DNA from: Aquibacillus albus
Lineage (GTDB): Bacteria > Bacillota > Bacilli > Bacillales > Amphibacillaceae
Assembly: GCF_016908325.1 (NCBI RefSeq)
Contig: NZ_JAFBDR010000002.1
Span: 1 to 64,000, forward strand
Length of the DNA stretch: 64,000 nucleotides
Direction: 5' to 3'
A program made the position numbers and the translations under genes. The notes under the pieces were generated by a model, which worked only from the letters and a program-made list of their open reading frames with translations, made no database searches and had not been told where the DNA came from. Below are positions 1 to 64,000 of this stretch, one piece after another (position 1 is the first letter of the stretch; each line of letters opens with the position of its first letter).

Positions 1-94
1 AATGTAAACTCAAAATAAGTTAGTTTAAATATCTTATATTGCTTTTTATCGTTGAAAACCTTGTAACACTTTTACACAAAAATATGGACTTGAC

Positions 95-466
95 TCGCTA
101 GAATGAGAGTAAATCCAGATTCCGTGCGCATAAACGGCGCTAGAGTGAGAGTAAATCCAGCATCCCCGCTCATATCCCCGCTTGAATGACAGTAAATCCT
201 GAATCCCCGCGCATAACCCCTGCTAGAGTGAAAATAAATTCCGGATTCGTGCGCATAAACGGCGCTAGAATGAGAGTAAATCTCGAATCCCCGCGCATAA
301 CCCCTGCTAGAATGAGAATAAATTCCGAATCCGTGCGCATAAACGCTGCTTGAATGAGAGTAAATCCTGAATCCCCGCTCATATCCCCGCTTGAGTGAGA
401 ATAAATCCCGAATCCCCGCTCATATCCTCTGCTAGAATGAGAGTAAACCTCGATTCCTTGCGCATA
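95..466. repeat. 42-bp tandem repeat array 1
   Basis: About nine degenerate units. The GA(A/G)TGAGAGT core recurs at 101, 143, 184, 226, 268, 310, 352, 393 and 435, so the steps are 42 bp with two of 41 bp. Each unit pairs GAGAGTAAAT with a (G)CGCATAA box. Arrays at 42.4 and 49.7 kb have the same period and boxes on the same strand. The two 41-bp steps shift the reading frame, which argues that the periodic open frames on either strand are not genes. There are no unique spacers as a CRISPR would have. The array ends just before the histidine kinase gene. Confidence 0.9.
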
Positions 467-525
467 TATTGATGACAAGCATGTTCTCAATCGGTATGAT
501 AGATGTAGATAAAGGGGGGTTGTTG

Positions 526-1620
526 TTGGGGAGGTTTTTACCGCTTGCTATATTAAGTTTCATCGGGTTATTTCATGCTTATAGTCAGAAGCATTTTCCT
601 TTTATCATCCTTTTATTAAGTTTGGTTTTCGTTTGCTATTTTCTTATTCCTGTCCTTAAGTGGCGATTGGCTTTATACATTGTGATGATTTTTCTTATAT
701 GGACAATCGATTATATCAACATTGGGCCGATCAATCTATTTTTACTACTAATCTGTCTTTACATTCATTTAGATACGCTGCATTGGCTAAGCACCATAGC
801 ATACCGGGTATTTACTGTTGTTAATTTTACCTTCCTTCATCTCGGTTTATACATAAACGAACAATTTCAGATAGAGTGGCTGGTGCTTTCGCTTATTCTT
901 TTATATCCACTTCTAAAGCTACATGCGCTTATTCAGGAACGTCACGAACAACAGCATACATATGAAACTTTGTTAAGCGAATTTCGGAAAATGAAGCGAT
1001 TAGCTCTCGAATCAGAACGTGGAGCCCGGTTGGAGGAGCGAACGAAAATTGCCCGTAACATTCATGATTCAGTTGGACATAAATTGACAGCACTATTGAT
1101 GAAGCTGGAAATGCTTCGTCTCCAGGAGAGGAAAACCGAGTACGAGGAGCTAAAGCTACTGGCATCTGAAAGCTTAGAAGAAACGCGGCATGCGGTTCGG
1201 GCGCTGCAGCATGAAGAAAATGAAGGAATTGCTTCTGTTTTACAATTAATCCGCCAGCTAGAATCAGAGAGTCATATTCATTTAGATTTTACTTTTAAAA
1301 AAGGTGTATTATCGGCGAATCTTAGCAACAAGCAAAACGTAGCCTTGTATCGCGTCCTGCAAGAATCATTAACGAATGCGATGCGCCATGCCCATTCACG
1401 CGAGGTAAAAGTTGTACTTGCTTTAAATGCGATTCGAAATCTGGAGTTTACGGTTGAAAATAAGATATATGAACAGAAGCAGCTAACATGGGGGTTTGGT
1501 TTAACCAATATGAAAAAACGCATCGAAGAATTGAATGGCATGCTGAACGTTTATCAACAGGATAACCGCTTCGTTGTATCAGGCTATCTTCCATTGGAGG
1601 GAAAAGAAATTGAGTTATAG
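526..1620 (+). CDS. NarL-family sensor histidine kinase
   Basis: A membrane histidine kinase that would phosphorylate the response regulator encoded next. Hydrophobic segments fill about residues 1-130. A coiled linker follows, then a HisKA_3 dimerisation domain with the ERTKIARNIHDSVGH motif (phospho-acceptor His180). An HATPase follows with the N-box around QESLTNAMRHAH and the G-box GFGLTNM. I place the start at TTG 526, six bases after AAAGGGGGG. The upstream in-frame TTG/ATG codons at 469-481 have no Shine-Dalgarno and abut the repeat array. From 526 the protein has 364 residues. The stop overlaps the regulator's start. The stimulus is unknown; the LiaS/DesK/YxjM group is the nearest comparison. 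Confidence 0.88.
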   Translation: MGRFLPLAILSFIGLFHAYSQKHFPFIILLLSLVFVCYFLIPVLKWRLALYIVMIFLIWTIDYINIGPINLFLLLICLYIHLDTLHWLSTIAYRVFTVVNFTFLHLGLYINEQFQIEWLVLSLILLYPLLKLHALIQERHEQQHTYETLLSEFRKMKRLALESERGARLEERTKIARNIHDSVGHKLTALLMKLEMLRLQERKTEYEELKLLASESLEETRHAVRALQHEENEGIASVLQLIRQLESESHIHLDFTFKKGVLSANLSNKQNVALYRVLQESLTNAMRHAHSREVKVVLALNAIRNLEFTVENKIYEQKQLTWGFGLTNMKKRIEELNGMLNVYQQDNRFVVSGYLPLEGKEIEL

Positions 1621-2245
1621 CATTTTATTAGCTGAGGATCAGACGATTGTTCGAAATGGTTTAAAAATGATGATTGAGCAGGATCCGGAATTCCAAGTTG
1701 TCGCAGAAGCTGAAAATGGCGAGCAGGCAATTAAACAGATGGAACAGCGCCTGATTGATATCGTCATTATGGATATCCGAATGCCGATAATAAACGGGAT
1801 TGAGGCTACTCGGAAAATAAAAGAACGATGGAAGCATGTTCACGTATTAATTTTAACGACATTTAATGATGATGAATACGCAGTTCAGGCGCTTCGTGAA
1901 GGTGCAGATGGATTTTTGCTGAAATCCGCTGATGCCGATAAGTTAATCAAAGCCATCCATAGCTGCTTGAACGGCGGAATCGCGATTCATGAGGAAGTAG
2001 CTGCCAAAGTGATGCCACGGCTGTTGAAGAAATCAACCCATGAGCCAAAAAATTTCGCCCTATCCCCTCGGGAGCTCGCGATTACACAGTTAGTCGGTGA
2101 AGGGAAAACAAACAAGGAGATTTCTGACCAGCTATACATTTCCATCGGTACAGTTAAAAATCATATTACGCAAATTCTACATAAATTAGCGCTTAGGGAT
2201 CGAACACAGCTGGCGATTTTTGCCGTAAAAAATGATTTGGCCTAG
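1610..2245 (+). CDS. NarL/LuxR-type response regulator
   Basis: DNA-binding partner of the kinase before it. The receiver domain has the acidic pair LLAEDQ and phospho-acceptor Asp55 in IVIMDIRMP, with the conserved Thr and Lys near TTFND and LLKSADA. The C-terminal LuxR helix-turn-helix carries SPRELAITQLVGEGKTNKEI. The start is TTG 1610, eight to nine bases after GGAGGG and overlapping the kinase stop, so translation is probably coupled; this gives 211 residues. No obvious target gene lies beside the pair: a toxin-antitoxin locus follows after a 130-base gap. Autoregulation is possible but no operator was identified. Confidence 0.92.
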   Translation: MSYSILLAEDQTIVRNGLKMMIEQDPEFQVVAEAENGEQAIKQMEQRLIDIVIMDIRMPIINGIEATRKIKERWKHVHVLILTTFNDDEYAVQALREGADGFLLKSADADKLIKAIHSCLNGGIAIHEEVAAKVMPRLLKKSTHEPKNFALSPRELAITQLVGEGKTNKEISDQLYISIGTVKNHITQILHKLALRDRTQLAIFAVKNDLA

Positions 2246-2376
2246 TGTTTCAGAAAGCTTTGGAGTAAATACTGTGTAGGGGGTTTAGTACCATTTGCAT
2301 CGGTAAAATGTTAAACTCAAAGGAAACAATACATGATATAATATAATAAACTATTTACGGAAGAGGTGAACGCATC

Positions 2377-2574
2377 ATGAATACAGCTAAAGAGCGTTTG
2401 CTTAAAATTATTGATGAAATACCTGAGCAAGAAGTGGATAAAATTTTGGATTTTGCAGAGTATTTAAAAGCAAAAAAAGAAAAAGACTTGTCTAAGGATT
2501 TAACAAAAGCAAGTGAAAGTAGTTTAGATTTTTGGGATAATGACATAGATGACGAGATTTGGAATGATGTATAA
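2377..2574 (+). CDS. Antitoxin-like protein of a MazEF/PemIK-type pair
   Basis: A 65-residue, highly charged protein with a strong ribosome site (GAAGAGGTGAACGCATC before ATG). The N-terminal half (KERLLKIIDEIPEQEVDKILDFAEYLKAKK) looks like the helical DUF2281-type segment found in small antitoxins. The acidic tail ending DIDDEIWNDV could wrap the toxin. Its last codons overlap the toxin gene by 11 bases, the classic antitoxin-then-toxin order. The role is inferred mainly from that position; I do not recognise a MazE-type DNA-binding fold. Confidence 0.75.
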   Translation: MNTAKERLLKIIDEIPEQEVDKILDFAEYLKAKKEKDLSKDLTKASESSLDFWDNDIDDEIWNDV

Positions 2575-2902
2575 ACAGGGTGACATTGTTTTAATACCTG
2601 TTCCGTTCAGTGATTTAACAAATAGAAAGCAACGACCTGTTCTTGTTATTTCAAGCGATAGTTATAATGAAATGACTGAAGATATAGTTGTTTTAGCTAT
2701 TACTTCACAATTAAGAAATCTTGATTATTCAGTGGTAATTGAATCAACAGATTTAAAAGACGGTGAACTTAAAGTTGCATCAGCAATTAGAGGAGATAAA
2801 ATATACACACTATCCAAAGGTATTGTCAGAAAAAAGTTTGGACAAGTCCATTCAAAAGTTTTAGAAAATATTCGAGCTAAAGTAAACGATCTAATGAAAT
2901 GA
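2564..2902 (+). CDS. MazF/PemK-like toxin (probable endoribonuclease)
   Basis: MazF-family toxins are small RNases that cut mRNA and are neutralised by the preceding antitoxin. The motif YKQGDIVLIPVPFSDLTNRKQRPVLVIS near the N-terminus matches the family's GDIV...PFSD...RPVLV core. About 112 residues is the usual length. Two ATGs, 2564 and 2567, sit inside the antitoxin's 3' end. Only a weak GGA lies upstream, so translational coupling is likely. The frame opens further upstream at 2549 but lacks a ribosome site. A short hairpin follows the stop. Confidence 0.88.
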   Translation: MMYKQGDIVLIPVPFSDLTNRKQRPVLVISSDSYNEMTEDIVVLAITSQLRNLDYSVVIESTDLKDGELKVASAIRGDKIYTLSKGIVRKKFGQVHSKVLENIRAKVNDLMK

Positions 2903-2911
2903 CTTATAAAA

Positions 2912-2935
2912 AAGGGCTGAAAATAGTCCTTCTTT
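2912..2935 (+). terminator. Weak hairpin after toxin gene
   Basis: AAGGGCT and AGTCCTT form a seven-base stem with one G-U pair, followed by a broken T-rich stretch (TCTTTGTT). It lies ten bases after the toxin stop, so a modest intrinsic terminator is plausible. Confidence 0.4.
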
Positions 2936-3020
2936 GTTAGAAAATCAATAAAGTTAAAGGATAGCTATTATCGATCAAGAAAAACGCTTTGTGAAATTGT
3001 AAAAATTTTGTAACTCCTTT

Positions 3021-3052
3021 CCCCCTCTTTTCGACCAATCCAGAAAAGGGGG
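3021..3052 (+). promoter_or_regulatory. Hairpin able to mask the VWA gene ribosome site
   Basis: CCCCC (3021-3025) plus TTTTC (3028-3032) can pair with GAAAAGGGGG (3043-3052), leaving a two-base bulge and a ten-base loop. The right arm is the Shine-Dalgarno of the gene starting at 3060. A folded transcript would therefore hide the ribosome site. Pairing is seen; regulation is inferred. Confidence 0.4.
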
Positions 3053-3059
3053 CATTTTT

Positions 3060-4574
3060 ATGCGAAATTTTCTTGTTGTATTTCTTGGCCTGCTGTTACT
3101 TTTCTTCGCTGCGTGTAAAAGTGGGAATGAGGATTCAGCTAGCGAAGATCAAGCAAACGATTCGGCCGCAAGTACAGATCAGTCGTCCATGGAAATGGAA
3201 ACAGTGGATAGAGCCATCCAGCCTGCACCACCAAATGGGGCAGATTATGATACCATGTTTTTTGAAGAATATGGAACAAACCCTTTTGTTTCTACGGATG
3301 ATGATACGTTATCGACTTTTGCAATGGATGTAGATACAGGGTCCTATTCCGTGATGCGGAACTATATAAAGAGAGGAACACTTCCGCCGGATGAGGCCAT
3401 ACGAGTAGAAGAGTTTGTGAATTACTTTAAGACGAATTTGCAAGCACCAACAACAGATACGTTTGCCATCCATGTAGATGGTGGCAAGTCGTCATTTGGC
3501 GAGGGCTATCATCTGTTACGGGTTGGTATAAAAGGGAAAGAGATTGAAGTGGAGGACAGAAAAAATGCGAATTTAACTTTTGTCATTGATGTTTCAGGTT
3601 CCATGAATCGGGAGAATCGATTAGGGTTGGTGAAGAAAAGCTTAAAAGTACTAGTCGATGAACTACAGCCGGCAGATCAAGTAGGGATCGTTGTTTACGG
3701 TTCACGAGGCCGAGTCGTTTTAAACCCAACAAGTATAGATGAAAAGGATAGAATTATGGATGCGATTGAAGAACTGCAACCTGAAGGCTCTACGAATGCA
3801 GAAGAAGGGCTTACATTAGGGTACGAATTAGCACGTGAGTATTTTACAGAGGATGCAATTAATCGTGTCGTTTTAGTTTCAGATGGTGTTGCCAATGTAG
3901 GTGAAACAGGGCACGAGCAAATTTTGAACAATATTAAAGACTATGCGAAAAAGGATATTACATTAAGTACATTTGGCTTTGGGATGGGAAATTATAATGA
4001 TGTTTTAATGGAACAGCTCGCTAATAACGGTGACGGAAATTACGCATACATTGACAGTTTTTCGGAAGCTAGAAGAATATTTATGGAGGAGTTAACAGGG
4101 ACACTCCAAACGATAGCAAAGGATGCAAAAATTCAAGTAGAATTTGATCCAGAAAAAGTCGATCGGTATCGTCTATTAGGTTATGAGAACCGTGATGTGC
4201 GAGACGAGGATTTTAGAAATGATTCGGTTGACGGTGGAGAAGTTGGTGCGGGTCATACCGTGACTGCCCTCTATGAAGTGAAAGTAAAAGAAGACACTGA
4301 TGCGCTTGGAGAAGTACGGTTAAGATATTTAAATGAAGAAACACAAGAAGTCGAGGAAGTTCAAAGCGCATTATCATTTGAAGGTGACAGTCTTCCTGAG
4401 GATCTCCTGTTTTTATCTGCTGTTGCCGAGTTTGCAGAAATCTTAGGCGGAAGCTACTGGGCAAAAGAGAGTAGTTTGGAATCGGTATTAGAGCTTGCTG
4501 AATCCTCGGCTCAACGTGAAGAGCACTATGCGTTTGTTGAGCTTGTTAAGGATACGATTGCATTGCGACGGTAG
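3060..4574 (+). CDS. VWA-domain lipoprotein, YfbK-like
   Basis: A 504-residue exported lipoprotein with a signal peptide ending in the lipobox FAAC (Cys19) and a low-complexity acidic linker. A conserved N-terminal block follows (FFEEYGTNPF, FAMDVDTGSYS, RVEEFVNYF), typical of the YfbK family. A von Willebrand A domain carries the MIDAS motif DVSGSM (Asp177), with a later conserved Asp in VLVSDG. The rest matches the YfbK-type C-terminal region. VWA domains bind metal and protein ligands; the partner is unknown. The start ATG sits eight bases after AAAAGGGGG. It is monocistronic, closed by a strong terminator. Confidence 0.9.
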   Translation: MRNFLVVFLGLLLLFFAACKSGNEDSASEDQANDSAASTDQSSMEMETVDRAIQPAPPNGADYDTMFFEEYGTNPFVSTDDDTLSTFAMDVDTGSYSVMRNYIKRGTLPPDEAIRVEEFVNYFKTNLQAPTTDTFAIHVDGGKSSFGEGYHLLRVGIKGKEIEVEDRKNANLTFVIDVSGSMNRENRLGLVKKSLKVLVDELQPADQVGIVVYGSRGRVVLNPTSIDEKDRIMDAIEELQPEGSTNAEEGLTLGYELAREYFTEDAINRVVLVSDGVANVGETGHEQILNNIKDYAKKDITLSTFGFGMGNYNDVLMEQLANNGDGNYAYIDSFSEARRIFMEELTGTLQTIAKDAKIQVEFDPEKVDRYRLLGYENRDVRDEDFRNDSVDGGEVGAGHTVTALYEVKVKEDTDALGEVRLRYLNEETQEVEEVQSALSFEGDSLPEDLLFLSAVAEFAEILGGSYWAKESSLESVLELAESSAQREEHYAFVELVKDTIALRR

Positions 4575-4592
4575 TTGATGGATTTTAGTACG

Positions 4593-4625
4593 AGCGAATG
4601 CTGAGTCACAGCATTCGCTTTTTTA
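4593..4625 (+). terminator. Intrinsic terminator of the VWA gene
   Basis: AGCGAATGCTG (4593-4603) and CAGCATTCGCT (4609-4619) form a perfect 11-base stem with a five-base loop, followed by six T residues. It starts 19 bases after the stop. Confidence 0.92.
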
Positions 4626-4809
4626 GTGCAGTAGGTGAATGGAAGAAAAACGATCATTACTTTATTGATTTGGCGGATTCTTTCCTTACGCTAATTGCAC
4701 GGAATTTTCTTGTTTGAATCATGTTTTGGTAATTGCTCCCCCTTTAAAAGAGCCGATTTATTACGCACTTCTCAACAAGTCCTAACATTAGGACAGGATT
4801 AACAAAAAG

Positions 4810-5193
4810 TTACTTCTGCGCTATCTGAATAAGGTTGCCGCATGTATCGTTGAAGACAGCTATTGTGACTTCGCCCATTTCTGTCGGCTCCATCGTAAAT
4901 TCCACACCTTTTTCCACTAATCGTTTATACTCTTTGTGAACATCTGCCACGCCAAACATGGTTGCTGGAATTCCATCGGCAAATAGCTTTTTTTGATATT
5001 CTTTGGCTGCTGGATGGGCATTCGGTTCGAGCAAAAGCTCGGTACCGTCTTGTTCATCTGGAGAAACAAGCGTTATCCACCTAAATTCTCCGGCGGGAAC
5101 GTCCTGCTTTTTTACAAATCCCAGCGTTTCTGAATAAAACTCCAGTGCCTTATCTTGGTCTTCCACGAATATACTGGTAACAATGATTTTCAT
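4810..5193 (-). CDS. VOC-family (glyoxalase-like) protein
   Basis: A 127-residue vicinal-oxygen-chelate protein with two beta-alpha-beta-beta-beta halves: IFVEDQDKALEFYSETLGF opens the first and VADVHKEYKRLVEKGVEF the second. A late Glu/Asp-rich strand ends CGNLIQIAQK. This subgroup includes uncharacterised dioxygenase-like and antibiotic-binding proteins, so the substrate is unknown. The start is supported by AAAGGAGGCAAAAACAG before ATG. It is a single gene convergent with the VWA gene. A small hairpin (about 4780-4796, TCCTAA/TTAGGA) lies after its stop. Confidence 0.85.
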   Translation of the reverse strand: MKIIVTSIFVEDQDKALEFYSETLGFVKKQDVPAGEFRWITLVSPDEQDGTELLLEPNAHPAAKEYQKKLFADGIPATMFGVADVHKEYKRLVEKGVEFTMEPTEMGEVTIAVFNDTCGNLIQIAQK

Positions 5194-5456
5194 TCTGTTT
5201 TTGCCTCCTTTGATATTTTGCTCCGATTACAATGTGACTGTAATTATACAATAATTATGGCAGTATATGTGAATGACGGTGCGATTAAGGCTTTATTTTC
5301 ATTCTGATAAACGGAACCCGTCACGACTAAAGCTCCCTCTTGTTTTGAAGCCTAACCATGACTTAGGTCATATATCCAATAAAAATTAGTGACTGGAGAT
5401 ACGTGGAAAAAAAATCAATTCACTATATGATAGATATAGCAAAGGGGGAATTTTCC

Positions 5457-6389
5457 ATGTTAGAGGTTATTGATTTAAAAAAACAATTCAAGCACACCAA
5501 AGCGGTCGACGGTGTGAATCTTTTTATCGAACAAGGAGAAATCGTTGGTCTACTCGGGCCAAACGGTGCAGGCAAATCAACGACCATCTCCATTATGTCA
5601 TCCTTGACCAAACCATCGGACGGGGATGTACGTTTTTACAACGAGAGTATTATTCAACGGCCACAGCAGTTACGAGAACAGCTTGGAGTCGTGCCGCAGG
5701 AAATCGCACTTTACTTAAATTTAACCGCAAGAGAAAATCTATTATTTTTCGGCAAGGTTTACCGAATTGATAAAAAGCAGCTAGAAAAAAAGATTGATGA
5801 AGTACTAGAGATTATCGGATTAGTAGAAAAACAACATGAGCTCGTTAAAACTTTTTCCGGCGGGATGAAACGACGGCTGAATATCGGGGTTGCTCTCCTC
5901 CATCAACCATCACTCGTGTTCATGGATGAGCCAACGGTTGGGATTGATCCGCAATCCAGAAATTATATTTTAGACACGGTAAAACGATTGAATAAGGAAA
6001 GCAACACGACGATTTTATATACGAGTCACTACATGGAGGAAGTCGAGTATTTATGTGATCGGATTTACATCATGGATCAAGGACATATCATCGCTGCAGG
6101 CTCCAAGGAGGAAATCAAAAATATTTTGTCAGCCGAGCAAACGTTTGTCGTGGAAACAGCTGCCGACCATGATGATTTCATCGAAAAATTAGAAGCAAAT
6201 CCTTCTGTTCGCCAGTTAAAGGTGCAGGAAACGACAGTAACGATACTCATACCAAATGAAGTGGAATTTTTTCAGACGATCATTCAGCTAGCCCAGCAGA
6301 CCGGTACCGAGTTGAAATCTGTTCAAGTGCAAAAGCCATCACTTGAAGATGTATTCCTTCATTTGACTGGTCGAGCGCTGCGCGATTAA
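5457..6389 (+). CDS. ABC-2 transporter ATP-binding protein
   Basis: The cytoplasmic ATPase of a three-gene exporter. Walker A GPNGAGKST is at residues 34-42, the Q-loop near Gln81, the signature SGGMK at 134-138 and Walker B LVFMDEP at about 153-159. The H-loop lies in YTSHYMEE. About 90 further residues form the usual C-terminal extension of drug/lipid ABC-2 ATPases. I choose ATG 5457, seven bases after AAAGGGGG, giving 310 residues. An upstream in-frame opening at 5403 has no ribosome site. The next gene starts 13 bases after the stop. An imperfect palindrome ATGACTTAGGTCAT at about 5357-5370 could be an operator. Confidence 0.94.
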   Translation: MLEVIDLKKQFKHTKAVDGVNLFIEQGEIVGLLGPNGAGKSTTISIMSSLTKPSDGDVRFYNESIIQRPQQLREQLGVVPQEIALYLNLTARENLLFFGKVYRIDKKQLEKKIDEVLEIIGLVEKQHELVKTFSGGMKRRLNIGVALLHQPSLVFMDEPTVGIDPQSRNYILDTVKRLNKESNTTILYTSHYMEEVEYLCDRIYIMDQGHIIAAGSKEEIKNILSAEQTFVVETAADHDDFIEKLEANPSVRQLKVQETTVTILIPNEVEFFQTIIQLAQQTGTELKSVQVQKPSLEDVFLHLTGRALRD

Positions 6390-6402
6390 GGAGGCAGCTG
6401 CT

Positions 6403-7665
6403 ATGATTTTAAATCTTATACTGAAACAATTGCGATTAATCATTCGTGACCGTCAGCATATTGCATTGCTGTTAGCTATGCCATTGGTACTCATTTTCAT
6501 TATTAAATTTGCGATTGCCGATATGATGAATCAACAGGCACCTGACATCCAGGCGACAATCGCTATTGCAGAGCATTCTAATGAAGAAGCTGACCTCCAA
6601 AACGTCATCGAAGAGCTGATGGAGTTACCAATGTCTGAGGAAAATATGCAAGCTGTTGAAGCTGATATAGCTGCTTTTCAACCGATTGAAATTTTGAAGG
6701 AGCAAGTATTTGGCCATGAAGATGTAAAAGAAATGTTCACTATAGAAGAAATTACTCCTGATACGATTGAGCAGGCAAAAGAAGACGAATCCTATGCTGC
6801 TATTATCGAGGTGCCGGAGAGCTTTAGCTATGATTTATTAAAAAGTATCATTTCGGATGAAAACGATCAACCTCAATTAACCTTATATGTCAATCAAAGC
6901 GAGGAATTAGTCCCTAATATTATCAACGATTTATTGCTGACCTATGAGGAGCAAATGAAAATAAATACCGTCCTCGGGCAACATGGCTTATCGGAGCTGG
7001 TAGTTACAACGGAGGACATTCAAGGAGAAATTCGTTCCATTTCAAAGGTTGAGCCGATTTCTGGGACGATGTACTACGTTGTAGGGATGAGTGTCATGTT
7101 TGTTTTATTCATCGCAGCAACGATGGGATCGTATGCCTATGAGGAAAAACGAATACATGTGTTTGACCGGATTTTACTAGCGAATGTATCGCGTTGGATT
7201 TACTTCACTGGTACGTTTACTGCTAGTACGATTTTAGCACTTGTTCAATTATTTCTTTTGTATGGGTTTGCCGCCCTAATATTTGGGGTTACCTGGCCAA
7301 ATATCGTGCAATTTTTAGTGATTACGTTGTGTTTGAGCTTTTCTGTTGGGGGGATTGCCTCCTTACTGACCGCCATCAATTTCCGGTTACAATCAGAGAA
7401 CGCCTCTACTGTGTTTAGCAGTGCCATTGTTATGGTTTTCGCCTTTTTAGGTGGCAGCTTTTTTCCGGTTGGAAATTCGTCAGACCTTGTGAAGTTCATT
7501 GGCGATATGACCCCTAATGGAGCAGGGATGTCTGCTTATTTAACGAGTGCGCAAGGCTATGGATTTAGTGAAATTGGAAGCTATTTAATGTTTATGCTTA
7601 TTTTTACGATCGTGATGCTAGTAGCAGCGATAGTTACCTTTCCAAAAAGGGGGCAGGAAGCATGA
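6403..7665 (+). CDS. ABC-2 transporter permease 1
   Basis: A 420-residue membrane subunit of the ABC2_membrane_3 (YhaP/LinG-like) type. One N-terminal helix (about residues 20-38) precedes a large extracytoplasmic domain of about 190 residues. Five or six further helices cover residues 225-415. Translation starts from AAGGAGGCAGCTGCT before ATG. Its stop overlaps the start of the second permease by four bases, so a heterodimeric channel served by the shared ATPase is likely. The exported compound could be a drug, a bacteriocin or a lipid; nothing nearby decides this. Confidence 0.9.
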   Translation: MILNLILKQLRLIIRDRQHIALLLAMPLVLIFIIKFAIADMMNQQAPDIQATIAIAEHSNEEADLQNVIEELMELPMSEENMQAVEADIAAFQPIEILKEQVFGHEDVKEMFTIEEITPDTIEQAKEDESYAAIIEVPESFSYDLLKSIISDENDQPQLTLYVNQSEELVPNIINDLLLTYEEQMKINTVLGQHGLSELVVTTEDIQGEIRSISKVEPISGTMYYVVGMSVMFVLFIAATMGSYAYEEKRIHVFDRILLANVSRWIYFTGTFTASTILALVQLFLLYGFAALIFGVTWPNIVQFLVITLCLSFSVGGIASLLTAINFRLQSENASTVFSSAIVMVFAFLGGSFFPVGNSSDLVKFIGDMTPNGAGMSAYLTSAQGYGFSEIGSYLMFMLIFTIVMLVAAIVTFPKRGQEA

Positions 7666-8750
7666 AGGGCATTTTTTACGCACAAATAAAATTATTCATT
7701 CGAAATCCATCGACATTTTTATTAATGACTGGAATCTCTGTGCTGTTTGCCTTTTTTTTAGGAAATGCAAACACTACCTATCAACCGTACGTTCCCGTTG
7801 TTTCGGAGTTGGGTGCGACTGATACAGAGCAAGTGCTCGACGACTTAACATCCTATGGCACACAGCGATATGAAGTAACCGATCAAGCAGCGTTAGAAAA
7901 ATCTGTTCGGGAAGGTGATGCAGAAGCAGGACTCGTATTATATGAGGACCATTATGAGCTGGTGATTGCTTCGAAAACAGCAGCCTTTCCTGTATTGGAA
8001 CAAAATATTCATCAGGCGTTCGGCAAATACTTACAGGAAAAACAACTGCACCAAGCAGCTGAGGTGGACAGTGAAGCAATCATCCAGCAAATAGAAGAAC
8101 CAATGTTCACCGTAGATACTCAGTCGTTCTTCGGTGAGGATTCCTTTGTTTATGATGGGAATTTACAGGCTCTGTTTGGCTTTACGGTTTTCTTTGTCAT
8201 TTATACGATTGCGTTTCATGTCATTCATATTTTAGTGGCGAAACAAGAAAAAATTTGGGACCGGTTCATTTTATCTCCAGCGAAAAAATGGGAAATGTAT
8301 ATTGGCATTTTGTCCTATGCATTTTTGTTAGGCTATATCCAAGTTGTTATCGTGTTTTGCTTTTTCAACTATGTGTTAGGAGTTGATTTCCATGGAGGGT
8401 TTGGAAAAACATTAGTACTTTTGATTCCGTATGTGTTAGCGATTGTCTCCCTTTCCGTACTCATTGCTGGGGCATCCAATTCAACCAAAACCTTTAACGC
8501 GATTATTCCGATTGTATCCGTAAGTATGGCAATGATCGGCGGTTCCTATTGGCCGATCGAAATCGTATCGAACAAATTCCTGCTTGCCCTTTCAAAGGTT
8601 GACCCAGTAACGTACATTATGGATGCACTAAAAATAGTCACGATTTACGGCCAACCCTTATCCGAAGCACTCTATCCCATCAGCATCATGCTACTCATGA
8701 GCGTCATCATGACTGGAATCGGAATTAACCTCATGGAACGAAAAAGCTGA
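7662..8750 (+). CDS. ABC-2 transporter permease 2
   Basis: A 362-residue paralogue of permease 1 with the same plan: a first helix at about residues 18-34, an extracytoplasmic domain to about 165, then a helical bundle ending IGINLMERKS. It overlaps the preceding gene by four bases (ATGA). The Shine-Dalgarno GGGGGCAGGAAGC lies in that gene's end. Both permeases share the conserved GGS(F/Y)(F/W)P turn before the last helices. It is the last gene of the exporter operon, followed by a palindromic repeat and a hairpin. Confidence 0.9.
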   Translation: MKGIFYAQIKLFIRNPSTFLLMTGISVLFAFFLGNANTTYQPYVPVVSELGATDTEQVLDDLTSYGTQRYEVTDQAALEKSVREGDAEAGLVLYEDHYELVIASKTAAFPVLEQNIHQAFGKYLQEKQLHQAAEVDSEAIIQQIEEPMFTVDTQSFFGEDSFVYDGNLQALFGFTVFFVIYTIAFHVIHILVAKQEKIWDRFILSPAKKWEMYIGILSYAFLLGYIQVVIVFCFFNYVLGVDFHGGFGKTLVLLIPYVLAIVSLSVLIAGASNSTKTFNAIIPIVSVSMAMIGGSYWPIEIVSNKFLLALSKVDPVTYIMDALKIVTIYGQPLSEALYPISIMLLMSVIMTGIGINLMERKS

Positions 8751-8758
8751 AAAAGCAT

Positions 8759-8801
8759 ATAGGGGTCAGACCCCCTACGGGATAAGGGGTCTGACCCCTA
8801 T
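8759..8801. repeat. Paired GGGGTC(A/T)GACCCC palindromes
   Basis: Two copies of the dispersed 13-base palindrome (8762-8774 and 8786-8798) face each other. They make a perfect 16-base inverted repeat: ATAGGGGTCAGACCCC, an 11-base spacer, then GGGGTCTGACCCCTAT. There is no T-run after it. It is a member of the repeat family seen at 13.4, 39.6, 42.9, 49.9 and 54.2 kb. Confidence 0.9.
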
Positions 8802-8821
8802 GATAGGTATACCAATAAAAA

Positions 8822-8856
8822 TACATCCTTACGATTTCGGATGTAGAATTTTTTAA
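8822..8856 (+). terminator. Probable terminator of the ABC-2 exporter operon
   Basis: TACATCC (8822-8828) pairs with GGATGTA (8839-8845) around a ten-base loop. A T-rich stretch (GAATTTTTTAATT) follows. It lies 72 bases after the last exporter gene. Confidence 0.55.
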
Positions 8857-8943
8857 TTAAATTTCAAAAAACAATGGCATAAATCGACATAATAATTTAT
8901 AATACCCATAAGAATACTCGGAATTTGCGATGGAGGTTTTATC

Positions 8944-9072
8944 TTGCAATCTTATCAAAACGACTTCTACCTTAAGCTCAAGGAAGAATTTGAAGTTTTG
9001 TTGAATCGAAAACTAACGGATAAGGAAAAGGAATTTCTTCTATGGCTTGCATCTAAAAAAGCACTATTCTAA
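8944..9072 (+). CDS. Small hypothetical protein, 42 residues
   Basis: A short gene starting TTG 8944, seven bases after GGAGG in GATGGAGGTTTTATC. The product begins MQSYQNDFYLKLKEEFEVLL, continues with NRKLTDKEKEFLLWLASKK and ends ALF. It is charged and probably helical, with no signal peptide or membrane segment. I do not recognise a family. A good ribosome site, a compact frame and a tail-to-tail four-base overlap with the Sda-like gene support its reality. No function can be assigned. Confidence 0.6.
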   Translation: MQSYQNDFYLKLKEEFEVLLNRKLTDKEKEFLLWLASKKALF

Positions 9073-9212
9073 TTGACTAATTCTACCTCTATTTGTCTTC
9101 TACGAATTTCACCTAGAATTAATTGAATGAAATCTTTTTCTAACTCTAATGAAATCGCAGTATAATAAGACTCTAGTATCAAATCATCACTTAAATGAAC
9201 TAAACTATTCAC
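9069..9212 (-). CDS. sda: Sda-like sporulation checkpoint protein
   Basis: Sda of Bacillus subtilis (46 residues) is a helical hairpin that binds the sporulation kinases KinA/KinB and blocks phosphorelay start-up during DNA-replication stress. The core here, LSDDLILESYYTAISLELEK and then DFIQLILGEIRRR, aligns along its length with the known LSDELLIESYFKA...RDFIELIENEIKRR. I choose GTG 9212, five bases after AAAGGATGGAAA, giving 47 residues. An ATG at 9221 touches the Shine-Dalgarno and is unlikely. A DnaA-box-like CTATTCACA (9205-9213) covers the start; sda is DnaA-controlled in B. subtilis. A TATACT -10-like box lies upstream. Confidence 0.85.
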   Translation of the reverse strand: MNSLVHLSDDLILESYYTAISLELEKDFIQLILGEIRRRQIEVELVN

Positions 9213-9413
9213 AGTTTCCATCCTTTATATTAAATTTACTTTTTTTATTATTAGTATAGTAGTATATTAACCCTAAAATTAGTTTGAAATCAAGGTAAAT
9301 GACACATTTTTTTACAATTTTATTAGCAAATTGTTCCTAGATTGCCACAATACTTTTTAACTAATATATTTTGTTAGGTAGATTGGTTGTCATAACCAAA
9401 ATTTTGATCACTC

Positions 9414-9447
9414 AAAAGAAGTAACCACTGTCTAAACGGTTACTTCT
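9414..9447 (-). terminator. Terminator of the 14-gene sugar operon
   Basis: On the minus strand AGAAGTAACC (9447-9438) pairs with GGTTACTTCT (9426-9417), followed by TTTTGAG. It sits just after the nagB stop. Confidence 0.8.
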
Positions 9448-9453
9448 CTTTAG

Positions 9454-10179
9454 TTATAATAGCTTTGCTGAATCCTCATCCAGAAAAACTTCAACATTTG
9501 GATGTAGTTGTAAAAATGATCCGGGACATAGCGGGTTAATCGGGCCAGTAAAAGCTTTTTTTATCACTTCTGATTTCTGCTCCCCTTTTGCGATAAAAAC
9601 TATTTTTTTCGCCTTTAAGATACTGCCAATTCCCATCGTGACCGCCTTTGTAGGTACCTGTTCAAAGGAAGGGAAATACTGTGAATTTACTTTCCTAGTA
9701 TGCTCACTTAATTCCACAATGTGTGTACCTGCGTGAAGCGTTTCACCAGGTTCATTAAATCCTATATGACCATTTAAACCGATGCCTAGAATTTGAATAT
9801 CCAACTGGCCTTCTCGTTCTAAAAGTTGGTCATACCTTTTGCATTCGTCATGTAAATTATCTGCACACCCATTCGGAATATAAATATGATTTTCTCTGAA
9901 ATCCACATGCTGAAACAAGTGTTGATCCATAAAAGCATAAAAACTATGTGGATGCCCCCGATCCAAGCCAACATACTCGTCAAGATTATATGATGTTACT
10001 TGATCAAACGATACTAATCCTTCTTTATAAGCCTTAGATAGCTGAGCATACATACCAACAGGTGATTGTCCTGTTGCCAGACCTAGTTTGAAACTAGGCA
10101 TATTATTTATTGACTGTATCACAACCTCCGAAGCAGCCTGATCAACATCTTGCTCTGATTGATAGATATGAATATTCAT
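9454..10179 (-). CDS. nagB: Glucosamine-6-phosphate deaminase
   Basis: Converts glucosamine 6-phosphate to fructose 6-phosphate and ammonia in the cytoplasm. The 241 residues match the short, non-allosteric Bacillus NagB along the whole length: GLATGQSPVGMY at the phosphate loop, catalytic Asp67 in YNLDEY and the GIGLNGHIGFNEPGE block with His138 and Glu143. THIVELSEHTRKVNSQYF and the TMGIGSIL segment also match. The start follows AAAGGAGCG. It is the last gene of the long operon and is followed by a terminator. Its presence hints that the imported sugar, or one branch of the pathway, carries an amino group; that is inference. Confidence 0.95.
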   Translation of the reverse strand: MNIHIYQSEQDVDQAASEVVIQSINNMPSFKLGLATGQSPVGMYAQLSKAYKEGLVSFDQVTSYNLDEYVGLDRGHPHSFYAFMDQHLFQHVDFRENHIYIPNGCADNLHDECKRYDQLLEREGQLDIQILGIGLNGHIGFNEPGETLHAGTHIVELSEHTRKVNSQYFPSFEQVPTKAVTMGIGSILKAKKIVFIAKGEQKSEVIKKAFTGPINPLCPGSFLQLHPNVEVFLDEDSAKLL

Positions 10180-10247
10180 AGAAACAAACGCTCCTTTAAA
10201 ACTTTGCTAAACCAGTAATGGCCAATCCACCATTCACAAATCAAAAT

Positions 10248-10892
10248 CTATCCCTGTCTGGCCTCTTTAATCGCTCGACAAATGTTAGATGCCAACCTTG
10301 TTATCGTTCCATAGTCACCTTGTTTAGCGCTTGCCGTTAAACTGCCTCCCACCCCGACTGCCACTGCTCCGTTATTAATCCATTCTCCAACATTATCTGG
10401 ACTAACTCCGCCAGTTGGCATCAGATTTGCTTGAGGAAGTGGACCTTTTATCGATTTAATCATCTTAGGACCAAATGCCTCACCCGGGAATAATTTTAAA
10501 AGATCTGCACCGAGTTCCATTGCTTCTACTGCACTTTCAATGGTCATCACCCCTGGCATGTAGGGGATTTGATAACGATTGCAAAGTTTCAGTGTATCTT
10601 TATCTAAATAGGGGCTAACGATATACTTTGCACCAGCTAACATGGCAATTCTTGCAGTCTCTGAATCTAATACGGTCCCCGCTCCTATGATAGCGTCTTC
10701 CCCATAGTGATTTGACAATTCTTCTATCAGGCGGGTGGCATTGGGAACAGTATAGGTAATCTCAATAGCAGCAGCTCCGCCTTCCAGACAGGCTTCTGTA
10801 ATTTTTTTCGCTTCCGTTAACGTATCAGCCCGAACAACAACTACAAGTCCGGATTCAGTGATTTTGTTTAAAACTTCCCACTTGTTAAGCAT
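10248..10892 (-). CDS. eda: KDPG/KHG-family aldolase
   Basis: A class I aldolase that splits 2-keto-3-deoxy-6-phospho-aldonates (or 4-hydroxy-2-oxoglutarate) into pyruvate and an aldehyde. Schiff-base Lys133 lies in LLKLFPGEAF, the same number as in the E. coli enzyme, and Glu44 in AIEITYT. GAGTVLD and the phosphate-binding MPTGGVSPDN and GVGGSL loops are present. ATG 10892 is chosen, nine bases after AAAGGG, giving 214 residues; an upstream GTG (10910) overlaps that ribosome site. Its place between a sugar dehydrogenase and nagB suggests that the pathway ends in a 2-keto-3-deoxy acid. Whether that acid is phosphorylated is not decided by sequence. Confidence 0.92.
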   Translation of the reverse strand: MLNKWEVLNKITESGLVVVVRADTLTEAKKITEACLEGGAAAIEITYTVPNATRLIEELSNHYGEDAIIGAGTVLDSETARIAMLAGAKYIVSPYLDKDTLKLCNRYQIPYMPGVMTIESAVEAMELGADLLKLFPGEAFGPKMIKSIKGPLPQANLMPTGGVSPDNVGEWINNGAVAVGVGGSLTASAKQGDYGTITRLASNICRAIKEARQG

Positions 10893-10925
10893 GCAATCCA
10901 ACCCTTTCACTTATTTACAGATAAA

Positions 10926-11966
10926 TTAAAACTTAACAATGTACTTTTTAATACCTGACGCATGCTCAATTCTATGAAATGCATCTAATATATTCTCAAA
11001 ATCAACAACCTCTGTAATAAACTCATTCAAATCTAAAACACCCATTTGAATCCAATTAATAATTTGATGATGTGCCTCTGATTCTTCCAGCTTAGAAGGG
11101 AATTGTAAAAATTGAAGATCCCAATTATAAGGGGCCTTGCTCCAATCTAAATCCATGCTTAGTTGGGGAGAAATACCATAACAGCAAATTTTCCCGTTAT
11201 CTTTGACCATTTCCATTGATTCATTAATTAGTTTGTTGACACCAACCGCATCAAGGGCAAAGTCAACACCATCTTTACAAATCTTTCTAACTTCACTTAC
11301 CACATCAACTTTTTGGTTATTAAAGGCATAATCAGCCCCAAAATCCAAGGCTTCTTGCACTTTAAGATCGCTTCTTACAGAAACAATAATGGGACCTAGC
11401 CCTAATAGTTTGGCAAACTTAATAAATGACAAGCCTACAGGACCCGCTCCATAAATGACTAAACTATTATTCTCTTTAAATCCAAATCTTTTACAGGCAC
11501 TTAATACTTCTCTAAACGTAACAATCATTGCTGCACCAACAGGATCTATATCATCCGGGAGAACCTGCTGTGCATAATAGGCCTCTGAAAACCGGTCTGT
11601 TTCTGGACCAAATCCATCCTCCATCATTGCTTTCCCATCACTGACAACCGCGTACTCGGAATAAGCTCCCCATCCTGGGGTATATCCATCAACTTCCTGC
11701 TCTAAAAAAGGCAGTAGCACGAGGTCGCCAGCTTTTAAATATTTTACATTTTCTCCAGTTTCTACAACCCTTCCTACTCCTTCATGGCCAAGAATCGCTG
11801 GGTAAGTGTCAAAACCTTTAAATTCTCCATGAATGAGCTTTAAATCTGTACCTCTGCAAACACCACAGCTTTCCATTTTGACAAGCGCTTGGTATTCGTT
11901 AAATTCGGGGATTGGAAATTCTTTTATGGATAAAACACCTTTGGAATCAACGGTTAAGCTTTTCAT
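10926..11966 (-). CDS. Medium-chain zinc dehydrogenase without structural-zinc cysteines
   Basis: An NAD(P)-dependent alcohol/polyol dehydrogenase of the MDR superfamily. Catalytic zinc ligands are visible as Cys34 (SCGVCRGTD) and His61-Glu62 (LGHEGVG). The Rossmann motif is YGAGPVGLSF. The structural-zinc loop normally holding four cysteines is replaced by LPFLEQEVDGYTPGWGAYSEY, as in some glucose-dehydrogenase-like and other divergent MDRs. ATG 11966 follows AAAGGTGGG by ten bases (346 residues). It probably oxidises a sugar or sugar-acid hydroxyl in the operon's pathway; the substrate is unknown. Confidence 0.88.
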   Translation of the reverse strand: MKSLTVDSKGVLSIKEFPIPEFNEYQALVKMESCGVCRGTDLKLIHGEFKGFDTYPAILGHEGVGRVVETGENVKYLKAGDLVLLPFLEQEVDGYTPGWGAYSEYAVVSDGKAMMEDGFGPETDRFSEAYYAQQVLPDDIDPVGAAMIVTFREVLSACKRFGFKENNSLVIYGAGPVGLSFIKFAKLLGLGPIIVSVRSDLKVQEALDFGADYAFNNQKVDVVSEVRKICKDGVDFALDAVGVNKLINESMEMVKDNGKICCYGISPQLSMDLDWSKAPYNWDLQFLQFPSKLEESEAHHQIINWIQMGVLDLNEFITEVVDFENILDAFHRIEHASGIKKYIVKF

Positions 11967-12001
11967 TTTTTTCAAACCCACCTTTTACATACAAAATAAA
12001 T

Positions 12002-12952
12002 TTAGGATTTATTCGTAACATAGTCGCTTGCAATCTGTTCTACTTTTGAAAGCTCCTTTTGATTAATCTCCATATGAAATACTTCTGAAATTACCTGTGT
12101 CCACCCATGTATAAAATACACCCAACCATCTTCCACATGTAAGTTTTTACTTTCTTTTTGGTTAAGTGCTTGGTGCATAAACAATAAATCGCCACGGTAA
12201 TTCAATTCCCATACGAGGCTATTCTCAGGATAAGAGCAATTATTCGTTAATGGAGACCCTGGACGATCTTTTCCTAGCCCAGTTGCATTAACGATTAATG
12301 AATAAGGCTTGACTCTAGTAAGTATTTCATCATTGATAATCATATCATCTGCTAGGACATATTCAATTTCGACGTCTGTAGATATTTCATTAATAATTGA
12401 TCGCATCGAATCCAGCCGTGGTTGACTTCGATTAGCAACATATATTTTGGACGGTCTATTATTTTTATTGGCACTTTCAATTAGATTGGAAGTGATTGCG
12501 ATCGAGCTTCCGCCAGCTCCCATCAAGAAAGCCTCCCCGCCATGCTGCTCCCAAAAATTAGTTGGAATGAATGCTTGCATTGCCAAATGACTAGATATAT
12601 GATCTTTTGCGTGTCCAACTAACTTTCCATCCTTTTTAGAAATACAGGAAAGTTCACCAAATAGACGAGCATATGGGTCTAATTCATCAAATAAATCCTT
12701 GGCAGCTTGATACAAATCAATTTTATGAGTTGTGACCAAGGCACCTAATGATAATTCATCATCTTTCAAGAATTGAACGACCTCTCGATAAACACTTGGA
12801 TCTTCATGAATATTGATATCTATCCCCTTAATAACTGCATCGATATTTAGCTCTTTTGCCCATAACGGAAAAAGCTTCATAATTGATGACTGTGCTGTTG
12901 TTACACCTATAAAATAAAAGGTAGGTGTAGTTGCTTTTTCAAGTTTCACCAT
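12002..12952 (-). CDS. Shikimate dehydrogenase-like oxidoreductase
   Basis: A 316-residue protein with the AroE fold. It has the N-terminal substrate domain with a Ser-Ser pair (AQSSIMK), catalytic-type Lys77 in VTTHK and Asp117 in GHAKDHIS. A Rossmann domain follows with GAGGSS (145-150) and NATGLG. Those catalytic residues are retained, but similarity to true AroE is modest and no aromatic pathway gene is near. I infer that it reduces or oxidises a carboxylated polyol or keto-sugar from this operon rather than shikimate. GGAGGGATA precedes ATG. It is spaced 11 bases from the phosphotriesterase-like gene before it. Confidence 0.82.
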   Translation of the reverse strand: MVKLEKATTPTFYFIGVTTAQSSIMKLFPLWAKELNIDAVIKGIDINIHEDPSVYREVVQFLKDDELSLGALVTTHKIDLYQAAKDLFDELDPYARLFGELSCISKKDGKLVGHAKDHISSHLAMQAFIPTNFWEQHGGEAFLMGAGGSSIAITSNLIESANKNNRPSKIYVANRSQPRLDSMRSIINEISTDVEIEYVLADDMIINDEILTRVKPYSLIVNATGLGKDRPGSPLTNNCSYPENSLVWELNYRGDLLFMHQALNQKESKNLHVEDGWVYFIHGWTQVISEVFHMEINQKELSKVEQIASDYVTNKS

Positions 12953-12963
12953 TATCCCTCCAT

Positions 12964-13929
12964 TTAATTTTTAATCATAGATAGTGCGGAGCTTGGATTC
13001 CTTAGGGTTAACGTTTTAAGGCTTTCATGTGGGACACCTAACTTTTTTAGTCTTGGTAAAAACGATGTAAAAAGATAGCTTAGGCCAATTTCTCCATCAT
13101 AAGTAAGGAGTCGAGCCCTTGTTGTATCTAAACTTAATAAAAGAGAGTTTAAATGTCCTTTATTAATCATGTGTAAAATTAAATGAGCTTCTGTTTCATC
13201 ATCATGATAGTTAAAACGCCCAATCGTATCGTATTCTAAATACACACCAGCTTCAGCAATCTGCTCATGAAGCCGATAATCGTGATGCGTCCGATCTAAA
13301 TGACATAGAATAACCCTACTTGCAGGTACTCCACGCCCCGTTATAAACTGAATAACTTCAAAGGGGTCTGACCCCTTTTCGATGTGAACCATAATGGGCG
13401 CACCTGTTTCTTTGGCCGCTTCTACGGCTGCTTCGAATTTAGGAATATAGTAATCTGTTAATCCATCTGCACCTACAGCTGTTTTTATCATTCCTGCTTT
13501 TGCTTTCACACGCGCGATCGGCAAGCTAAATTGGTTACCCCGGTACATTCCTTGTTGGAGTTCATCCAAAAATAACTGATACAATTGATCCGACGAACAT
13601 GCGTGGATCCAATGCTCCGGCCAATAAAACATCGACTTATGGAAGCCAGTAGAAGCAACGATATGTACACCTGTTTTTTTAGAAATTTCCACTAAGGATG
13701 AAGCTACTCTTCCTGCTCCAACTGGTTGTGCATCGACAATTAAGCTGCCGCCATTTGCTTGAAATTCATCTACTTCCTTGATTGTTTTTTCTATATCATC
13801 TATGCACAGTGCTGGATTAACAGCTGAAGCATTTCCAGCTTCAATCATTAGATGCTCATGAGGTTGAATGTGTTTCAGATTCTTTGGATCGATCTGGCCT
13901 AAAACCGTTTGTATCCCCATTTCCATCAT
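12964..13929 (-). CDS. Phosphotriesterase-family hydrolase (probable sugar lactonase)
   Basis: An amidohydrolase-superfamily TIM barrel of 321 residues. Metal ligands are readable: His24-x-His26 in QPHEHL, bridging Lys149 in AGMIKTA, His182 in MVHIEKG, His210 in CHLDRTHH and Asp268 in LSLDTTRA. Relatives in sugar operons are often lactonases, which would fit the dehydrogenases around it; the substrate is not determined. Residues 184-191 (EKGSDPFE) are encoded by a copy of the dispersed palindrome GGGGTC(A)GACCCC lying in frame, directly after a metal-ligand strand. SMP-30 upstream is a second lactonase candidate. Confidence 0.85.
   Translation of the reverse strand: MMEMGIQTVLGQIDPKNLKHIQPHEHLMIEAGNASAVNPALCIDDIEKTIKEVDEFQANGGSLIVDAQPVGAGRVASSLVEISKKTGVHIVASTGFHKSMFYWPEHWIHACSSDQLYQLFLDELQQGMYRGNQFSLPIARVKAKAGMIKTAVGADGLTDYYIPKFEAAVEAAKETGAPIMVHIEKGSDPFEVIQFITGRGVPASRVILCHLDRTHHDYRLHEQIAEAGVYLEYDTIGRFNYHDDETEAHLILHMINKGHLNSLLLSLDTTRARLLTYDGEIGLSYLFTSFLPRLKKLGVPHESLKTLTLRNPSSALSMIKN
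13361..13379. repeat. GGGGTCTGACCCC palindrome inside a coding region
   Basis: AAGGGGTCTGACCCCTT sits in the phosphotriesterase-like gene and is read on the minus strand as Lys-Gly-Ser-Asp-Pro-Phe. It is identical to the 13-base core found at eight other positions in this window, all of which are intergenic. Confidence 0.85.
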
Positions 13930-13969
13930 ACATTCACATCCTAACTAAATCCTTATACTTGTTTAGAGC

Positions 13970-14905
13970 TTATACGGACTCTTGTTTTTCCGTAAAAAAC
14001 TCAAGCACATTTTGAGTGGCTTGAACGGTCATTCTCGTAATTGCCTCTGAACTAGCAGCTGCATTATGAGGGGTTAAAATAGCATTTTCACATTCAAATA
14101 ATGGAGATTCTGTTAATGGCTCCGTACTGAACACATCCATTCCTGCACCAAAAATTAACTCTTCCTTTAATGCCTTCGCTAAGTCAGCTTCATTAATTAT
14201 TCCACCTCGTGCCGTGTTCACAATAATACTATTCTTTTTCATTCGTTTAAACATAGGGTAGTTTAATAGGTTTTTCGTCTCCTCTACTAAAGGAAGATGG
14301 ACAGAAAGGATATCACTTTGTTCGATGATCGTATCAAATTCAGAGATTTTCACGTCCATTTCTTCTGCTAATTCATAGTTTGGGAAAAGGTCATATGCAA
14401 GGATATCCATATCAAATCCACGTGCACGCTTTGCTACCGCTCTACCTATTGCACCAAAACCAAGAATCCCAATTGTTTTCCCATAAACCTCCGTACCAAC
14501 ACTTTTCGCCCACTGACCATGGAGTAGCTTTTCATGACTTTGCGGAACATGTCTAGCAACTGATAAAAGTAACGAAAACGTGTAATCAGCGACAGCTTCT
14601 GTATTTACACCAGGTGTATTTAATACCTTTATCCCCTTTTCTTCCGCAAAATCTTTCGGAATATTGTCTATTCCAACTCCATATTTGGATATGATTTTCA
14701 GTTTATTAGCTGCTTTCAAAATATCCTCCGTCAGCTCATCTGTACCAACAATTAATGCATCCACATCCTCCATTAATTCCATCATTCGCTCTCTATCTAA
14801 AGGACCAATTTCCCGAATTACTTCATAGTTTTCCTTTTCCCACATCGAATAGATTTCTTTGTTAAACATTCCGTAGGATCGCGGAGTAATTAATACTTTT
14901 GGCAA
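13970..14905 (-). CDS. D-isomer-specific 2-hydroxyacid dehydrogenase (SerA-like)
   Basis: An NAD-dependent dehydrogenase of 311 residues interconverting a 2-hydroxy acid and a 2-keto acid. It has the GFGAIG nucleotide loop (149-154) and the catalytic triad Arg233 (NTARGG), Glu262 (FSTEPL) and His280 (LTPHNAA). SKYGVGIDNI is the substrate-domain motif. It lacks the ACT/regulatory tail of biosynthetic SerA, and no serine genes are nearby, so a role on a sugar-derived acid such as an aldonate is likelier. The start is TTG 14905, seven bases after GGGGGAGGG. Confidence 0.9.
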   Translation of the reverse strand: MPKVLITPRSYGMFNKEIYSMWEKENYEVIREIGPLDRERMMELMEDVDALIVGTDELTEDILKAANKLKIISKYGVGIDNIPKDFAEEKGIKVLNTPGVNTEAVADYTFSLLLSVARHVPQSHEKLLHGQWAKSVGTEVYGKTIGILGFGAIGRAVAKRARGFDMDILAYDLFPNYELAEEMDVKISEFDTIIEQSDILSVHLPLVEETKNLLNYPMFKRMKKNSIIVNTARGGIINEADLAKALKEELIFGAGMDVFSTEPLTESPLFECENAILTPHNAAASSEAITRMTVQATQNVLEFFTEKQESV

Positions 14906-14959
14906 ATTTCAACCCTCCCCCTTTACGTTCTGTTCCCTTAGCAATCGTCAAAAGCTTTT

Positions 14960-15538
14960 TTATACCTTTTGATATCGAGGATTATCTATCAATTTTTGCT
15001 CTCCATTTTCCTCAACGGATAGTTTCACAAATCCTTCTGTCTCAATCCCGCCATAATCATGCCCGGCATCACCGGGATAAGCAGCAAAAAAGATAAAGGG
15101 TTCGTCCCCAGTATTAACTGTCCGATGCGCCCATTCAGGTGCAACATAAGCAATTGTTCCCGGAACCATCTCCAGTTTTTTAAAGTCCCCTTCCTTTGTC
15201 TGCATAATTAGCTGCCCTTTTCCTTTTAAACAAAAATAAATTTCGGCCCGATCTAAAATTTCATGATAATGACCTTTTGTCATAAAATACTCGTTACCAA
15301 TTTTCCCTGGGTATAAAATAGTCGTACAATGCTGAATATGTGCCATGGTTTCCGGAAGCTCGACATTATAAACTTCATAGATTAGTGGATCCTCTTCCAC
15401 TCTCTCTTCAACAGCTTTTTGATCAAGATACATCTCCTTCATATGAGAAAGCTTTCTAACAATTACCCTGCCTTCTGGATTAAGCTTTCCTGTATCAAAT
15501 TCATACTCCGTAGTGAAAGGTTGAAACTTTGCACTCAC
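14960..15538 (-). CDS. Cupin-type phosphoglucose isomerase
   Basis: A metal-dependent sugar-phosphate isomerase of the archaeal/cupin GPI family (PF06560). The ligand set His90, His92, Glu99 and His138 (KGHYHEILDRAEIY and EWAHRTVN) has the same spacing as the His88/His90/Glu97/His136 set of the Pyrococcus enzyme. GTG 15538 lies eight bases after AAGGAG, giving 192 residues; the longer GTG at 15547 would overlap the Shine-Dalgarno. In this operon it may act on the product of the FGGY kinase encoded 12 bases upstream. A ketose/aldose 6-phosphate other than glucose 6-phosphate is possible. Confidence 0.9.
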   Translation of the reverse strand: MSAKFQPFTTEYEFDTGKLNPEGRVIVRKLSHMKEMYLDQKAVEERVEEDPLIYEVYNVELPETMAHIQHCTTILYPGKIGNEYFMTKGHYHEILDRAEIYFCLKGKGQLIMQTKEGDFKKLEMVPGTIAYVAPEWAHRTVNTGDEPFIFFAAYPGDAGHDYGGIETEGFVKLSVEENGEQKLIDNPRYQKV

Positions 15539-15550
15539 ATGAATCACTCC

Positions 15551-17062
15551 TTAGTTAAATTGTTTTAGTTTTGTATAAATAGGAACTAACTGCTCATAGG
15601 TATCATTGAAAATTTCATATAATGCTTCATATTTCGACTTATTCTTTACATCTGGATCATGTGTTGACACTCTTTTCACCCATTTTTTTGCTTCTTGAAA
15701 GTCTTTAATGGCACCACTTCCGACAGCACCTGCCATTGCAGCTCCCATTGAGGTTGCTTCTTCTAAATACGAAGGAACCTCAATATCTAATTGATAGATA
15801 TCAGCTAATATTTGACGCCATAACACACTTTTAGCGCCTCCACCTAATACCCACATTTTCTCAATAGGTATCCCGGAATTTCTAAATGTATCGAGGACAA
15901 CCTTTAAATTAAAAGCTACACCCTCCATCACTGCTCTAGCCATGTCTCCGCGATCATGAGTAATCGACAATCCAACAAAGGCACCTCGCGCATCAGGGTT
16001 CCACCTGGGTGAACGCTCCCCCATTAAATAAGGAAGAAATAGTAATTTGTTGGAGCCTAATGGAGATTTACTTGCTTCCTCATTCATCACATCGTACTTA
16101 TCCAATTTCAAATGACCGTACAACAGCTGAGTGACCCATTGCATCGATCCCCCGCCTGTTTGCATCGTACCGTTAGGAGAATATTTCGTTGGATCTAAAT
16201 GAACCCATGTATAGGTTTTCATTTCCGGATCAAATACAGGCTCATCAGAAGCAACTGCCACCCATGAAGATGAACCAATATAGTTAAATGCTTCCCCATG
16301 ATCCATGACACCAACACCAGCGGCTGCACATACACCATCTCCAGCCCCGATAACAACTGGAGTTCCTTTAAGTAAACCTGTCTCTTCAGCAGCTTGGTTC
16401 GTTACACTTCCAATAACATCTGTTGAGGCACAAGCATCTGGAAACACTTCTTCATCAAGATCCCATGCGTCGATAATTTCTTTTGACCAAACCTTATTAA
16501 CGATGTCAAAGCAATTCGTTCCACATGCATCAGAGTAATCGGTTACAAAAACACCAGTCATTTTAAAGGCTAAATAATCTTTTGCCTGCAGAAACTTGTA
16601 AGTCTTTTGATACACCTCTGGTCGATTGTCCTTCAGCCATTTAATTTTAGCTCCTGAATAAGAAGAGCTGATTCGGTGCCCTGTTACCTTATAGACATAC
16701 TCCATACTAAGCTGCTGCTCGAGTTGACTAGCTTGTTCCTCTGCTCGCATATCTGCCCAAATAATCGAATGCTGTAGCGGATTACCATCGCGATCCACAG
16801 GTAAGGCACCCATCATTTGACCACTGAAGCTAACTGCAGCTATTTCCTCTCTATTTATATTCTTTTCGGAAACAAGTTTTTTCGTCGTTTCACAAACAGC
16901 TTTCCACCAGTCAGAAGGATTCTGTTCTGCCCATCCGGAATGAGGATAGTTTGTTTCATATCCAAAAAAAGCGCTATTTATGAGTTCACCATTTGTTGAA
17001 TACAGTGTCGCCTTATTCCCTGTTGTTCCGACGTCATGTGCTAACACATACTGCTTTGCCAC
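15551..17062 (-). CDS. FGGY-family carbohydrate kinase (xylulokinase-like)
   Basis: A 503-residue ATP-dependent sugar kinase. The first phosphate loop is DVGTTGNKATLY (Asp10). The substrate region GWAEQNPSDWW and the catalytic-Asp segment GAGDGVCAAAGVG follow. The adenosine motif is WVLGGGAKSVLWRQILADI. Overall it resembles xylulokinases, but FGGY substrates are hard to predict and the following gene encodes a glucose-phosphate-type isomerase. The start is GTG 17062 after AAGGGGGAATTTCA. It lies 132 bases after the permease gene, the only sizeable gap between the importer and the enzymes. Confidence 0.9.
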   Translation of the reverse strand: MAKQYVLAHDVGTTGNKATLYSTNGELINSAFFGYETNYPHSGWAEQNPSDWWKAVCETTKKLVSEKNINREEIAAVSFSGQMMGALPVDRDGNPLQHSIIWADMRAEEQASQLEQQLSMEYVYKVTGHRISSSYSGAKIKWLKDNRPEVYQKTYKFLQAKDYLAFKMTGVFVTDYSDACGTNCFDIVNKVWSKEIIDAWDLDEEVFPDACASTDVIGSVTNQAAEETGLLKGTPVVIGAGDGVCAAAGVGVMDHGEAFNYIGSSSWVAVASDEPVFDPEMKTYTWVHLDPTKYSPNGTMQTGGGSMQWVTQLLYGHLKLDKYDVMNEEASKSPLGSNKLLFLPYLMGERSPRWNPDARGAFVGLSITHDRGDMARAVMEGVAFNLKVVLDTFRNSGIPIEKMWVLGGGAKSVLWRQILADIYQLDIEVPSYLEEATSMGAAMAGAVGSGAIKDFQEAKKWVKRVSTHDPDVKNKSKYEALYEIFNDTYEQLVPIYTKLKQFN

Positions 17063-17194
17063 TGAAATTCCCCCTTAGACGTAATGTAATAGGTTAGTTA
17101 ATCGTATCAGAAAATGGTAGTCTTGGAGTGAATGGATAGAATTTCTTAGATGAATTTTTTCATACAAATCAAGTTGACTAGTACAGATGCTTGA

Positions 17195-18040
17195 TTAACT
17201 CTTAATAGCCCCTTGTGTTAAGCTTTCAATAAAGAATCGGTTAAATATTAAGAACACAAGGATTAATGGTACTGTTGCCCAAAAAGTACCGGACAAAATC
17301 ATTCCATAATCTTGGACATAATTATCTACTAATGTACGAATTGCGATTTGAATCGTATGAGATGTTGTATCCCGAAGAACGACGAGTGGCCATAAAAAAT
17401 CATTCCAGACATACATGAATCTTATAATCGCTAATGTAGCAAAGGCTGGCAATATTACAGGACAAACAATGTTCCAATATATTCTAAAGTATGAACAACC
17501 ATCTATCTTTGCAGCTTCTAACAATTCATCTGGAACGGATCCTTTTACATATTGCCTCATCCAAAATATTCCAAAAGCATCGATTAATCCAGGAACAACA
17601 ACCGCTTTTAATTCATTTAACCAACCCAATTGTGTAATAATATAGTATTGAGGGATTAAACCAAGTTGTGGTGGAATCATCATGGTTACTAGAATGAAAA
17701 TAAATAAAAATTCTTTCCCTCTAAAATTTAATTTCGCAAAAGCAAACCCTGCCAATGAACAGATAAACAAAACACCTATTGTAACTAAACTAGAAATAAT
17801 TAATGAATTTAACATCGCTCCAAAAAAGTCAATTTTGGCTAAAACATTTTGAAAGTTTGTAACCAATTCTTTTCCAGGAAGTATCGCAGGAGGAACTTTA
17901 TTAATGGCACTAGTATGGTTCGTTGCTATTACAAACATCCAATAAAATGGAAACAGGGAAATTACTGATCCTGCAATAAGGATTATATAGATAAACAATT
18001 TTGAAAAAGTGAATCCTTTGCCTCCACTATGCATTGTCAT
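17195..18040 (-). CDS. Sugar ABC transporter permease (MalG-like)
   Basis: A 281-residue inner-membrane subunit of a CUT1-type importer with six predicted helices. The cytoplasmic coupling motif is ELLEAAKIDGCSYFRIYWNIVCPVILP (EAA loop). It ends FNRFFIESLTQGAIKS, the standard MalG-like C-terminus. AAAGGAGGTAAA precedes ATG. It pairs with the MalF-like permease 10 bases upstream and the lipoprotein receptor. No ATPase gene is in the window; as is common in Bacillaceae, a shared MsmX-type ATPase encoded elsewhere is expected. Confidence 0.93.
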   Translation of the reverse strand: MTMHSGGKGFTFSKLFIYIILIAGSVISLFPFYWMFVIATNHTSAINKVPPAILPGKELVTNFQNVLAKIDFFGAMLNSLIISSLVTIGVLFICSLAGFAFAKLNFRGKEFLFIFILVTMMIPPQLGLIPQYYIITQLGWLNELKAVVVPGLIDAFGIFWMRQYVKGSVPDELLEAAKIDGCSYFRIYWNIVCPVILPAFATLAIIRFMYVWNDFLWPLVVLRDTTSHTIQIAIRTLVDNYVQDYGMILSGTFWATVPLILVFLIFNRFFIESLTQGAIKS

Positions 18041-18050
18041 TTTACCTCCT

Positions 18051-18983
18051 TTAAGAACTAATTCGATTTGTTATTAAATAATTGATAAATGAAACAATGA
18101 TAATAATGAAAAATAATGTTACAGCAGCTGCTGATGCAGTACCAAATGCCATATTATTAAATGCTTCTCTCCAAAGGTAAAGTACAGCTGTTATTCCTTC
18201 TTCCCTAGCATTACGCCCTAAAAATATGAGGGGTTCAGTAAATAACTGTAAAGAACCAACTGTTGAAAGAAAAACAGTAAATATGATGACAGGTTTTAAT
18301 AAAGGAACGGTAATATAAAACAGTTGCTGACGTGTAGTTGCCCCATCGATAGTAGCTGCTTCATACAGTTCTATTGGAATACTTTGTAGGCCAGCTATAA
18401 AGATGATGACATTGTACCCTACCCATCTCCATAGAACCATACATGCAATAGCGATTTTTACAGCCCACTCTCCTACTTGCCATTTGATTGGTTCAAACCC
18501 AAACCAACTAAAAGTCAAATTAGCAATTCCAAATTCCATGTTACTGAAAATTACTCCAAAAACAATTGCTACAGCAACTGTCGAAGTAACATATGGCATA
18601 AAAAGTGAAACTCTGAAAATACTTTTTAGCCGAACGAATGCTGAATTGAGAATAAACGCCAATATAATAGAAAAAACCAAGATTGGAAAACAACCTAAAA
18701 ATCCTATGATGATCGTATTATAGATAGCCTTCCAAAAGACTGGATCTGAATAGATCAATTTGTAGTTGTTTAGCCCAACAAACTCCATTTCATTTAGCCC
18801 GTTCCATTTCTGAAAACCTAAATAAAAACTAAATAAAATAGGAAATAACCCAAAGATGCCAAACAATATAAAAAAAGGCGAGACATATAAGTAACCTACA
18901 AAACTCTCTTTAAAGCTCTCACTAAAATATCTCTTCGTTTTTATTTGTGCTGAACTATTCGTATTAATCGTTGTTTTAATCAC
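18051..18983 (-). CDS. Sugar ABC transporter permease (MalF-like)
   Basis: A 310-residue permease with an N-terminal cytoplasmic stretch, six helices and the EAA-loop motif ELYEAATIDGATTRQQLFYITVP. I choose GTG 18983, seven bases after AAAGGGGA. An upstream TTG (19007) is in frame but places the ribosome site inside the gene. It partners the MalG-like subunit. The substrate is unknown; the GH105-like hydrolase upstream points to a plant- or algal-derived oligosaccharide bearing an unsaturated uronic acid (inference). Confidence 0.92.
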   Translation of the reverse strand: MIKTTINTNSSAQIKTKRYFSESFKESFVGYLYVSPFFILFGIFGLFPILFSFYLGFQKWNGLNEMEFVGLNNYKLIYSDPVFWKAIYNTIIIGFLGCFPILVFSIILAFILNSAFVRLKSIFRVSLFMPYVTSTVAVAIVFGVIFSNMEFGIANLTFSWFGFEPIKWQVGEWAVKIAIACMVLWRWVGYNVIIFIAGLQSIPIELYEAATIDGATTRQQLFYITVPLLKPVIIFTVFLSTVGSLQLFTEPLIFLGRNAREEGITAVLYLWREAFNNMAFGTASAAAVTLFFIIIIVSFINYLITNRISS

Positions 18984-19154
18984 ACTATAATCCCCTTTGT
19001 TTCCCAAACGGAGCTGACCTATAAGGGCGTGACTCCCTCATTTAACCACACAAATTATTTTCCATGAGTACTAGATGTAATAATTGAATGGTTATCTCTT
19101 TATATTTGGACAGTTCCGTTTGGATTTAGTTATTAAGAGATGTATATCCTTTCT

Positions 19155-20453
19155 TTAGTTCCTTGCAAGTTGATCCTTGATTCTTTCGACTGCATTATTC
19201 CATTCTTCCTCTGGATCGCCATCAGCGGAAGCAACATTAATTAATGCTGTAACCAATTCATTATGAACAATTGGCGTATCCTTCCCTATAAATACTGGTT
19301 CTACCTTTTGTGCTGCATCAGCAAATACAGATGCTGTTTTTGTACCACTGAAATATTCATCACTCTTTGAAAGAAAATCTTCATCTTCATAAACTCCAGG
19401 AGTAGATGGGAAGATACCAGCAACATTAAATGCTTCTAATAACTGTTCGGGTGATGTCAACCATGAAATAAATTCATAGGCTTCTTCCGGATACTCGCTT
19501 TGTTTAGGAATAGAGATAAATGATCCTCCCCAGTTTCCTGCACCTTCAGGTAGTGTTGTAATAGCCCAATTACCTGCTGCGTCGGGAGCATTTTCCTTTA
19601 CTCGGCCAACCATCCACGAAGCAGCTAGAAGTGTTGCAGAAGTACCTTCAGACATTGCATTTCCCCACTCCGGAGTCCATAGCTCATTTTGGCCTACAAG
19701 TCCTTCTTGAATTAATCCTGTTGCAAAATCATAAGCTTCCTTTACATAAGGTGAGGTTTCGATGATCAATTCATTATCTTCATTAAAATACTGTTCTGGT
19801 GCCTGGTCTCGAACAGCATTGAATAGTAATTCAGGACTATCCGTGATGTTCGTTCCAGTTTCACTTTTAATTGTTCTGGCTACTTCCACATAGTCATCCC
19901 AGGTACTGATTAATTCCGCTACCTCATCAGGATTTGAAGGTAATCCAGCTTCTTCAAATATATCTGTTCGATAATACATTGCAGTAGGACCAATGTCAGT
20001 AGGCAAGGCAATCATATAATCTCCCTCAGGACTTTCCGCATTTTTCCAAGCCCAATCTAAGAAATTATTTTTTACATCATCAGCACCATAGTCATACAAG
20101 TTATAAAAATGATCTTGTGCTTCCCTGAATTGAGGGATGTATGCTATTTCAATCATACTAATATCAGGTGCTCCTGAACCTGCAGAAAGGGATGTAAATA
20201 AATTATTATGCATATCTTCGCTTTCTTGTAACTGTAAATTAACTTCTACATTCGGATTCTCCTCGTTATATTTTTCTACAAGTCCGTCAAACCCAAATTG
20301 ACCAAATACCCAAAAGTCTAATGTTACTTTTTCTTCAGAGTTTCCATCTCCCCCCGAAGATGACTCTCCACCTGTCTCATCTGAATCACTACAAGCCACA
20401 AGCAAAAGTGATAAAACAAACATGAAAAAGATTATTGAAATTTTTCCTTTCAT
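19155..20453 (-). CDS. Extracellular sugar-binding lipoprotein
   Basis: The receptor of the importer encoded after it: a family-1 solute-binding protein of 432 residues. The signal peptide ends in the lipobox LVAC (Cys21), followed by a Ser/Gly/Glu-rich linker. The binding-protein features DFWVFGQFGFDGLVEKYNEE, WGGSFISIPKQS and YEFISWLTSPEQ are typical. ATG 20453 lies ten bases after AAGGAGG; a longer frame to 20492 overlaps the ribosome site. The 147-base gap to the permeases fits the usual higher expression of the receptor. Confidence 0.93.
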   Translation of the reverse strand: MKGKISIIFFMFVLSLLLVACSDSDETGGESSSGGDGNSEEKVTLDFWVFGQFGFDGLVEKYNEENPNVEVNLQLQESEDMHNNLFTSLSAGSGAPDISMIEIAYIPQFREAQDHFYNLYDYGADDVKNNFLDWAWKNAESPEGDYMIALPTDIGPTAMYYRTDIFEEAGLPSNPDEVAELISTWDDYVEVARTIKSETGTNITDSPELLFNAVRDQAPEQYFNEDNELIIETSPYVKEAYDFATGLIQEGLVGQNELWTPEWGNAMSEGTSATLLAASWMVGRVKENAPDAAGNWAITTLPEGAGNWGGSFISIPKQSEYPEEAYEFISWLTSPEQLLEAFNVAGIFPSTPGVYEDEDFLSKSDEYFSGTKTASVFADAAQKVEPVFIGKDTPIVHNELVTALINVASADGDPEEEWNNAVERIKDQLARN

Positions 20454-20539
20454 TTTCCATTGACCTCCTTGTTTTTTATAACTGTAAAACAACCTCCCAA
20501 CAACCGGTAAAAATCACCTCCTTATCTTGATCACATAAA

Positions 20540-20553
20540 TGTAAGCGCCTTCC
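20540..20553 (-). promoter_or_regulatory. Partial cre-like site before the binding-protein gene
   Basis: TGTAAGCGCCTTCC matches the CcpA consensus TGWAANCGNTNWCA well in the left half and less in the right. It lies 87 bases upstream of the receptor start, so carbon catabolite control is plausible but uncertain. Confidence 0.35.
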
Positions 20554-20693
20554 ATCCCGGGTGAAAAAAAGACACCAACACCTGAATTACTAACAACGTA
20601 AAATGCCCTACAAAATGGTGTCTATGCTGTAAATATGTCTTTACATTTATTTTTTTAAAAAAAGAGCGGCTTGGTATTAAGTCGTATTGTTTT

Positions 20694-20742
20694 ATTACAC
20701 TATCAACCTACAACACTTTTAAACTGTGATTGATAGTGTAAT
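20694..20742. repeat. 13-bp perfect inverted repeat after the SMP-30 gene
   Basis: ATTACACTATCAA (20694-20706) and TTGATAGTGTAAT (20730-20742) flank a 23-base loop just beyond the stop of the SMP-30 gene. There is no T-run on the minus strand. It may act as an RNA-stabilising or partial-termination hairpin before the receptor gene. Confidence 0.6.
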
Positions 20743-20745
20743 AGA

Positions 20746-21732
20746 TTATATTTCCAGCTCTGCCATTGTGGCAGGGAGCTCATGACCAGTGTTAATTTTT
20801 CCAGGTCCAGTAACTAAACCAAAGCAAGAAATGACTAACTTTCCATTCCATATAATTGGTTCGCTGGGCTGGTCAATTTCTCCATTGAATCCATTTGTGT
20901 CTGGACTTTGAGCGATTCGGGTAACCGTACCATCCGGCGTTACCTTCGCTATTGCATTTGCTGAAAAATCTGCAACGTATAAATTCCCTTCATCATCCAT
21001 AATCATGCCATCAGTTGTCTGTAGCTGTTCTGGATTCTTTGCCCATACTTTATTTTCTTTTACGGATCCATTTTCATTAAATGTAATTTTATGGACAGCA
21101 CCATCTCCAAAGTTGCCTACATATAAGTTACCTTTTTTATCAAAAACAATGCCATCTGCCCCGTATTGGTCTTCTTCATTTAAGGTGATAAATGTTGTTA
21201 AAATATGCTCATCCTCTAACGTATTTGTCACCTGAATCCCTTCATCATCTAAGTGAAACTTATATACTGCACTTACTAATAAACCAGATGGATCTTTGAT
21301 TTTTGGAAGAACACTCTGTGTCACATACATATCGTTGCCACGAATTCGAATGCCATTTGGGTGTTCCATCCCCTCAGCTACAACAGTCGATTTAACAACT
21401 TTATCATCTTGTACTTTCAGCCTGATTACACGGCCTTTTTCCTGTAGTTCTGGTTCACCAGACCAGCCCTGATTATCACAAATGTAAATATCTCCGTCTG
21501 GTCCAAATGCAATTCCCATTGGACAGGCGATACCTGTATCTTCTGCAACAGGAACATCCACCCATTTTCTCGGATTCTTCTTTTCATCAAATCGAATCAA
21601 ACAACCACCTTGTTTTGACTGATCTGCGAAATTAGGACAAGAAACAACTAAATCTCCATTCGATGCAACTTCCATCCCATCTGGTGTCGTTACATAGTCT
21701 GGGAGTAAAGCAAATAATGTTGATTGTTTCAA
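20746..21732 (-). CDS. SMP-30/gluconolactonase-like protein
   Basis: A six-bladed beta-propeller protein of 328 residues in the SMP-30/gluconolactonase/LRE family. Repeated blades read PDGMEVASNGDLVVS, MGIAFGPDGDIYICDN, PNGIRIRGNDMYV, GIVFDKKGNLYVGNFG and GMIMDDEGNLYVADFS. The conserved N-D pairs that hold the metal in lactonases are plausible at the NLYVADF and HPNGI positions. It is cytoplasmic (no signal peptide) and would hydrolyse a sugar lactone. TTG 21732 lies eight bases after AAAGGTGG. It sits between the GH105 gene and the importer. Confidence 0.87.
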   Translation of the reverse strand: MKQSTLFALLPDYVTTPDGMEVASNGDLVVSCPNFADQSKQGGCLIRFDEKKNPRKWVDVPVAEDTGIACPMGIAFGPDGDIYICDNQGWSGEPELQEKGRVIRLKVQDDKVVKSTVVAEGMEHPNGIRIRGNDMYVTQSVLPKIKDPSGLLVSAVYKFHLDDEGIQVTNTLEDEHILTTFITLNEEDQYGADGIVFDKKGNLYVGNFGDGAVHKITFNENGSVKENKVWAKNPEQLQTTDGMIMDDEGNLYVADFSANAIAKVTPDGTVTRIAQSPDTNGFNGEIDQPSEPIIWNGKLVISCFGLVTGPGKINTGHELPATMAELEI

Positions 21733-21822
21733 TTGACACACCACCTTTTTCTATGTCTACTATGTCTTAAGCTTCGCTTCCATTAAAAGACTAACGTATC
21801 CGCTTTCATTTTTGATAATCCT

Positions 21823-22782
21823 TTAAACAGGAACTACTTTATTTGCAACTGCTTCCATCAAAAGGAAGAATGCTTGACCTTCTGGTGCACTACCAGACTT
21901 ATCAAAGTGAGGAGCACTGCAAACGCCTTGAACAATGCCAAATTCATCTACTTTTTTATGAGCTGCTTCTCTCATTTTGTTCGCTTGTTCTAAGTAAGAA
22001 CTACTTAACCAATTGGACGATACACCTCGATAAATGGAATAACTGAGCATTTGGCCAACATTTGTTTCTACAAACGTTGATGGATCGTCCAACACATCAT
22101 GAAATAATCCGTCTTCCCTTTGATAACGAAGGCAACCATCGATGATTTCTTTCACATAACCCATTAGCCGTTTTTTATCATCAGACATAGACTCTGGTAA
22201 AGCTTCTATGACACGAACAATACCTGCTGCTGCCCAACCGTTGCCAACGCCCCAAAAATCTTTCCTAGCAAAATCATTTATATCATCATCCCACATGTGG
22301 GAAAACAACTGATTTTCCTCACTCCACAAGAGGTCTCTAAATCCTTCAATTTGTTTAACCGCTTCTTTTTCATGCCCCATAACCGCTAGAAATGGAGGGG
22401 CCATATAAAACGAATCAACCCAAACTTGTTTTTTATGATTTACATGATATAAAATTCCACTTTCCGATTTTGGAGCATCGTTTAGTAAGTAATGCAACAT
22501 TTTTTGAACCGCTTCCTGCAATTTCGAATCTCCTGTTTTGATAGCTGCGAATAATAGCGGTTCACCATTAGCAGCAGGATCGGTTACACTTTGTGTATCG
22601 CCCATAACGCCTAACCTGCCACTTTTATCCTGACGTACAACAGAGTCTTTAGCGAGTAAAATGACATTATCCGTGTCACCCAACTCTAATAGTGCTTGTG
22701 CTGCTACTCCTTGTTCCCAGGAAAATCTCTGCATTCCAAGTAAAGCTTTTTTTACTTTATCAACTTTTTGTTGATTTACCAT
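21823..22782 (-). CDS. GH105/GH88-like unsaturated glycuronyl hydrolase
   Basis: An (alpha/alpha)6-barrel glycoside hydrolase of 319 residues. Family signs are RFSWEQGVAAQA, VTDPAANGEPLLFAA, the catalytic-type Asp123 in QVWVDSFYMAPPFL and the WGVGNGWAAAGIVRVIEALP block. GH105/88 enzymes hydrate the double bond of an unsaturated uronic acid left by polysaccharide lyases, releasing it from an oligosaccharide. It lacks a signal peptide, so it acts on imported oligosaccharide. It is somewhat shorter than YteR-type enzymes. GGACAGGAGGAAGTGTTTC precedes ATG, and a palindromic operator candidate lies 61 bases upstream. Confidence 0.85.
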   Translation of the reverse strand: MVNQQKVDKVKKALLGMQRFSWEQGVAAQALLELGDTDNVILLAKDSVVRQDKSGRLGVMGDTQSVTDPAANGEPLLFAAIKTGDSKLQEAVQKMLHYLLNDAPKSESGILYHVNHKKQVWVDSFYMAPPFLAVMGHEKEAVKQIEGFRDLLWSEENQLFSHMWDDDINDFARKDFWGVGNGWAAAGIVRVIEALPESMSDDKKRLMGYVKEIIDGCLRYQREDGLFHDVLDDPSTFVETNVGQMLSYSIYRGVSSNWLSSSYLEQANKMREAAHKKVDEFGIVQGVCSAPHFDKSGSAPEGQAFFLLMEAVANKVVPV

Positions 22783-22842
22783 GAAACACTTCCTCCTGTC
22801 CGAATGGAATTTCCTTGCATATGTTCTAAAGTAATGATGTCA

Positions 22843-22858
22843 ATATGTCATGACATAT
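22843..22858. promoter_or_regulatory. Palindromic operator candidate for the GntR regulator
   Basis: ATATGTCATGACATAT is a perfect 16-base palindrome between the gntR-type gene and the GH105 gene. Its ATGTCATGACAT core resembles ATGTAATTACAT (23694-23705) before the regulator gene. Confidence 0.55.
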
Positions 22859-22890
22859 TTAAGTAAAAATTGAAATCCTACTAAATTATT

Positions 22891-23646
22891 TCACCTTTCT
22901 ATCTCAAATGTGAACTTATTCCGGTCACCTCTATACTTTGCTAAAGAATACTCAATTGGCGTGTCATCTGATAAATACGTAATCGTTTTAATGTACTGAA
23001 TTGGTGCGCCCCTTTCGACTCTTAACAATTCAGCTTCGTATTCACCTACTAATGATGCTTCCAGCTGTCGTACTGCTTTTTTTAGTATATATCCACATTC
23101 ATCCTGTAAAATTTGATAAAGTGATTCATTTTCAAGATCTTTCGATAAAATCGCTTTACATTTTTCATATGGCAGATAGGTTATGACTGAAACAATTGGC
23201 TCATCATTCGCAAAGCGTAATCTTCTTAATTCAATCACTTCCATACCAAATGGTATTTGCAGGGCCTCGCTAATTTTCCTATCACTATTAATCACTGTAG
23301 CGCGTAATACCTTTGTCGAAGGATGAAGCCCCTTTTCCCTCATTTCATTATTAAAGCTGTCTAACTCTCTAAGAAATGACTGATTTATTTTTGACTTTGA
23401 CACAAAAGTGCCTTTCCCCTTCACGCGAAAAAGGTAACCTTCCACTACCAATTCATTTATAGCCTGACGCACTGTAGGACGACTAATTTCAAAATGTGCA
23501 CTAATTTCAACCTCTGGAGGTATTGGTACATCAAGATCTGTATGTTGATTTGTTATATATTCTAACAATATTTCCTTTAATTGATAATACAATGGCATCG
23601 GATTGTTTTTGTTTATTACTTTGTCCTTACTAAATACAGATGACAT
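22891..23646 (-). CDS. GntR/HutC-family transcriptional regulator
   Basis: A 251-residue regulator with an N-terminal winged helix (MPLYYQLKEILLEYI..., PTVRQAINELVVEGYLFRVKGKGTFV) and a C-terminal UTRA effector domain from about residue 95, of the type that binds sugars or sugar phosphates. GAGGGGATTAA precedes ATG. It is the first gene of the 14-gene operon and probably represses it until a pathway intermediate binds. Palindromes before it and before the next gene are likely operators. Confidence 0.92.
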   Translation of the reverse strand: MSSVFSKDKVINKNNPMPLYYQLKEILLEYITNQHTDLDVPIPPEVEISAHFEISRPTVRQAINELVVEGYLFRVKGKGTFVSKSKINQSFLRELDSFNNEMREKGLHPSTKVLRATVINSDRKISEALQIPFGMEVIELRRLRFANDEPIVSVITYLPYEKCKAILSKDLENESLYQILQDECGYILKKAVRQLEASLVGEYEAELLRVERGAPIQYIKTITYLSDDTPIEYSLAKYRGDRNKFTFEIER

Positions 23647-23693
23647 TTAATCCCCTCACTATTACTCATTTGTCCTAATGTAACGATGTAATG

Positions 23694-23705
23694 ATGTAAT
23701 TACAT
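23694..23705. promoter_or_regulatory. Palindrome upstream of the GntR regulator
   Basis: ATGTAATTACAT is a perfect 12-base palindrome 48 bases before the regulator start, preceded by partial copies (ATGTAACG, ATGTAATG). Autoregulation is inferred from its similarity to the 22843-22858 site. Confidence 0.5.
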
Positions 23706-23763
23706 ATTACTCTTTAATAATGCGGTTTATTCTTCTTTTTGTCAATACAAAAATCAGAGGGAA

Positions 23764-24744
23764 TTACCATGCATATACTTCTGGAATTTGTCCACCAGGA
23801 CCAGGGAAAATTTCATCTAACTTAGCTAGCACATCGTCTTCTAATTTAACTTCTACTGCACGTAACGAATTTTCAAGTTGGTCTAAAGTTCGAACACCTA
23901 TGATTGGTGCGTTAACAACTGGATTAGATAATAACCATGCTAAGGCCACTGTATCTTCCCTTTCACCAATCTCTTTACATAAAGCTGAATATTGTTCTAA
24001 TTGCTCGCGATGTCTTTCTGCTCTTTCTCTATTCTTACTACTTCTTGATTGTCGATCAGGATTTAATGCATTCCCGCCTAACAATCCCCCGTCTAATGGA
24101 CTCCATGGGACAACTCCGATTTGATTTCTTTCTGCTGCCGGGAGCACCTCTAATTCTGGAAGACGACAGTTCAAATTATACTTATGCTGCTCTAAAACTA
24201 ATCCAAAAAAATTCCTCGCTTTAGCAGCTGCTTGAGCCTCGGCTAGTGCCCATCCTGGAAAATTACTTGATCCAACATAATCAATCTTTCCTTGATGATT
24301 AGCATTTTCAAATGCCTGCCAAACTTCATCCCAAGTAATATTTCGGTCAATATGATGCATCATGTAAATTTCAACATGATCGGTTTTTAATCTGCGAAGT
24401 GAATCCTCTAAATGTCTTCTAATCTTATATGCTGATAATCCCGGCTCATCATTTGGACCATCAAGTGGATTATTGATTTTCTCATAAACTTTCGTTGCAA
24501 GTACAACTTTTTCCCTACGATTTCCACCTTGTTCAAACCAACGTCCTATGATTTTTTCAGTGAGGCCTGCATTATCACCCCATCCATAAATGTTAGCGGT
24601 GTCAAAATAATTAATACCAGCATCTAGGGCCGCATCCATAATCTTAAATGCTTCCTTTTCTTCGGTATCTACACCAAAATTCATCGTACCCAAGCACAAC
24701 TTACTTACTTTAAGGCCTGTCCGACCTAAATTTGTATACTCCAT
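23764..24744 (-). CDS. Aldo/keto reductase
   Basis: An NADPH-dependent oxidoreductase of 326 residues, COG0667 type (YccK/IolS-like). The tetrad is visible as Asp48 (YFDTANIYG), Tyr53, Lys85 (LATKV) and His130-131 (MMHHID). The SSNFPGWALAEAQ and GVVPWSPLDGGLLGG motifs line the cofactor site. AAGGGGTGCATAA precedes ATG. With the ThuA and Gfo/Idh/MocA genes upstream it forms a three-gene group often found in the oxidation of unusual or keto-sugars. The exact substrate is unknown. Confidence 0.9.
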   Translation of the reverse strand: MEYTNLGRTGLKVSKLCLGTMNFGVDTEEKEAFKIMDAALDAGINYFDTANIYGWGDNAGLTEKIIGRWFEQGGNRREKVVLATKVYEKINNPLDGPNDEPGLSAYKIRRHLEDSLRRLKTDHVEIYMMHHIDRNITWDEVWQAFENANHQGKIDYVGSSNFPGWALAEAQAAAKARNFFGLVLEQHKYNLNCRLPELEVLPAAERNQIGVVPWSPLDGGLLGGNALNPDRQSRSSKNRERAERHREQLEQYSALCKEIGEREDTVALAWLLSNPVVNAPIIGVRTLDQLENSLRAVEVKLEDDVLAKLDEIFPGPGGQIPEVYAW

Positions 24745-24853
24745 TTATGCACCCCTTTCTGAGATTCTACTAAAATGTACCATAGAATTTTTTTCCAATC
24801 AATAGTTTTTATCAAAAAATTCAAATAATTGAATTCGTTTACACATTCTGTTA

Positions 24854-25513
24854 TTATTCAAAACTCAATTTCAAGCATTGTACCAGTATATTCAAAAAGT
24901 CTTCATTTAATAAACCTTCTTCTAAGTGAGCTGGTGTCAAACACACAACTTGACCCTTTCCATACTCATGATACCATCCTGCAATAGACGAACCATCGAC
25001 CGATTCCGATTTCAAGAATACGTTCGTGTTTTGTTCATCACAATGAACAAAGTAATGCTCATCAAGAAATTCAAACGACTTCTCTACGTGAATAGAATCG
25101 CTAGTAGAATCTGCATAATAATGTACAACCTGATGTTCTTTCGGATGGTGAATAAAATGTCCGCGTAACATCGTGATATACTCTTTCATATTTTCATAGG
25201 ATGCAAGACCGGCATGCCAAGCTAGCCAACCTCCGCCATTTTCTACATACTTGTTTATAAGAGATGCATCGTCTTCTGTCATCCATCTTTTTACTACATC
25301 ATCTTGAGGATTAATACGGTTTTCTGCAAATAGAACAACGGCATCTGGGTTTGTTTGAATGTTTTCCATCAATTCACTCACCGGTAAATAGTCTATCTCT
25401 AGTTCTGTATTGCTTTGTTGATTTAATCGTTGAACAGCACTTTCAAACGATTTAACGGCTATACTTCTCTCATGGTAAAAGTCACCTAATACGGCAGTAA
25501 TTTTCTTTTTCAT
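24854..25513 (-). CDS. ThuA-like protein
   Basis: A 219-residue protein with the class-I glutamine-amidotransferase-like ThuA fold (PF06283). Family motifs are GGGWLAWHAGLASY, RGHFIHHPKEH and the C-terminal WYHEYGKGQVVCLTPAHLEEGL. ThuA proteins accompany trehalose and other disaccharide oxidation genes and have been linked to keto-sugar handling; the reaction is not settled. GGAGGTCATATAGA precedes ATG. It is 17 bases downstream of the Gfo/Idh/MocA gene and clearly co-transcribed. Confidence 0.85.
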   Translation of the reverse strand: MKKKITAVLGDFYHERSIAVKSFESAVQRLNQQSNTELEIDYLPVSELMENIQTNPDAVVLFAENRINPQDDVVKRWMTEDDASLINKYVENGGGWLAWHAGLASYENMKEYITMLRGHFIHHPKEHQVVHYYADSTSDSIHVEKSFEFLDEHYFVHCDEQNTNVFLKSESVDGSSIAGWYHEYGKGQVVCLTPAHLEEGLLNEDFLNILVQCLKLSFE

Positions 25514-25530
25514 TCTATATGACCTCCAAC

Positions 25531-26598
25531 TTAAAGATTCAGTTTTACTTCTGTTCCCGTTCTTGCTGACTCATATAGTGCATCCAAAATAACATTATTC
25601 ATATATCCGCTTCTTCCAGAAACACTTGGCTGTTTATCCTCACGAATACAGCTTAAAAAGTGATTAGACAAAGCTGTTCGATCAAATTCGGTCTCCGTTG
25701 GTTCTGGACTGAAATCAATGGAACTGTTAAATTTTTCTATCATCCATTTACCATACTTATCACGTATGGAAACACCGCCTTGGTCACCCATAATATGCAT
25801 ATACGGCTTATTCTCTTCTGCATCAGTAAAGGCTGCCCAACTAACCTCCAAATTTATCACTGTTCCATCATCTAATCGGATCATAGCTATGGCCAAGTCT
25901 TCGACATCAAACGAACCAGAAAAATTTGGTGTACCCCAATTACCGATACCCATTCGTTGTGTTCCAATTTCACCATAGGTTGCCCCTACTACAGAAATTG
26001 GCTTCCTATCTCCTACAAGGAATAACGATAAATCTAACATATGAACTCCTATATCTACCGCACATCCACCTCCCATGTGTTCTTTCGATGTATAAGTAGT
26101 TCCCCAGCCAGGAATTCCTTTACGGCGAAACCAACCTGCTTTTACATAATAAATACGTCCAAATTGGCCTTGCTCAATATGCTCCTTTACTTGGTTGAAT
26201 GGATAACTCCAGCGCATTTGATGACCAATCATGAGTTTCTTTCCCGATAGACGCTCGGCTTCCAATATGCTGGTTGCCTCTTCAGCATTCATCGCCATCG
26301 GTTTTTCTAGTAACACATGCTTACCATTATTAAGTGCGGAAATGGCTATTGATGCGTGGTAGCGGTTCGGAACACTGATTACGACCGCATCTACATCTGG
26401 ATCTGAAATAAGCTGTTCACTATCTACATAAGCCTTTTCCAGCCCATATTCTGATTTGGCAGCTTCTGCCCTTTGTTCCGATGTATCCGCCACAGCAGAC
26501 ATTTGCACTCCTTCTAATTCACTAAAAACCTGCATATGAATCAAGCCCATGGCTCCTGCACCAATAAAACCCATTCTAATTTGTTCCTGTTCTCCCAT
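25531..26598 (-). CDS. Gfo/Idh/MocA-family oxidoreductase
   Basis: An NAD(P)-dependent sugar dehydrogenase of 355 residues. The N-terminal Rossmann domain shows GFIGAGAMGLIHM, the EKPMAMNAEEA catalytic-Lys motif and a C-terminal alpha/beta substrate domain with GGGCAVDIGVHMLDL (catalytic Asp/His region). AAGGAG lies ten bases before ATG. First gene of a three-gene operon with thuA and an aldo/keto reductase, driven by the promoter at 26721-26749 that carries a full cre match. It probably oxidises a sugar or inositol-like hydroxyl. Confidence 0.92.
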   Translation of the reverse strand: MGEQEQIRMGFIGAGAMGLIHMQVFSELEGVQMSAVADTSEQRAEAAKSEYGLEKAYVDSEQLISDPDVDAVVISVPNRYHASIAISALNNGKHVLLEKPMAMNAEEATSILEAERLSGKKLMIGHQMRWSYPFNQVKEHIEQGQFGRIYYVKAGWFRRKGIPGWGTTYTSKEHMGGGCAVDIGVHMLDLSLFLVGDRKPISVVGATYGEIGTQRMGIGNWGTPNFSGSFDVEDLAIAMIRLDDGTVINLEVSWAAFTDAEENKPYMHIMGDQGGVSIRDKYGKWMIEKFNSSIDFSPEPTETEFDRTALSNHFLSCIREDKQPSVSGRSGYMNNVILDALYESARTGTEVKLNL

Positions 26599-26720
26599 GC
26601 TTCTTTAACTCCTTCATATATAATCTTTGTTCAGCACTTTAAAATTCCCTAATTCTAACGAATTAACGTATTCCCCCCTTACCGATTTACTAATTAATTA
26701 TTAATTTACTGAACATTAAG

Positions 26721-26749
26721 AATATAACAGTTGTTGAAATCGTTTTCAA
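26721..26749 (-). promoter_or_regulatory. Promoter of the Gfo-ThuA-AKR operon
   Basis: On the minus strand TTGAAA (26749-26744) and TATATT (26726-26721) are separated by 17 bases, a strong sigma-A pattern. The start codon lies about 120 bases downstream. Confidence 0.75.
26735..26748. promoter_or_regulatory. CcpA cre site overlapping the -35 box
   Basis: TGAAATCGTTTTCA matches every position of the consensus TGWAANCGNTNWCA and covers the -35 of the promoter, as expected for catabolite repression by CcpA. Confidence 0.8.
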
Positions 26750-26785
26750 TATTTTTGAACTGCATCCACTTTTTTACACTTAATT

Positions 26786-26828
26786 ACTTCCATGAAACAG
26801 GCAATGAATGCGCCTGTTTCATGGAAGT
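26786..26828. terminator. 17-bp perfect hairpin between two sugar operons
   Basis: ACTTCCATGAAACAGGC (26786-26802) pairs perfectly with 26812-26828 around a nine-base loop. It lies after the SDR gene, end of the LacI operon. Neither side has a strong T-run, so it is a likely but atypical terminator. Confidence 0.6.
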
Positions 26829-26866
26829 GAAGACAAAATGTAGTTTTAAACCTCATTTGGTTCAAT

Positions 26867-27571
26867 TTAAATCACCATCGAACGCCCATGATGATCTACA
26901 AATACATACTTGTTATTGACGTTCTTTTTGCGTTCAACCATGTCAAAAATACCTGTTGCTGTATCCATCGGGTCAAGCGGGGCCTTGTTTCCACCCATAT
27001 CTGTTCTCATCCAACCCGGGTGAACAGATAATACTTTAATATCCTTCTCCCTTAAGTAAACATTTAACTTTTCAGAAAGCATATTTACCGCAACCTTTGA
27101 TAGTCCATATGGATAATCTCCGGCATATGCATTCGTCAGGCTTCCCGCTTCCGAAGAAACATTAATAATCGACTGCTTATTTCCTTTTTCTAATAGCGGA
27201 AGAAAATGTTTAATGACACGAATCGGGCCTAACGTATTAATATCAAATGCTAGTTTACAAGCTTCTAAATCTAATTCTTCTATCGTTTTTTCTCTTTCGT
27301 TAAGGATCCCAGCGTTATTGATGATTCCATCAAGGCTAGCGTTCTTCCTCTTGATTGTTTCGGTCGCAGCAATCACAGAATTTTCATCTGTAACATCGAG
27401 CTGCACAATTTCTAGTTTTTCTTTATACGTTTCTTGTAATTGGGCTAATGGCTCCGTTGTTTTTTCGTCGAGGCTTCTAACGCCGGCATAAATATGGTGC
27501 CCATTTTCCAAACCTACTTTAGCCAGACACAAACCCAACCCACGATTTGCGCCAGTAATTAAAATATCCAT
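26867..27571 (-). CDS. Short-chain dehydrogenase/reductase
   Basis: A 234-residue NAD(P)-dependent SDR with the TGANRGLG cofactor loop, the NNAG motif, catalytic Ser (INVSSEAGSL) and the YGLSK Tyr-x3-Lys pair. The SVHPGWMRTDMGG segment is typical of the carbonyl-reductase-like subgroup. AAAAAGGAGGTTCCT precedes ATG. It lies 13 bases after a VOC gene at the end of the LacI-controlled ABC operon, so it probably acts on the imported sugar or a derived aldehyde/ketone. Confidence 0.92.
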   Translation of the reverse strand: MDILITGANRGLGLCLAKVGLENGHHIYAGVRSLDEKTTEPLAQLQETYKEKLEIVQLDVTDENSVIAATETIKRKNASLDGIINNAGILNEREKTIEELDLEACKLAFDINTLGPIRVIKHFLPLLEKGNKQSIINVSSEAGSLTNAYAGDYPYGLSKVAVNMLSEKLNVYLREKDIKVLSVHPGWMRTDMGGNKAPLDPMDTATGIFDMVERKKNVNNKYVFVDHHGRSMVI

Positions 27572-27584
27572 AGGAACCTCCTTT

Positions 27585-28040
27585 TTAATCGTTTTCCAGC
27601 AACTCTAGTAGAACCTTCAACTCATCCGTCGTCTCCACGTAGCTATATCTACCACCGTCGTACTCGCCTTTTTGGATTAAAGGCATGCCGTTCGCCTCCA
27701 ATTTCTTAACGGTTCCCTTCATATCCTCAACGACGAAGGCAATGTGGTGCACCCCTTCCCCATGTTCGTCCAAAAATTCTCTCCATGTACTCGGGTGCTC
27801 ATCCGGCTCAATTAACTCCAGCTGCAAATTCCCTCCTACATCAAAGAAAGCTAGTTTCGCTCGTGCTTGGGAAGATTCCCCTCGATACTCTGTTTGCGCT
27901 TTATCTACCGTGTCGGTGATAATTACATTCGGCTTTTCTACTCCTAAAAAGTCAGCATAAGCCTGAGAAGTTTTTTCGATATCCTCTACAATAATAGCAA
28001 TTTGCGTGACAACGTTTGTTCCTAATACACTGTTTTTCAT
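27585..28040 (-). CDS. VOC-family protein (methylmalonyl-CoA epimerase-like)
   Basis: A 151-residue vicinal-oxygen-chelate protein. Metal-ligand candidates are His/Gln in VVTQIAIIVEDI, Glu in LQLELIEP, His in GVHHIAFVVEDM and Glu in the final VLLELLE, as in glyoxalase/epimerase relatives. In a sugar operon an isomerase or epimerase role on a keto-sugar is possible; true methylmalonyl-CoA epimerase activity is unlikely from context. GAGGAGGAACTGTA precedes ATG. It follows the importer genes by about 80 bases. Confidence 0.83.
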   Translation of the reverse strand: MKNSVLGTNVVTQIAIIVEDIEKTSQAYADFLGVEKPNVIITDTVDKAQTEYRGESSQARAKLAFFDVGGNLQLELIEPDEHPSTWREFLDEHGEGVHHIAFVVEDMKGTVKKLEANGMPLIQKGEYDGGRYSYVETTDELKVLLELLEND

Positions 28041-28121
28041 TACAGTTCCTCCTCGTTTTCTTTATATTTTATACAAAGCTTCCTTTGCATAATGATCGGT
28101 TCATTTCGGTGATCAAACCGT

Positions 28122-28991
28122 CTACTCCCACCTTTTAGAGAGTCGGAAAAAGATCAACGTCATCGTTAGAGCAATAATTAATAAGATCCATGCCATAGCT
28201 GATGCATATCCCATGTTAAAATATTGAAACGCATTTTTATATAAGTACAGCGAGTAAAACAAGGTCGCATTGTCCGGACCACCGTTTGTAATAATAAATG
28301 CTTCCGCAAAGGATTGAAAAATGGCGATCATACCTGTTATACCATTAAATAAAATGGCCGGCCGCAGCATCGGAAGTGTAATATGGAAAACTTTTTGCAG
28401 AACATTCGCTCCATCAATCGAAGCTGCTTCATACAAGGTTTTTGGAATATCCCCTAATGCTGCCAGGTAAATCAAAATCATATTGCCAGACATCCATATC
28501 ATCATTAAAATAAAACCAGGCTTTGCCCATTTCGGACTGGCAAACCAGCCCGGTCCTTCAATTCCAATTAAACCGAGTACAGAATTTACAACACCTGAAT
28601 CCGGTTGCAAAATCCAAATCCATAAAATGGCAAGAACTACGAAAGGGACGAGTGTCGGAATAAAAAAGACGACCCGAAAAAACGACATCCCTTTAATATC
28701 CTTGGTGTTAAGTAATATTGCGATAAATATGGTTACAATCGTTGTTAACGTTAACCCGACAAAGATCATATACATCGTGTTGCCCAAAACGGTAAAAAAT
28801 ACATCATCTACAAACAGCAATTCTCGATAATTTTGCAGTCCCACAAATTCAGGTTCCGTTATTAAATTATATTTTGTCAAAGAATAATATAACGAGCTAA
28901 ATAATGGGTAAATAGTAAAGAATAAAAAGCCTATGATCCAAGGTGAGATAAAAAGTAAACCATTTCTCAAATTTCTTCTTTCCGTATTCAT
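28122..28991 (-). CDS. Sugar ABC transporter permease (MalF/UgpA-like)
   Basis: A 289-residue CUT1 permease with six helices, opening RNGLLFISPWIIGFLFFTIYP. The EAA-loop TLYEAASIDGANVLQKVFHITLPML couples to the ATPase. ATG 28991 follows TGAGGTGTTAGCT; an upstream in-frame ATG at 29033 lacks a ribosome site. The gene order is receptor, MalG-like, MalF-like, the reverse of the usual permease order and of the operon at 17-20 kb. No ATPase gene is adjacent. Confidence 0.92.
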   Translation of the reverse strand: MNTERRNLRNGLLFISPWIIGFLFFTIYPLFSSLYYSLTKYNLITEPEFVGLQNYRELLFVDDVFFTVLGNTMYMIFVGLTLTTIVTIFIAILLNTKDIKGMSFFRVVFFIPTLVPFVVLAILWIWILQPDSGVVNSVLGLIGIEGPGWFASPKWAKPGFILMMIWMSGNMILIYLAALGDIPKTLYEAASIDGANVLQKVFHITLPMLRPAILFNGITGMIAIFQSFAEAFIITNGGPDNATLFYSLYLYKNAFQYFNMGYASAMAWILLIIALTMTLIFFRLSKRWE

Positions 28992-29089
28992 AGCTAACAC
29001 CTCATAGAATCTATTTAAATAGATGTGGTACAAGTGCTTGTTGTTGTGAAGAAGTATTCGATCTCAAGTAGTAAATCCGATTTTTCCAA

Positions 29090-30001
29090 CTACCCTTTCG
29101 ATCCAGTAAAAGTAATCCCTTCAATGAAATATCTTTGTAAAAAGAAAAAGATGATAATCACTGGTAAGGTCATTGCCACTCCAACAGCCATCAGCAGTGC
29201 CCAGCGCGGATCATTTTCTGACATGATCTGCTGTACCCCTAAAGAGAGCGTATAAAGCCTGTTATCACTTAAAAAGATGAGCGGTCCAAGAAAATCCCGC
29301 CACGCTTCAATAAATTGAAAGATGACGACAGTAGCAAGAATTGGTTTAGATAAAGGCAAGATGATCCGCAAAAAAATGGTAAGTTCACTTGCGCCATCCA
29401 TTTTCGCTGACTCTGACAGCTCTTTTGGAATACCTATAAAAAATTGACGCAAAAGAAAGATGAAGAATGGATTACCAAAGAAATGCGGGATAATCAATGG
29501 ATAAAATGTACCAATCCAGCCTATATCTTTAAATATAAGAAATAAAGGCACCATAATTACCTGAAACGGGAGCATGAGTGTTGCTAACACAAGAATGAAC
29601 ACTCCATCACGGTATTTCCACTCTATCCTTGAAAAACCATAGGCAATTAATGAATTGGACATCACTGCTCCAACACAAGTAAAGAACACAATTATTAATG
29701 TATTTTTAAAATATAATAAAAAAGGAAAAGACGTAAAAGCTTCTTTATAATTAGACCATTGAAAAACTTCCGGTATCCAGACAGGTGGATTTGCAAATAA
29801 TTCTGAACTGCTTTTCAAGGAACCAGACAAAAGCCAAAAGAAAGGAACAACGAATGCTGAAGCAAATAGAATTAGCATGATGTAAACAGCCAGCTGCTTA
29901 AATCCTTTATTTACTTTTTTTAATTTCTTTTTTGGCTCAGGAGTAGGATCAATGTCAGGCCTAGTTTCCATATGATTTGTAACCGGGAGTGATGCTTTCA
30001 T
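29090..30001 (-). CDS. Sugar ABC transporter permease (MalG/UgpE-like)
   Basis: A 303-residue permease with an extended cytoplasmic N-terminus (about 35 residues, rich in Pro and Lys) before six helices. The EAA loop reads ELSESAKMDGASELTIFLRIILPLSKP. It ends FLQRYFIEGITFTGSKG as expected for the family. AAAGGGGAGAATTAAAA precedes ATG. It lies between the receptor gene and the second permease. Confidence 0.93.
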   Translation of the reverse strand: MKASLPVTNHMETRPDIDPTPEPKKKLKKVNKGFKQLAVYIMLILFASAFVVPFFWLLSGSLKSSSELFANPPVWIPEVFQWSNYKEAFTSFPFLLYFKNTLIIVFFTCVGAVMSNSLIAYGFSRIEWKYRDGVFILVLATLMLPFQVIMVPLFLIFKDIGWIGTFYPLIIPHFFGNPFFIFLLRQFFIGIPKELSESAKMDGASELTIFLRIILPLSKPILATVVIFQFIEAWRDFLGPLIFLSDNRLYTLSLGVQQIMSENDPRWALLMAVGVAMTLPVIIIFFFLQRYFIEGITFTGSKG

Positions 30002-30080
30002 TTTTAATTCTCCCCTTTTTGACTTTTTTATGATCCCTGGGCTTTATTTTCAAGACCCAGGGATCACAATGGAATCAGTA

Positions 30081-31442
30081 TTAATTTTCATCTACTTCTT
30101 TTTGCATTTTTTCCTCAGCAGCCTGTAATAGATCTGCAACATTGTTGTCGTTGTAAATCACACTATCTCTCAGAGACATTAGCTCATCTGCCATTTGACC
30201 AGCAATCGATGTAAGTGCTGGGTGACCAGAATTAGATGAAGCAGCTACATCCAATACCATGTCATACACATGGTCATTTTCCCATTCAATCGCATCTGTT
30301 GTTTCCTTCCAAATCGAAATAGATCTCCATGTATTAATATTGTCTGCAAGAATATCCTGTTTGCTTCCATACAGGGCAAAATCGATAGCTGCTTGTGGAT
30401 TTTCTGCACCTTTAGGTACTAAAAATACGTTTGTTCCAAATGTTGTTGCATTCTCCCTTCCCCCTTCTGGACTTGGAATAGCAGCAACCCGATATTCCGT
30501 ATCTGGAGAGTACAGTTTTAATGCGTTTGCAAACCAATTCCCGTTTACAGTCATCGCTACCTTCCCTGTAAAGAATGGGTGGTCAGGGGAGAAAGCGCCT
30601 CCAAATCCTGATGTGAAGGATTTAATTTTTTCAGGATTGTATTTCTGGGCATAGCCATCCATCCATTCATACGTATCGATCAAAGCTTGCTGATTTAATG
30701 TCACTTGATTGTTTTCTGGATCAAAGAAGTTTGCTCCGAAAACCCATCCCCAAAGGTATGACCCGTCACCAGCATCTAGCCAAGGAATGAACCCTAACCT
30801 TTCAATTTCATCACCTTCAACCTTTGTTAATGCTTCAGCAGCAGCGTCCAGCTCTTCTATCGTTTGTGGTGGCTGATCCGGATCTAACCCTGCTTCTTCA
30901 AACATTTCTACATTGTAATAAAGTAAGTTTACGTTGGAATCTTGAGGAAATAAATAAGTGTTACCATCCTCCTGCTTCATTAAAGGGACAAAGCCTTCTA
31001 AAACATCATCCTCACTAAATCCTGCATTGGCTAAATACTCATCAATTGGCTCTAAAGCGCCTTGTGCAGCTAATCCATAAGCCAGGGCATAATCATTACT
31101 AATTACGAGATCTGGCGGGTTCCCACCACTTATAGCGGATAATAATTTACCATTACTTAGCCCGCCATCTGGTGGAGCATAAACCGCATCAATGGATACA
31201 CCTGTCTCTTCCTCGTATTTCTCCATTCTCCATTCATCCCATGTCTCGGAATCTCCACCCCATGGATACCAATAAGTAAAGCTACCAGCGCTGGCACCAT
31301 CTCCGCCTTGATTATCTGAACTACTGGAATCACTCGAATCGCCGGTATTTTCATTTTCGTCAGATGTTGTTCCACTGCTACACCCAATCATTGTGATACT
31401 CATAGCTAGTAAAAAGATAAGGAAAACAAATATTTTTTTCAT
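30081..31442 (-). CDS. Sugar-binding lipoprotein of the LacI-controlled importer
   Basis: A 453-residue family-1 solute-binding protein. The signal peptide ends at the lipobox MIGC (Cys21), with a long Ser/Asp/Asn/Gly linker (about residues 23-50). The receptor core includes WYPWGGDSETWDEWRMEKYEEE, YLFPQDSNVNLLYYN and FTGKVAMTVNGNWF. The last has the Trp-rich loop common in sugar receptors. It is preceded by the lacI-type gene and followed by two permeases. The sugar is not known; the neighbouring fucosidase operon suggests fucosylated glycans, but only by proximity. Confidence 0.93.
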   Translation of the reverse strand: MKKIFVFLIFLLAMSITMIGCSSGTTSDENENTGDSSDSSSSDNQGGDGASAGSFTYWYPWGGDSETWDEWRMEKYEEETGVSIDAVYAPPDGGLSNGKLLSAISGGNPPDLVISNDYALAYGLAAQGALEPIDEYLANAGFSEDDVLEGFVPLMKQEDGNTYLFPQDSNVNLLYYNVEMFEEAGLDPDQPPQTIEELDAAAEALTKVEGDEIERLGFIPWLDAGDGSYLWGWVFGANFFDPENNQVTLNQQALIDTYEWMDGYAQKYNPEKIKSFTSGFGGAFSPDHPFFTGKVAMTVNGNWFANALKLYSPDTEYRVAAIPSPEGGRENATTFGTNVFLVPKGAENPQAAIDFALYGSKQDILADNINTWRSISIWKETTDAIEWENDHVYDMVLDVAASSNSGHPALTSIAGQMADELMSLRDSVIYNDNNVADLLQAAEEKMQKEVDEN

Positions 31443-31516
31443 TCGTTTGACCTCCTATTTGTTTTTTTAACTACCATGGCCTCACTACAAAATGCTCCCC
31501 ACTCTAGCCCCCTTTT

Positions 31517-32548
31517 TTATATACTTTTACATGACTCCCTAATAATCAGTTCTGCTCCAATCTCGCTGGTGATCATTTCCTCTTTGTTCTCAATGACATG
31601 TATCACGCTGTTGGTTAATTTTGTAATAATCTGAGGAAAATCAATCTTTATTGTTGTTAATGCTGGTTTCACATAAGCACTCATCAAATGATCATCCGTA
31701 CCAATCATCGATATATCATCAGGTACTTTCATCGAATGATTCTGTAAGGCTTCCATTGCACCAAACGCAACACTATCGTTTGCAGCAAGTATCGCTGTTG
31801 GGAATTCTGTATCTCGTCTTACTAATTCCTCTATCGCCATATATCCACTTTCTCTATTAAAATCCCCTGGAAGTATCCAGTTTGGATTAATCGTTAATCC
31901 ATGTTTTTTTAACCCTTTTAAATAACCATCGTACTTTTGCGGACCTGCAATTCTTTTCATGTTACCTAAAATGATTCCGATTTTTTTATGATTAAGACTA
32001 ACTAAGTAGTCGATTGCTTTCATTGCCACTTTTTCATTATCAAGGTTATAAACGATACGATTCGGCTCATCTTTTTCTGCGATATCCTGGTCAAGAATTC
32101 CAATCACAAATCCTTCCCTAATTAACTCTTCGATAATAGGTTCATAGTTATCTGCTCCAATGAATAAACCGCCATCTACTCTTCCTTGATAAAAAACCTC
32201 TTTTATTTTCTTCCGAGTCTCTGGATTATTCGGATCACGAATGACATTAGTTAAAGCATAGTACCCATTATTGGATGCGCTTTCAATAACAGCCGTAATC
32301 ATAAAGTTAGATAAGCTGTCACCGGATACCTGACCGCTTTCAATAATGAACAACCCTAATGTTCCTGTTTTCTTACCCGCCAACACTCGAGCATTTAAGT
32401 TTGGATAATAATTGTATTTTTGAATAATATCGAGGATCTTTACACGAGTTCTCTCCGGTACATTGGGATAATTATTAATTACTCTACTTACTGTGCTTCG
32501 CGAAACTCCAGCTAGCTTGGCAATTTCTTGACTGTTTATTTCAGGCAT
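31517..32548 (-). CDS. LacI-family transcriptional repressor
   Basis: A 343-residue regulator: an N-terminal LacI helix-turn-helix (INSQEIAKLAGVSRSTVSRVINN) with hinge helix, then a periplasmic-binding-protein-like effector domain. CGAGGAGAATTAAG precedes ATG. It heads an operon with an ABC importer, VOC and SDR genes. The 5' leader carries two near-identical TAAACGCGCGTTTA palindromes, so it probably represses its own operon until a sugar binds. Confidence 0.94.
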   Translation of the reverse strand: MPEINSQEIAKLAGVSRSTVSRVINNYPNVPERTRVKILDIIQKYNYYPNLNARVLAGKKTGTLGLFIIESGQVSGDSLSNFMITAVIESASNNGYYALTNVIRDPNNPETRKKIKEVFYQGRVDGGLFIGADNYEPIIEELIREGFVIGILDQDIAEKDEPNRIVYNLDNEKVAMKAIDYLVSLNHKKIGIILGNMKRIAGPQKYDGYLKGLKKHGLTINPNWILPGDFNRESGYMAIEELVRRDTEFPTAILAANDSVAFGAMEALQNHSMKVPDDISMIGTDDHLMSAYVKPALTTIKIDFPQIITKLTNSVIHVIENKEEMITSEIGAELIIRESCKSI

Positions 32549-32583
32549 CTTAATTCTCCTCGAAATGAAGTTAAATTCAATTG

Positions 32584-32597
32584 TAAACGCGCGTTTA
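32584..32597. promoter_or_regulatory. LacI-type operator 1
   Basis: TAAACGCGCGTTTA is a perfect 14-base palindrome with the central CG typical of LacI-family sites. It lies 36 bases before the lacI start and in the transcribed leader. Confidence 0.75.
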
Positions 32598-32670
32598 TTA
32601 ATAAAAGTACGATAATAAAGACCGTTTTATGAAAATAAATTCTCCAACAAATGGATTTTTTTTATCCTTA

Positions 32671-32684
32671 TGAACGCGCGTTTA
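32671..32684. promoter_or_regulatory. LacI-type operator 2
   Basis: TGAACGCGCGTTTA differs from operator 1 at one position. The two centres are 87 bp apart, a distance that would allow looping between two dimers. Confidence 0.72.
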
Positions 32685-32713
32685 TTTTATTGCTAAAAAT
32701 TGGCGCCTTAAAG

Positions 32714-32727
32714 TTAAAGCGCTTACA
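32714..32727. promoter_or_regulatory. CcpA cre site in the lacI-operon promoter
   Basis: Read on the minus strand, TGTAAGCGCTTTAA matches the cre consensus at 13 of 14 positions. It lies at the expected transcription start, directly after the -10 box. Confidence 0.7.
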
Positions 32728-32733
32728 TTGAAT

Positions 32734-32762
32734 AATATAATCCACCTTGTGATAATTGTCAA
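32734..32762 (-). promoter_or_regulatory. Promoter of the LacI-controlled operon
   Basis: TTGACA (32762-32757) and TATATT (32739-32734) on the minus strand, 17 bases apart: a near-consensus sigma-A promoter giving a leader of about 180 bases. Confidence 0.85.
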
Positions 32763-32896
32763 TGTTTTTTCAGAAAATTTTTTATATTTAGTTATCGGGC
32801 AGAAAAACCTTCATTTTTCTACATTTTTTATTAATAGATTTTGGAGGAACAATTTTTGGAATTGATTTTTGGTGTATACACGGAATTTTAATCCAC

Positions 32897-32927
32897 AAAA
32901 AAATACCACAGACAAAATCCTGTGGTA
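32897..32927 (-). terminator. Terminator of the fucose-type operon
   Basis: On the minus strand TACCACAG and CTGTGGTA form an eight-base stem with an eight-base loop followed by TTTTTTT. It lies about 100 bases beyond the AKR stop, after a degenerate GGTGACTAGGCACC repeat at 33010-33023. Confidence 0.8.
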
Positions 32928-33024
32928 GAATGACGGCTCTCTGCCAGTCTATATCATAGCACACACTTTCATTCAAATACTCTATCGACAAGGTAAGACA
33001 AAATCCGAGTGGTGACTAGGCACC

Positions 33025-33930
33025 TTACCAAGTTTGGTTATGTATTGGTTCTAAGATTTTGAGTACTTCTTTTAATAATTCTTCGTCGATGGGTTCATCT
33101 GTCCAGCTTATGTTTTTCGTGATATTGTCTACGCTTGCGGTACTTACTAAGGTTGTTGGTATCTTTTCATTCTGAACAGAATACTGAATTGCTAATTTGG
33201 ACAAGTCGGCTCCGTTTTCTTCACAAAATCTCGCTGCACGTTTACACGTTTGACGAATTTCTTCACTTGCAGGATGCCAATCAGCTACTGGTCTGGAGCT
33301 TAATAACCCCATCGAAAGTGGAGAAGCATTTATTAATCCGACATTTTTCTTCTCTAATAACGGAAGAAGAGACAGTACTGACGTATCATTTAACGAATAA
33401 TGGCAATAGGATAAAATGACATCCAAATCTTCCTGATCCAAAACTTTTTCAAAAATGTGCAACGGAAGACCGGATACACCAAAGAATCGGATTTTCCCTT
33501 GTTCTTTCAATTGCTGTAAAGCTGGTATTCCCTCTTCTATCACTTCTTCATAAGAACCAAATTCAATATCATGTAACAAGAGAATATCAACATAATCTGT
33601 CTGTAGTCTTTGTAAGCTTTCTTCTAAGCTAGTCATGATTCTCTTTTTAGTAAAATCAAATTCATTTTCTCCGTATCGTCCTGCTTTTGTTGATAAAATG
33701 AATTTATCTCTAGGAATATCCTTAATCGCTTTTCCAAGAACAGTTTCCGCTTTTGTTAGTCCATAATAAGGAGATACATCGATGTAGTTGATTCCTTGAT
33801 CAATAGCCGTATGAACAGCTTTCATTCCTTCTTTTTCATTAATTTCCCTAAAAACAGAGCCAAGGGAAGATGCTCCATAGCTAAGAATGGATACATCTAA
33901 TCCTGTTTCTCCTAACTTTCTATATTTCAT
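33025..33930 (-). CDS. Aldo/keto reductase, L-fucose/L-galactose dehydrogenase-like
   Basis: A 301-residue AKR. The catalytic tetrad is Asp51 and Tyr56 (YIDVSPYYG), Lys82 (STKAGRYG) and His120 (LLLHDIEF). The opening MKYRKLGETGLDVSILSYGASSLGSVF and SYCHYSLND resemble the L-galactose dehydrogenase subgroup, which also contains bacterial L-fucose dehydrogenases. With the lactonase gene 26 bases upstream and an alpha-L-fucosidase gene in the same cluster, oxidation of L-fucose to fuconolactone is a reasonable proposal. GGGGGGAGTTAA precedes ATG. Confidence 0.87.
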   Translation of the reverse strand: MKYRKLGETGLDVSILSYGASSLGSVFREINEKEGMKAVHTAIDQGINYIDVSPYYGLTKAETVLGKAIKDIPRDKFILSTKAGRYGENEFDFTKKRIMTSLEESLQRLQTDYVDILLLHDIEFGSYEEVIEEGIPALQQLKEQGKIRFFGVSGLPLHIFEKVLDQEDLDVILSYCHYSLNDTSVLSLLPLLEKKNVGLINASPLSMGLLSSRPVADWHPASEEIRQTCKRAARFCEENGADLSKLAIQYSVQNEKIPTTLVSTASVDNITKNISWTDEPIDEELLKEVLKILEPIHNQTW

Positions 33931-33956
33931 TTAACTCCCCCCATACCATCTACTCA

Positions 33957-34793
33957 TCAATCTTTTATTTTATAAAACTCCAAAGCATTACGACCAAAGA
34001 CGCATTCTTTTTCTTCTTTGCTAATCGTTTCTGGCAGGGTATCTGTTAAAAGCTTATAAACATCCTCATAGCTAGCTGCTAACAAACAAACAGGCCAGTC
34101 GCTTCCGAACATCACTCGCTGAATTCCAAACACATGGACAATATGGTTAACATAAGCAATAAAATCTTCCTTTTTCCAATTTTTATGATCTGCTTCCGTA
34201 ACCATACCGGACAACTTACAATAGATATTCGGATATTTAGCTATCTCAACCATCTGATTCCTCCATGGTTCTAATGTTCCACGAGCGATGTCCGGTTTCG
34301 CAATATGATCTATTACTCCGCGAATTGGTACACGCTTTAACAATTCCAGTAAAACTGGCAACTGATCAGATGTTACTAACAAATCAACTGGAAGATCCAT
34401 TTCCGAAAAATAAGAAAAAGCATCTAGATAGTTTTCCTCTAATACTTTAGTCGCATCTGGCATATCTTGAATCATGACACGAACTCCAACAAATTTGGGA
34501 TGATTCTGAAATTGCTCAAGCTGCTTCTTATATTCCGGATCCTCAATATCAATCCAGCCAACAACTCCAGCGATTGTTTCTGAGTCGTCACTAAGAGACA
34601 AGATAAATTCTGTTTCCTCTACTGTTGGAGCTGCTTGAACAACAATTGTTTTATCAATCCCGTTTCTTTTTAGATGAGCGACTAAATCTTTTTCATAATA
34701 ATCCCTATAAAGTTTTGGAATTTCTGGAGTAATCCAACCATAGTCATTTCGGCTAATTTTCCAATAATGCTGGTGAGCATCGATTCGCATCAT
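33957..34793 (-). CDS. Amidohydrolase-2 family sugar lactonase
   Basis: A 278-residue COG3618-type TIM barrel. Family motifs are MRIDAHQHYWKI at the N-terminus, VVGWIDIEDP, GVRVMIQDM, GVIDHIAKPDI, CKLSGMVTEAD and MFGSDWPVCLLA with the catalytic Asp. Close relatives hydrolyse L-fucono- and L-rhamnono-lactones. It would act directly on the product of the AKR encoded next. AAAGGGCGTATA precedes ATG. Confidence 0.87.
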   Translation of the reverse strand: MMRIDAHQHYWKISRNDYGWITPEIPKLYRDYYEKDLVAHLKRNGIDKTIVVQAAPTVEETEFILSLSDDSETIAGVVGWIDIEDPEYKKQLEQFQNHPKFVGVRVMIQDMPDATKVLEENYLDAFSYFSEMDLPVDLLVTSDQLPVLLELLKRVPIRGVIDHIAKPDIARGTLEPWRNQMVEIAKYPNIYCKLSGMVTEADHKNWKKEDFIAYVNHIVHVFGIQRVMFGSDWPVCLLAASYEDVYKLLTDTLPETISKEEKECVFGRNALEFYKIKD

Positions 34794-34813
34794 TATACGC
34801 CCTTTCTAAAAGT

Positions 34814-35827
34814 TTATAATTCTACCATAGCTTTTACGACATTCGATTCCGGTTTTAACCAACTTTCAAACTGTTCAATGACCTGATCAAAATTAGCACG
34901 ATGAGTAATGTATTCATTTACATCGATGTCACCATTCTTTATTGATTGAATGACATGGAAGAAATCTTCTTTGGTAGCATTGCGACTCGACATTAACGTC
35001 AGCTCCTTGGAGTGAAAATCCGGATCAAAGAACGTTATATCTGACTTTACTAACCCTACAAAAATTAATTTTCCTCCATTTGCAGGATAATCAAAAGAAT
35101 GTTGCATCGACTGTTTGTTTCCTGTTGCATCAAAAACAACACTCGGCATGTCACCGTCTGTTATTTCATTTAAATTTTCTGTCGGTGATTTTAAAGCGTT
35201 TACAATATGATCCACTTTTACCCAGTTACGACAAAATTCTAACCTTTTTTCATCAATGTCCATAGCAATGACTTTCGCTCCCTGTTGCTTAGCAAATGCC
35301 ATCACTCCCAAACCAATGGGCCCCGCACCAATGACAAGGGCAAATTCTCCCTTCTGAATTCCGGAGCGTCTAACCGCATGTGCACCGATACTCAAAGGCT
35401 CAACAACAGCAGTCTCATCCAATGACATTCCTTTTGTTTTTATCAAATGATCATATGGAACAGATATTTTTTCACGCATTCCACCATCTACATGTACACC
35501 TAACACTTTCATTTGCGTGCAGCAATTTGTTTTACCAATTCGACAGGCTCTGCATTCACCACACTCCAGATAAGGAATAATCGTCACTTGATCTCCCTTT
35601 TCTAACCCTTGGGAATTTTCCTCAATCGATTCAATTTCTCCCGCTAGCTCGTGGCCCAGCACTCGTGGATACTGAAAAAAAGGTTGATTCCCTTTATAGG
35701 CGTGTAAATCGGTGCCACAAATTCCAATGCGCTTGATAGAGACGATTGCATTCCCTGATTCAGCCTTTGGTTGTTCTAATTCAACCCTTTTAAACAAGTT
35801 AGGTTCTACACATGTAACTCCTTTCAT
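34814..35827 (-). CDS. Zinc-dependent alcohol/sugar dehydrogenase
   Basis: A 337-residue MDR enzyme with full zinc equipment: catalytic Cys in ICGTDLHAY, His-Glu in LGHELAGE and a structural-zinc loop CGECRACRIGKTNCC. The Rossmann motif is VIGAGPIGLGVMAF. Similar to threonine/galactitol-phosphate/idonate dehydrogenases. In a fucose oxidation route it could oxidise 2-keto-3-deoxy-fuconate, or the sugar itself. GGAGTTGTTTTGCG precedes ATG. It lies 20 bases from the lactonase gene and 284 bases after the fucosidase gene. Confidence 0.9.
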   Translation of the reverse strand: MKGVTCVEPNLFKRVELEQPKAESGNAIVSIKRIGICGTDLHAYKGNQPFFQYPRVLGHELAGEIESIEENSQGLEKGDQVTIIPYLECGECRACRIGKTNCCTQMKVLGVHVDGGMREKISVPYDHLIKTKGMSLDETAVVEPLSIGAHAVRRSGIQKGEFALVIGAGPIGLGVMAFAKQQGAKVIAMDIDEKRLEFCRNWVKVDHIVNALKSPTENLNEITDGDMPSVVFDATGNKQSMQHSFDYPANGGKLIFVGLVKSDITFFDPDFHSKELTLMSSRNATKEDFFHVIQSIKNGDIDVNEYITHRANFDQVIEQFESWLKPESNVVKAMVEL

Positions 35828-36111
35828 CGCAAAACAACTCCTTTGTACTATTTTTTATTTCAATAAATTCATAAAAAAATAAACTTCTTATTTCATTTAT
35901 CATTTCAGGAGCATTTTTCTGTTTTATAGACCTCTTGATTTTATAATAGAGTAATTGGTTTTCAGAATAAATTAGCTCATAAATAAAACCAACGAATAAT
36001 ATATTTTTGGGATTTTTTCTTCTTTAAAATTATTATAATAGCTTTTCATACATTGTTTTTTTCTATAATTAAGTAGAGAAGTTCACCTTCATCGTTTCAC
36101 CTCTTTTATCA
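35828..36111. other. AT-rich gap between fucosidase and dehydrogenase genes
   Basis: A 284-base, very AT-rich stretch with several TATAAT-like strings but no -35/-10 pair that I can defend. It may hold an internal promoter. No ORF with a ribosome site was seen. Confidence 0.4.
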
Positions 36112-38481
36112 TTACTCGACTTCCACCACATAAGAATCCCCAGTTTTTGTAGGGAATTGGACAATCCCGTTATCAAGGTGAGATACCTTCACCTTCTCAC
36201 CATTAGATTGCACGACAAAGGGATGATCAAGCTTGAGTTTACATTCATTTCCTTGGCTAGAATGAATAAGAGCATGTTTTAGTTCTTGATTAGACCAGTA
36301 AAAATCAACCTCGAATCCGCCTCTTACCTTAACTCCCTTCATCTCACCTTCTGACCAATTGGCAGGGAGCGCTGGTAAAAATTCAAGATAGCCTAAATGG
36401 GATTGAATGAGCATCTCCACAACTCCAGCTGTAAAACCAAAGTTTCCATCAATTTGAAAGGGTGGATGTGCACCAAATAAATTCGGGTAAACGCCTCCCT
36501 TATGCTCCTTTTCTGAATCATGTGTTACAAGATTAAAAAGGTTGGTGATTAATCGGTGAGCGCGTTCTGAATTTTTAAACCGTGCCCAAAGACATAGCTT
36601 CCAGGATAAACTCCAGCCCGTTCCGTCGTCACCTCTTCGATCGAGTGAAACCTTGGCTGCTTCATAAATCGAATCGGATAATTCTGTAATCTGCTTACCT
36701 GGATAGACTCCGAATAGGTGAGATACATGACGGTGATGCACATCTTCATCATCAAAGTCCTTCCCCCACTCCTGCAGCTGACCAAATCTACCAATTTGAT
36801 ACGGGTATAATCGATTTAATTTGTCGTTCAACTCTTTACAGTATTCCTCGTCAATATTTAACTTCTGTGCCGCTTCAATCGTATTGGAAAATAGGTCCCA
36901 AATTAACGCCAAATCCATCGTACTCGCTTCCGTAACGGCTGCTAATTTTCCATCATATCTAAACTTATGCTCTGGAGATGTCGATGGAGTCGTGATGAAG
37001 TAGCCATCCTCGTTTTCCATCAACCAATCCAAGCAAAAATTGGCTGCGCCTTTCATAATCGGATATGCTTTTTGATCAAGAAAGGATTCATCCCCTGTAT
37101 ATAAGTAATGCTCCCATAGATGTTGGGTTAACCATGTACCAGACATCGGCCAAAGCGCCCACACAGGATCACCATGTCCAAATGCCCCAACAGGCGCGGA
37201 ATGCCTCCAAAGATCTGCGTTGTGATGAGCAGTCCAGCCCCGACACCCATAATTTGTCTCGGCCGTTTTTTCCCCATTGATCGCTAACTCTTCAATAAAA
37301 TCTAATAACGGGTGATGGCACTCAGATAAATTACAAGCCTCCGCTAACCAATAATTCATTTCCGTATTGATATTTAATGTGTAGTTACTACTCCATGGCG
37401 CTTGCATTTTATCATTCCAAATCCCCTGAAGATTTGCAGGCTGTGTTCCCGGTCGTGAACTGGAAATTAACAAATATCGACCATAGTGAAACATTAATTC
37501 TACTAATTTAAGATCTTTTTCTCCATAGTTGGTTACGCGTTTATCCGTCGATTCCTCATCATATCTGTCAGATGTGTTTAGGCTAAACTTCATTCGATTA
37601 AATAAAGACTGGTAATCTTTGATATGCTCTTGCTTTATTCTGTCATACGATTTTTTCACTGAAAGATTCATATAATTTTCCGCTATCGTATGAGGATCTT
37701 TTCCATTCAGTGCTGGTGATTGATCAAACCCGTTAAAGCTTGTCGCAGCAGTAAATAACAGTGTTGCCTTCGAGGATTTTTTCACTTCTATTCCTTGGTC
37801 TGTGTACTCAACTTCTCCATCCTCTACGATAACCTTCAGTTGACCTTCAAACGTCATTGCCTTAGTTTCGGTTGAATCAGAATAACGAATAGGATCTTCT
37901 GTCATGTAATAATTAGGATCCACATTTTCAGGACAAACACCGGTCAACACTAGTTTATCGTTGTTGTTTTTGAGTTCAGATTTCAATGGACTTTCAAGGC
38001 TGGCTGTAAAGGATAAAGCGTTTGGTTGATCAGTTTCTAATCGAGTGACTATCATTTGGTCTGGATGGGAGATAAACGTTTCCCTATGAAAGGTTGTCCC
38101 ATTTACTTTGTAGGTAACCCTAGCTATCGCTTCGTTTATGTTGAGACTTCTTTCATAGAAGGTTGGTTCATCGGGATGGTTAAAATTAAGATTTAGATTT
38201 CCAAATGGAAGATAAGCCTGTGTATATGGCCCCATCATTTCCTTTGTAAGTTGATCTGCATCGGTATACCTTCCTTCAGAGATTGCATTTCTAACCTCAG
38301 GCAGAACATTTTTGGCATTTGGATTGTTTATTTCTTTCGGGCTTCCCGACCATAGTGTATCCTCATTTAGTTGCAAACACTCCTGATTAACACCTCCAAA
38401 CACCATCGCACCTAATCTACCGTTTCCTAACGGAAGTGCTTCGGTCCACACGTCGGCTGACGTATCATATTTTAGTTTCAT
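36112..38481 (-). CDS. GH95 alpha-L-fucosidase family protein
   Basis: A 789-residue glycoside hydrolase of the GH95 (AfcA-like) type that removes terminal alpha-1,2-linked L-fucose (some members act on galactose). It has the N-terminal beta domain with ALPLGNGRLGAMVFGG and LQLNEDTLWSG. The (alpha/alpha)6 core includes GIWNDKMQAPWSSNY and the paired Asn of LNINTEMNYW. WTAHHNADLWR, the acid region STSPEHKF...VTEASTMDLAL and QIDGNFGFTAGVVEML follow. No signal peptide, so it acts inside on imported oligosaccharide. AGGAGTGTCTAA precedes ATG; a cre-like palindrome lies 37 bases upstream. Confidence 0.92.
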   Translation of the reverse strand: MKLKYDTSADVWTEALPLGNGRLGAMVFGGVNQECLQLNEDTLWSGSPKEINNPNAKNVLPEVRNAISEGRYTDADQLTKEMMGPYTQAYLPFGNLNLNFNHPDEPTFYERSLNINEAIARVTYKVNGTTFHRETFISHPDQMIVTRLETDQPNALSFTASLESPLKSELKNNNDKLVLTGVCPENVDPNYYMTEDPIRYSDSTETKAMTFEGQLKVIVEDGEVEYTDQGIEVKKSSKATLLFTAATSFNGFDQSPALNGKDPHTIAENYMNLSVKKSYDRIKQEHIKDYQSLFNRMKFSLNTSDRYDEESTDKRVTNYGEKDLKLVELMFHYGRYLLISSSRPGTQPANLQGIWNDKMQAPWSSNYTLNINTEMNYWLAEACNLSECHHPLLDFIEELAINGEKTAETNYGCRGWTAHHNADLWRHSAPVGAFGHGDPVWALWPMSGTWLTQHLWEHYLYTGDESFLDQKAYPIMKGAANFCLDWLMENEDGYFITTPSTSPEHKFRYDGKLAAVTEASTMDLALIWDLFSNTIEAAQKLNIDEEYCKELNDKLNRLYPYQIGRFGQLQEWGKDFDDEDVHHRHVSHLFGVYPGKQITELSDSIYEAAKVSLDRRGDDGTGWSLSWKLCLWARFKNSERAHRLITNLFNLVTHDSEKEHKGGVYPNLFGAHPPFQIDGNFGFTAGVVEMLIQSHLGYLEFLPALPANWSEGEMKGVKVRGGFEVDFYWSNQELKHALIHSSQGNECKLKLDHPFVVQSNGEKVKVSHLDNGIVQFPTKTGDSYVVEVE

Positions 38482-38517
38482 TTAGACACTCCTCTCTTCG
38501 TTTAATTCAAACACCAT

Positions 38518-38531
38518 TGTAACCCCTTACA
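38518..38531. promoter_or_regulatory. cre-like palindrome before the fucosidase gene
   Basis: TGTAACCCCTTACA matches cre except that the central CG is CC. The surrounding AT-rich sequence also matches the region 42331-42376 before the TIM-barrel isomerase gene, suggesting common control. Confidence 0.5.
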
Positions 38532-38640
38532 AAATATTTTTTAAATAAAAATTCTTTTTTTGTTATATAAGAATCTGGAAATAATTTGTAATGCTAAGTT
38601 CTTAAATAGGCATCTGAGGAGGGGATGGAAAACTGGTGAA

Positions 38641-38705
38641 TTGTGACCTGAGCGTAAGTCGAGTGAGGGTGCACATAAACCGGTGGAGTGAAAATAATTC
38701 CCCTA
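38641..38705. repeat. Relic of the 42-bp repeat
   Basis: GTGCACATAAACCGGTGGAG followed by TGAAAATAATTCCC reproduces one unit of the 42-bp family in the same orientation, with a partial unit before it. The rest of the 38482-38828 gap shows no gene. Confidence 0.6.
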
Positions 38706-38828
38706 AAATTCCCATATCTCACTCAGCCCGTTCTGAGAACAACCCCCAATTGCTGGCGCATCATTTGTTACTTAATAATAGTTTATTGTTGATGTCTTTC
38801 CGCAAATAACCAGAAAACATTTAATGAA

Positions 38829-39506
38829 TCACTTTTTAAATGTCGTATGCTTTAAAACATGTTTCATAAAGTCCTCAAATGTGATCGAATATTTATTCCA
38901 CTGATTGTACCATTTTCGTATTGTTTCCAAGAGCCAAAACGGAACAGATTTGCCATCGAATAAGTGATAGCAATCATCGTATGCTTTCTTTAAATGCTCC
39001 CATCGATAATCATTTCCTGCTTTCACATATTCCGATACATCCAGTATTTTTGCTCTCCCATTTTGAAGTAAAATATTTTTCAGGTGAATATCTCTTGGAT
39101 TTAACCCCTTTTGGCGCACATACTCCCTTGCATATTCTACGTCTTGAACAGCCTGCTCAGGAACATGAATCCCTTGTAGGAGACAATCATAAAAAGTAAT
39201 TCCTTCTTCATAACTTAAGACGAGAATATTATCGTAAGTAGCAAAACATATCGAAAAATAAGGGGAATCGCCTAATGTGTTATAAACCCTTTTCTCGATG
39301 CTCACTTTGGATACTTTGTCCTCCGCATACACTTTAAAAGCATAATCTGGAGCTTGAAAGGATTGAAAGACTGCCGCATCTGTTCCAATTCCAATACACC
39401 GAAGTTCATCAGCCCCTCCATCAATCGTTACAGGATTATTATTGGTATTTGATGAAATGGAGATGCGAGATAGAGATTCGACTACCGTTTCCCATTCTGA
39501 TTTCAT
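38829..39506 (-). CDS. Small protein-kinase-like protein (YrzF-type)
   Basis: A 225-residue protein with a compact eukaryotic-like kinase fold. It shows a glycine-loop-like GIGTDAAVFQS, Lys58 in YAFKVY, a catalytic loop PRDIHLKNILL (Asp139, Asn144) and DVS in place of DFG (Asp156). It resembles the YrzF family of putative Ser/Thr kinases of spore formers. ATG 39506 follows AAAGGGAG; a longer frame to 39530 contains that ribosome site. It is monocistronic and its substrate is unknown. Confidence 0.82.
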   Translation of the reverse strand: MKSEWETVVESLSRISISSNTNNNPVTIDGGADELRCIGIGTDAAVFQSFQAPDYAFKVYAEDKVSKVSIEKRVYNTLGDSPYFSICFATYDNILVLSYEEGITFYDCLLQGIHVPEQAVQDVEYAREYVRQKGLNPRDIHLKNILLQNGRAKILDVSEYVKAGNDYRWEHLKKAYDDCYHLFDGKSVPFWLLETIRKWYNQWNKYSITFEDFMKHVLKHTTFKK

Positions 39507-39602
39507 GCATCTTTCTCCCTTTGTTTGCATTCACTCTACCGTTAAATGAGTGTATTTTAATTATATGTTAATTTCTTTAAATTCTGTTAAAATTTGAATT
39601 TA

Positions 39603-39639
39603 GTTTTGCAAAAAGGGGTCTGACCCCTTTTTGCAAAAC
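39603..39639. repeat. 37-bp palindrome with GGGGTCTGACCCC core
   Basis: GTTTTGCAAAAAGGGGTC (39603-39620), one central T, then its exact complement to 39639: 18-base arms. The core is the dispersed 13-base element. Confidence 0.9.
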
Positions 39640-39651
39640 TTGACAAAAGAC

Positions 39652-39692
39652 GACAAAAATCGGGTGGTGCATGGCACCACCCGATTTTTGTC
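39652..39692 (-). terminator. 19-bp perfect hairpin after purF, repeat-derived
   Basis: GACAAAAATCGGGTGGTGC (39652-39670) and its complement (39674-39692) leave a three-base loop. On the minus strand the second arm ends in TTTTTGTC. It begins at the last base of the purF stop codon, so it probably doubles as the terminator. It belongs to the GGTG..GCACC repeat type. Confidence 0.8.
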
Positions 39693-41074
39693 TAATCCAA
39701 ATAAAGGTGAGTTGGGTACGCTCCGCTAAAGCAGGCGATACAGTGTTGGTTCGTTTCTGCTAGGTCTATATTGACTGCTTCTAACAAGCCATCTGTGCTT
39801 AAAAAGGCTAGGCTATCTGCTCCAATCGTTTCTCCCATTGCTTGTTCTTGTTCATGTCTATTGGCCAACATCTCTTCTTTTGTTGGCATGTCCACACCAT
39901 AAAAACACGGGTTTCGGACCATCGGTGAACTAATCCGTACATGTACTTCCTTCGCGCCTGCATCTTGAATTAATTTAACAATTCGTTTAATGGTTGTTCC
40001 TCTTACAATCGAATCATCTATCAGTACTACTCTTTTCCCTTCGATAATTTCTTCTACGGCGCTTAGCTTTAATCGTACTGCCAATTCGCGAAGCTCTTGC
40101 GTTGGTTCAATGAATGAACGGCCGGCATATGGATTTTTGATTAACCCCATTTCATAGGGAATATCCAGTTGATGGGCATAGCCAAGCGCAGATGGAATGC
40201 TTGATTCTGGAACAGCAACGACGACATCCGCTTCTACTGGATGCTCCTTCGCTAAAGTTTCTCCTAATTCTTTTCGAATCGATAACACACTGCGTCCTCG
40301 AATGACACTATCCGGTCGGGCAAAATATACAAATTCAAAGGAACACAGCGACATTTCTTCCTTTTTCGCAAATCGGCCTGTTTCAATGCCATTTTCATTA
40401 ATAAGTATCCATTCGCCTGGTTCGACATCCCGCCAAAACTTAGCACCAACAGCATTAAACGCACATGTTTCCGATGAAGCTACAATCGCATCATCACCAA
40501 TTTTTCCAAGCGAAAGCGGGCGCAAACCATGACGATCCAAGGCAATCAACAATTGGTTTTCTGTCATAATAACTAAAGCAAAAGAACCATCGATTCGTGA
40601 AAGAATATCTGGTGCTGCATGTTCAAATCGCTGTTTCTTAGACCGAGCAATAAGGTGTGCAATCACTTCCGTATCCGTTGTCGTTTGAAAAATACTCCCT
40701 TGCTGCTGCAACACATCTCGTTCAATTCTTGCATTCACAAGGTTGCCATTGTGCGCTACCGCTAAGTCTCCTTTACTATAATTAAACACAAGCGGCTGTG
40801 CGTTTTTTAATAAACTTTCACCAGATGTCGAATATCGAACATGGCCAATTGCCATATTTCCGTCCATTTTATCTAATATGTCACGGCTAAATGCTTGATT
40901 GACTAGTCCCATTCCATGATGGTGTTTCAGTCTTTTCCCATCGCTTACCGCTATCCCCGCACTCTCCTGACCACGATGCTGAAGTGCATGTAGCCCGTAA
41001 TATGTTAAGTCAGCAGCTTGTGGATGATTAAATATTCCAAAAACCCCACATTTTTCCTTCATTTCTGACGACAT
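39692..41074 (-). CDS. purF: Amidophosphoribosyltransferase
   Basis: Catalyses the first step of purine synthesis: PRPP plus glutamine to phosphoribosylamine. The 460-residue protein has a short propeptide (8 residues) before nucleophile Cys9 (CGVFGIF) and the glutaminase motifs LQHRGQESAG and HNGNLVNA. The PRPP loop is VVLIDDSIVRGTT. Cysteines in SSETCAFN, NPCFYG and HCIAC fit the 4Fe-4S ligands of Bacillus PurF. It stands alone, away from any other pur gene, so it is either a relocated or a second copy. GGGGAGGGAAAAGA precedes ATG. Confidence 0.95.
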   Translation of the reverse strand: MSSEMKEKCGVFGIFNHPQAADLTYYGLHALQHRGQESAGIAVSDGKRLKHHHGMGLVNQAFSRDILDKMDGNMAIGHVRYSTSGESLLKNAQPLVFNYSKGDLAVAHNGNLVNARIERDVLQQQGSIFQTTTDTEVIAHLIARSKKQRFEHAAPDILSRIDGSFALVIMTENQLLIALDRHGLRPLSLGKIGDDAIVASSETCAFNAVGAKFWRDVEPGEWILINENGIETGRFAKKEEMSLCSFEFVYFARPDSVIRGRSVLSIRKELGETLAKEHPVEADVVVAVPESSIPSALGYAHQLDIPYEMGLIKNPYAGRSFIEPTQELRELAVRLKLSAVEEIIEGKRVVLIDDSIVRGTTIKRIVKLIQDAGAKEVHVRISSPMVRNPCFYGVDMPTKEEMLANRHEQEQAMGETIGADSLAFLSTDGLLEAVNIDLAETNQHCIACFSGAYPTHLYLD

Positions 41075-41347
41075 TCTTTTCCCTCCCCTTCAGACTTTTT
41101 CCTATTTTCTACGGAATGGAAGCTTTCTATTCAACACATTATTGAACGTGTAGGGATTCGATTTATGGGAACTCAGAAAAATTTGAGTAAAGAGAAGGTG
41201 GTCCTTTGTTTGGTTTTCGGGATAAAGTTATTGACGACTTTTATGCTTTGATTCACTTTTAGTTTCCTTTTACCCTTTAAAACTCAATCATAAACGAACT
41301 TTGGTTCATTTTTGGCATCCTTTACCCCTCTAAAAAATTATTAATAT
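41075..41347. other. Long upstream region of purF
   Basis: No gene. Read on the minus strand, GGGGTAAAGGA...AAAATGAACCAAAG is followed 52 bases later by a similar AGGGTAAAAGGA...AAAGTGAATCAAAG, a degenerate direct repeat. A single PurBox-like ATAAACGAACTTT lies at 41290-41302, but the usual paired box is not evident. Confidence 0.4.
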
Positions 41348-41389
41348 GTAAAAAAAGCTGTCATTTCTGATAGTGACAGCTTTTTTTAC
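41348..41389. terminator. Bidirectional terminator, 16-bp stem
   Basis: GTAAAAAAAGCTGTCA (41348-41363) pairs perfectly with TGACAGCTTTTTTTAC (41374-41389). Both strands end in T-runs. It lies right after the TIM-barrel gene on the minus strand. Confidence 0.92.
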
Positions 41390-41390
41390 T

Positions 41391-42167
41391 TTATACGTGG
41401 GCCAATTCTACTTCCTTCAATATCGTCTGCTTAAATTCATCTAATGCTTCGTCCGTATCTTTCGTATAACCACACTCAAGTCCTACGAAACCATCATAAT
41501 TTGTAGCCTTGATTGCTTTTAATATGTTTACATAATTTAATTCACCAGTACCAGGTTGGGTTCGACCAGGATTGTCTGCGATATGATAGTGGCTGATTCG
41601 ATCCATATAGTTCGTAGCATTGCGAATGACGTTACCTTCTGTTATTTGTTGGTGATACACGTCAAACACAAGCTTAACATTCGGACTATCTACTTGGTCT
41701 ATAATCGCTACCGCTTCATCTGAGCGTTGTAGAAAATGACCTTGATGATCAACCAAACCATTTAACGGTTCTACTTCTAACGTGACTCCTGCCTCTTCAC
41801 AGAGTGGTGCACAATGCTTGAGTGTTTCTACCATTGCCTGGAGTTGCGTTTCACGGTCAACCCCTTTGATGACATTCCCGGTTTGCGTAATGATCGCTTT
41901 TGTCCCTAGAATTTTGCATGCTTCAATCGTATCTTTTAACCCAGCAATATATTTCTCCCGTTGACTAGGATCAACAAGATTGAAGAAGCTTGTGCAAGTC
42001 GCAATGATACCAACACCTATCCGTTCTTGTACCTTTGCAATATACTTGAGGTCAAGATCTCCCCAGTTGTAATACTCTAAGCCATGAAACCCGTGCTCTT
42101 TTATTTTTTCCAAATGATAAACAACATCTTTCCCCTTATAGGCACCTACGCAAAGTGAATATTTCAT
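41391..42167 (-). CDS. Hydroxypyruvate isomerase-like TIM-barrel protein
   Basis: A 258-residue xylose-isomerase-like TIM barrel (COG3622/AP-endonuclease-2 fold). Metal ligands are probably Glu133 (LEVEPLN), Asp169 (VFDVYHQQ), the His/Asp pair of HYHIADNPGR and Glu231 (VGLECGY). The segment PGRTQPGTGELNY is typical of Hyi-type isomerases. It would interconvert hydroxypyruvate and tartronate semialdehyde or epimerise a keto-sugar. AAAGGAGTTGACACGTAT precedes ATG. It is monocistronic; the cre-like site at 42332-42345 suggests carbon-source control shared with the fucosidase. Confidence 0.85.
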   Translation of the reverse strand: MKYSLCVGAYKGKDVVYHLEKIKEHGFHGLEYYNWGDLDLKYIAKVQERIGVGIIATCTSFFNLVDPSQREKYIAGLKDTIEACKILGTKAIITQTGNVIKGVDRETQLQAMVETLKHCAPLCEEAGVTLEVEPLNGLVDHQGHFLQRSDEAVAIIDQVDSPNVKLVFDVYHQQITEGNVIRNATNYMDRISHYHIADNPGRTQPGTGELNYVNILKAIKATNYDGFVGLECGYTKDTDEALDEFKQTILKEVELAHV

Positions 42168-42331
42168 ATACGTGTCAACTCCTTTATACGAACTGGATTA
42201 CTCGTTTTTGCTGATTCATTCGCAGCGATCGTCACTATGTCAACATCCGAACGTTATTCCCTCTACTTGTTCGGTCATCACTCGTTGACTAGTTGCTGAA
42301 TAGACTAGTAAGAGTTGTTACTTAAAAATAT

Positions 42332-42345
42332 TGTAATCCCTTACA
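42332..42345. promoter_or_regulatory. cre-like palindrome before the isomerase gene
   Basis: TGTAATCCCTTACA differs from cre only at the central G, exactly like the site at 38518-38531, and is followed by similar AT-rich DNA. Confidence 0.5.
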
Positions 42346-42422
42346 TTTTATTTTTAAATATAAAATTTTTATTTCGAGTATAATAATATGGCAATTGTGA
42401 TGAAGAAGCAGTTTTATACACT

Positions 42423-42718
42423 GCAGAGGTGAAAGTAAATTCCTGATACTTGCCCATAAACCTGCCAACAGTGAGAGTAATTCCGGGATACTTGCGCATA
42501 AACCTGCCAACAGTGAGAGTAATTCCGGGATGCTTGCGCATAAACCTTTCAACGGTGAGAGTAATTCCGGAATTCTTGCGCATAAACCTTTCAACGGTGA
42601 GAGTAAATACGGGATGATTGCACATAAACCTCCCAACGGTGAGAGTAAATATGGGATGCTTGCACATAAACCTCCCAACGGTGAGAGTAAATACGGGATT
42701 CTTGCGCATAAAGCAATG
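42423..42718. repeat. 42-bp tandem repeat array 2
   Basis: Seven units with GTGA(A/G)AGTAA at 42429, 42471, 42513, 42555, 42597, 42639 and 42681: an exact 42-bp period. Each unit contains TTGC(G/A)CATAAACCT. This is the best-conserved array. Because 42 is divisible by three, several frames stay open and give 14-residue peptide repeats on both strands. Lack of ribosome sites and the frame-breaking steps in array 1 argue against translation. It lies between the divergent isomerase and DUF4023 genes. Confidence 0.92.
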
Positions 42719-42798
42719 TCAACAGAACTTCCTTTTACATGTTTCACCCCTCACTGGTTAAAATAAAACGGATTATAAATTTTAGGAGGTTTTATAGG

Positions 42799-42930
42799 AT
42801 GGATAATACACACGATTTTGTAGAGAAGCTCCATGAAACGCAAGCAAAGGATGAGCAGAATAGACAAAAGCAAGGAAAAAGACTTCCAGCAAAAAAGCTT
42901 CCTAGCAAGCAACAAAAAAATAATCAATAA
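42799..42930 (+). CDS. DUF4023-like small protein
   Basis: A 43-residue basic, Gln/Lys-rich protein starting MDNTHDFVEKLHETQAKDEQ. It resembles the DUF4023 family of tiny Bacillaceae proteins of unknown function. ATG 42799 lies eight bases after AGGAGGT. The C-terminus (LPAKKLPSKQQKNNQ) is disordered-looking. It is followed by a GGGGTCTGACCCC repeat and a terminator. It starts 80 bases after the 42-bp array, which therefore lies in its promoter region. Confidence 0.75.
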   Translation: MDNTHDFVEKLHETQAKDEQNRQKQGKRLPAKKLPSKQQKNNQ

Positions 42931-42936
42931 ATGTTA

Positions 42937-42949
42937 GGGGTCTGACCCC
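42937..42949. repeat. GGGGTCTGACCCC palindrome
   Basis: An isolated copy of the dispersed 13-base element six bases after the DUF4023-like gene. Confidence 0.85.
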
Positions 42950-42963
42950 CGGATATAAAAATA

Positions 42964-42994
42964 AAAGAGAGGACCGACGTTGGATCCTCTCTTT
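42964..42994. terminator. Terminator between DUF4023-like and amidase genes
   Basis: AAAGAGAGGA (42964-42973) pairs with TCCTCTCTTT (42985-42994). On the minus strand a T-rich tail (TTTTATTTTTAT) follows, fitting the amidase gene; it may also serve the plus-strand gene. Confidence 0.8.
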
Positions 42995-43005
42995 CATTCA
43001 GATTG

Positions 43006-45150
43006 TTATTCTATTTCCATAGCGGCGCTTAAGAATGTTGCAAACTGTCCGCGTGTGACTGCTTCTTTTGGTCTAAAGTCATCGAATTGGTTTGTAATTC
43101 CCAATTCGGCAAGAATCGTTACACTTGCTTTATGAGATGCATCGACATTGTCTGTGTTAATATCCACGGACGAATCTCCGCTTGCCTCTAAATCGAGAGC
43201 ACTTACTAACACTGTTGCCATTTGCTCTCTTGTAAGTGCAGCACCATCCATGAAGCTGCCTGCACTTCCTTTAAAGATGCCAGCATGGTACGTTGATGCG
43301 ATCGCCTCGGCATAATAGTTACTAGGTGTAACATCATCAAAGTTCTCTAATACTCCATCAACATCCGTTGGAACAGTTAATTCCAGTGCCTTCATAAACA
43401 TTTGTGCAGCCTGTGAACGGCTAATTGTCTGATCTGAACGGAATTCACGTGTTCCATCTTCCAATGGATAACCATTGATGGCCTCTGCCCCAACTAAATC
43501 CATGATTGCCGGGAAGTGAGAGTTATTCGGTGTTAAGTCGGCAAAATCTGCTACTGTTTGAATTAATTTTGGAGCTGTACGATGATTCGTGGCTTGCTCA
43601 TAGTCATAAGCCATTCCAATCAATTTAGCTTCACTCCACATCTCACCGAAAAATGCCAATGCAAACGGTGATCCGTTTTCGTAATATCCAGCAGGAACCG
43701 TAACGAGTGGCAACCCACTGATGTTAATTTCAGATACTGTCGTGGCGCTAATTCTTCCTTCTTCAAGTGGAGGTGCCGCTGCTTCCGCTTGAGGATACAC
43801 AAATCCATCTAAATCGTGTTTCTCCATAACCTCATAAATAATACGTTGGTATTCACTTCGAACCTCTTTAAATGCCGTCAAATCAGGGAGTTCATCTGGA
43901 TTATCCTTTCCAGGAAGGTTAGCCCTAGAACTAAGCGGCCCACCTTCTACCCAAGGAACTTCTCCCGCTTTTTCAAATACGCTCTCTATAGAAAGAGTAT
44001 CGTCACTTGGATCTAAATTTTCTAAGTATTTTTCAAGGTCATAAAAAAATGATTCTCTACCTGAACTAGGTGCATTATCTGCGTATTCTATAAAACCCGA
44101 ACCAGCAAATGGATCTGTTACAACTTCAGCCCCTTGACTTTCTAACTCTTCAATAGCACGGGCATACAACTCCTGTGTTTCTTCTGACAGTTCCTCTGTA
44201 TTCCAGCTAAGCCCATATAATCCAAGGCGCTTCCCTTCGAGTGATTCCTCATCAAGGAATGCTGTATATCCATCTTCAGGGACATTGCCAATAGCTGCTT
44301 CTGTATTAACATCTGTTTCCCAGTAACCAGCAATGGAATCAAGCATTAAAGCTGCATCTTCAACTGTACGGGCATGCGGCCCCAGCACATCACGAGTGCT
44401 AGCAGAGAGTGGTGTAACACCGATAGTTGGCACTAGTCCAAACGATGGTTTAATACCAACTAATGCTTGTGCCGCAGCAGGGTTTTGAATCGATCCACCT
44501 GTTTCCTCCGCAATTCCTAGCATTGCAAAGTTGCCAGATACCGACATAGCTGTTCCACTACTACTACCACCGGGAGCAAGGGTTGGATTCACAGCATTAT
44601 ATGTCGGTCCAGCCCAACTTGTATTAGCATGTGTTCCTGATGCACTGAACGCTGGAATATTCGTTTTTCCTAGGATTATTGCACCAGCTTCCTTCAATCT
44701 AGTTACAATCGGAGCATCCATTGTTGGCATTAATTCAATACCACCAGCTTCCTTACTTAGTGGAGCCCATCCAAAAGTCGTCGGATAACCAGCAACATCA
44801 ACTGCTTCCTTTATAACAATCGGCACACCTGCTAGCGGGCCAAGTTCTGCTCCCTCCGCACGCAAACGATCAACTTCCTGTGCTTCTTCTAAAGCGTCCT
44901 CATTCATAAACGTAAATGCATTGTATGTATTTTCATAGATAGCGATTCGTTCTAGGTAAGCTTGTACAACTTCTTCCGTCGTATAATCCCCTTCTTCATA
45001 GCCAGTCATCAACTCATTAACTGTAATTTCTTCTAAGCTAAAAGAATCTTCTGCCGCAAAGACCGAACCTACAGGGGTTAAACCAGCAGTTGCAACGATA
45101 AAAATTGCTAAAATTAAAAAGATACGCTTAAGTACATTCGTTTTTTTCAA
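43006..45150 (-). CDS. Secreted amidase with C-terminal SLH domains
   Basis: A 714-residue exported enzyme. A signal peptide (about residues 1-32, cut after SVFAA) precedes an amidase-signature domain with the Ser-cisSer-Lys triad: Lys114 (VIKEAVD), Ser197 region (GGSSSGT) and Ser220 (TGGSIQNPA). Three S-layer-homology repeats cover about residues 535-714 (PAIMDLVGAEAINGYPLEDG, FDDVTPSNYYAEAI, VTRGQFATFLSAAMEIE) and would anchor it to pyruvylated wall polymer. The substrate is an unknown amide. The start is TTG 45150, seven bases after AAAGGGGA. A hairpin with a T-run lies in the leader. Confidence 0.9.
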   Translation of the reverse strand: MKKTNVLKRIFLILAIFIVATAGLTPVGSVFAAEDSFSLEEITVNELMTGYEEGDYTTEEVVQAYLERIAIYENTYNAFTFMNEDALEEAQEVDRLRAEGAELGPLAGVPIVIKEAVDVAGYPTTFGWAPLSKEAGGIELMPTMDAPIVTRLKEAGAIILGKTNIPAFSASGTHANTSWAGPTYNAVNPTLAPGGSSSGTAMSVSGNFAMLGIAEETGGSIQNPAAAQALVGIKPSFGLVPTIGVTPLSASTRDVLGPHARTVEDAALMLDSIAGYWETDVNTEAAIGNVPEDGYTAFLDEESLEGKRLGLYGLSWNTEELSEETQELYARAIEELESQGAEVVTDPFAGSGFIEYADNAPSSGRESFFYDLEKYLENLDPSDDTLSIESVFEKAGEVPWVEGGPLSSRANLPGKDNPDELPDLTAFKEVRSEYQRIIYEVMEKHDLDGFVYPQAEAAAPPLEEGRISATTVSEINISGLPLVTVPAGYYENGSPFALAFFGEMWSEAKLIGMAYDYEQATNHRTAPKLIQTVADFADLTPNNSHFPAIMDLVGAEAINGYPLEDGTREFRSDQTISRSQAAQMFMKALELTVPTDVDGVLENFDDVTPSNYYAEAIASTYHAGIFKGSAGSFMDGAALTREQMATVLVSALDLEASGDSSVDINTDNVDASHKASVTILAELGITNQFDDFRPKEAVTRGQFATFLSAAMEIE

Positions 45151-45200
45151 AAATTTGTCCCCTTTCGAAAAATGTTCTGGATAGCTTCGAGTGGAATGGT

Positions 45201-45240
45201 AAAAAATAAAAAAATGCGAATCTTGCGCTGATTTCGCATT
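45201..45240 (-). terminator. Terminator-like hairpin in the amidase leader
   Basis: On the minus strand AATGCGAA and TTCGCATT form an eight-base stem followed by TTTTTTATTTTTT. It lies 50-90 bases before the amidase start, on the same strand, with no gene upstream of it. Confidence 0.6.
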
Positions 45241-45461
45241 GCAAATAGATTATTCTCCCCTTCCCCTCTTTTTTTGTCTATTAAATACCTACCCTGTTTC
45301 GTACTTCGCTTTTCCTTTCTACATTTGATTTAAGAAGCGAAACTATCTATTTCTTCACCTCCATAGTTTTATTATTAATAGTTTGATAGACTTATACAAT
45401 GAAGTTGTTAGATAATCGAACATAAAAAGATATAAATAGTAGAATTTGCATGTTTTTTTGT

Positions 45462-45490
45462 AAAAAAACTGCCACTATTGTCTGTGACAG
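45462..45490 (-). terminator. Second minus-strand hairpin in the amidase/UPF0182 gap
   Basis: Minus-strand CTGTCAC and GTGGCAG pair (one G-U) and are followed by TTTTTTT. No protein gene precedes it on that strand; the gap 45151-45606 otherwise shows no supported ORF. Confidence 0.5.
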
Positions 45491-45606
45491 CAATTTTACA
45501 AATTAGGGTTAAACTCCTACTATGAATCTTACTTTTTTGTTCCATTATTCTACACAAAAATGAGAAGTTCAGTATAATGGTAGGGACAAAGTTAGAGGAG
45601 GTAATC

Positions 45607-48279
45607 ATGAATAATAGAATAATCAAAAAAGTCACGATCTTCGGTACGATATTAATGGTTTTAGCAGTGATTTTAATTTTCTCCACTAACACCATCGACC
45701 AGTGGCTGTGGATGAAGGATCTAAATTATGTATCGGTATTCACAACGATGTTTAGTGTCAGAATCATACTAATGGTGATAGGGTTTTTAATAAATTTTGT
45801 TTTGTGTTATATCGTTTTAAAAAACATTCAAAACATATATGTTAATCAAATGGAAATCAAAGAGATGAAAAATATTCCGCCATTTTTTATAAATGCAGGT
45901 GTATTCCTTTTTTCTTTGTTGATTGGTTTTACGGGATTGACATTAGGTGACAGATGGGAAGTAGTGCTAAAGTATTGGAAGCACCAGCCTTTTCATATCC
46001 AAGACCCATTTTTCGCCAAAGATGTTAGTTTCTATTTGTTTGAATTGCCATTTTATCAGATGGTTTTAAACGCACTCAGTGGATCAATCTTTTTTATGCT
46101 ATTTATCAGTGTTTTTGCCATGGGCTTTGTATTGTATCACCAAAAAAACCGAATGGCGCAAATCCAGCTCATGGTACTAGTTGGAATTTTTGGCGTTTTA
46201 TTAAGCATCAAGCAATTTTTAAAACCATACGAAACGCTCAGCACTGACCGCGTGAGTGGATTCCACCGAAGTGTTGTGGAAGGGCTAAGTTATACCGATG
46301 ATCTGATCAATATCCCGAAAGCATATATCATGGGTGTTTTCATTTTAATCATAACAATTGTTGTGTTATATGCCATTTACCAAGCAAAATGGAGGATGAT
46401 TGCAATCAGTATTGCATCATTCGTAGTGGTTGCCATTATCGGACAATTGGCTTCCGTTGTTGTGCAACAGTTTATCGTTTCTCCAAATGAGTTCGAAAAA
46501 GAAAAGCCATATCTTGAACATAATCTAAATTGGTCAAGACAAGCATATGGGCTCGATGACATTGAAAGCATCGAACACCCAGGAAGCCAGACATTTGACG
46601 CCGACATGGTGGAGCGCAACCAAATAACCATCGACAATATTCGAATCAATGATGCTCGCCCATTAAATGAAGTATATAACCAAAAACAAACGTTTCGAAC
46701 GTACTATCAATTTAATGACATGGATATTGACCGCTATGAAATTGACGGAAAATATCAACAAGTATTCATCGGGGCAAGAGAATTAAATACATCTGACCTT
46801 CCTGATCAAGCGCAGACATGGATCAACCAGAAGTTACGTTATACACATGGATATGGGGTTGCGATGAGTCACGTTAATACCATTGATTCGCAGGGGCAGC
46901 CTGATTATTTGATTGAAAACATCCCACCACAAGGTGCACTTGAGGTGACAAGACCAGAACTTTATTTTGGTGAAGAAGATTACGGCGATGTCATTGTCGG
47001 AACAAAAGTGGATGAATTTGATTACCCGGATGGGGAAAATAATCAGTCCACGCGATTTGAAGGAGACAGTGGAATTCCGTTAACAGGGATGCAAAAACTC
47101 TTTTATGCATGGAAAGATAAATCACTGCGGCTACTTGTGTCCGGTCAATTGACCGATGACAGCCGTTATTTAAGGACGAGAAATATTATAGATCGTGTGG
47201 ATCGCATTGCTCCATTTTTTGAATATGAGAAAGATCCATATCTAGTCATTCGTGATGATGGAACCCTTGTATGGGTGATTGATGCTTATTTAAGTGCAGA
47301 AAACTATCCATACAGTTCGTCCTATGAGAATGACCGAAATTATATTCGAAATAGTGTGAAGGTAACAGTTGATGCGTATACAGGTGATGTTCATTTTTAT
47401 GTCGTTGAAGAAGATGAGGCATTATTAAAGACTTATCAGAACATGCTGCCGGATTTATTTACAACCGACATTCCAGAAGATATCCAAAAGCATTTCCGTT
47501 ACCCAGAAAGGTTGTTTGGTATCCAGGCAGAGAAATATGGTACGTATCACATGTCAAATCTCGAAGTATTTTATAACAGAGAAGATGTCTGGCAGATTCC
47601 AACAGAAAAGTATTACGACAATGATATCACGATGGAACCTTATTATTTAACGATGAAGCTACAGGAGGAAGAAAAAGAAGAATTCGTACTCACCATGCCG
47701 TTTACACCGAGAAACAGGCAGAACATGATTGCCTGGATGGGTGTTCGAAATGACGGGGACAACTACGGTGATATATTCGTTTACCGTTTTCCAAAGCAAA
47801 AAAATGTTTATGGTCCACAGCAAATTGAAAACAGGATCAATCAAGACAGCGTGATTTCCCAGGAGTTAAACTTATGGTCGCAAGGTGGTTCGAGAGCTAT
47901 TCGCGGAAACCTCATCACAATTCCAATCGAAGATACGGTTATCTATGTTGAACCGATTTATATTGAATCAAACAACGAGACGGCGCTTCCGGAAGTTAAA
48001 CGAATTGTCGTTGCTTATGATGATTATATCGTGATGGAACGGACAATCGAAGCAGCATTCGAAAGACTTTTGGAACAGGTTAAGTCAGGGATTCCGCAAG
48101 TACCAGTTGATGACGCCGATGAGGTTGAGGACCCAGATGAGCTCTTAAGTGCCGAAGAAAAGTTGGAAGAATTGGCAGAGCTTTTCAAGGAATATGAAGA
48201 TGCATTAGCAGAACGTGAATGGGAACAAGCAGCAAGTATTCTAAGACAAATTGAAAATGAATTAGATTTGGAAGAATAA
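45607..48279 (+). CDS. UPF0182 (COG1615) membrane protein
   Basis: An 890-residue protein of the UPF0182 family. Seven hydrophobic helices occupy about residues 1-300; a large, acidic extracytoplasmic domain fills the rest. Family strings include WLWMKDLNY, LGDRWEVVLKYW, DPFFAKDVSFYLFELPFY and TGMQKLFYAWKDKSLRLLVSGQ. The C-terminal tail (about 835-890) is a charged helix, ELAELFKEYEDALAEREWEQ. Function is unknown. ATG 45607 follows AGAGGAGGTAATC. It is monocistronic with a strong terminator. Confidence 0.93.
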   Translation: MNNRIIKKVTIFGTILMVLAVILIFSTNTIDQWLWMKDLNYVSVFTTMFSVRIILMVIGFLINFVLCYIVLKNIQNIYVNQMEIKEMKNIPPFFINAGVFLFSLLIGFTGLTLGDRWEVVLKYWKHQPFHIQDPFFAKDVSFYLFELPFYQMVLNALSGSIFFMLFISVFAMGFVLYHQKNRMAQIQLMVLVGIFGVLLSIKQFLKPYETLSTDRVSGFHRSVVEGLSYTDDLINIPKAYIMGVFILIITIVVLYAIYQAKWRMIAISIASFVVVAIIGQLASVVVQQFIVSPNEFEKEKPYLEHNLNWSRQAYGLDDIESIEHPGSQTFDADMVERNQITIDNIRINDARPLNEVYNQKQTFRTYYQFNDMDIDRYEIDGKYQQVFIGARELNTSDLPDQAQTWINQKLRYTHGYGVAMSHVNTIDSQGQPDYLIENIPPQGALEVTRPELYFGEEDYGDVIVGTKVDEFDYPDGENNQSTRFEGDSGIPLTGMQKLFYAWKDKSLRLLVSGQLTDDSRYLRTRNIIDRVDRIAPFFEYEKDPYLVIRDDGTLVWVIDAYLSAENYPYSSSYENDRNYIRNSVKVTVDAYTGDVHFYVVEEDEALLKTYQNMLPDLFTTDIPEDIQKHFRYPERLFGIQAEKYGTYHMSNLEVFYNREDVWQIPTEKYYDNDITMEPYYLTMKLQEEEKEEFVLTMPFTPRNRQNMIAWMGVRNDGDNYGDIFVYRFPKQKNVYGPQQIENRINQDSVISQELNLWSQGGSRAIRGNLITIPIEDTVIYVEPIYIESNNETALPEVKRIVVAYDDYIVMERTIEAAFERLLEQVKSGIPQVPVDDADEVEDPDELLSAEEKLEELAELFKEYEDALAEREWEQAASILRQIENELDLEE

Positions 48280-48344
48280 GTTATAGCTATTTTATATTCA
48301 CAACCATTCTTTAAGGTTGTAGCTATTTCCTCAACTAAATTACA

Positions 48345-48381
48345 AACGCATGGATGGATGTATTTATCCATGCGTTTTTTT
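48345..48381 (+). terminator. Terminator of the UPF0182 gene
   Basis: AACGCATGGAT (48345-48355) pairs with ATCCATGCGTT (48366-48376), followed by TTTTTTT. A smaller hairpin (ACAACC/GGTTGT) precedes it at about 48300-48320. Confidence 0.88.
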
Positions 48382-48524
48382 GTGTTTAAGTGTGTTTTTT
48401 TTACATTTATTTGAAATAATAAAAATATCGGAAGAGGGTTCAAAACGAGCAAGGTTCTAGGAACAATACAATCTCATAATAACGTTGGTCGGCGCTCGCT
48501 TTACCAAGGTAAGAACGTTGGACT

Positions 48525-49439
48525 TCAACTTCCTTTAACAGCTTCATCCAAAAAGTCATCTATATTTATCAGGTAATCTTGATTGGAAAGGTGATTTTTT
48601 ACATGTCCTCCTTTACTCGTAATCCATAATTTCTTCACTCCTTGATATGCTTGATGCATTCGAACCGAACACGTATGTGGAACTTTTTCGTCGTTTTGGT
48701 TGTGTATGAAATAGACTGGACAATTAATTTTGTCTAGACTTTTAGATGGATTTACCATTCTCGGGTGATAGCCTAAGCTAAGGATAGGAAAGAAAAATAG
48801 GATAAACGGATTTACGAGTTTAGGAAGGTTTGTCCATTCAGACAAGCAATCATCTAAATACGTTTCTAAATTATCAAATGCACTGTCAGCGATGATTGCA
48901 TCCACATTTTCTTTAGCTGCAGCCATAATGGCGCAAGCTCCACCAGTGGACCAGCCCATTAAAATGATTTTTTTATACGTCATATTGCGTTTGATATATT
49001 GGATGGCTCCAATAAGATCTTTGGATTCCAAAGCACCAACAGTGGATTTGTTTCCTTCTGATTCTCCGCAATTGCGATAGTCGAAGGATAAGACGTTATA
49101 GCCTTTTTCGACATAATGTTTTGCTAATTTTAAAGAGTTAATTGGTGATTTTGTTCGACTTCCACGGTAACCATGAGAAAAAATAATCGTTCCGACTGGA
49201 TTAGCAGCTTCCATCAACCAGCCTTTTAAATTTGTTTTATGATCAGCGCTTTTAAACACGATATCTTGAAAAGTCATGCCATGTTTTGCTGGATTTCCTT
49301 TTACTTTATTCCGTTTAGGATGAGTTAATCCCCAAGCAACTACCAAGCCAATGACAGCTAATATTGGTGAGAAAATAATTTGAAGAATAAGCTCATGCAA
49401 TTTTTGCTTTGGTAGAGTATCGACTGTTTTTAAATCCAC
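48525..49439 (-). CDS. Alpha/beta hydrolase, membrane-anchored
   Basis: A serine hydrolase of 304 residues with an N-terminal transmembrane helix (about 20-38) and an alpha/beta-hydrolase domain. The nucleophile is Ser164 in MGWSTGG, with Asp250 (NQNDEKVP) and His279 (KGGHVKNH). The oxyanion region is FSHGYRGSR. It resembles the YqkD-type group of Firmicutes; the substrate is unknown. GTG 49439 is chosen because GGAGGA lies seven bases before it, while the ATG at 49454 overlaps this site. Confidence 0.87.
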   Translation of the reverse strand: MDLKTVDTLPKQKLHELILQIIFSPILAVIGLVVAWGLTHPKRNKVKGNPAKHGMTFQDIVFKSADHKTNLKGWLMEAANPVGTIIFSHGYRGSRTKSPINSLKLAKHYVEKGYNVLSFDYRNCGESEGNKSTVGALESKDLIGAIQYIKRNMTYKKIILMGWSTGGACAIMAAAKENVDAIIADSAFDNLETYLDDCLSEWTNLPKLVNPFILFFFPILSLGYHPRMVNPSKSLDKINCPVYFIHNQNDEKVPHTCSVRMHQAYQGVKKLWITSKGGHVKNHLSNQDYLINIDDFLDEAVKGS

Positions 49440-49670
49440 TGACTTCCTCCTCATCTACATTTCGACACCGGCTAAAGTTTTCACTTATCGGTTTCCAAAA
49501 TAAGGTAACCATTCAACAAGTTTATTTTACTACATTTTCGACAATCCTCAACAAGTGTGTTAGTAAAGTTAACAATAATTTAACAATTCTTTTCCATACA
49601 GTACTTATCAGTATCTCGTAATTAGGACATTGGCTGTTTTACTTTGGGGATAGGTAAAGGTAAGCTTGGG

Positions 49671-49845
49671 TGCGATGCGCATAAGTAGTTCGATCGTAAG
49701 AGGAAATCATCAATCCGTGCGCATAAAACATATATAGTTGAGAGTAATTCCTCTGGGGGTGCGCATAAGTCATTCAATGGTAAGAATAAACCTGTGAAAA
49801 CTGCGCATAAACCTCCCACAGTAAAAGTAAATCAGTTAAAATGAG
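49671..49845. repeat. 42-bp tandem repeat array 3 (degenerate)
   Basis: GCGCATAA recurs at 49677, 49719, 49761 and 49803, exactly 42 bp apart, each followed about 20 bases later by a (G)AGAGTAA-like box. Same strand and layout as arrays 1 and 2 but more eroded. It ends 15 bases before a cluster of GGGGTC-type palindromes. Confidence 0.85.
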
Positions 49846-49859
49846 AGCATGGGTGAAGA

Positions 49860-50008
49860 GGGGTCTGACCCCGGGTGTGGACAGATTAGGGATTTTGTCC
49901 TCCCTGTGTGGACAGGGGGTCTGACCCCCAGTGGATGTGACCCCTGGGGATGGTGTCCTCTGTATGAAGACAAAATGGTCATTTTGTCCACAAGCGGGGT
50001 CAGACCCC
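49860..50008. repeat. Cluster of three GGGGTC(A/T)GACCCC palindromes and a GACAAAATG hairpin
   Basis: Palindromes at 49860-49872, 49916-49928 and 49996-50008. Between them GACAAAATG (49969-49977) faces CATTTTGTC (49980-49988), and GATTTTGTCCTCCC occurs at 49901-49914. The GACAAAAT module next to the GGGGTC module recurs at 54.2 and 39.6 kb. The last palindrome ends 24 bases before the lytS start. Confidence 0.88.
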
Positions 50009-50031
50009 TTTTACAATAAAGGAGACTTTTT

Positions 50032-51762
50032 ATGGTTTATCTTTTTATTATGATGTTGGAGCGTTTGGGAATTATTGTTACGATTGCTTTTGTGCTGACG
50101 AGGTTTTCGTTTTTTCAGGATTTGATTTATCAAGATAAATTACGTAAAAACCAGCAATTCGTAGCGATCGTATTTTTTGGTATTTTTGGTATAATCGGGA
50201 CCTATTTAGGTGTGGCGATGAACACAGAGACCGACGCTTTTAACCGGATGGCTGTTGAAATATCTCAGGAGGAAGCGATCGCAAATTCTAGAGTGATTGG
50301 AATTGTCATCGCTGGATTGCTCGGTGGGTACAAAATGGGGATTGGTGCTGGACTAATTGCTGGTATTCACCGCTTTACACTGGGAGGGTTTACTGGATTT
50401 TCTTGCGGACTAGCTGCTGTTGCTGCTGGTATGATAGCAGGTGCTTTCTACAAAAGAAACAAGAAAATAAGCTTAAGTCTTGCCTTCTCCGTTGGTGCAC
50501 TAGCAGAAGCTGTTCAGATGGTATTAATTTTATTACTTGCTAGGCCTTTTGAAAATGCGATGCACTTGGTTGAAATCATTGGTTTTCCTATGGTCATCGC
50601 AAATGGTGTAGGTTCTGCCCTGTTTATTCTTATCACCAGAAATGTTGTGAATGATAAAGAAAAAGTTGGTGCACTTCAAGCTCAGAAGACGTTTCGGATT
50701 GCCGATCAAACACTTGTCCACCTTCGTCAAGGAATGAATAACAAATCAACACTAGCCGTTTGCAACATCCTTTATAAGGAATTACAGCCTAGCGCTGTGG
50801 CAATCACGGACAAGTCAAACATTCTTGCCCATGTTGGTCTTGCAGATGATCATCATCGTGCGAATAGCCCGCTTCAAACGGATGCTACAAAAGAAGTGAT
50901 TCAACATGGGGAGTTAGTTGTTGCAGATAATGATTCGATTCATTGTAAAAACAGAAACTGCCCACTTATCGCAGCTGTTATTGCCCCATTAAAGCAAAAT
51001 GAACAAACGGTTGGAACGATTAAATTTTATTTTCAATCGGAAAAAGAAATAACAAGTGTCATCTTGGAAGTAATTTCTGGATTAAGCAAGCTGTTAAGCA
51101 ATCAACTGGAATTAGCTGAAGCTCAGCGTGCTTACCAGCTGGCCAAAGAGGCTGAAATAAAAGCTTTACAAGCACAAATCAGCCCTCATTTTCTATTTAA
51201 TTCATTAAATACGGTCGTTTCGCTTATTCGAATTGATCCAACAAAAGCACGGAGGCTGTTAGTATCTCTTTCCCAATTTTTACGACAAAATTTAAGTGTG
51301 ACGACAAAAGATATGGTGTCCTTAAAACAAGAGCTGGACCATGTCAAAGCCTATCTGACCATCGAGGAGACTCGATTTGTCGACCGCTTAAAAGTTGACT
51401 ACGAAATTGATGAGCGTGTATTCGCAGCAACCATACCGCCACTTACATTACAGCCATTGGTAGAAAACGCGATTAAGCATGGCTTTAAAAACAAAGATGA
51501 GGATTGTTTCATCTTTATTTCAATGATTGATTGTGGTGAAAAAATCAAAATTATTGTAGCAGATAATGGAGAAGGAATAAGCCGTGGTCGATTACGAGAG
51601 CTAGGAACAGAGCCAATGACGTCTGATACTGGAACTGGATTAGGTTTATACAATGTCAATCGGCGTCTGCGTTTAATTTTTGGAGAAGACGCGAAGCTGC
51701 ATATAAACAGTGATTCAACAGGAACAGAAATTACTTTTTTTATACCAAAACTGGAGGTGTGA
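50032..51762 (+). CDS. lytS: LytS-type sensor histidine kinase
   Basis: A 576-residue membrane sensor. The N-terminal 5TM receptor (5TMR_LYT; about residues 1-200, with GLLGGYKMGIGAGLIAGIHR) precedes a GAF domain (about 215-360). A HisKA_LytS domain has acceptor His386 in QISPHFLFNSLNT, and the HATPase includes ENAIKHGF and DNGEGI...GTGLGLYNV. LytS-family kinases in Bacillaceae and enterobacteria sense pyruvate or related signals. ATAAAGGAGACTTTTT precedes ATG. The regulator gene follows two bases after the stop. Confidence 0.93.
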   Translation: MVYLFIMMLERLGIIVTIAFVLTRFSFFQDLIYQDKLRKNQQFVAIVFFGIFGIIGTYLGVAMNTETDAFNRMAVEISQEEAIANSRVIGIVIAGLLGGYKMGIGAGLIAGIHRFTLGGFTGFSCGLAAVAAGMIAGAFYKRNKKISLSLAFSVGALAEAVQMVLILLLARPFENAMHLVEIIGFPMVIANGVGSALFILITRNVVNDKEKVGALQAQKTFRIADQTLVHLRQGMNNKSTLAVCNILYKELQPSAVAITDKSNILAHVGLADDHHRANSPLQTDATKEVIQHGELVVADNDSIHCKNRNCPLIAAVIAPLKQNEQTVGTIKFYFQSEKEITSVILEVISGLSKLLSNQLELAEAQRAYQLAKEAEIKALQAQISPHFLFNSLNTVVSLIRIDPTKARRLLVSLSQFLRQNLSVTTKDMVSLKQELDHVKAYLTIEETRFVDRLKVDYEIDERVFAATIPPLTLQPLVENAIKHGFKNKDEDCFIFISMIDCGEKIKIIVADNGEGISRGRLRELGTEPMTSDTGTGLGLYNVNRRLRLIFGEDAKLHINSDSTGTEITFFIPKLEV

Positions 51763-51764
51763 TC

Positions 51765-52496
51765 ATGACAGAGATCATTCGAGCACTAATTGTAGATGAT
51801 GAGCGTTATGCACGTGATGAGTTAAAGCATTTATTAAGTGGTTATCCTTCTATACAAGTGATTGGAGAGGCGGATTCAGGGGAAGGGGCAATCATGAAAT
51901 CAATCAAGGACCAGCCAGATGTTGTTTTTCTAGATGTGGAAATGCCAAAGATGAATGGCATGGAAGCTGCTAAATCATTATTGGAGTTGAAAAAATCACC
52001 GTTGATTGTGTTTGCTACAGCATATCCGGAATTTGCCGCAGAAGCATTCCGTTATGAAGCAATTGACTACTTATTAAAGCCTTATGATGAGGAGCAGTTA
52101 AAGGATACAATCGACCGAATCCAGAAAAAGTTCTTCGTTTCATCGGCAATAGAAACAACGAATACCTTGGGAAAGCTTGCAGTAGAAGATGAAGGAGAAA
52201 TCACCTACATTGTACCAACAGATATTTACTATATTTACCGAGAAGAAAAAGTATCAAGAATTATTACAAAAACAGGTACATTTGATGTAAAAACACCGTT
52301 AAAGGATTTAGAAAAACGCTTAGCCCCTTACTCCTTTTTCAGAATTCATAAAAGCTATCTTGTCAACCTGAATCATGTTTCGAAGCTTACCCCATGGTTT
52401 AACGGTGCCTATCACTTGGAACTGAGAGATATGGAAGAAACGCTCGCTGTCAGCAGAAACTACGTGAAAGCCTTACGCCAAGCACTCGAACTATAA
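51765..52496 (+). CDS. lytT: LytTR-family response regulator
   Basis: A 243-residue regulator with a receiver domain (Asp57 in VVFLDVEMP, acidic VDDE at 10-13) and a C-terminal LytTR DNA-binding domain (about 140-243: IVPTDIYYIYREEKV, FFRIHKSYLVNL, LAVSRNYVKAL). ATG 51765 lies seven bases after GGAGGT, two bases beyond the kinase stop. Its target is very probably the next gene: two direct repeats of ACATGTTAATC lie upstream of cstA in the spacing LytTR proteins bind. Confidence 0.94.
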   Translation: MTEIIRALIVDDERYARDELKHLLSGYPSIQVIGEADSGEGAIMKSIKDQPDVVFLDVEMPKMNGMEAAKSLLELKKSPLIVFATAYPEFAAEAFRYEAIDYLLKPYDEEQLKDTIDRIQKKFFVSSAIETTNTLGKLAVEDEGEITYIVPTDIYYIYREEKVSRIITKTGTFDVKTPLKDLEKRLAPYSFFRIHKSYLVNLNHVSKLTPWFNGAYHLELRDMEETLAVSRNYVKALRQALEL

Positions 52497-52530
52497 TTTT
52501 ACTTCCCATCCTTGACCAAGCCTGTTTTCC

Positions 52531-52568
52531 GACAAAATTCGTGCAATTTCGGGCGGTGGCAGGCACCG
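52531..52568. repeat. GACAAAATT plus CGGTG..CACCG repeat element
   Basis: GACAAAATTCGTGCAATTTC is followed by CGGTGGCAGGCACCG, a degenerate copy of the mixed element at 39652-39692. It lies just upstream of the LytT site. Confidence 0.6.
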
Positions 52569-52585
52569 TTTAACCTCTTCATTCT

Positions 52586-52617
52586 ACATGTTAATCACTG
52601 ATTTTAACATGTTAATC
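52586..52617. promoter_or_regulatory. Tandem LytT binding site before cstA
   Basis: ACATGTTAATC occurs at 52586-52596 and again at 52607-52617, 21 bp start to start (two helical turns). This is the direct-repeat geometry of LytTR/AgrA-type sites, and it sits immediately upstream of the cstA promoter. Confidence 0.75.
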
Positions 52618-52647
52618 CAAAGTTCCCTTTTTTGCTGCTTTTTGTTT

Positions 52648-52668
52648 TATAATGTGAATACGCTTTCA
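52648..52668 (+). promoter_or_regulatory. cstA -10 box overlapped by a cre site
   Basis: TATAAT (52648-52653) has no good -35, as expected for an activator-dependent promoter. TGAATACGCTTTCA (52655-52668), over the start point, matches cre at 13 of 14 positions, suggesting repression by CcpA. Confidence 0.65.
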
Positions 52669-52690
52669 TCGAGACGAGGAGGTTTACAAA

Positions 52691-54139
52691 ATGATAACAT
52701 TTCTATTTGGAATTATATTATTAATTGTTGGTTATTTTACGTATGGTAAATTTGTAGAAAAGGTATTCGGTGTCAAAGACCGTGCGACACCTGCTTTTAC
52801 ACATAAAGATGGTGTCGATTATCTGCCGATGAACACACGGAAAAATTCATTAATTCAGTTATTAAACATTGCTGGTGTTGGTCCTATTTTCGGTCCAATC
52901 ATGGGTGCATTGTATGGACCTGTTGCCTTCTTATGGATCGTATTTGGTTGTATTTTTGCAGGGGCTGTTCATGATTATTTAACTGGGATGATTTCGATTC
53001 GTAATCGTGGGGCACATTTGCCTGAACTAGCTGGTAAATTTTTAGGAAAAGTAATGAAGCATGTCGTGAATGTGTTTGCCGTTTTACTTTTACTATTAGT
53101 TGGAACCGTTTTCGTTACTGCTCCGGCTGGATTGCTTCATAACATGATGAGCGGCTGGGCAACAATGGGACTTATTATCGGGGCAATTTTCGTTTACTAC
53201 CTGTTTGCGACGTTACTTCCTATCGATAAAATTATTGGGCGTTTTTACCCTATTTTCGGTGCACTATTAATGATTAGTGCGATCGGGGTTGGAATTGGTC
53301 TAGTCGTTACTGGAGCTCCAATTCCTGAAATCAGTTTATCAAACTTTCATCCAGATAACGCACCAATTTTTCCATTACTATTCTTGACTATTTCCTGTGG
53401 TGCTTTATCAGGTTTCCATGCAACACAAACGCCTATCATCTCTCGTACAACACAAGGTGAGAAACAAGGCCGTAAAATATTCTATGGCATGATGATTGCA
53501 GAAGGTGTTATCGCTATGATTTGGGCTGCAGCAGCTATGAGCTTATTTAATGGTCCAACTGGTTTGAACGAATTACTTGCTAACGGAGGACCTGCAGCAG
53601 TAGTAAGTGAAGCATCAATCTTAATGCTTGGAGCTATTGGCGGTACGCTTGCAGTACTAGGTGTTATAGTGTTACCAATCACATCTGGTGACACAGCGTT
53701 TCGAAGTGCACGTATGATCATTGGTGATTACATTAACCTATCGCAAAAGAAAATTGCCAACCGTTTGTGGATTGCGGTTCCGTTGTTTGTGATTTCCTTT
53801 GCACTAACAAAAATTGATTTCACCTTATTATGGCGCTATTTCTCTTACGCCAACCAAACAACAGCTGTTATCGCACTGTTTGTAGGAGCAATGTTCTTAT
53901 ATATTTCGAAAAAGAACTATTGGATTGCATTGATTCCTGGTATCTTCATGTTGCTTGCGACAATGACTTATATTCTAAATGCGCCGATTGGTTTCGGATT
54001 AGCATTAAGTACCTCCTATATAGGAGCCGCCATCATATCAACTGTACTAGTCGTTGTCTTTTTCCGAGCAGCTAAAAAGGCACGCAACAATAACCTTCCA
54101 CTGGAAGAAGACATTTCTAATTGGAATAACGCAGCATAA
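52691..54139 (+). CDS. cstA: CstA-family peptide/pyruvate transporter
   Basis: A 482-residue membrane protein with about 13 helices. The CstA signature is clear: NIAGVGPIFGPIMGALYGPVAFLWIVFG, AGAVHDYLTGM, GFHATQTPIISRTT and LPITSGDTAFRSARMIIGDY. CstA/BtsT proteins import pyruvate and, in some reports, peptides. It is short like the Bacillaceae form and lacks the long C-terminal part of enterobacterial CstA. GACGAGGAGGTTTACAAA precedes ATG. Placement after lytST with a LytT-type site argues for a pyruvate-sensing uptake module like BtsSR-BtsT. Confidence 0.92.
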   Translation: MITFLFGIILLIVGYFTYGKFVEKVFGVKDRATPAFTHKDGVDYLPMNTRKNSLIQLLNIAGVGPIFGPIMGALYGPVAFLWIVFGCIFAGAVHDYLTGMISIRNRGAHLPELAGKFLGKVMKHVVNVFAVLLLLLVGTVFVTAPAGLLHNMMSGWATMGLIIGAIFVYYLFATLLPIDKIIGRFYPIFGALLMISAIGVGIGLVVTGAPIPEISLSNFHPDNAPIFPLLFLTISCGALSGFHATQTPIISRTTQGEKQGRKIFYGMMIAEGVIAMIWAAAAMSLFNGPTGLNELLANGGPAAVVSEASILMLGAIGGTLAVLGVIVLPITSGDTAFRSARMIIGDYINLSQKKIANRLWIAVPLFVISFALTKIDFTLLWRYFSYANQTTAVIALFVGAMFLYISKKNYWIALIPGIFMLLATMTYILNAPIGFGLALSTSYIGAAIISTVLVVVFFRAAKKARNNNLPLEEDISNWNNAA

Positions 54140-54144
54140 TGAAC

Positions 54145-54175
54145 AAAAGCTTCGGCATGGGCCGAAGCTTTTTCT
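54145..54175 (+). terminator. Terminator of cstA
   Basis: AAAAGCTTCGGC (54145-54156) pairs with GCCGAAGCTTTT (54161-54172), followed by further T residues (TCTTTT). Confidence 0.9.
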
Positions 54176-54195
54176 TTTAATACTGTCCTCCCAGC

Positions 54196-54240
54196 GAAGA
54201 CAAATTGACCACTTTGTCCACGGGCGGGGTCAGACCCCTT
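54196..54240. repeat. GACAAA hairpin plus GGGGTCAGACCCC palindrome
   Basis: GACAAA...TTTGTC (54199-54218), CCACGGGC, then GGGGTCAGACCCC (54226-54238). It is nearly the same string as 49966-50012. It lies directly after the last gene of the Pel-type operon on the minus strand. Confidence 0.85.
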
Positions 54241-54245
54241 TGCAA

Positions 54246-54929
54246 TTATGTGGCGTAGTTGCCGTTGTATTGGACGAGGGATACGTCTTGGACGCCTTCG
54301 ATGGTTGAGATTTTGTCGACGAATGTGGTGTTGTCGATTTTTAGTTTGAGTTCGACGGTTAGTTCTGTGATTTCGTCTCGGGTGATTTTTGATTTAATCG
54401 TATGGGTTTTCAGTTTATTTAGTTCTTGTTTCACTTCGTAGTAGGCTTTCATATTGTATTGGACAATCAGCAAATACGTGTGTCTTTCTGTTTTCTTTTT
54501 GGATAGGAGCACAATCACGATTCCTACAAATATCGAGCCAATCGTGACGACTTCATAAAATCTTGCACCAGCAGCAATACCAACCGAAATCGCCCAAAAC
54601 ATAAATACAATATCGAGAGGATCCTTGATCGCTGTCCGGAACCGAACAATACTCAGGGCACCAACCATCCCTAGTGATAAGACAATATTGGTGCTAATCG
54701 TCATGATGACAATCGTCGTAATCATCGTCATTAAAACGAGGGTCATATTAAAGTTGTGGCTGTACACGACGCCTTGGTAGGTTTTTTTATAAATCCAAAA
54801 AATAAATAATCCAATCAAAAAAGACACAATAAGTGGAATGACAATATTTATAATCGAAATACGGGCAAATTCTTCTACGTTAAGAAAATTTTCATTAAAT
54901 ACGTCATTGAAATTAAATTGCTCCGGCAT
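54246..54929 (-). CDS. DUF4956 membrane protein
   Basis: A 227-residue protein of the DUF4956 family: three to four helices in residues 25-155 with the conserved core LGMVGALSIVRFRTAIKDP and FWAISVGIAAGARFYEV. A cytoplasmic alpha/beta tail ends VQYNGNYAT. Function is unknown; members very often sit beside VTC-domain and CotH genes, as here. ATG 54929 follows GGAGGGGAG by nine bases. A longer frame to 54983 overlaps the VTC gene and contains this ribosome site. It is the last gene of the operon. Confidence 0.88.
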   Translation of the reverse strand: MPEQFNFNDVFNENFLNVEEFARISIINIVIPLIVSFLIGLFIFWIYKKTYQGVVYSHNFNMTLVLMTMITTIVIMTISTNIVLSLGMVGALSIVRFRTAIKDPLDIVFMFWAISVGIAAGARFYEVVTIGSIFVGIVIVLLSKKKTERHTYLLIVQYNMKAYYEVKQELNKLKTHTIKSKITRDEITELTVELKLKIDNTTFVDKISTIEGVQDVSLVQYNGNYAT

Positions 54930-54951
54930 AGCTAGCGGCTCCCCTCCGAAA

Positions 54952-55698
54952 TCATTGTTTAAAAAAATCCATCCCTGCTTCACGGCAAATCACATATTTT
55001 GAAATAGCGGAACGTTCATGACTATCTAGGTGCAATATTCTTCTAATATAAGATGGTAAATACTCGTTAAATTTCACTTCCATAATTAGCTTTGGAAAGG
55101 TAAGTGCTTCCTTCGTAACAAGGCTTGGATTAAATACATCTAGTGAGTTTGTACTTGCACTAAGCTGCTTATCAAAAGTAATCCGAACTTCACTTTCCTC
55201 TCCTACATAAGCCTCCCGCGTATAATCAACAATTACCTTGGGTGTTAACCTTTCGCTCCGCAATAATAAATAAAAATCACGGTACAAATAAGATCCTTCT
55301 TTGTCTCTTAAAAATTGATAATCTCGCTTTCTTAGTTTACTATATTCTGCTCTCGTTATCGGAGCGGACTCTTTGCATATGTACTCTCCGTAGCGATGCT
55401 TTCTCTCTAATTTAATGACAGAATCACTCTTGTTATATGTCCGAATTCGGATCTTTTTTCGCTTTAACAACCCATAGCTTTTTTGATATAAATCATCATC
55501 ATAGATATTATCAAAATAAAGACTACGAATAAGGTATCCTTTTTCACTGACAGCATGTTTATCCTGCGGAAGCACTGTACCAATGCGCTTTCGCAAAATT
55601 TCATAGTCCAGTTGATTTATATAATATTTCAGTTCATGGCGAAATTTTTTGTTAATCCCTGAAAGCTCGTGTTGTCGCTTCGGTTGGTACCTGTGCAT
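54952..55698 (-). CDS. VTC-domain protein (polyphosphate polymerase-like)
   Basis: A 248-residue protein with the VTC triphosphate-tunnel fold. Basic and acidic tunnel motifs are visible: FRHELKYYIN, IRSLYFDN, KIRIRTYN, IKLERKHR, VDYTREAYV, VRITFDK and the closing LIMEVKFNEYLP. In yeast Vtc4 this fold makes polyphosphate from ATP; bacterial stand-alone copies are uncharacterised. The ExExK-like elements and Lys/Arg pairs seem retained, so activity is plausible. AGAGGGGATATGC precedes ATG. It lies 13 bases after cotH and 22 bases before the DUF4956 gene. Confidence 0.88.
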   Translation of the reverse strand: MHRYQPKRQHELSGINKKFRHELKYYINQLDYEILRKRIGTVLPQDKHAVSEKGYLIRSLYFDNIYDDDLYQKSYGLLKRKKIRIRTYNKSDSVIKLERKHRYGEYICKESAPITRAEYSKLRKRDYQFLRDKEGSYLYRDFYLLLRSERLTPKVIVDYTREAYVGEESEVRITFDKQLSASTNSLDVFNPSLVTKEALTFPKLIMEVKFNEYLPSYIRRILHLDSHERSAISKYVICREAGMDFFKQ

Positions 55699-55711
55699 GC
55701 ATATCCCCTCT

Positions 55712-57418
55712 TTATTGATTGATAAATTCCTTTAGCCCCCAGTGGTAGCTTCCTTCTCTATCAATAAAACGATCAAATGGTATTTGTTGATTTCCATGCT
55801 CGTCGCTAACGAGTACACGCCAATATAAACGCCCTTCTGGAAGATCACGAACGGTTGTACTTGTTCCTAGCAAGTCAGCTTGTTCATGAATAACCGTTTC
55901 AAACGATGTATCCTCGCTGATTTGAAAAGTGTAGCTTAAATCATCTCCTTGGATGTCGTACGCATACTCCCAATTAAACGTGTATCCGCCATTTTTTTCT
56001 ACAGCAGAACCGAGAAAAATCGGCATAGGATGTTCAAGCTGTTCCTCATAGATTGCTTTATTCTTTTCCAACTCATTAACTAGATCGTAAAACTCAGCAT
56101 CAAAGTCCTCTAATTCAATAGGAAAATACGTCAAATCTGGTGGCTGTGAAACGAGCTCTTTTACGATTGGATAATAATTGTCTAATAAACGTTCCACTTC
56201 TTTTTCATTAATATAAGCAGCCAGCTCTTCTATTTTTTCATTCAAAGCAGCGACATTTTCCGGGTTCTTAAAGTATCGTTTGTGAAGAACCGTTCCCCAA
56301 TATCTCGCCAGCCCTGTTTGCCATGCTGGAACATACCGACCCCTTTCCTCATACCAGCCAAATCCTTTATCGTAATCCCACGGAATAAAGTACCACTTAT
56401 CTGTGTTCGGCGGACTATAGAGGTAATAGTTCGTTGACATCGTATCAATGTTGCCAAATAAGATATTGGTTGCAATCCATGTTAAGTAATTGTCTTTATC
56501 AAAATACTGCTCCACAACGTCATCCATATTTCGCTTGGTGTCATTGACCGCTTGAAGCATTTCTATTAGGCCCGAATGATCATCACTGCCTTTTATTTCT
56601 AAAATTCTCTCGAAAGCTTCCTCATTGTAGGTAGGATCATCTTTGACTTTTATCGTGTCTTCATATCGAAAAAATTCAAACCTGGATGCTTTATATAAAT
56701 TTCCATACGGGTTCAGTCCATGCGCATTTAAATATCTTTCATTCGCTTGCTCCACATGTGTGTATAACCCATAAGACTCAAAGGAGGATGCACCTGCAGT
56801 CAAATCCTTCACATGTATTTCAACGAATTGTGTACGCATACTAATAAAATCGGGAATCGTTTTGAACAAATCAAAGGCTAGCTTATTTTTCACCCGAGTA
56901 ATGTCATCCGCATGCTTATTCAAATTTAAATTGTTCTGCCCTCTCCAAAGTCCGGCACTATCCTTCAATTTAATTTTATAGGATTTCTGTACTTCTAATT
57001 TACTTGAGTTTCCACGTATTTGAATCGTTGCATTTCCATTTGGAACATTGCCTTTCATTTTTTTGCTCGGGCCATTTTCGTCACCAAGCTGAAAAATAAC
57101 ATGTAGTACAGGACTATCCTCATCTTGATCATGGAACTGGTAAAATTCATTCATCTCGTAAAAGCTAGGGTCACCAGCGCTTTGCTCATCTAAAATCGTC
57201 ACGTAAAAATGCTCGAGCGATCCTTCCTCGTCTTCCTTATAAATCCGCTTATCCTCCATGACTAGATCTGACGTCGAACCTTGCTCTGCCGAATCTTCTT
57301 TGGTAGCCGATTGTTCCGAGGAAGCATCTTCTATCGGGTCCGCTGTCAGGTAAGCGCATGCGGATAGCAACACGATGACGACGATAAACATGCCAAGTAT
57401 GAATAATTTTTGCTGCAT
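55712..57418 (-). CDS. CotH-family lipoprotein kinase-like protein
   Basis: A 568-residue protein with a lipobox LLSAC signal and an acidic linker, so it faces outward. A CotH domain follows with IQIRGNSS, KSYKIKLKD and NLNKHADDITRVKNKLAFDLF. It also has YGLYTHVEQANERYL, and WDYDKGFGW at 347-355 with the metal-binding Asp pair. CotH of spores is an atypical kinase that phosphorylates secreted proteins. A C-terminal Fn3-like module (about 475-568) is added. Being extracellular and tied to Pel genes, it could modify exported protein or matrix rather than spore coat. Confidence 0.88.
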   Translation of the reverse strand: MQQKLFILGMFIVVIVLLSACAYLTADPIEDASSEQSATKEDSAEQGSTSDLVMEDKRIYKEDEEGSLEHFYVTILDEQSAGDPSFYEMNEFYQFHDQDEDSPVLHVIFQLGDENGPSKKMKGNVPNGNATIQIRGNSSKLEVQKSYKIKLKDSAGLWRGQNNLNLNKHADDITRVKNKLAFDLFKTIPDFISMRTQFVEIHVKDLTAGASSFESYGLYTHVEQANERYLNAHGLNPYGNLYKASRFEFFRYEDTIKVKDDPTYNEEAFERILEIKGSDDHSGLIEMLQAVNDTKRNMDDVVEQYFDKDNYLTWIATNILFGNIDTMSTNYYLYSPPNTDKWYFIPWDYDKGFGWYEERGRYVPAWQTGLARYWGTVLHKRYFKNPENVAALNEKIEELAAYINEKEVERLLDNYYPIVKELVSQPPDLTYFPIELEDFDAEFYDLVNELEKNKAIYEEQLEHPMPIFLGSAVEKNGGYTFNWEYAYDIQGDDLSYTFQISEDTSFETVIHEQADLLGTSTTVRDLPEGRLYWRVLVSDEHGNQQIPFDRFIDREGSYHWGLKEFINQ

Positions 57419-57541
57419 CGCAAAACCCTCCCTTCAAGTGCGTGTTTAAAAAGGTCGATAAATTCGGAGCTTCTAGCATCGGAGTGTAGGCTTTCCCTAC
57501 ATGAAACGAATACGCAGCTTATCATTTGGTAATACATCCTC

Positions 57542-58972
57542 TTACAAATGCTTCAACCGTTTTAATAGCCCTTCAGTTTTCGTCTTTTTTTCCACATATA
57601 CGACTGGCTGTGAACAATACGTATAATAGTCAATATTCGTCAGGTATCGCATTAAACTGAAAATCGCAACACACAAGGCGACAAATGCACCTAAAAAGAC
57701 GGGTAAACCATAAAACCCGAACCTCATTCCTAAAATGGAAAAGACAACAACTGAAATAGCGAACAAGCTTGATGTAAAGAAAGCGCCCTTTTGGTAATCA
57801 AAATACAATAATATAAGTAGAATGATTTGCATCAGACTAAAAAATAAATTTCCTAACGTTAACATTGTAAAAATATGAACTTGGTCTGCTGTCATCCCAA
57901 TCGTCGGCAGTAATTGAACGCCTAGTGTAAAGGCAAAAAAGATAACGAATAGCTGCACTTCAGCAACCAATGTCAATTCTAAGGAAACGACCTTAAATAA
58001 CCGATCTTTTGCCGTTGAAATATCACGAAAGGAAAACGAATGTAATATCCGGTGGTAATACCTTTTGTACGCTTCATAAAAAGTCGTTTCCACGGACACC
58101 ATAAATAAAACCGTTGCTGGAAGAATGGTTAAAATAGCAAAAAAGACAGGCACATCATAATATGGTGCATAATAGAACGTTTCACCGATCATTTCCTGAT
58201 ACTCACTTTGCCAAATGACGAAATGGTGTCCATACAGTCCAATACTGAAAAACATACCACTGAATAATAGCAATGGATATTTTTCTATATAAATCAGGAA
58301 TAGAAAATATTTCTGATTATCGATGTGAAAATAAGCTCGGATATAATTTGTAAATAAAAGAATGATGACAAAAAAACCGATATCCAAACAAAGAAACAGT
58401 GCTGTAGCAGTCATCCACTTTAATGTAAATAAGCAAAAAACAATCAACCCAACTGCAACAGCTATTCCAATCAAAAAGCTTTTCACTATTTTCATATAGT
58501 CTTTTAATGCAGAGACATACATACTCTGAATCCAAATAATAATTAATTCGACAAAAAATGAATAAGTTGCCAGCTTAAACAACAGGGGTAATGGCGAGCT
58601 CCAATAAAACAAACATCCAGCAATAGCCCCGATCATCACACAAATACTGATTAAGCCGTACATCGATGAAAGCACGTTGTCTTCCTTTTTCAAAAAGGTT
58701 TGATCAGCGACAAACCGTGAAATCACGTAAGCAAATCCATTCGTAATCATCTGTGAAAAGATAAACGCATACATTGTGCCTGCCATAAAAAGCTCTGTTT
58801 CCTCAACTGAAGCACCTACCGATTCCATGATCAGCTTAGAAAATAAGATTAAGCATATACATATCGCCATCGGACCTACTGTGACAATGGAAGAATAGCT
58901 ATAGGCGCGAATGTTTTGAAACAATCCCGATTTGCTATACAGTTTTTTCAGTTGAAATCCTATTCCTGCCAT
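57542..58972 (-). CDS. pelG: PelG-like polysaccharide export membrane protein
   Basis: A 476-residue polytopic protein with about 12 helices, starting MAGIGFQLKKLYSKSGLFQN as PelG proteins do. PelG is a MATE/Wzx-like flippase partner that, with PelD and PelE, exports the polymer made by PelF. Family landmarks ITNGFAYVISRFVAD and VETTFYEAYKRYYHRIL are present. The gene overlaps pelF by 13 bases. The ribosome site lies within pelF. About 120 bases without a convincing gene separate it from cotH. Confidence 0.93.
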   Translation of the reverse strand: MAGIGFQLKKLYSKSGLFQNIRAYSYSSIVTVGPMAICICLILFSKLIMESVGASVEETELFMAGTMYAFIFSQMITNGFAYVISRFVADQTFLKKEDNVLSSMYGLISICVMIGAIAGCLFYWSSPLPLLFKLATYSFFVELIIIWIQSMYVSALKDYMKIVKSFLIGIAVAVGLIVFCLFTLKWMTATALFLCLDIGFFVIILLFTNYIRAYFHIDNQKYFLFLIYIEKYPLLLFSGMFFSIGLYGHHFVIWQSEYQEMIGETFYYAPYYDVPVFFAILTILPATVLFMVSVETTFYEAYKRYYHRILHSFSFRDISTAKDRLFKVVSLELTLVAEVQLFVIFFAFTLGVQLLPTIGMTADQVHIFTMLTLGNLFFSLMQIILLILLYFDYQKGAFFTSSLFAISVVVFSILGMRFGFYGLPVFLGAFVALCVAIFSLMRYLTNIDYYTYCSQPVVYVEKKTKTEGLLKRLKHL

Positions 58973-60384
58973 TGTACGCGCCCCTGTGCTTCATAGATAT
59001 TTTTGTATTGTTCAATAAAACCGTCTTTGCTGTAAAATGCTTTCACGCGCTTCCATCCGCTTCTCCCCATCTCTTCGCGCAGCTTTTGATCGCGACAAAG
59101 GGTAATGATTCCATCTGCAATGACGGAATAACTCATGACTGGAGCGACGAATCCCGCAGGTCCAAATGAATCATTCGTACCTTCAATCATTTCTCTGCAT
59201 GAACCAACATCGGTAGTTACCGACGGAATGCCAGCTGCCAAACCTTCCAGAATCGCAAAGGGTTGCCCTTCACTAATGCTTGTTAAGACAAGAATATCGA
59301 TACTTTTCATGTACTCCTTAATATTAATGGATCCAGTAAAAATTACGTCCTCCAATCCTTGTCTTTCAACAAAGCGGACACATTCCTCATAATATTCTGG
59401 CTCCTCATTTGTTGGACCCATCACAAAAAATTTGGCGTTAGGAACCTGTTCTTTTACAATCGCAAAGCTCTGCAGCATTGTTTTTATATCTTTAATTGGA
59501 ACGACACGAATAATCGCACCAATGTGAATCATTCCCTCTTCCTGGTGTAAAATCGGCAAATCTTCATAGTCCTCGACATGAACACCATTCGGTATGATCG
59601 TTGTTTTTTCTTTCGGACAACCTATTTCAACTTGAATTTCCTGGTTTCTTTCAAACATAGCAATCACGTTAGAAGCGTATCGATAGGCACAATTAGACAT
59701 GCTGTAAAAATAGCGAATCCATAAATCCTTTAAGTGTCCCTGAATCCATGTAGCTTTAATGATTTCCTCTTCCCGCTCTCTCGTATAAATTCCATGCTCG
59801 GTTAACATGTACGGTTTTTTATACATGTAGCTGGCAAGTCCACCAACGACACCTCCATATCCAGTCGACATGCTGTGATACAGGTCTGCCTTGGGTATCG
59901 GGTGCTCGATACAAAGGAATAACGGCAACACCATCGATCGGAGTGACCAGTATAATTCTGTAAATGGCAAATTTGGATATTTTTCCAGTGCTAGTTCGGA
60001 AATAATATCGAAAAAGTCTTTGCTCGTTAAAAAGTTAATGACATGGTCGATGCGCCCGCTTATAAACAAGGCGAAAACCGTATCCCAATCCGGTGTCTTG
60101 CTAACTAATATTGATTTGATCGCTTCCTTTTCCTTAGTGGAAATTCGATATCGCCTTCCCCATTTCATTTGATAATCTAAATAGGAATCGAGAAAAATTT
60201 CTTCCATATGAACGACATTTTCTGGGATATGATATTTGAATTGACCACGCTGTTTATGATCAGCACTGATGGCATATACGCTAAATTCAAATTGTGGCAA
60301 GCTTTCGATTAACATTTGCACCCAACTGGAAACGCCGCCCGTTACATATGGATATGAACCTTCAACAATGACACAAATTTTCAT
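58960..60384 (-). CDS. pelF: PelF-like GT4 glycosyltransferase
   Basis: A 474-residue cytoplasmic glycosyltransferase that would polymerise the Pel-type polysaccharide from UDP-sugars. Donor-binding GT4 signs are EGQPFAILE (Glu372-x7-Glu380), a GGVSSWVQMLIESLP nucleotide-sugar loop near residue 17 and HGIYTREREEEI, the PelF-specific block. AAGGGTCGTC precedes ATG. It starts four bases before the end of the preceding gene (ATGA) and runs into pelG. Confidence 0.95.
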   Translation of the reverse strand: MKICVIVEGSYPYVTGGVSSWVQMLIESLPQFEFSVYAISADHKQRGQFKYHIPENVVHMEEIFLDSYLDYQMKWGRRYRISTKEKEAIKSILVSKTPDWDTVFALFISGRIDHVINFLTSKDFFDIISELALEKYPNLPFTELYWSLRSMVLPLFLCIEHPIPKADLYHSMSTGYGGVVGGLASYMYKKPYMLTEHGIYTREREEEIIKATWIQGHLKDLWIRYFYSMSNCAYRYASNVIAMFERNQEIQVEIGCPKEKTTIIPNGVHVEDYEDLPILHQEEGMIHIGAIIRVVPIKDIKTMLQSFAIVKEQVPNAKFFVMGPTNEEPEYYEECVRFVERQGLEDVIFTGSINIKEYMKSIDILVLTSISEGQPFAILEGLAAGIPSVTTDVGSCREMIEGTNDSFGPAGFVAPVMSYSVIADGIITLCRDQKLREEMGRSGWKRVKAFYSKDGFIEQYKNIYEAQGRVQWQE

Positions 60385-62153
60385 GACGACCCTTCCAATC
60401 TAATTTCAAATGTCGCTTGCTTAGCTGTGATAAGATAAACACCCGGATCAACCAGTTCAACCGTGTAACTTTTTGCTGTTTGAACCGTCTTGTCTGTTCG
60501 TAAAAAGAAATAAAACTCATCGACATCACGACTAAGGGCTACACTTAATCCATTATCTGTTTGTTCGATGCGTACATCTGTAGCTAAAAATTCCTTTATC
60601 GTAGAACCGGCCTCTGCACTGGTCATCGAGCGTAACCAAGGATATTTTTCCTGAATATCTTTCGTGATCGTTTCATAATTGGATGCCAGCTCCTCCCAGC
60701 TAGCTTGACTCGTCAGCACTTCCCAAGGTGAAATTTGATGTGCATATACGCCAATGGAATAGATGGCATTTGCTATCACCCATTCGGTTTGTTCTGAATA
60801 GCTGTACCCACTGGATGTGATCGGTACATACGTCCAATTATTTTCCTGTTTAAACTCAGATGCTTGCTCTGCATAATCAACGACTACATTTTCAATCGAT
60901 GGATAGACTTGCTGCACAGCTTGCAACCCTTCCTCACTTATTTTTAAATCTGGTGGATAATACGTTTTTATTGAATAATTAGGAAAAGATTGATCCATAA
61001 ATTGGTCTGTATTGTCCAACACTTGATAAATATCATCAACAGACTCCCAATAATTTTCCCCAACAAACAGGGGGACGTTGTTATAGCCTGCTAACGCTAA
61101 TTCGCCATCAATTTTCATTAGCTCTCTTACATACTTCACAAAATCCTGGCGTAATAGGCCATCACTAAATGGCGCATTTACTTTGTGATCGTTAACCGGC
61201 ATAAACCCACTCGTATAGCTTAGCTCGTCATCCATTGCTGTTTTTTGAATCGCAGGCCACCAGATGTCCCGATAAAATCCAACGATATCTTTTTTATAGG
61301 CTTCGAAAATTGCTTGATTCCTGCCAGATGGAATTTCAGATGGAAAACCGTCTATGAAACTCATTTTCACGTTCATAATTGGATATAAAAAGTCGTCTTC
61401 AACAAGACTGATCGCTGACGTTAAAAGGCCTCTGGCAGATTTTTTATCAAGCATCGTCCCATTGAACGTAATAAATGTTCCTTCTTTATAGTTACGATTC
61501 CATAGTAATGGAACGTCATCACTAGACTGTGCATAAATATTACTTCGCTCTTCTAAGCCTACAAACAGGGAAGAGTTCGTAATAAAACTTCCATCTATTT
61601 TCATGGATTGTTGATTGGGCCACAGGTTATCCGCCACTTGAATGCCAGCTGTTGTAACAAAGCCACCAAACTCATAAATTCCAAGTTTTCGATAAAGATA
61701 GATAAAAGCATCATCTATTGCCGGGCGGACGGTAAATAAAACCGTCCCGCCATTAGCTACATATTGATCCAGCTTTGTAATATCATCGAATTTTTCCAAT
61801 GCTTCAAAATTAACGATTACTGTGTTGTATGCATCAAAAGCTTCTGTTAAAGATTGAACAGGTACCGTTTGAAACGCTTTTTTCATATAAGTTAAAGTTT
61901 GTTCGACATTTGTTGTGACAGATTGGCTGAGTTGGCTTTCCTCGTCATAAATCAATAAAAAGTTCGGTTTTTCTGTAAAGGAGGATTGTGAAACTGCTTG
62001 TTCCTTTTCAGTAGATGCTGCACTATCTTGAAATTGCTTGTAACCTAATGTTAATGCGTAATTTGAGCGAATAACTTCTAAAAATAATCCAAATATAAAA
62101 ACGAAGCAGAGGATAAAAAACACACTTTTTCCTAGTCTAAACTTACGATTCAT
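60381..62153 (-). CDS. PelA-like DUF2194 protein, deacetylase ligands missing
   Basis: A 590-residue protein with one N-terminal membrane anchor (about 9-30) and a large outside portion. Its position and layout match the PelA deacetylase homologue (PelA-DA) of Gram-positive pel operons: a Rossmann-like region (FLLIYDEE to about 230), then a barrel-type region. The expected HxxxH metal motif is absent: the matching place reads Ala-Gly-Tyr-Asn-Asn (355-359). Asp268 of FIDGF lacks its usual acidic neighbour, and the whole protein has only two His. It may be a non-catalytic relative. GGAGAGGCAA precedes ATG; it overlaps pelE. Confidence 0.83.
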   Translation of the reverse strand: MNRKFRLGKSVFFILCFVFIFGLFLEVIRSNYALTLGYKQFQDSAASTEKEQAVSQSSFTEKPNFLLIYDEESQLSQSVTTNVEQTLTYMKKAFQTVPVQSLTEAFDAYNTVIVNFEALEKFDDITKLDQYVANGGTVLFTVRPAIDDAFIYLYRKLGIYEFGGFVTTAGIQVADNLWPNQQSMKIDGSFITNSSLFVGLEERSNIYAQSSDDVPLLWNRNYKEGTFITFNGTMLDKKSARGLLTSAISLVEDDFLYPIMNVKMSFIDGFPSEIPSGRNQAIFEAYKKDIVGFYRDIWWPAIQKTAMDDELSYTSGFMPVNDHKVNAPFSDGLLRQDFVKYVRELMKIDGELALAGYNNVPLFVGENYWESVDDIYQVLDNTDQFMDQSFPNYSIKTYYPPDLKISEEGLQAVQQVYPSIENVVVDYAEQASEFKQENNWTYVPITSSGYSYSEQTEWVIANAIYSIGVYAHQISPWEVLTSQASWEELASNYETITKDIQEKYPWLRSMTSAEAGSTIKEFLATDVRIEQTDNGLSVALSRDVDEFYFFLRTDKTVQTAKSYTVELVDPGVYLITAKQATFEIRLEGSS

Positions 62154-63024
62154 TTGCCTCTCCTTGTATCCAGAAGCGTAATTTGCTTAATCCCTTTTGT
62201 GACAGTTTTATCGACGAATTCCTTAATTCATGTACGGTTTGCTGAAACCCGGCATCATCCTTTAGTTGGTAGTAAAGCTTCATCGTTTGAAAGTAGCTCT
62301 CTTCATTTCCTGGGAAATAATGTCGAAATAGATCACAATAATATCTAGCATTCTGGTATTCTCCAAGCTCTAAATCATTATCTATCTTCTTAATAAAGCA
62401 TTCCTCATTATAAGGGTTTAATTCTAAGATTCGTTCCAAGACGCCGCTATAGGTGTACCTATATTTTCTAATCGTTTGATGATCGACTAATTCGACTTCC
62501 AAATAGTTTTTTAGAAGCTGACTCATTTCTATTAATTTATTTAGATTGATAGGATCCTTGTCCAGCTCTACTTCTAAGTCCTGGATGCTATTCCCAAGCT
62601 TACTCTTCGTATCCATAATGGCCGTAGCAGCAAAATGTGAGGTTTCCGTATCTTCATTTTCAAGTGCAGCACGCAGTAAATGAGTATTTTGAAACGAATC
62701 TTTTTTTAACATATTTAATAGCATCTTTCGTTTTAGCTGATTATCATTAAACATTAGTGCGTCCTTAAAAGGGATCACATTGCTGACACTCGCATGCTGG
62801 TCCTTTTGCAAAATTTCTTCATCGTCATCATCACTGATTTGAATCAGCCAATCTGGCAAGGAATTTGCTTCTTTTTTATTGAAATACAAAAAAATCAAAA
62901 GAATGATTCCGAATACGGGGATGCAAACGATAAAAGCTAAGCGCACGATCCAATTGATTTTTTTCCTCATTAGCCAAAAGACTAGTGTGCTAACGACAGC
63001 GTAAATGATTAGAGCGTTAATCAT
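62143..63024 (-). CDS. pelE: PelE-like membrane/TPR protein
   Basis: A 293-residue protein with two N-terminal helices (about 2-20 and 26-45) and a helical-repeat cytoplasmic part. The TPR-like stretches include LERILELNPYNEECFIKKID and the LGEYQNARYYCDLFRHYFPG block. PelE is the scaffold of the PelDEFG inner-membrane complex. ATG 63024 follows GGTGGG by seven bases and overlaps the pelD end by eight bases; the longer frame to 63093 lies wholly within pelD. Sequence conservation is low in this family, so the call rests on order and topology. Confidence 0.82.
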   Translation of the reverse strand: MINALIIYAVVSTLVFWLMRKKINWIVRLAFIVCIPVFGIILLIFLYFNKKEANSLPDWLIQISDDDDEEILQKDQHASVSNVIPFKDALMFNDNQLKRKMLLNMLKKDSFQNTHLLRAALENEDTETSHFAATAIMDTKSKLGNSIQDLEVELDKDPINLNKLIEMSQLLKNYLEVELVDHQTIRKYRYTYSGVLERILELNPYNEECFIKKIDNDLELGEYQNARYYCDLFRHYFPGNEESYFQTMKLYYQLKDDAGFQQTVHELRNSSIKLSQKGLSKLRFWIQGEANES

Positions 63025-64000
63025 TGGCGGTCCCACCGACTGAAATCTGTTGATACTGAAGCCGCGTAATGACGTGCTGAGCAGTCTTTTCATCCGTATT
63101 CGCTAGTAAAATCGACAGGGTTCCATCTGCTTCCACACCTACGTAATCCGTTTCTCTTAATAACTGTGTGACTTTATTCAGTTGTTCTAGTTGATACGTC
63201 TTTTCTATACTTAGCTTTGTATAAGGGATCTTAAACTGTTGCCATGCCTTCTGTTTACTTGCGAGTATTTTCGCAAAATATTCTGGCTTCAATACCACTG
63301 TTCCGTCATAATACCTTTCTTGATTTGTTGCCTGCACATAATCTGTTGCCTTTATTAAAGAGCTAGAAATCAGACTTACGATCACATGAAATAAATTTTG
63401 ATAATATAATGTAAGGTTTTCAAAGTTCATTTCATAAATGAACACAACCGCTATCGTTTTATCCTGTTTCACGATTGGCGCAATCATCTGCGGCATGTTT
63501 TCTACAAATTTTTTGTTAAAAAAATTTTCCTTTGAGCTTATTACTTGTGCTAAAACACTCTCATCCTTTACCATAATGGAGGATGGAATAATTAAATCAT
63601 TTCTTCGTGATTTTGATACAAGCCTTAGATACCTATTGCTATTAACTAAATAAATTGCTGCTGCATTCGTTTTCATCGTCTGCTCAATCACAGCTGTCGC
63701 TCCAACAAAAATATCATCAGGCTCTAAGCTATCTAATTGTTGAACCATCGAGTAGATTTTTCCAATCCCATCCTCGGATTCCACGATTTGTGTCTCTAAC
63801 TCTTCTTTTTGATCCCGAATTTCCTGGTACAAGTCCTGAAGAAAGTCATACTTCTGACCGGCGGCAACCAGCTCCTGCTTGGCACCATGTGCGTCTATCT
63901 TTTTGCGGTCGATGATATAGCCGACAATTAAGCCGATAAATAAGTAGACAGCAAATTGCATTAAAACCTCATTGTCAATAAATAACGTGATGAAATCTCT
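63017..64000 (-). CDS. pelD: PelD-like c-di-GMP receptor (5' end beyond window)
   Basis: Partial gene: the frame stays open to the window edge. The visible part begins with membrane sequence (VLMQFAVYLFIGLIVGYIID), the last of the expected four helices. A coiled linker, a GAF domain (about 75-215 counting from the Met at 63961) and a degenerate GGDEF-like domain follow. PelD binds c-di-GMP to switch on polymer synthesis. A RxxD-type motif, Arg119-Arg-Asn-Asp122 in SKSRRNDL, sits where the inhibitory-site-like motif is expected. First visible gene of the pel operon. Confidence 0.85.
   Translation of the reverse strand, partial: RDFITLFIDNEVLMQFAVYLFIGLIVGYIIDRKKIDAHGAKQELVAAGQKYDFLQDLYQEIRDQKEELETQIVESEDGIGKIYSMVQQLDSLEPDDIFVGATAVIEQTMKTNAAAIYLVNSNRYLRLVSKSRRNDLIIPSSIMVKDESVLAQVISSKENFFNKKFVENMPQMIAPIVKQDKTIAVVFIYEMNFENLTLYYQNLFHVIVSLISSSLIKATDYVQATNQERYYDGTVVLKPEYFAKILASKQKAWQQFKIPYTKLSIEKTYQLEQLNKVTQLLRETDYVGVEADGTLSILLANTDEKTAQHVITRLQYQQISVGGTAND

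Follow-up and report, generated by a model that had tools for sequence, protein, structure and literature searches.

Appended cotH, VTC and DUF4956 genes in a pel operon of Aquibacillus albus

The window, the 64,000-nucleotide stretch of Aquibacillus albus DNA analysed here, carries a Pel polysaccharide operon followed by cotH, VTC and DUF4956 genes, and is a further case of an arrangement that is already published. The idea of an unrecorded architecture was dropped, because accounts in Whitfield et al. 2020 (PMC7112168) and in a 2025 mBio paper (PMC12345266) describe it. New here are the statistics of VTC-DUF4956 as a unit, a gene order typical of pel loci, and a lineage in which PelG and CotH are fused. 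Both papers describing cotH-VTC-DUF4956 beside pel leave its role open. Two facts narrow that role: the VTC-DUF4956 unit is mostly found at a distance from Pel, and across one lineage CotH is physically linked to the Pel exporter. Tentatively, and at somewhat less than even likelihood, we read the locus as a Pel operon with an appended two-part phosphate module, consisting of a split VTC system (VTC plus DUF4956) and CotH at the PelG exporter.

Layout of the operon

As originally predicted, eight co-directional minus-strand genes, pelD-pelE-DUF2194-pelF-pelG-cotH-VTC-DUF4956, are present according to open reading frames and Pfam matches:

63017..64000, minus strand, pelD, 3' part; beyond the window edge the frame runs on to contig position 65293, for a full length of 758 aa, and comprises an N-terminal NAD-dependent epimerase (SDR) domain, a membrane part, a GAF-like part and a degenerate end with an RxxD motif
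62143..63093, minus strand, pelE-like, 316 aa, two hydrophobic segments
60381..62153, minus strand, DUF2194 (PelA-deacetylase-like), 590 aa; PF09960, E 3.8e-100
58960..60384, minus strand, pelF glycosyltransferase, 474 aa; PF11997 (DUF3492), E 1.1e-80, plus glycosyltransferase family 4
57542..58972, minus strand, pelG exporter, 476 aa; PF16933, E 2.5e-121
55712..57418, minus strand, cotH; PF08757, E 6.5e-62; CotH kinase domain at residues 132-455, FN3-like part at about 462-568
54952..55698, minus strand, VTC-domain protein, 248 aa; PF09359, E 3.7e-38
54246..54929, minus strand, DUF4956 membrane protein; 227 aa if translation begins at the likely ATG; PF16316, E 1.1e-12
54145..54172, strand not assigned, two-sided hairpin of 12 pairs in the interval separating DUF4956 from the next gene, which is convergent; a pattern match only

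Matches above the Pfam cut-offs cover DUF4956, VTC, CotH, PelG, DUF3492 with GT4 (PelF), and DUF2194. The adjoining PelF glycosyltransferase and PelG exporter genes (PF11997/GT4 and PF16933) mark a Gram-positive Pel operon, and cotH, VTC and DUF4956 contiguous with pelG, together with an SDR-PelD, place it in the pel accessory group. The expectation that pel operons of Gram-positive bacteria would stop at pelG or at sugar-nucleotide genes proved wrong, since the accessory set was described in 2020: the account of pel loci in that study gives pelDEADAFG with accessory cotH, PPP, DUF4956 and DUF4832 in streptococci and clostridia, and additionally DGC/PDE genes in bifidobacteria (PMC7112168).

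The step between pelG and cotH is 123 bases, close to the roughly 120 first given. The overlap between VTC and DUF4956 is probably a 22-base gap. The listed DUF4956 frame starts at GTG 54983, but homologues begin at ATG 54929, which makes the latter the more likely start and yields the gap. A promoter scan gave 30 matches against 37.8 in shuffled sequence and none in the pelG-cotH gap, which is weak evidence. The hairpin lies 3' of DUF4956 and before a convergent gene, and likely marks the end of the transcription unit.

The DUF2194 protein was assigned as PelA-deacetylase-like by Pfam match and position. The PelE-like protein has no Pfam match and was assigned by cluster and position only, which it shares with counterparts in seven pel loci; both it and PelD group with the corresponding proteins of other pel loci. 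For PelD, the GAF match in the window part falls below the Pfam cut-off, as do the DUF4118 and GAF matches of the full-length protein. RETD at residues 713-716 and an arginine 28 residues further fit B. cereus R363, D366 and R395, a comparison of spacing only rather than an alignment to B. cereus PelD. This motif and distal arginine, together with ten GGDEF matches outside pelD in the same genome, make it unlikely that the module stands in for absent c-di-GMP here. In two relatives (L067 and L068), PelD no longer has the RxxD motif.

Distribution, gene order and the PelG-CotH fusion

Among 397 genomes surveyed, VTC and DUF4956 were found in the same 73; left out of the count were a second fragment of the interrupted VTC gene in G039, two CotH hits that were weak or stray (G343:C23, G275) and weak PelG hits (G008, G023, G078, G139, G379). 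DUF4956 lies within 2.5 kb of VTC at 80 of 82 VTC places, on the same strand in all 80. Only four of the 82 places have pelG nearby, and 78 are away from it. VTC-DUF4956 is one nearly inseparable unit found mostly away from pel, and it, rather than the cotH-VTC-DUF4956 trio first proposed as a Pel module, is the unit to consider.

CotH is a frequent third gene outside pel, where the order is VTC-DUF4956-CotH in 31 of 35 places. In pel loci, CotH sits instead between PelG and VTC. The resulting order CotH-VTC-DUF4956 occurs outside pel in none of the 35 surveyed places (one has it with CotH on the opposite strand) and at one locus (L092) among the best 80 of 576, with its upstream DNA cut off. 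The 2025 study states that the three-gene arrangement is absent outside pel (PMC12345266); our provisional view that this statement was refuted was dropped after counting gene orders. It holds that CotH, VTC and DUF4956 also neighbour one another outside pel, in a different order. The best 80 of 576 loci were picked by VTC similarity, so their pel share of 23/80 is not a rate. A VTC frame was called in 72 of them, with DUF4956 beside VTC in 64 and CotH in 48; the eight others were left uncounted, among them L073, which tblastn recovered.

PelG also occurs in genomes lacking any VTC. Among relatives this applies to four of the seven genomes with PelG, and in a phylum draw to seven of another eight (the window's own genome and G204 set aside), so the module is dispensable for Pel. 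A second operon in three genomes (L025, L037, L043) contains VTC-DUF4956 alongside a polysaccharide-synthase-like GT2. Several other pairs adjoin apparent two-component regulator genes (L023, L026, L030, L034, L036, L042, L045, L080, L088), calls that rest on sequence beginnings and clustering, not on Pfam. PPK1 is the usual polyphosphate storage enzyme. Replacement of PPK1 by VTC was rejected: PPK1 occurs in 13 of 28 genomes with VTC and in 36 of 72 others (p 0.83), and both genes occur in the genome of the window. In the tree, VTCs linked to pel make up one side of a branch (26 of 100 rows, support 89), which speaks for a durable association with pel; those nearest to the VTC of the window come from Bacillaceae-type genomes.

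Linkage to pelG is complete in one family (f43), which probably includes Paenibacillus and Cohnella. In all 44 pel loci found among its 295 genomes, pelG is followed by CotH, single or duplicated, and by VTC and DUF4956. The proposed check for co-occurrence with pelG thus showed linkage beyond chance. The ORF finder was crude and called the three genes in 42, 38 and 38 of 43 of these loci, respectively; those uncalled were recovered by tblastn, CotH and DUF4956 of L217 as fragments.

A single reading frame spans pelG and cotH in 28 of these 44 loci and retains the CotH lipoprotein-type signal inside. Before this signal, a start codon (ATG, GTG or TTG) is absent in 7 of 21 readable junctions, or in 9 of 27 when the end limit is set differently; among these nine, L197 is uncertain, its cysteine having been assigned too early, and L203 has no readable junction. 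A Shine-Dalgarno-like stretch with a start precedes the signal in 1 of 21 or 2 of 27. Where no start codon exists, CotH is made only as an extension of PelG, which rejects a start-site artefact as the origin of the fusion; internal CotH starts are possible in the remaining fused loci. The apparent lack of CotH in five pel-VTC-DUF4956 loci (L072, L074, L075, L077, L078) was also wrong, as CotH lies inside the PelG frame. A single origin of the fusion fits the tree. All trees come from rapid, non-bootstrapped searches; branches in the PelG tree are long, and the supports of the pel-VTC branch (89) and the fusion branch (88) are both below the 95 mark.

The fusion supplies natural single-chain constructs and points to the likely site at which CotH acts. 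With a lipoprotein signal retained within the frame, that site is most likely outside the cell at the Pel exporter. Judging from the internal lipobox, the fused chain may be cleaved into two separate proteins once made.

Protein features

The VTC protein has no hydrophobic segment and no SPX match. Its original description as a polyphosphate-polymerase fold agrees with the PF09359 match and with the predicted equivalence of R84, R86 and E207 to R264, R266 and E426, changes in which inactivate Vtc4 (PMC9911596). Residue numbers were transferred with a constant offset, counted along the alignment, and the stretch around E207/E426 on its own aligns weakly, at only 0.9 bits. All three residues are invariant in 21 aligned VTC rows (29 fetched). 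A phmmer search with the single VTC protein matched no solved structure; the VTC profile search retrieves Vtc4. No activity of a bacterial VTC-DUF4956 pair was found in the literature searched.

For DUF4956, phmmer against solved structures gave chance-level matches only and the profile nothing significant. The predicted topology is five helices followed by an ACT-like domain (model mean pLDDT 82.8). Foldseek ranks the MgtC C-terminal domain 2lqj first (E 1.3e-3, Z 10.3), level with further folds of ACT-like type. The listed matches cover only residues 148-225, are silent on the rest, and include no informative one for the membrane part. An R-F-R at a helix end, invariant in 49 of 49 rows, is a candidate polyphosphate contact.

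The CotH of the window begins with a lipoprotein-type signal, LLSAC, and aligned CotH N-termini, judged by eye, carry either a lipobox or a hydrophobic anchor. Its model superposes on B. cereus CotH 5jda (Mg/AMP) with Z 32.4 and 2.8 A over 339 residues. The active-site residues D228 and D251, in B. subtilis numbering as given for CotH in PMC7821199, correspond to D325 and D348 by alignment to 5jd9, the numbering again transferred by counting at a constant offset; D348 and D350 are kept in 25 of 25 aligned rows. Anchor, fold and aspartates agree with the earlier portrayal of CotH as a putative outward-facing atypical kinase. Of the 25 separate pel-linked CotH frames, 24 are in set A4. Cthe_2159-type proteins (c14) were rejected as divergent CotH, the one scanned (L031) being PF14262.

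Possible roles and known relatives

In the favoured two-part reading, a soluble cytosolic VTC protein would make polyphosphate from ATP, and DUF4956 would be its constant membrane partner, probably a chain path or gate, like a split yeast VTC complex. CotH, predicted to be membrane-anchored, outward-facing and located at PelG, would phosphorylate a target at the export point, whether the Pel chain as it emerges or one of the extracytoplasmic Pel proteins, and thereby set the amount or cohesiveness of Pel. Enzyme activities, polyphosphate direction, and the substrate and phosphate donor of CotH are what we infer. The shared 73 of 397 genomes, the conserved VTC residues, the DUF4956 R-F-R, the CotH aspartates and model, the pel gene order and the PelG-CotH frame count for this reading, as do published deletions in S. 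intermedius, where loss of DUF4956 gave more Pel and loss of cotH less, with aggregation altered in both (PMC12345266, deletion results). Against it count Pel production that required none of the four extra genes in S. intermedius, a VTC-homologue deletion that still aggregates, with no change in aggregation or Pel level reported in those results (which also counts against a simple polyphosphate role), PelG genomes without VTC, possible cleavage of the fusion, the weak E426 stretch and the absence of any bacterial VTC-DUF4956 activity from the literature searched. Extracellular ATP is not expected, which counts against a CotH kinase outside the cell. In a bolder version, to which we give little credence, VTC-DUF4956 makes and exports polyphosphate, and CotH at or fused to PelG uses it instead of ATP on the Pel polymer or export partners. 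If CotH does phosphorylate polysaccharide or use polyphosphate, it would represent a new type of chemistry outside the cell.

The same deletions, including that of VTC with no reported change, suit a rather unlikely but serious alternative in which CotH and DUF4956 regulate Pel output, CotH phosphorylating a Pel protein and VTC being unneeded. Whitfield et al. 2020 (PMC7112168) suggested such a role for CotH in species without c-di-GMP, and the fusion does place the kinase beside the exporter; the PelD motif with distal arginine and the GGDEF matches of this genome argue otherwise, and a pure regulator does not account for the persistence of VTC next to DUF4956 in all 44 f43 loci. Exported polyphosphate could also act as a polyanion that binds partly deacetylated, cationic Pel for matrix cohesion, with CotH priming or anchoring the chain. 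The conserved VTC active site and the pair beside GT2 in second operons point that way, but aggregation without VTC, albeit with a polymer that the 2025 paper calls GalNAc-rich (PMC12345266), and the 78 of 82 VTC places away from pelG render it improbable. Those same distant pairs, and the several pairs beside apparent regulators, would suit phosphate storage or stress, with entry into pel operons only via shared regulation; since PPK1 is neither replaced nor required and pel-linked VTCs share a branch, we consider this unlikely too.

Published relatives place the locus more precisely. Pel loci as depicted in PMC7112168 have the same accessory genes contiguous with pel genes and an SDR-PelD, whereas the window lacks a DUF4832 adjoining DUF4956 and its PelD keeps the RxxD motif. 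The S. intermedius cluster SIR_1591-1594, as presented in PMC12345266, has in common CotH (SIR_1594), a polyphosphate polymerase (1593) and an MgtC/ACT-type membrane protein (1592), and has an extra glycoside hydrolase (SIR_1591); nothing in the 20 kb surrounding the locus in the window matches the hydrolase family of relatives. In C. perfringens NELoc-2 (Lepp et al. 2010, gene content in PMC2879425), VTC genes are grouped with CotH and with membrane proteins of 222-226 aa, but there the neighbours are a HEAT protein, a chitin-synthase-like glycosyltransferase and a protein of 685 aa, with no Pel; the 222-226 aa proteins are annotated as tubulin/FtsZ-type and resemble DUF4956 by size and place only. 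The yeast VTC complex (Vtc1/Vtc3/Vtc4, as characterised in PMC9911596) likewise has a VTC domain with R264, R266 and E426 and pairs the polymerase with a membrane part, whereas the bacterial VTC protein lacks membrane and SPX parts and has DUF4956 as its membrane partner. Spore-coat CotH (5jd9, 5jda) shares the fold (Z 32) and active-site aspartates; pel CotH differs in its lipoprotein-type or N-terminal anchor, its extra FN3-like domain and its occasional fusion to PelG.

Gene content of the window operon and its putative enzymes

The eight minus-strand genes placed by the original prediction at 54246-64000 were recovered as open reading frames at those sites. Six of them (DUF4956, VTC, CotH, PelG, PelF as DUF3492 plus GT4, and DUF2194) exceeded Pfam cut-offs. 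PelE had no match in the Pfam scan and PelD, within the window, gave a sub-threshold GAF match alone, and both cluster with the equivalent proteins from other pel loci. PelD is truncated at the window edge, reads as 758 aa on the contig, and carries an NAD-dependent epimerase (SDR) domain at its front. A strong two-sided hairpin lies 3' of DUF4956, ahead of a convergent neighbour. A scan of the 123-base pelG-cotH step returned no promoter-like or terminator-like match; in two loci of relatives (L046 and L048), this step spans 3 and 18 bases when counted to the earliest potential start, or 27 and 42 bases when counted to the first ATG. Unlike nine of the ten loci L056-L065, the window has no PelA-hydrolase-like (cluster c12, GH114-type) gene after DUF4956 (54139 to 54246). 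Among the 60 genomes searched in the window's family (G000-G059), only its own has a PelG above cut-off, so the operon is sporadic there, through recent gain or wide loss.

The VTC and CotH enzymes look intact. A VTC profile search of solved structures found Vtc4, whose R264, R266, and E426, the positions mutated to obtain an inactive yeast enzyme (PMC9911596), align with window residues R84, R86, and E207, counted with a constant offset. All three are invariant in 21 aligned rows; the E426-E207 pairing is weaker, falling in a second alignment stretch worth 0.9 bits on its own. CotH is alignable with 5jd9. Across 25 pel-linked CotH rows, D348 and D350 never vary and D325 is present in at least 90%; D325 is equivalent to D228, which with D251 is catalytic in B. 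subtilis CotH (PMC7821199). The predicted structure (mean pLDDT 86.4) matches B. cereus CotH with Mg/AMP (Z 32.4, 339 residues) and places an FN3-like domain at residues 462-568. Two Paenibacillus pel loci (L069:8161-9960 and L070:8158-9960) carry a second tandem CotH lacking the D228-equivalent aspartate, possibly a pseudokinase. The DUF4956 model (mean pLDDT 82.8) shows five helices and, after them, an ACT-like domain, for which Foldseek ranked the MgtC C-terminal domain first (E 1.3e-3), level with further ACT-like folds. Conservation in DUF4956 is highest in a segment closing with R-F-R, which we infer to lie on the cytosolic side.

The VTC-DUF4956 pair and its company inside and outside pel

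The co-occurrence search proposed with the original prediction was run over 397 distinct genomes (the window's own and 99 relatives, 100 in all, plus a phylum draw of 299; Pfam models, then neighbourhoods) and 295 genomes of one Paenibacillus-containing family, that of G204. The unit that emerges is VTC-DUF4956. Of the 397 genomes, 73 have VTC, and those 73 and no others have DUF4956 (Fisher p about 1e-81, relatedness not corrected); both match in the same three of 14 control genomes. DUF4956 lies within 2.5 kb of 80 of 82 VTC places, always on the same strand; the other two fall at a contig end (G161) and in a partial gene (G368). The pair also appears in L084 (3943-5402), a contig that its label assigns to a Nanohalarchaeota MAG; this may reflect transfer or a binning error.

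How closely the module is tied to pel varies between lineages. Within the G204 family, CotH, VTC, and DUF4956 lie downstream of PelG at 44 of 44 loci (at eight of these, at least one module gene was recovered by tblastn only). Among relatives, counting the window's own genome, the module accompanies PelG in three of seven PelG genomes. In the phylum draw, with the window's genome and G204 set aside, VTC stands beside PelG in none of eight PelG genomes, and G235 has the three genes away from PelG. A branch with support 89 separates the pel-linked VTCs (26 of 100 rows) from the rest. Most module-bearing loci with PelD readable as far as the start have the SDR-PelD form; L140 is an SDR-PelD locus that lacks the module, and L192, L214, and L216 have SDR and PelD called as separate frames.

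PelG lies within 6 kb of four of the 82 VTC places and CotH within 4.5 kb of 39, comprising four pel loci and 35 non-pel places, 33 of the latter in genomes that lack a strong match to PelG. Gene order is CotH-VTC-DUF4956 in all four pel loci and VTC-DUF4956-CotH in 31 of the 35 non-pel places. Among the best 80 of 576 loci by VTC similarity, CotH is near VTC without PelG in 31, and the single same-strand CotH-VTC-DUF4956 outside pel is L092, with its upstream DNA cut off. Hence, the three genes neighbour each other outside pel, and the exact pel order is nearly confined to pel in this sample. Elsewhere, a Cthe_2159-type lipoprotein (assigned by Pfam for L031, otherwise by similarity) occupies CotH's place after VTC-DUF4956 (L023, L031, L034, L042, L121, L125, L135, and others). 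Three genomes share the order unknown protein, VTC, DUF4956, CotH, unknown 680-aa protein, HEAT protein, GT2. The Pfam scan covered the L025 operon, whose first and 680-aa proteins had no significant match.

Second, non-Pel operon (first protein membrane-anchored)
L025:11074-19360
L037:4442-13045
L043:4110-12376

Fusion of PelG and CotH

PelG and CotH form one frame of 1036-1041 aa in five of 23 pel-linked loci among the best 80 of 576 by VTC similarity. The search was extended to the 295 genomes of the G204 family, where PelG was judged genuine in 44 (E below 1e-49; the weaker G426, G427, G550, G664, and G675 were left out, G664 just reaching the Pfam cut-off). The two genes are fused in 28 of these 44 pel loci and unfused in the 44th PelG genome, G204 itself (L137).

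Fused PelG-CotH frames (lipoprotein-type signal kept inside)
L072
L074:6880-9990
L075
L077:6384-9509
L078
L176-L203

In 27 of 28 fusions, the junction has a hydrophobic stretch and, after it, a lipobox-like cysteine; WDxD is likewise present in 27. Depending on the limit chosen, 7 of 21 or 9 of 27 junctions have no start codon before the signal cysteine; a start accompanied by a Shine-Dalgarno-like stretch occurs in one or two. On the PelG tree of 80 rows (33 of them fused, from 30 genomes), the fused/unfused label needs two changes. The fused group has support 88 and includes one unfused row, G407, with a broken PelG frame. This pattern indicates, within the limits of the tree, a single origin of the fusion and its retention since. 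We found no mention of the fusion in the portions of PMC7112168 and PMC12345266 examined, and a full-text literature search for PelG with CotH returned, by title, nothing on topic beyond these papers.

Mechanism and published systems

The most likely reading is a split VTC system, with VTC as polymerase and DUF4956 as membrane partner, joined by CotH as a surface kinase held at the Pel exporter. The best evidence is the fusion, together with CotH adjoining PelG in pel loci; both would keep CotH coordinated with PelG, and the internal signal probably places it outside the membrane. To our knowledge, ATP is not expected there, which makes CotH's phosphate donor a hard problem, and polyphosphate in that role, a bold reading, seems quite improbable. 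A c-di-GMP-replacing role for the module is unlikely here, and VTC as a PPK1 stand-in was rejected.

In S. intermedius, where homologues were deleted, none of the four extra genes was required for Pel production (PMC12345266). Loss of DUF4956 raised Pel and loss of cotH lowered it, both with reduced aggregation; the VTC deletion was among the strains still aggregating and making Pel, and absent from those with altered levels (PMC12345266). The same paper states that the three-gene arrangement does not occur outside pel. This VTC result speaks most strongly against polyphosphate having a role in Pel; it can be reconciled with the split VTC system if DUF4956 loss leaves VTC running without its partner.

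Among other systems, a C. perfringens locus (PMC2879425) resembles the second operon in sizes and order and has a doubled VTC pair with a resolvase between. A CotH domain is reported in a very large protein of Zetaproteobacteria Fe-stalk clusters (PMC8250860), possibly another CotH-exopolymer association. For pel itself, Whitfield et al. 2020 (PMC7112168) described cotH, polyphosphate polymerase, DUF4956, and DUF4832 genes directly adjoining the pelDEADAFG genes of streptococci and clostridia, accompanying SDR-PelD. The window agrees with this set, save for DUF4832. In Neobacillus bataviensis (L066:11417-12802), a DUF4832 protein follows DUF4956, so the streptococcal four-gene set exists in Bacillaceae too. 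Since the accessory genes are already in print (PMC7112168, PMC12345266), the architecture has precedent. The feature is real and conserved, and the window is a further example of a known arrangement, to which the survey adds the VTC-DUF4956 pairing, many Pel-free neighbourhoods in another order, and the PelG-CotH fusion.
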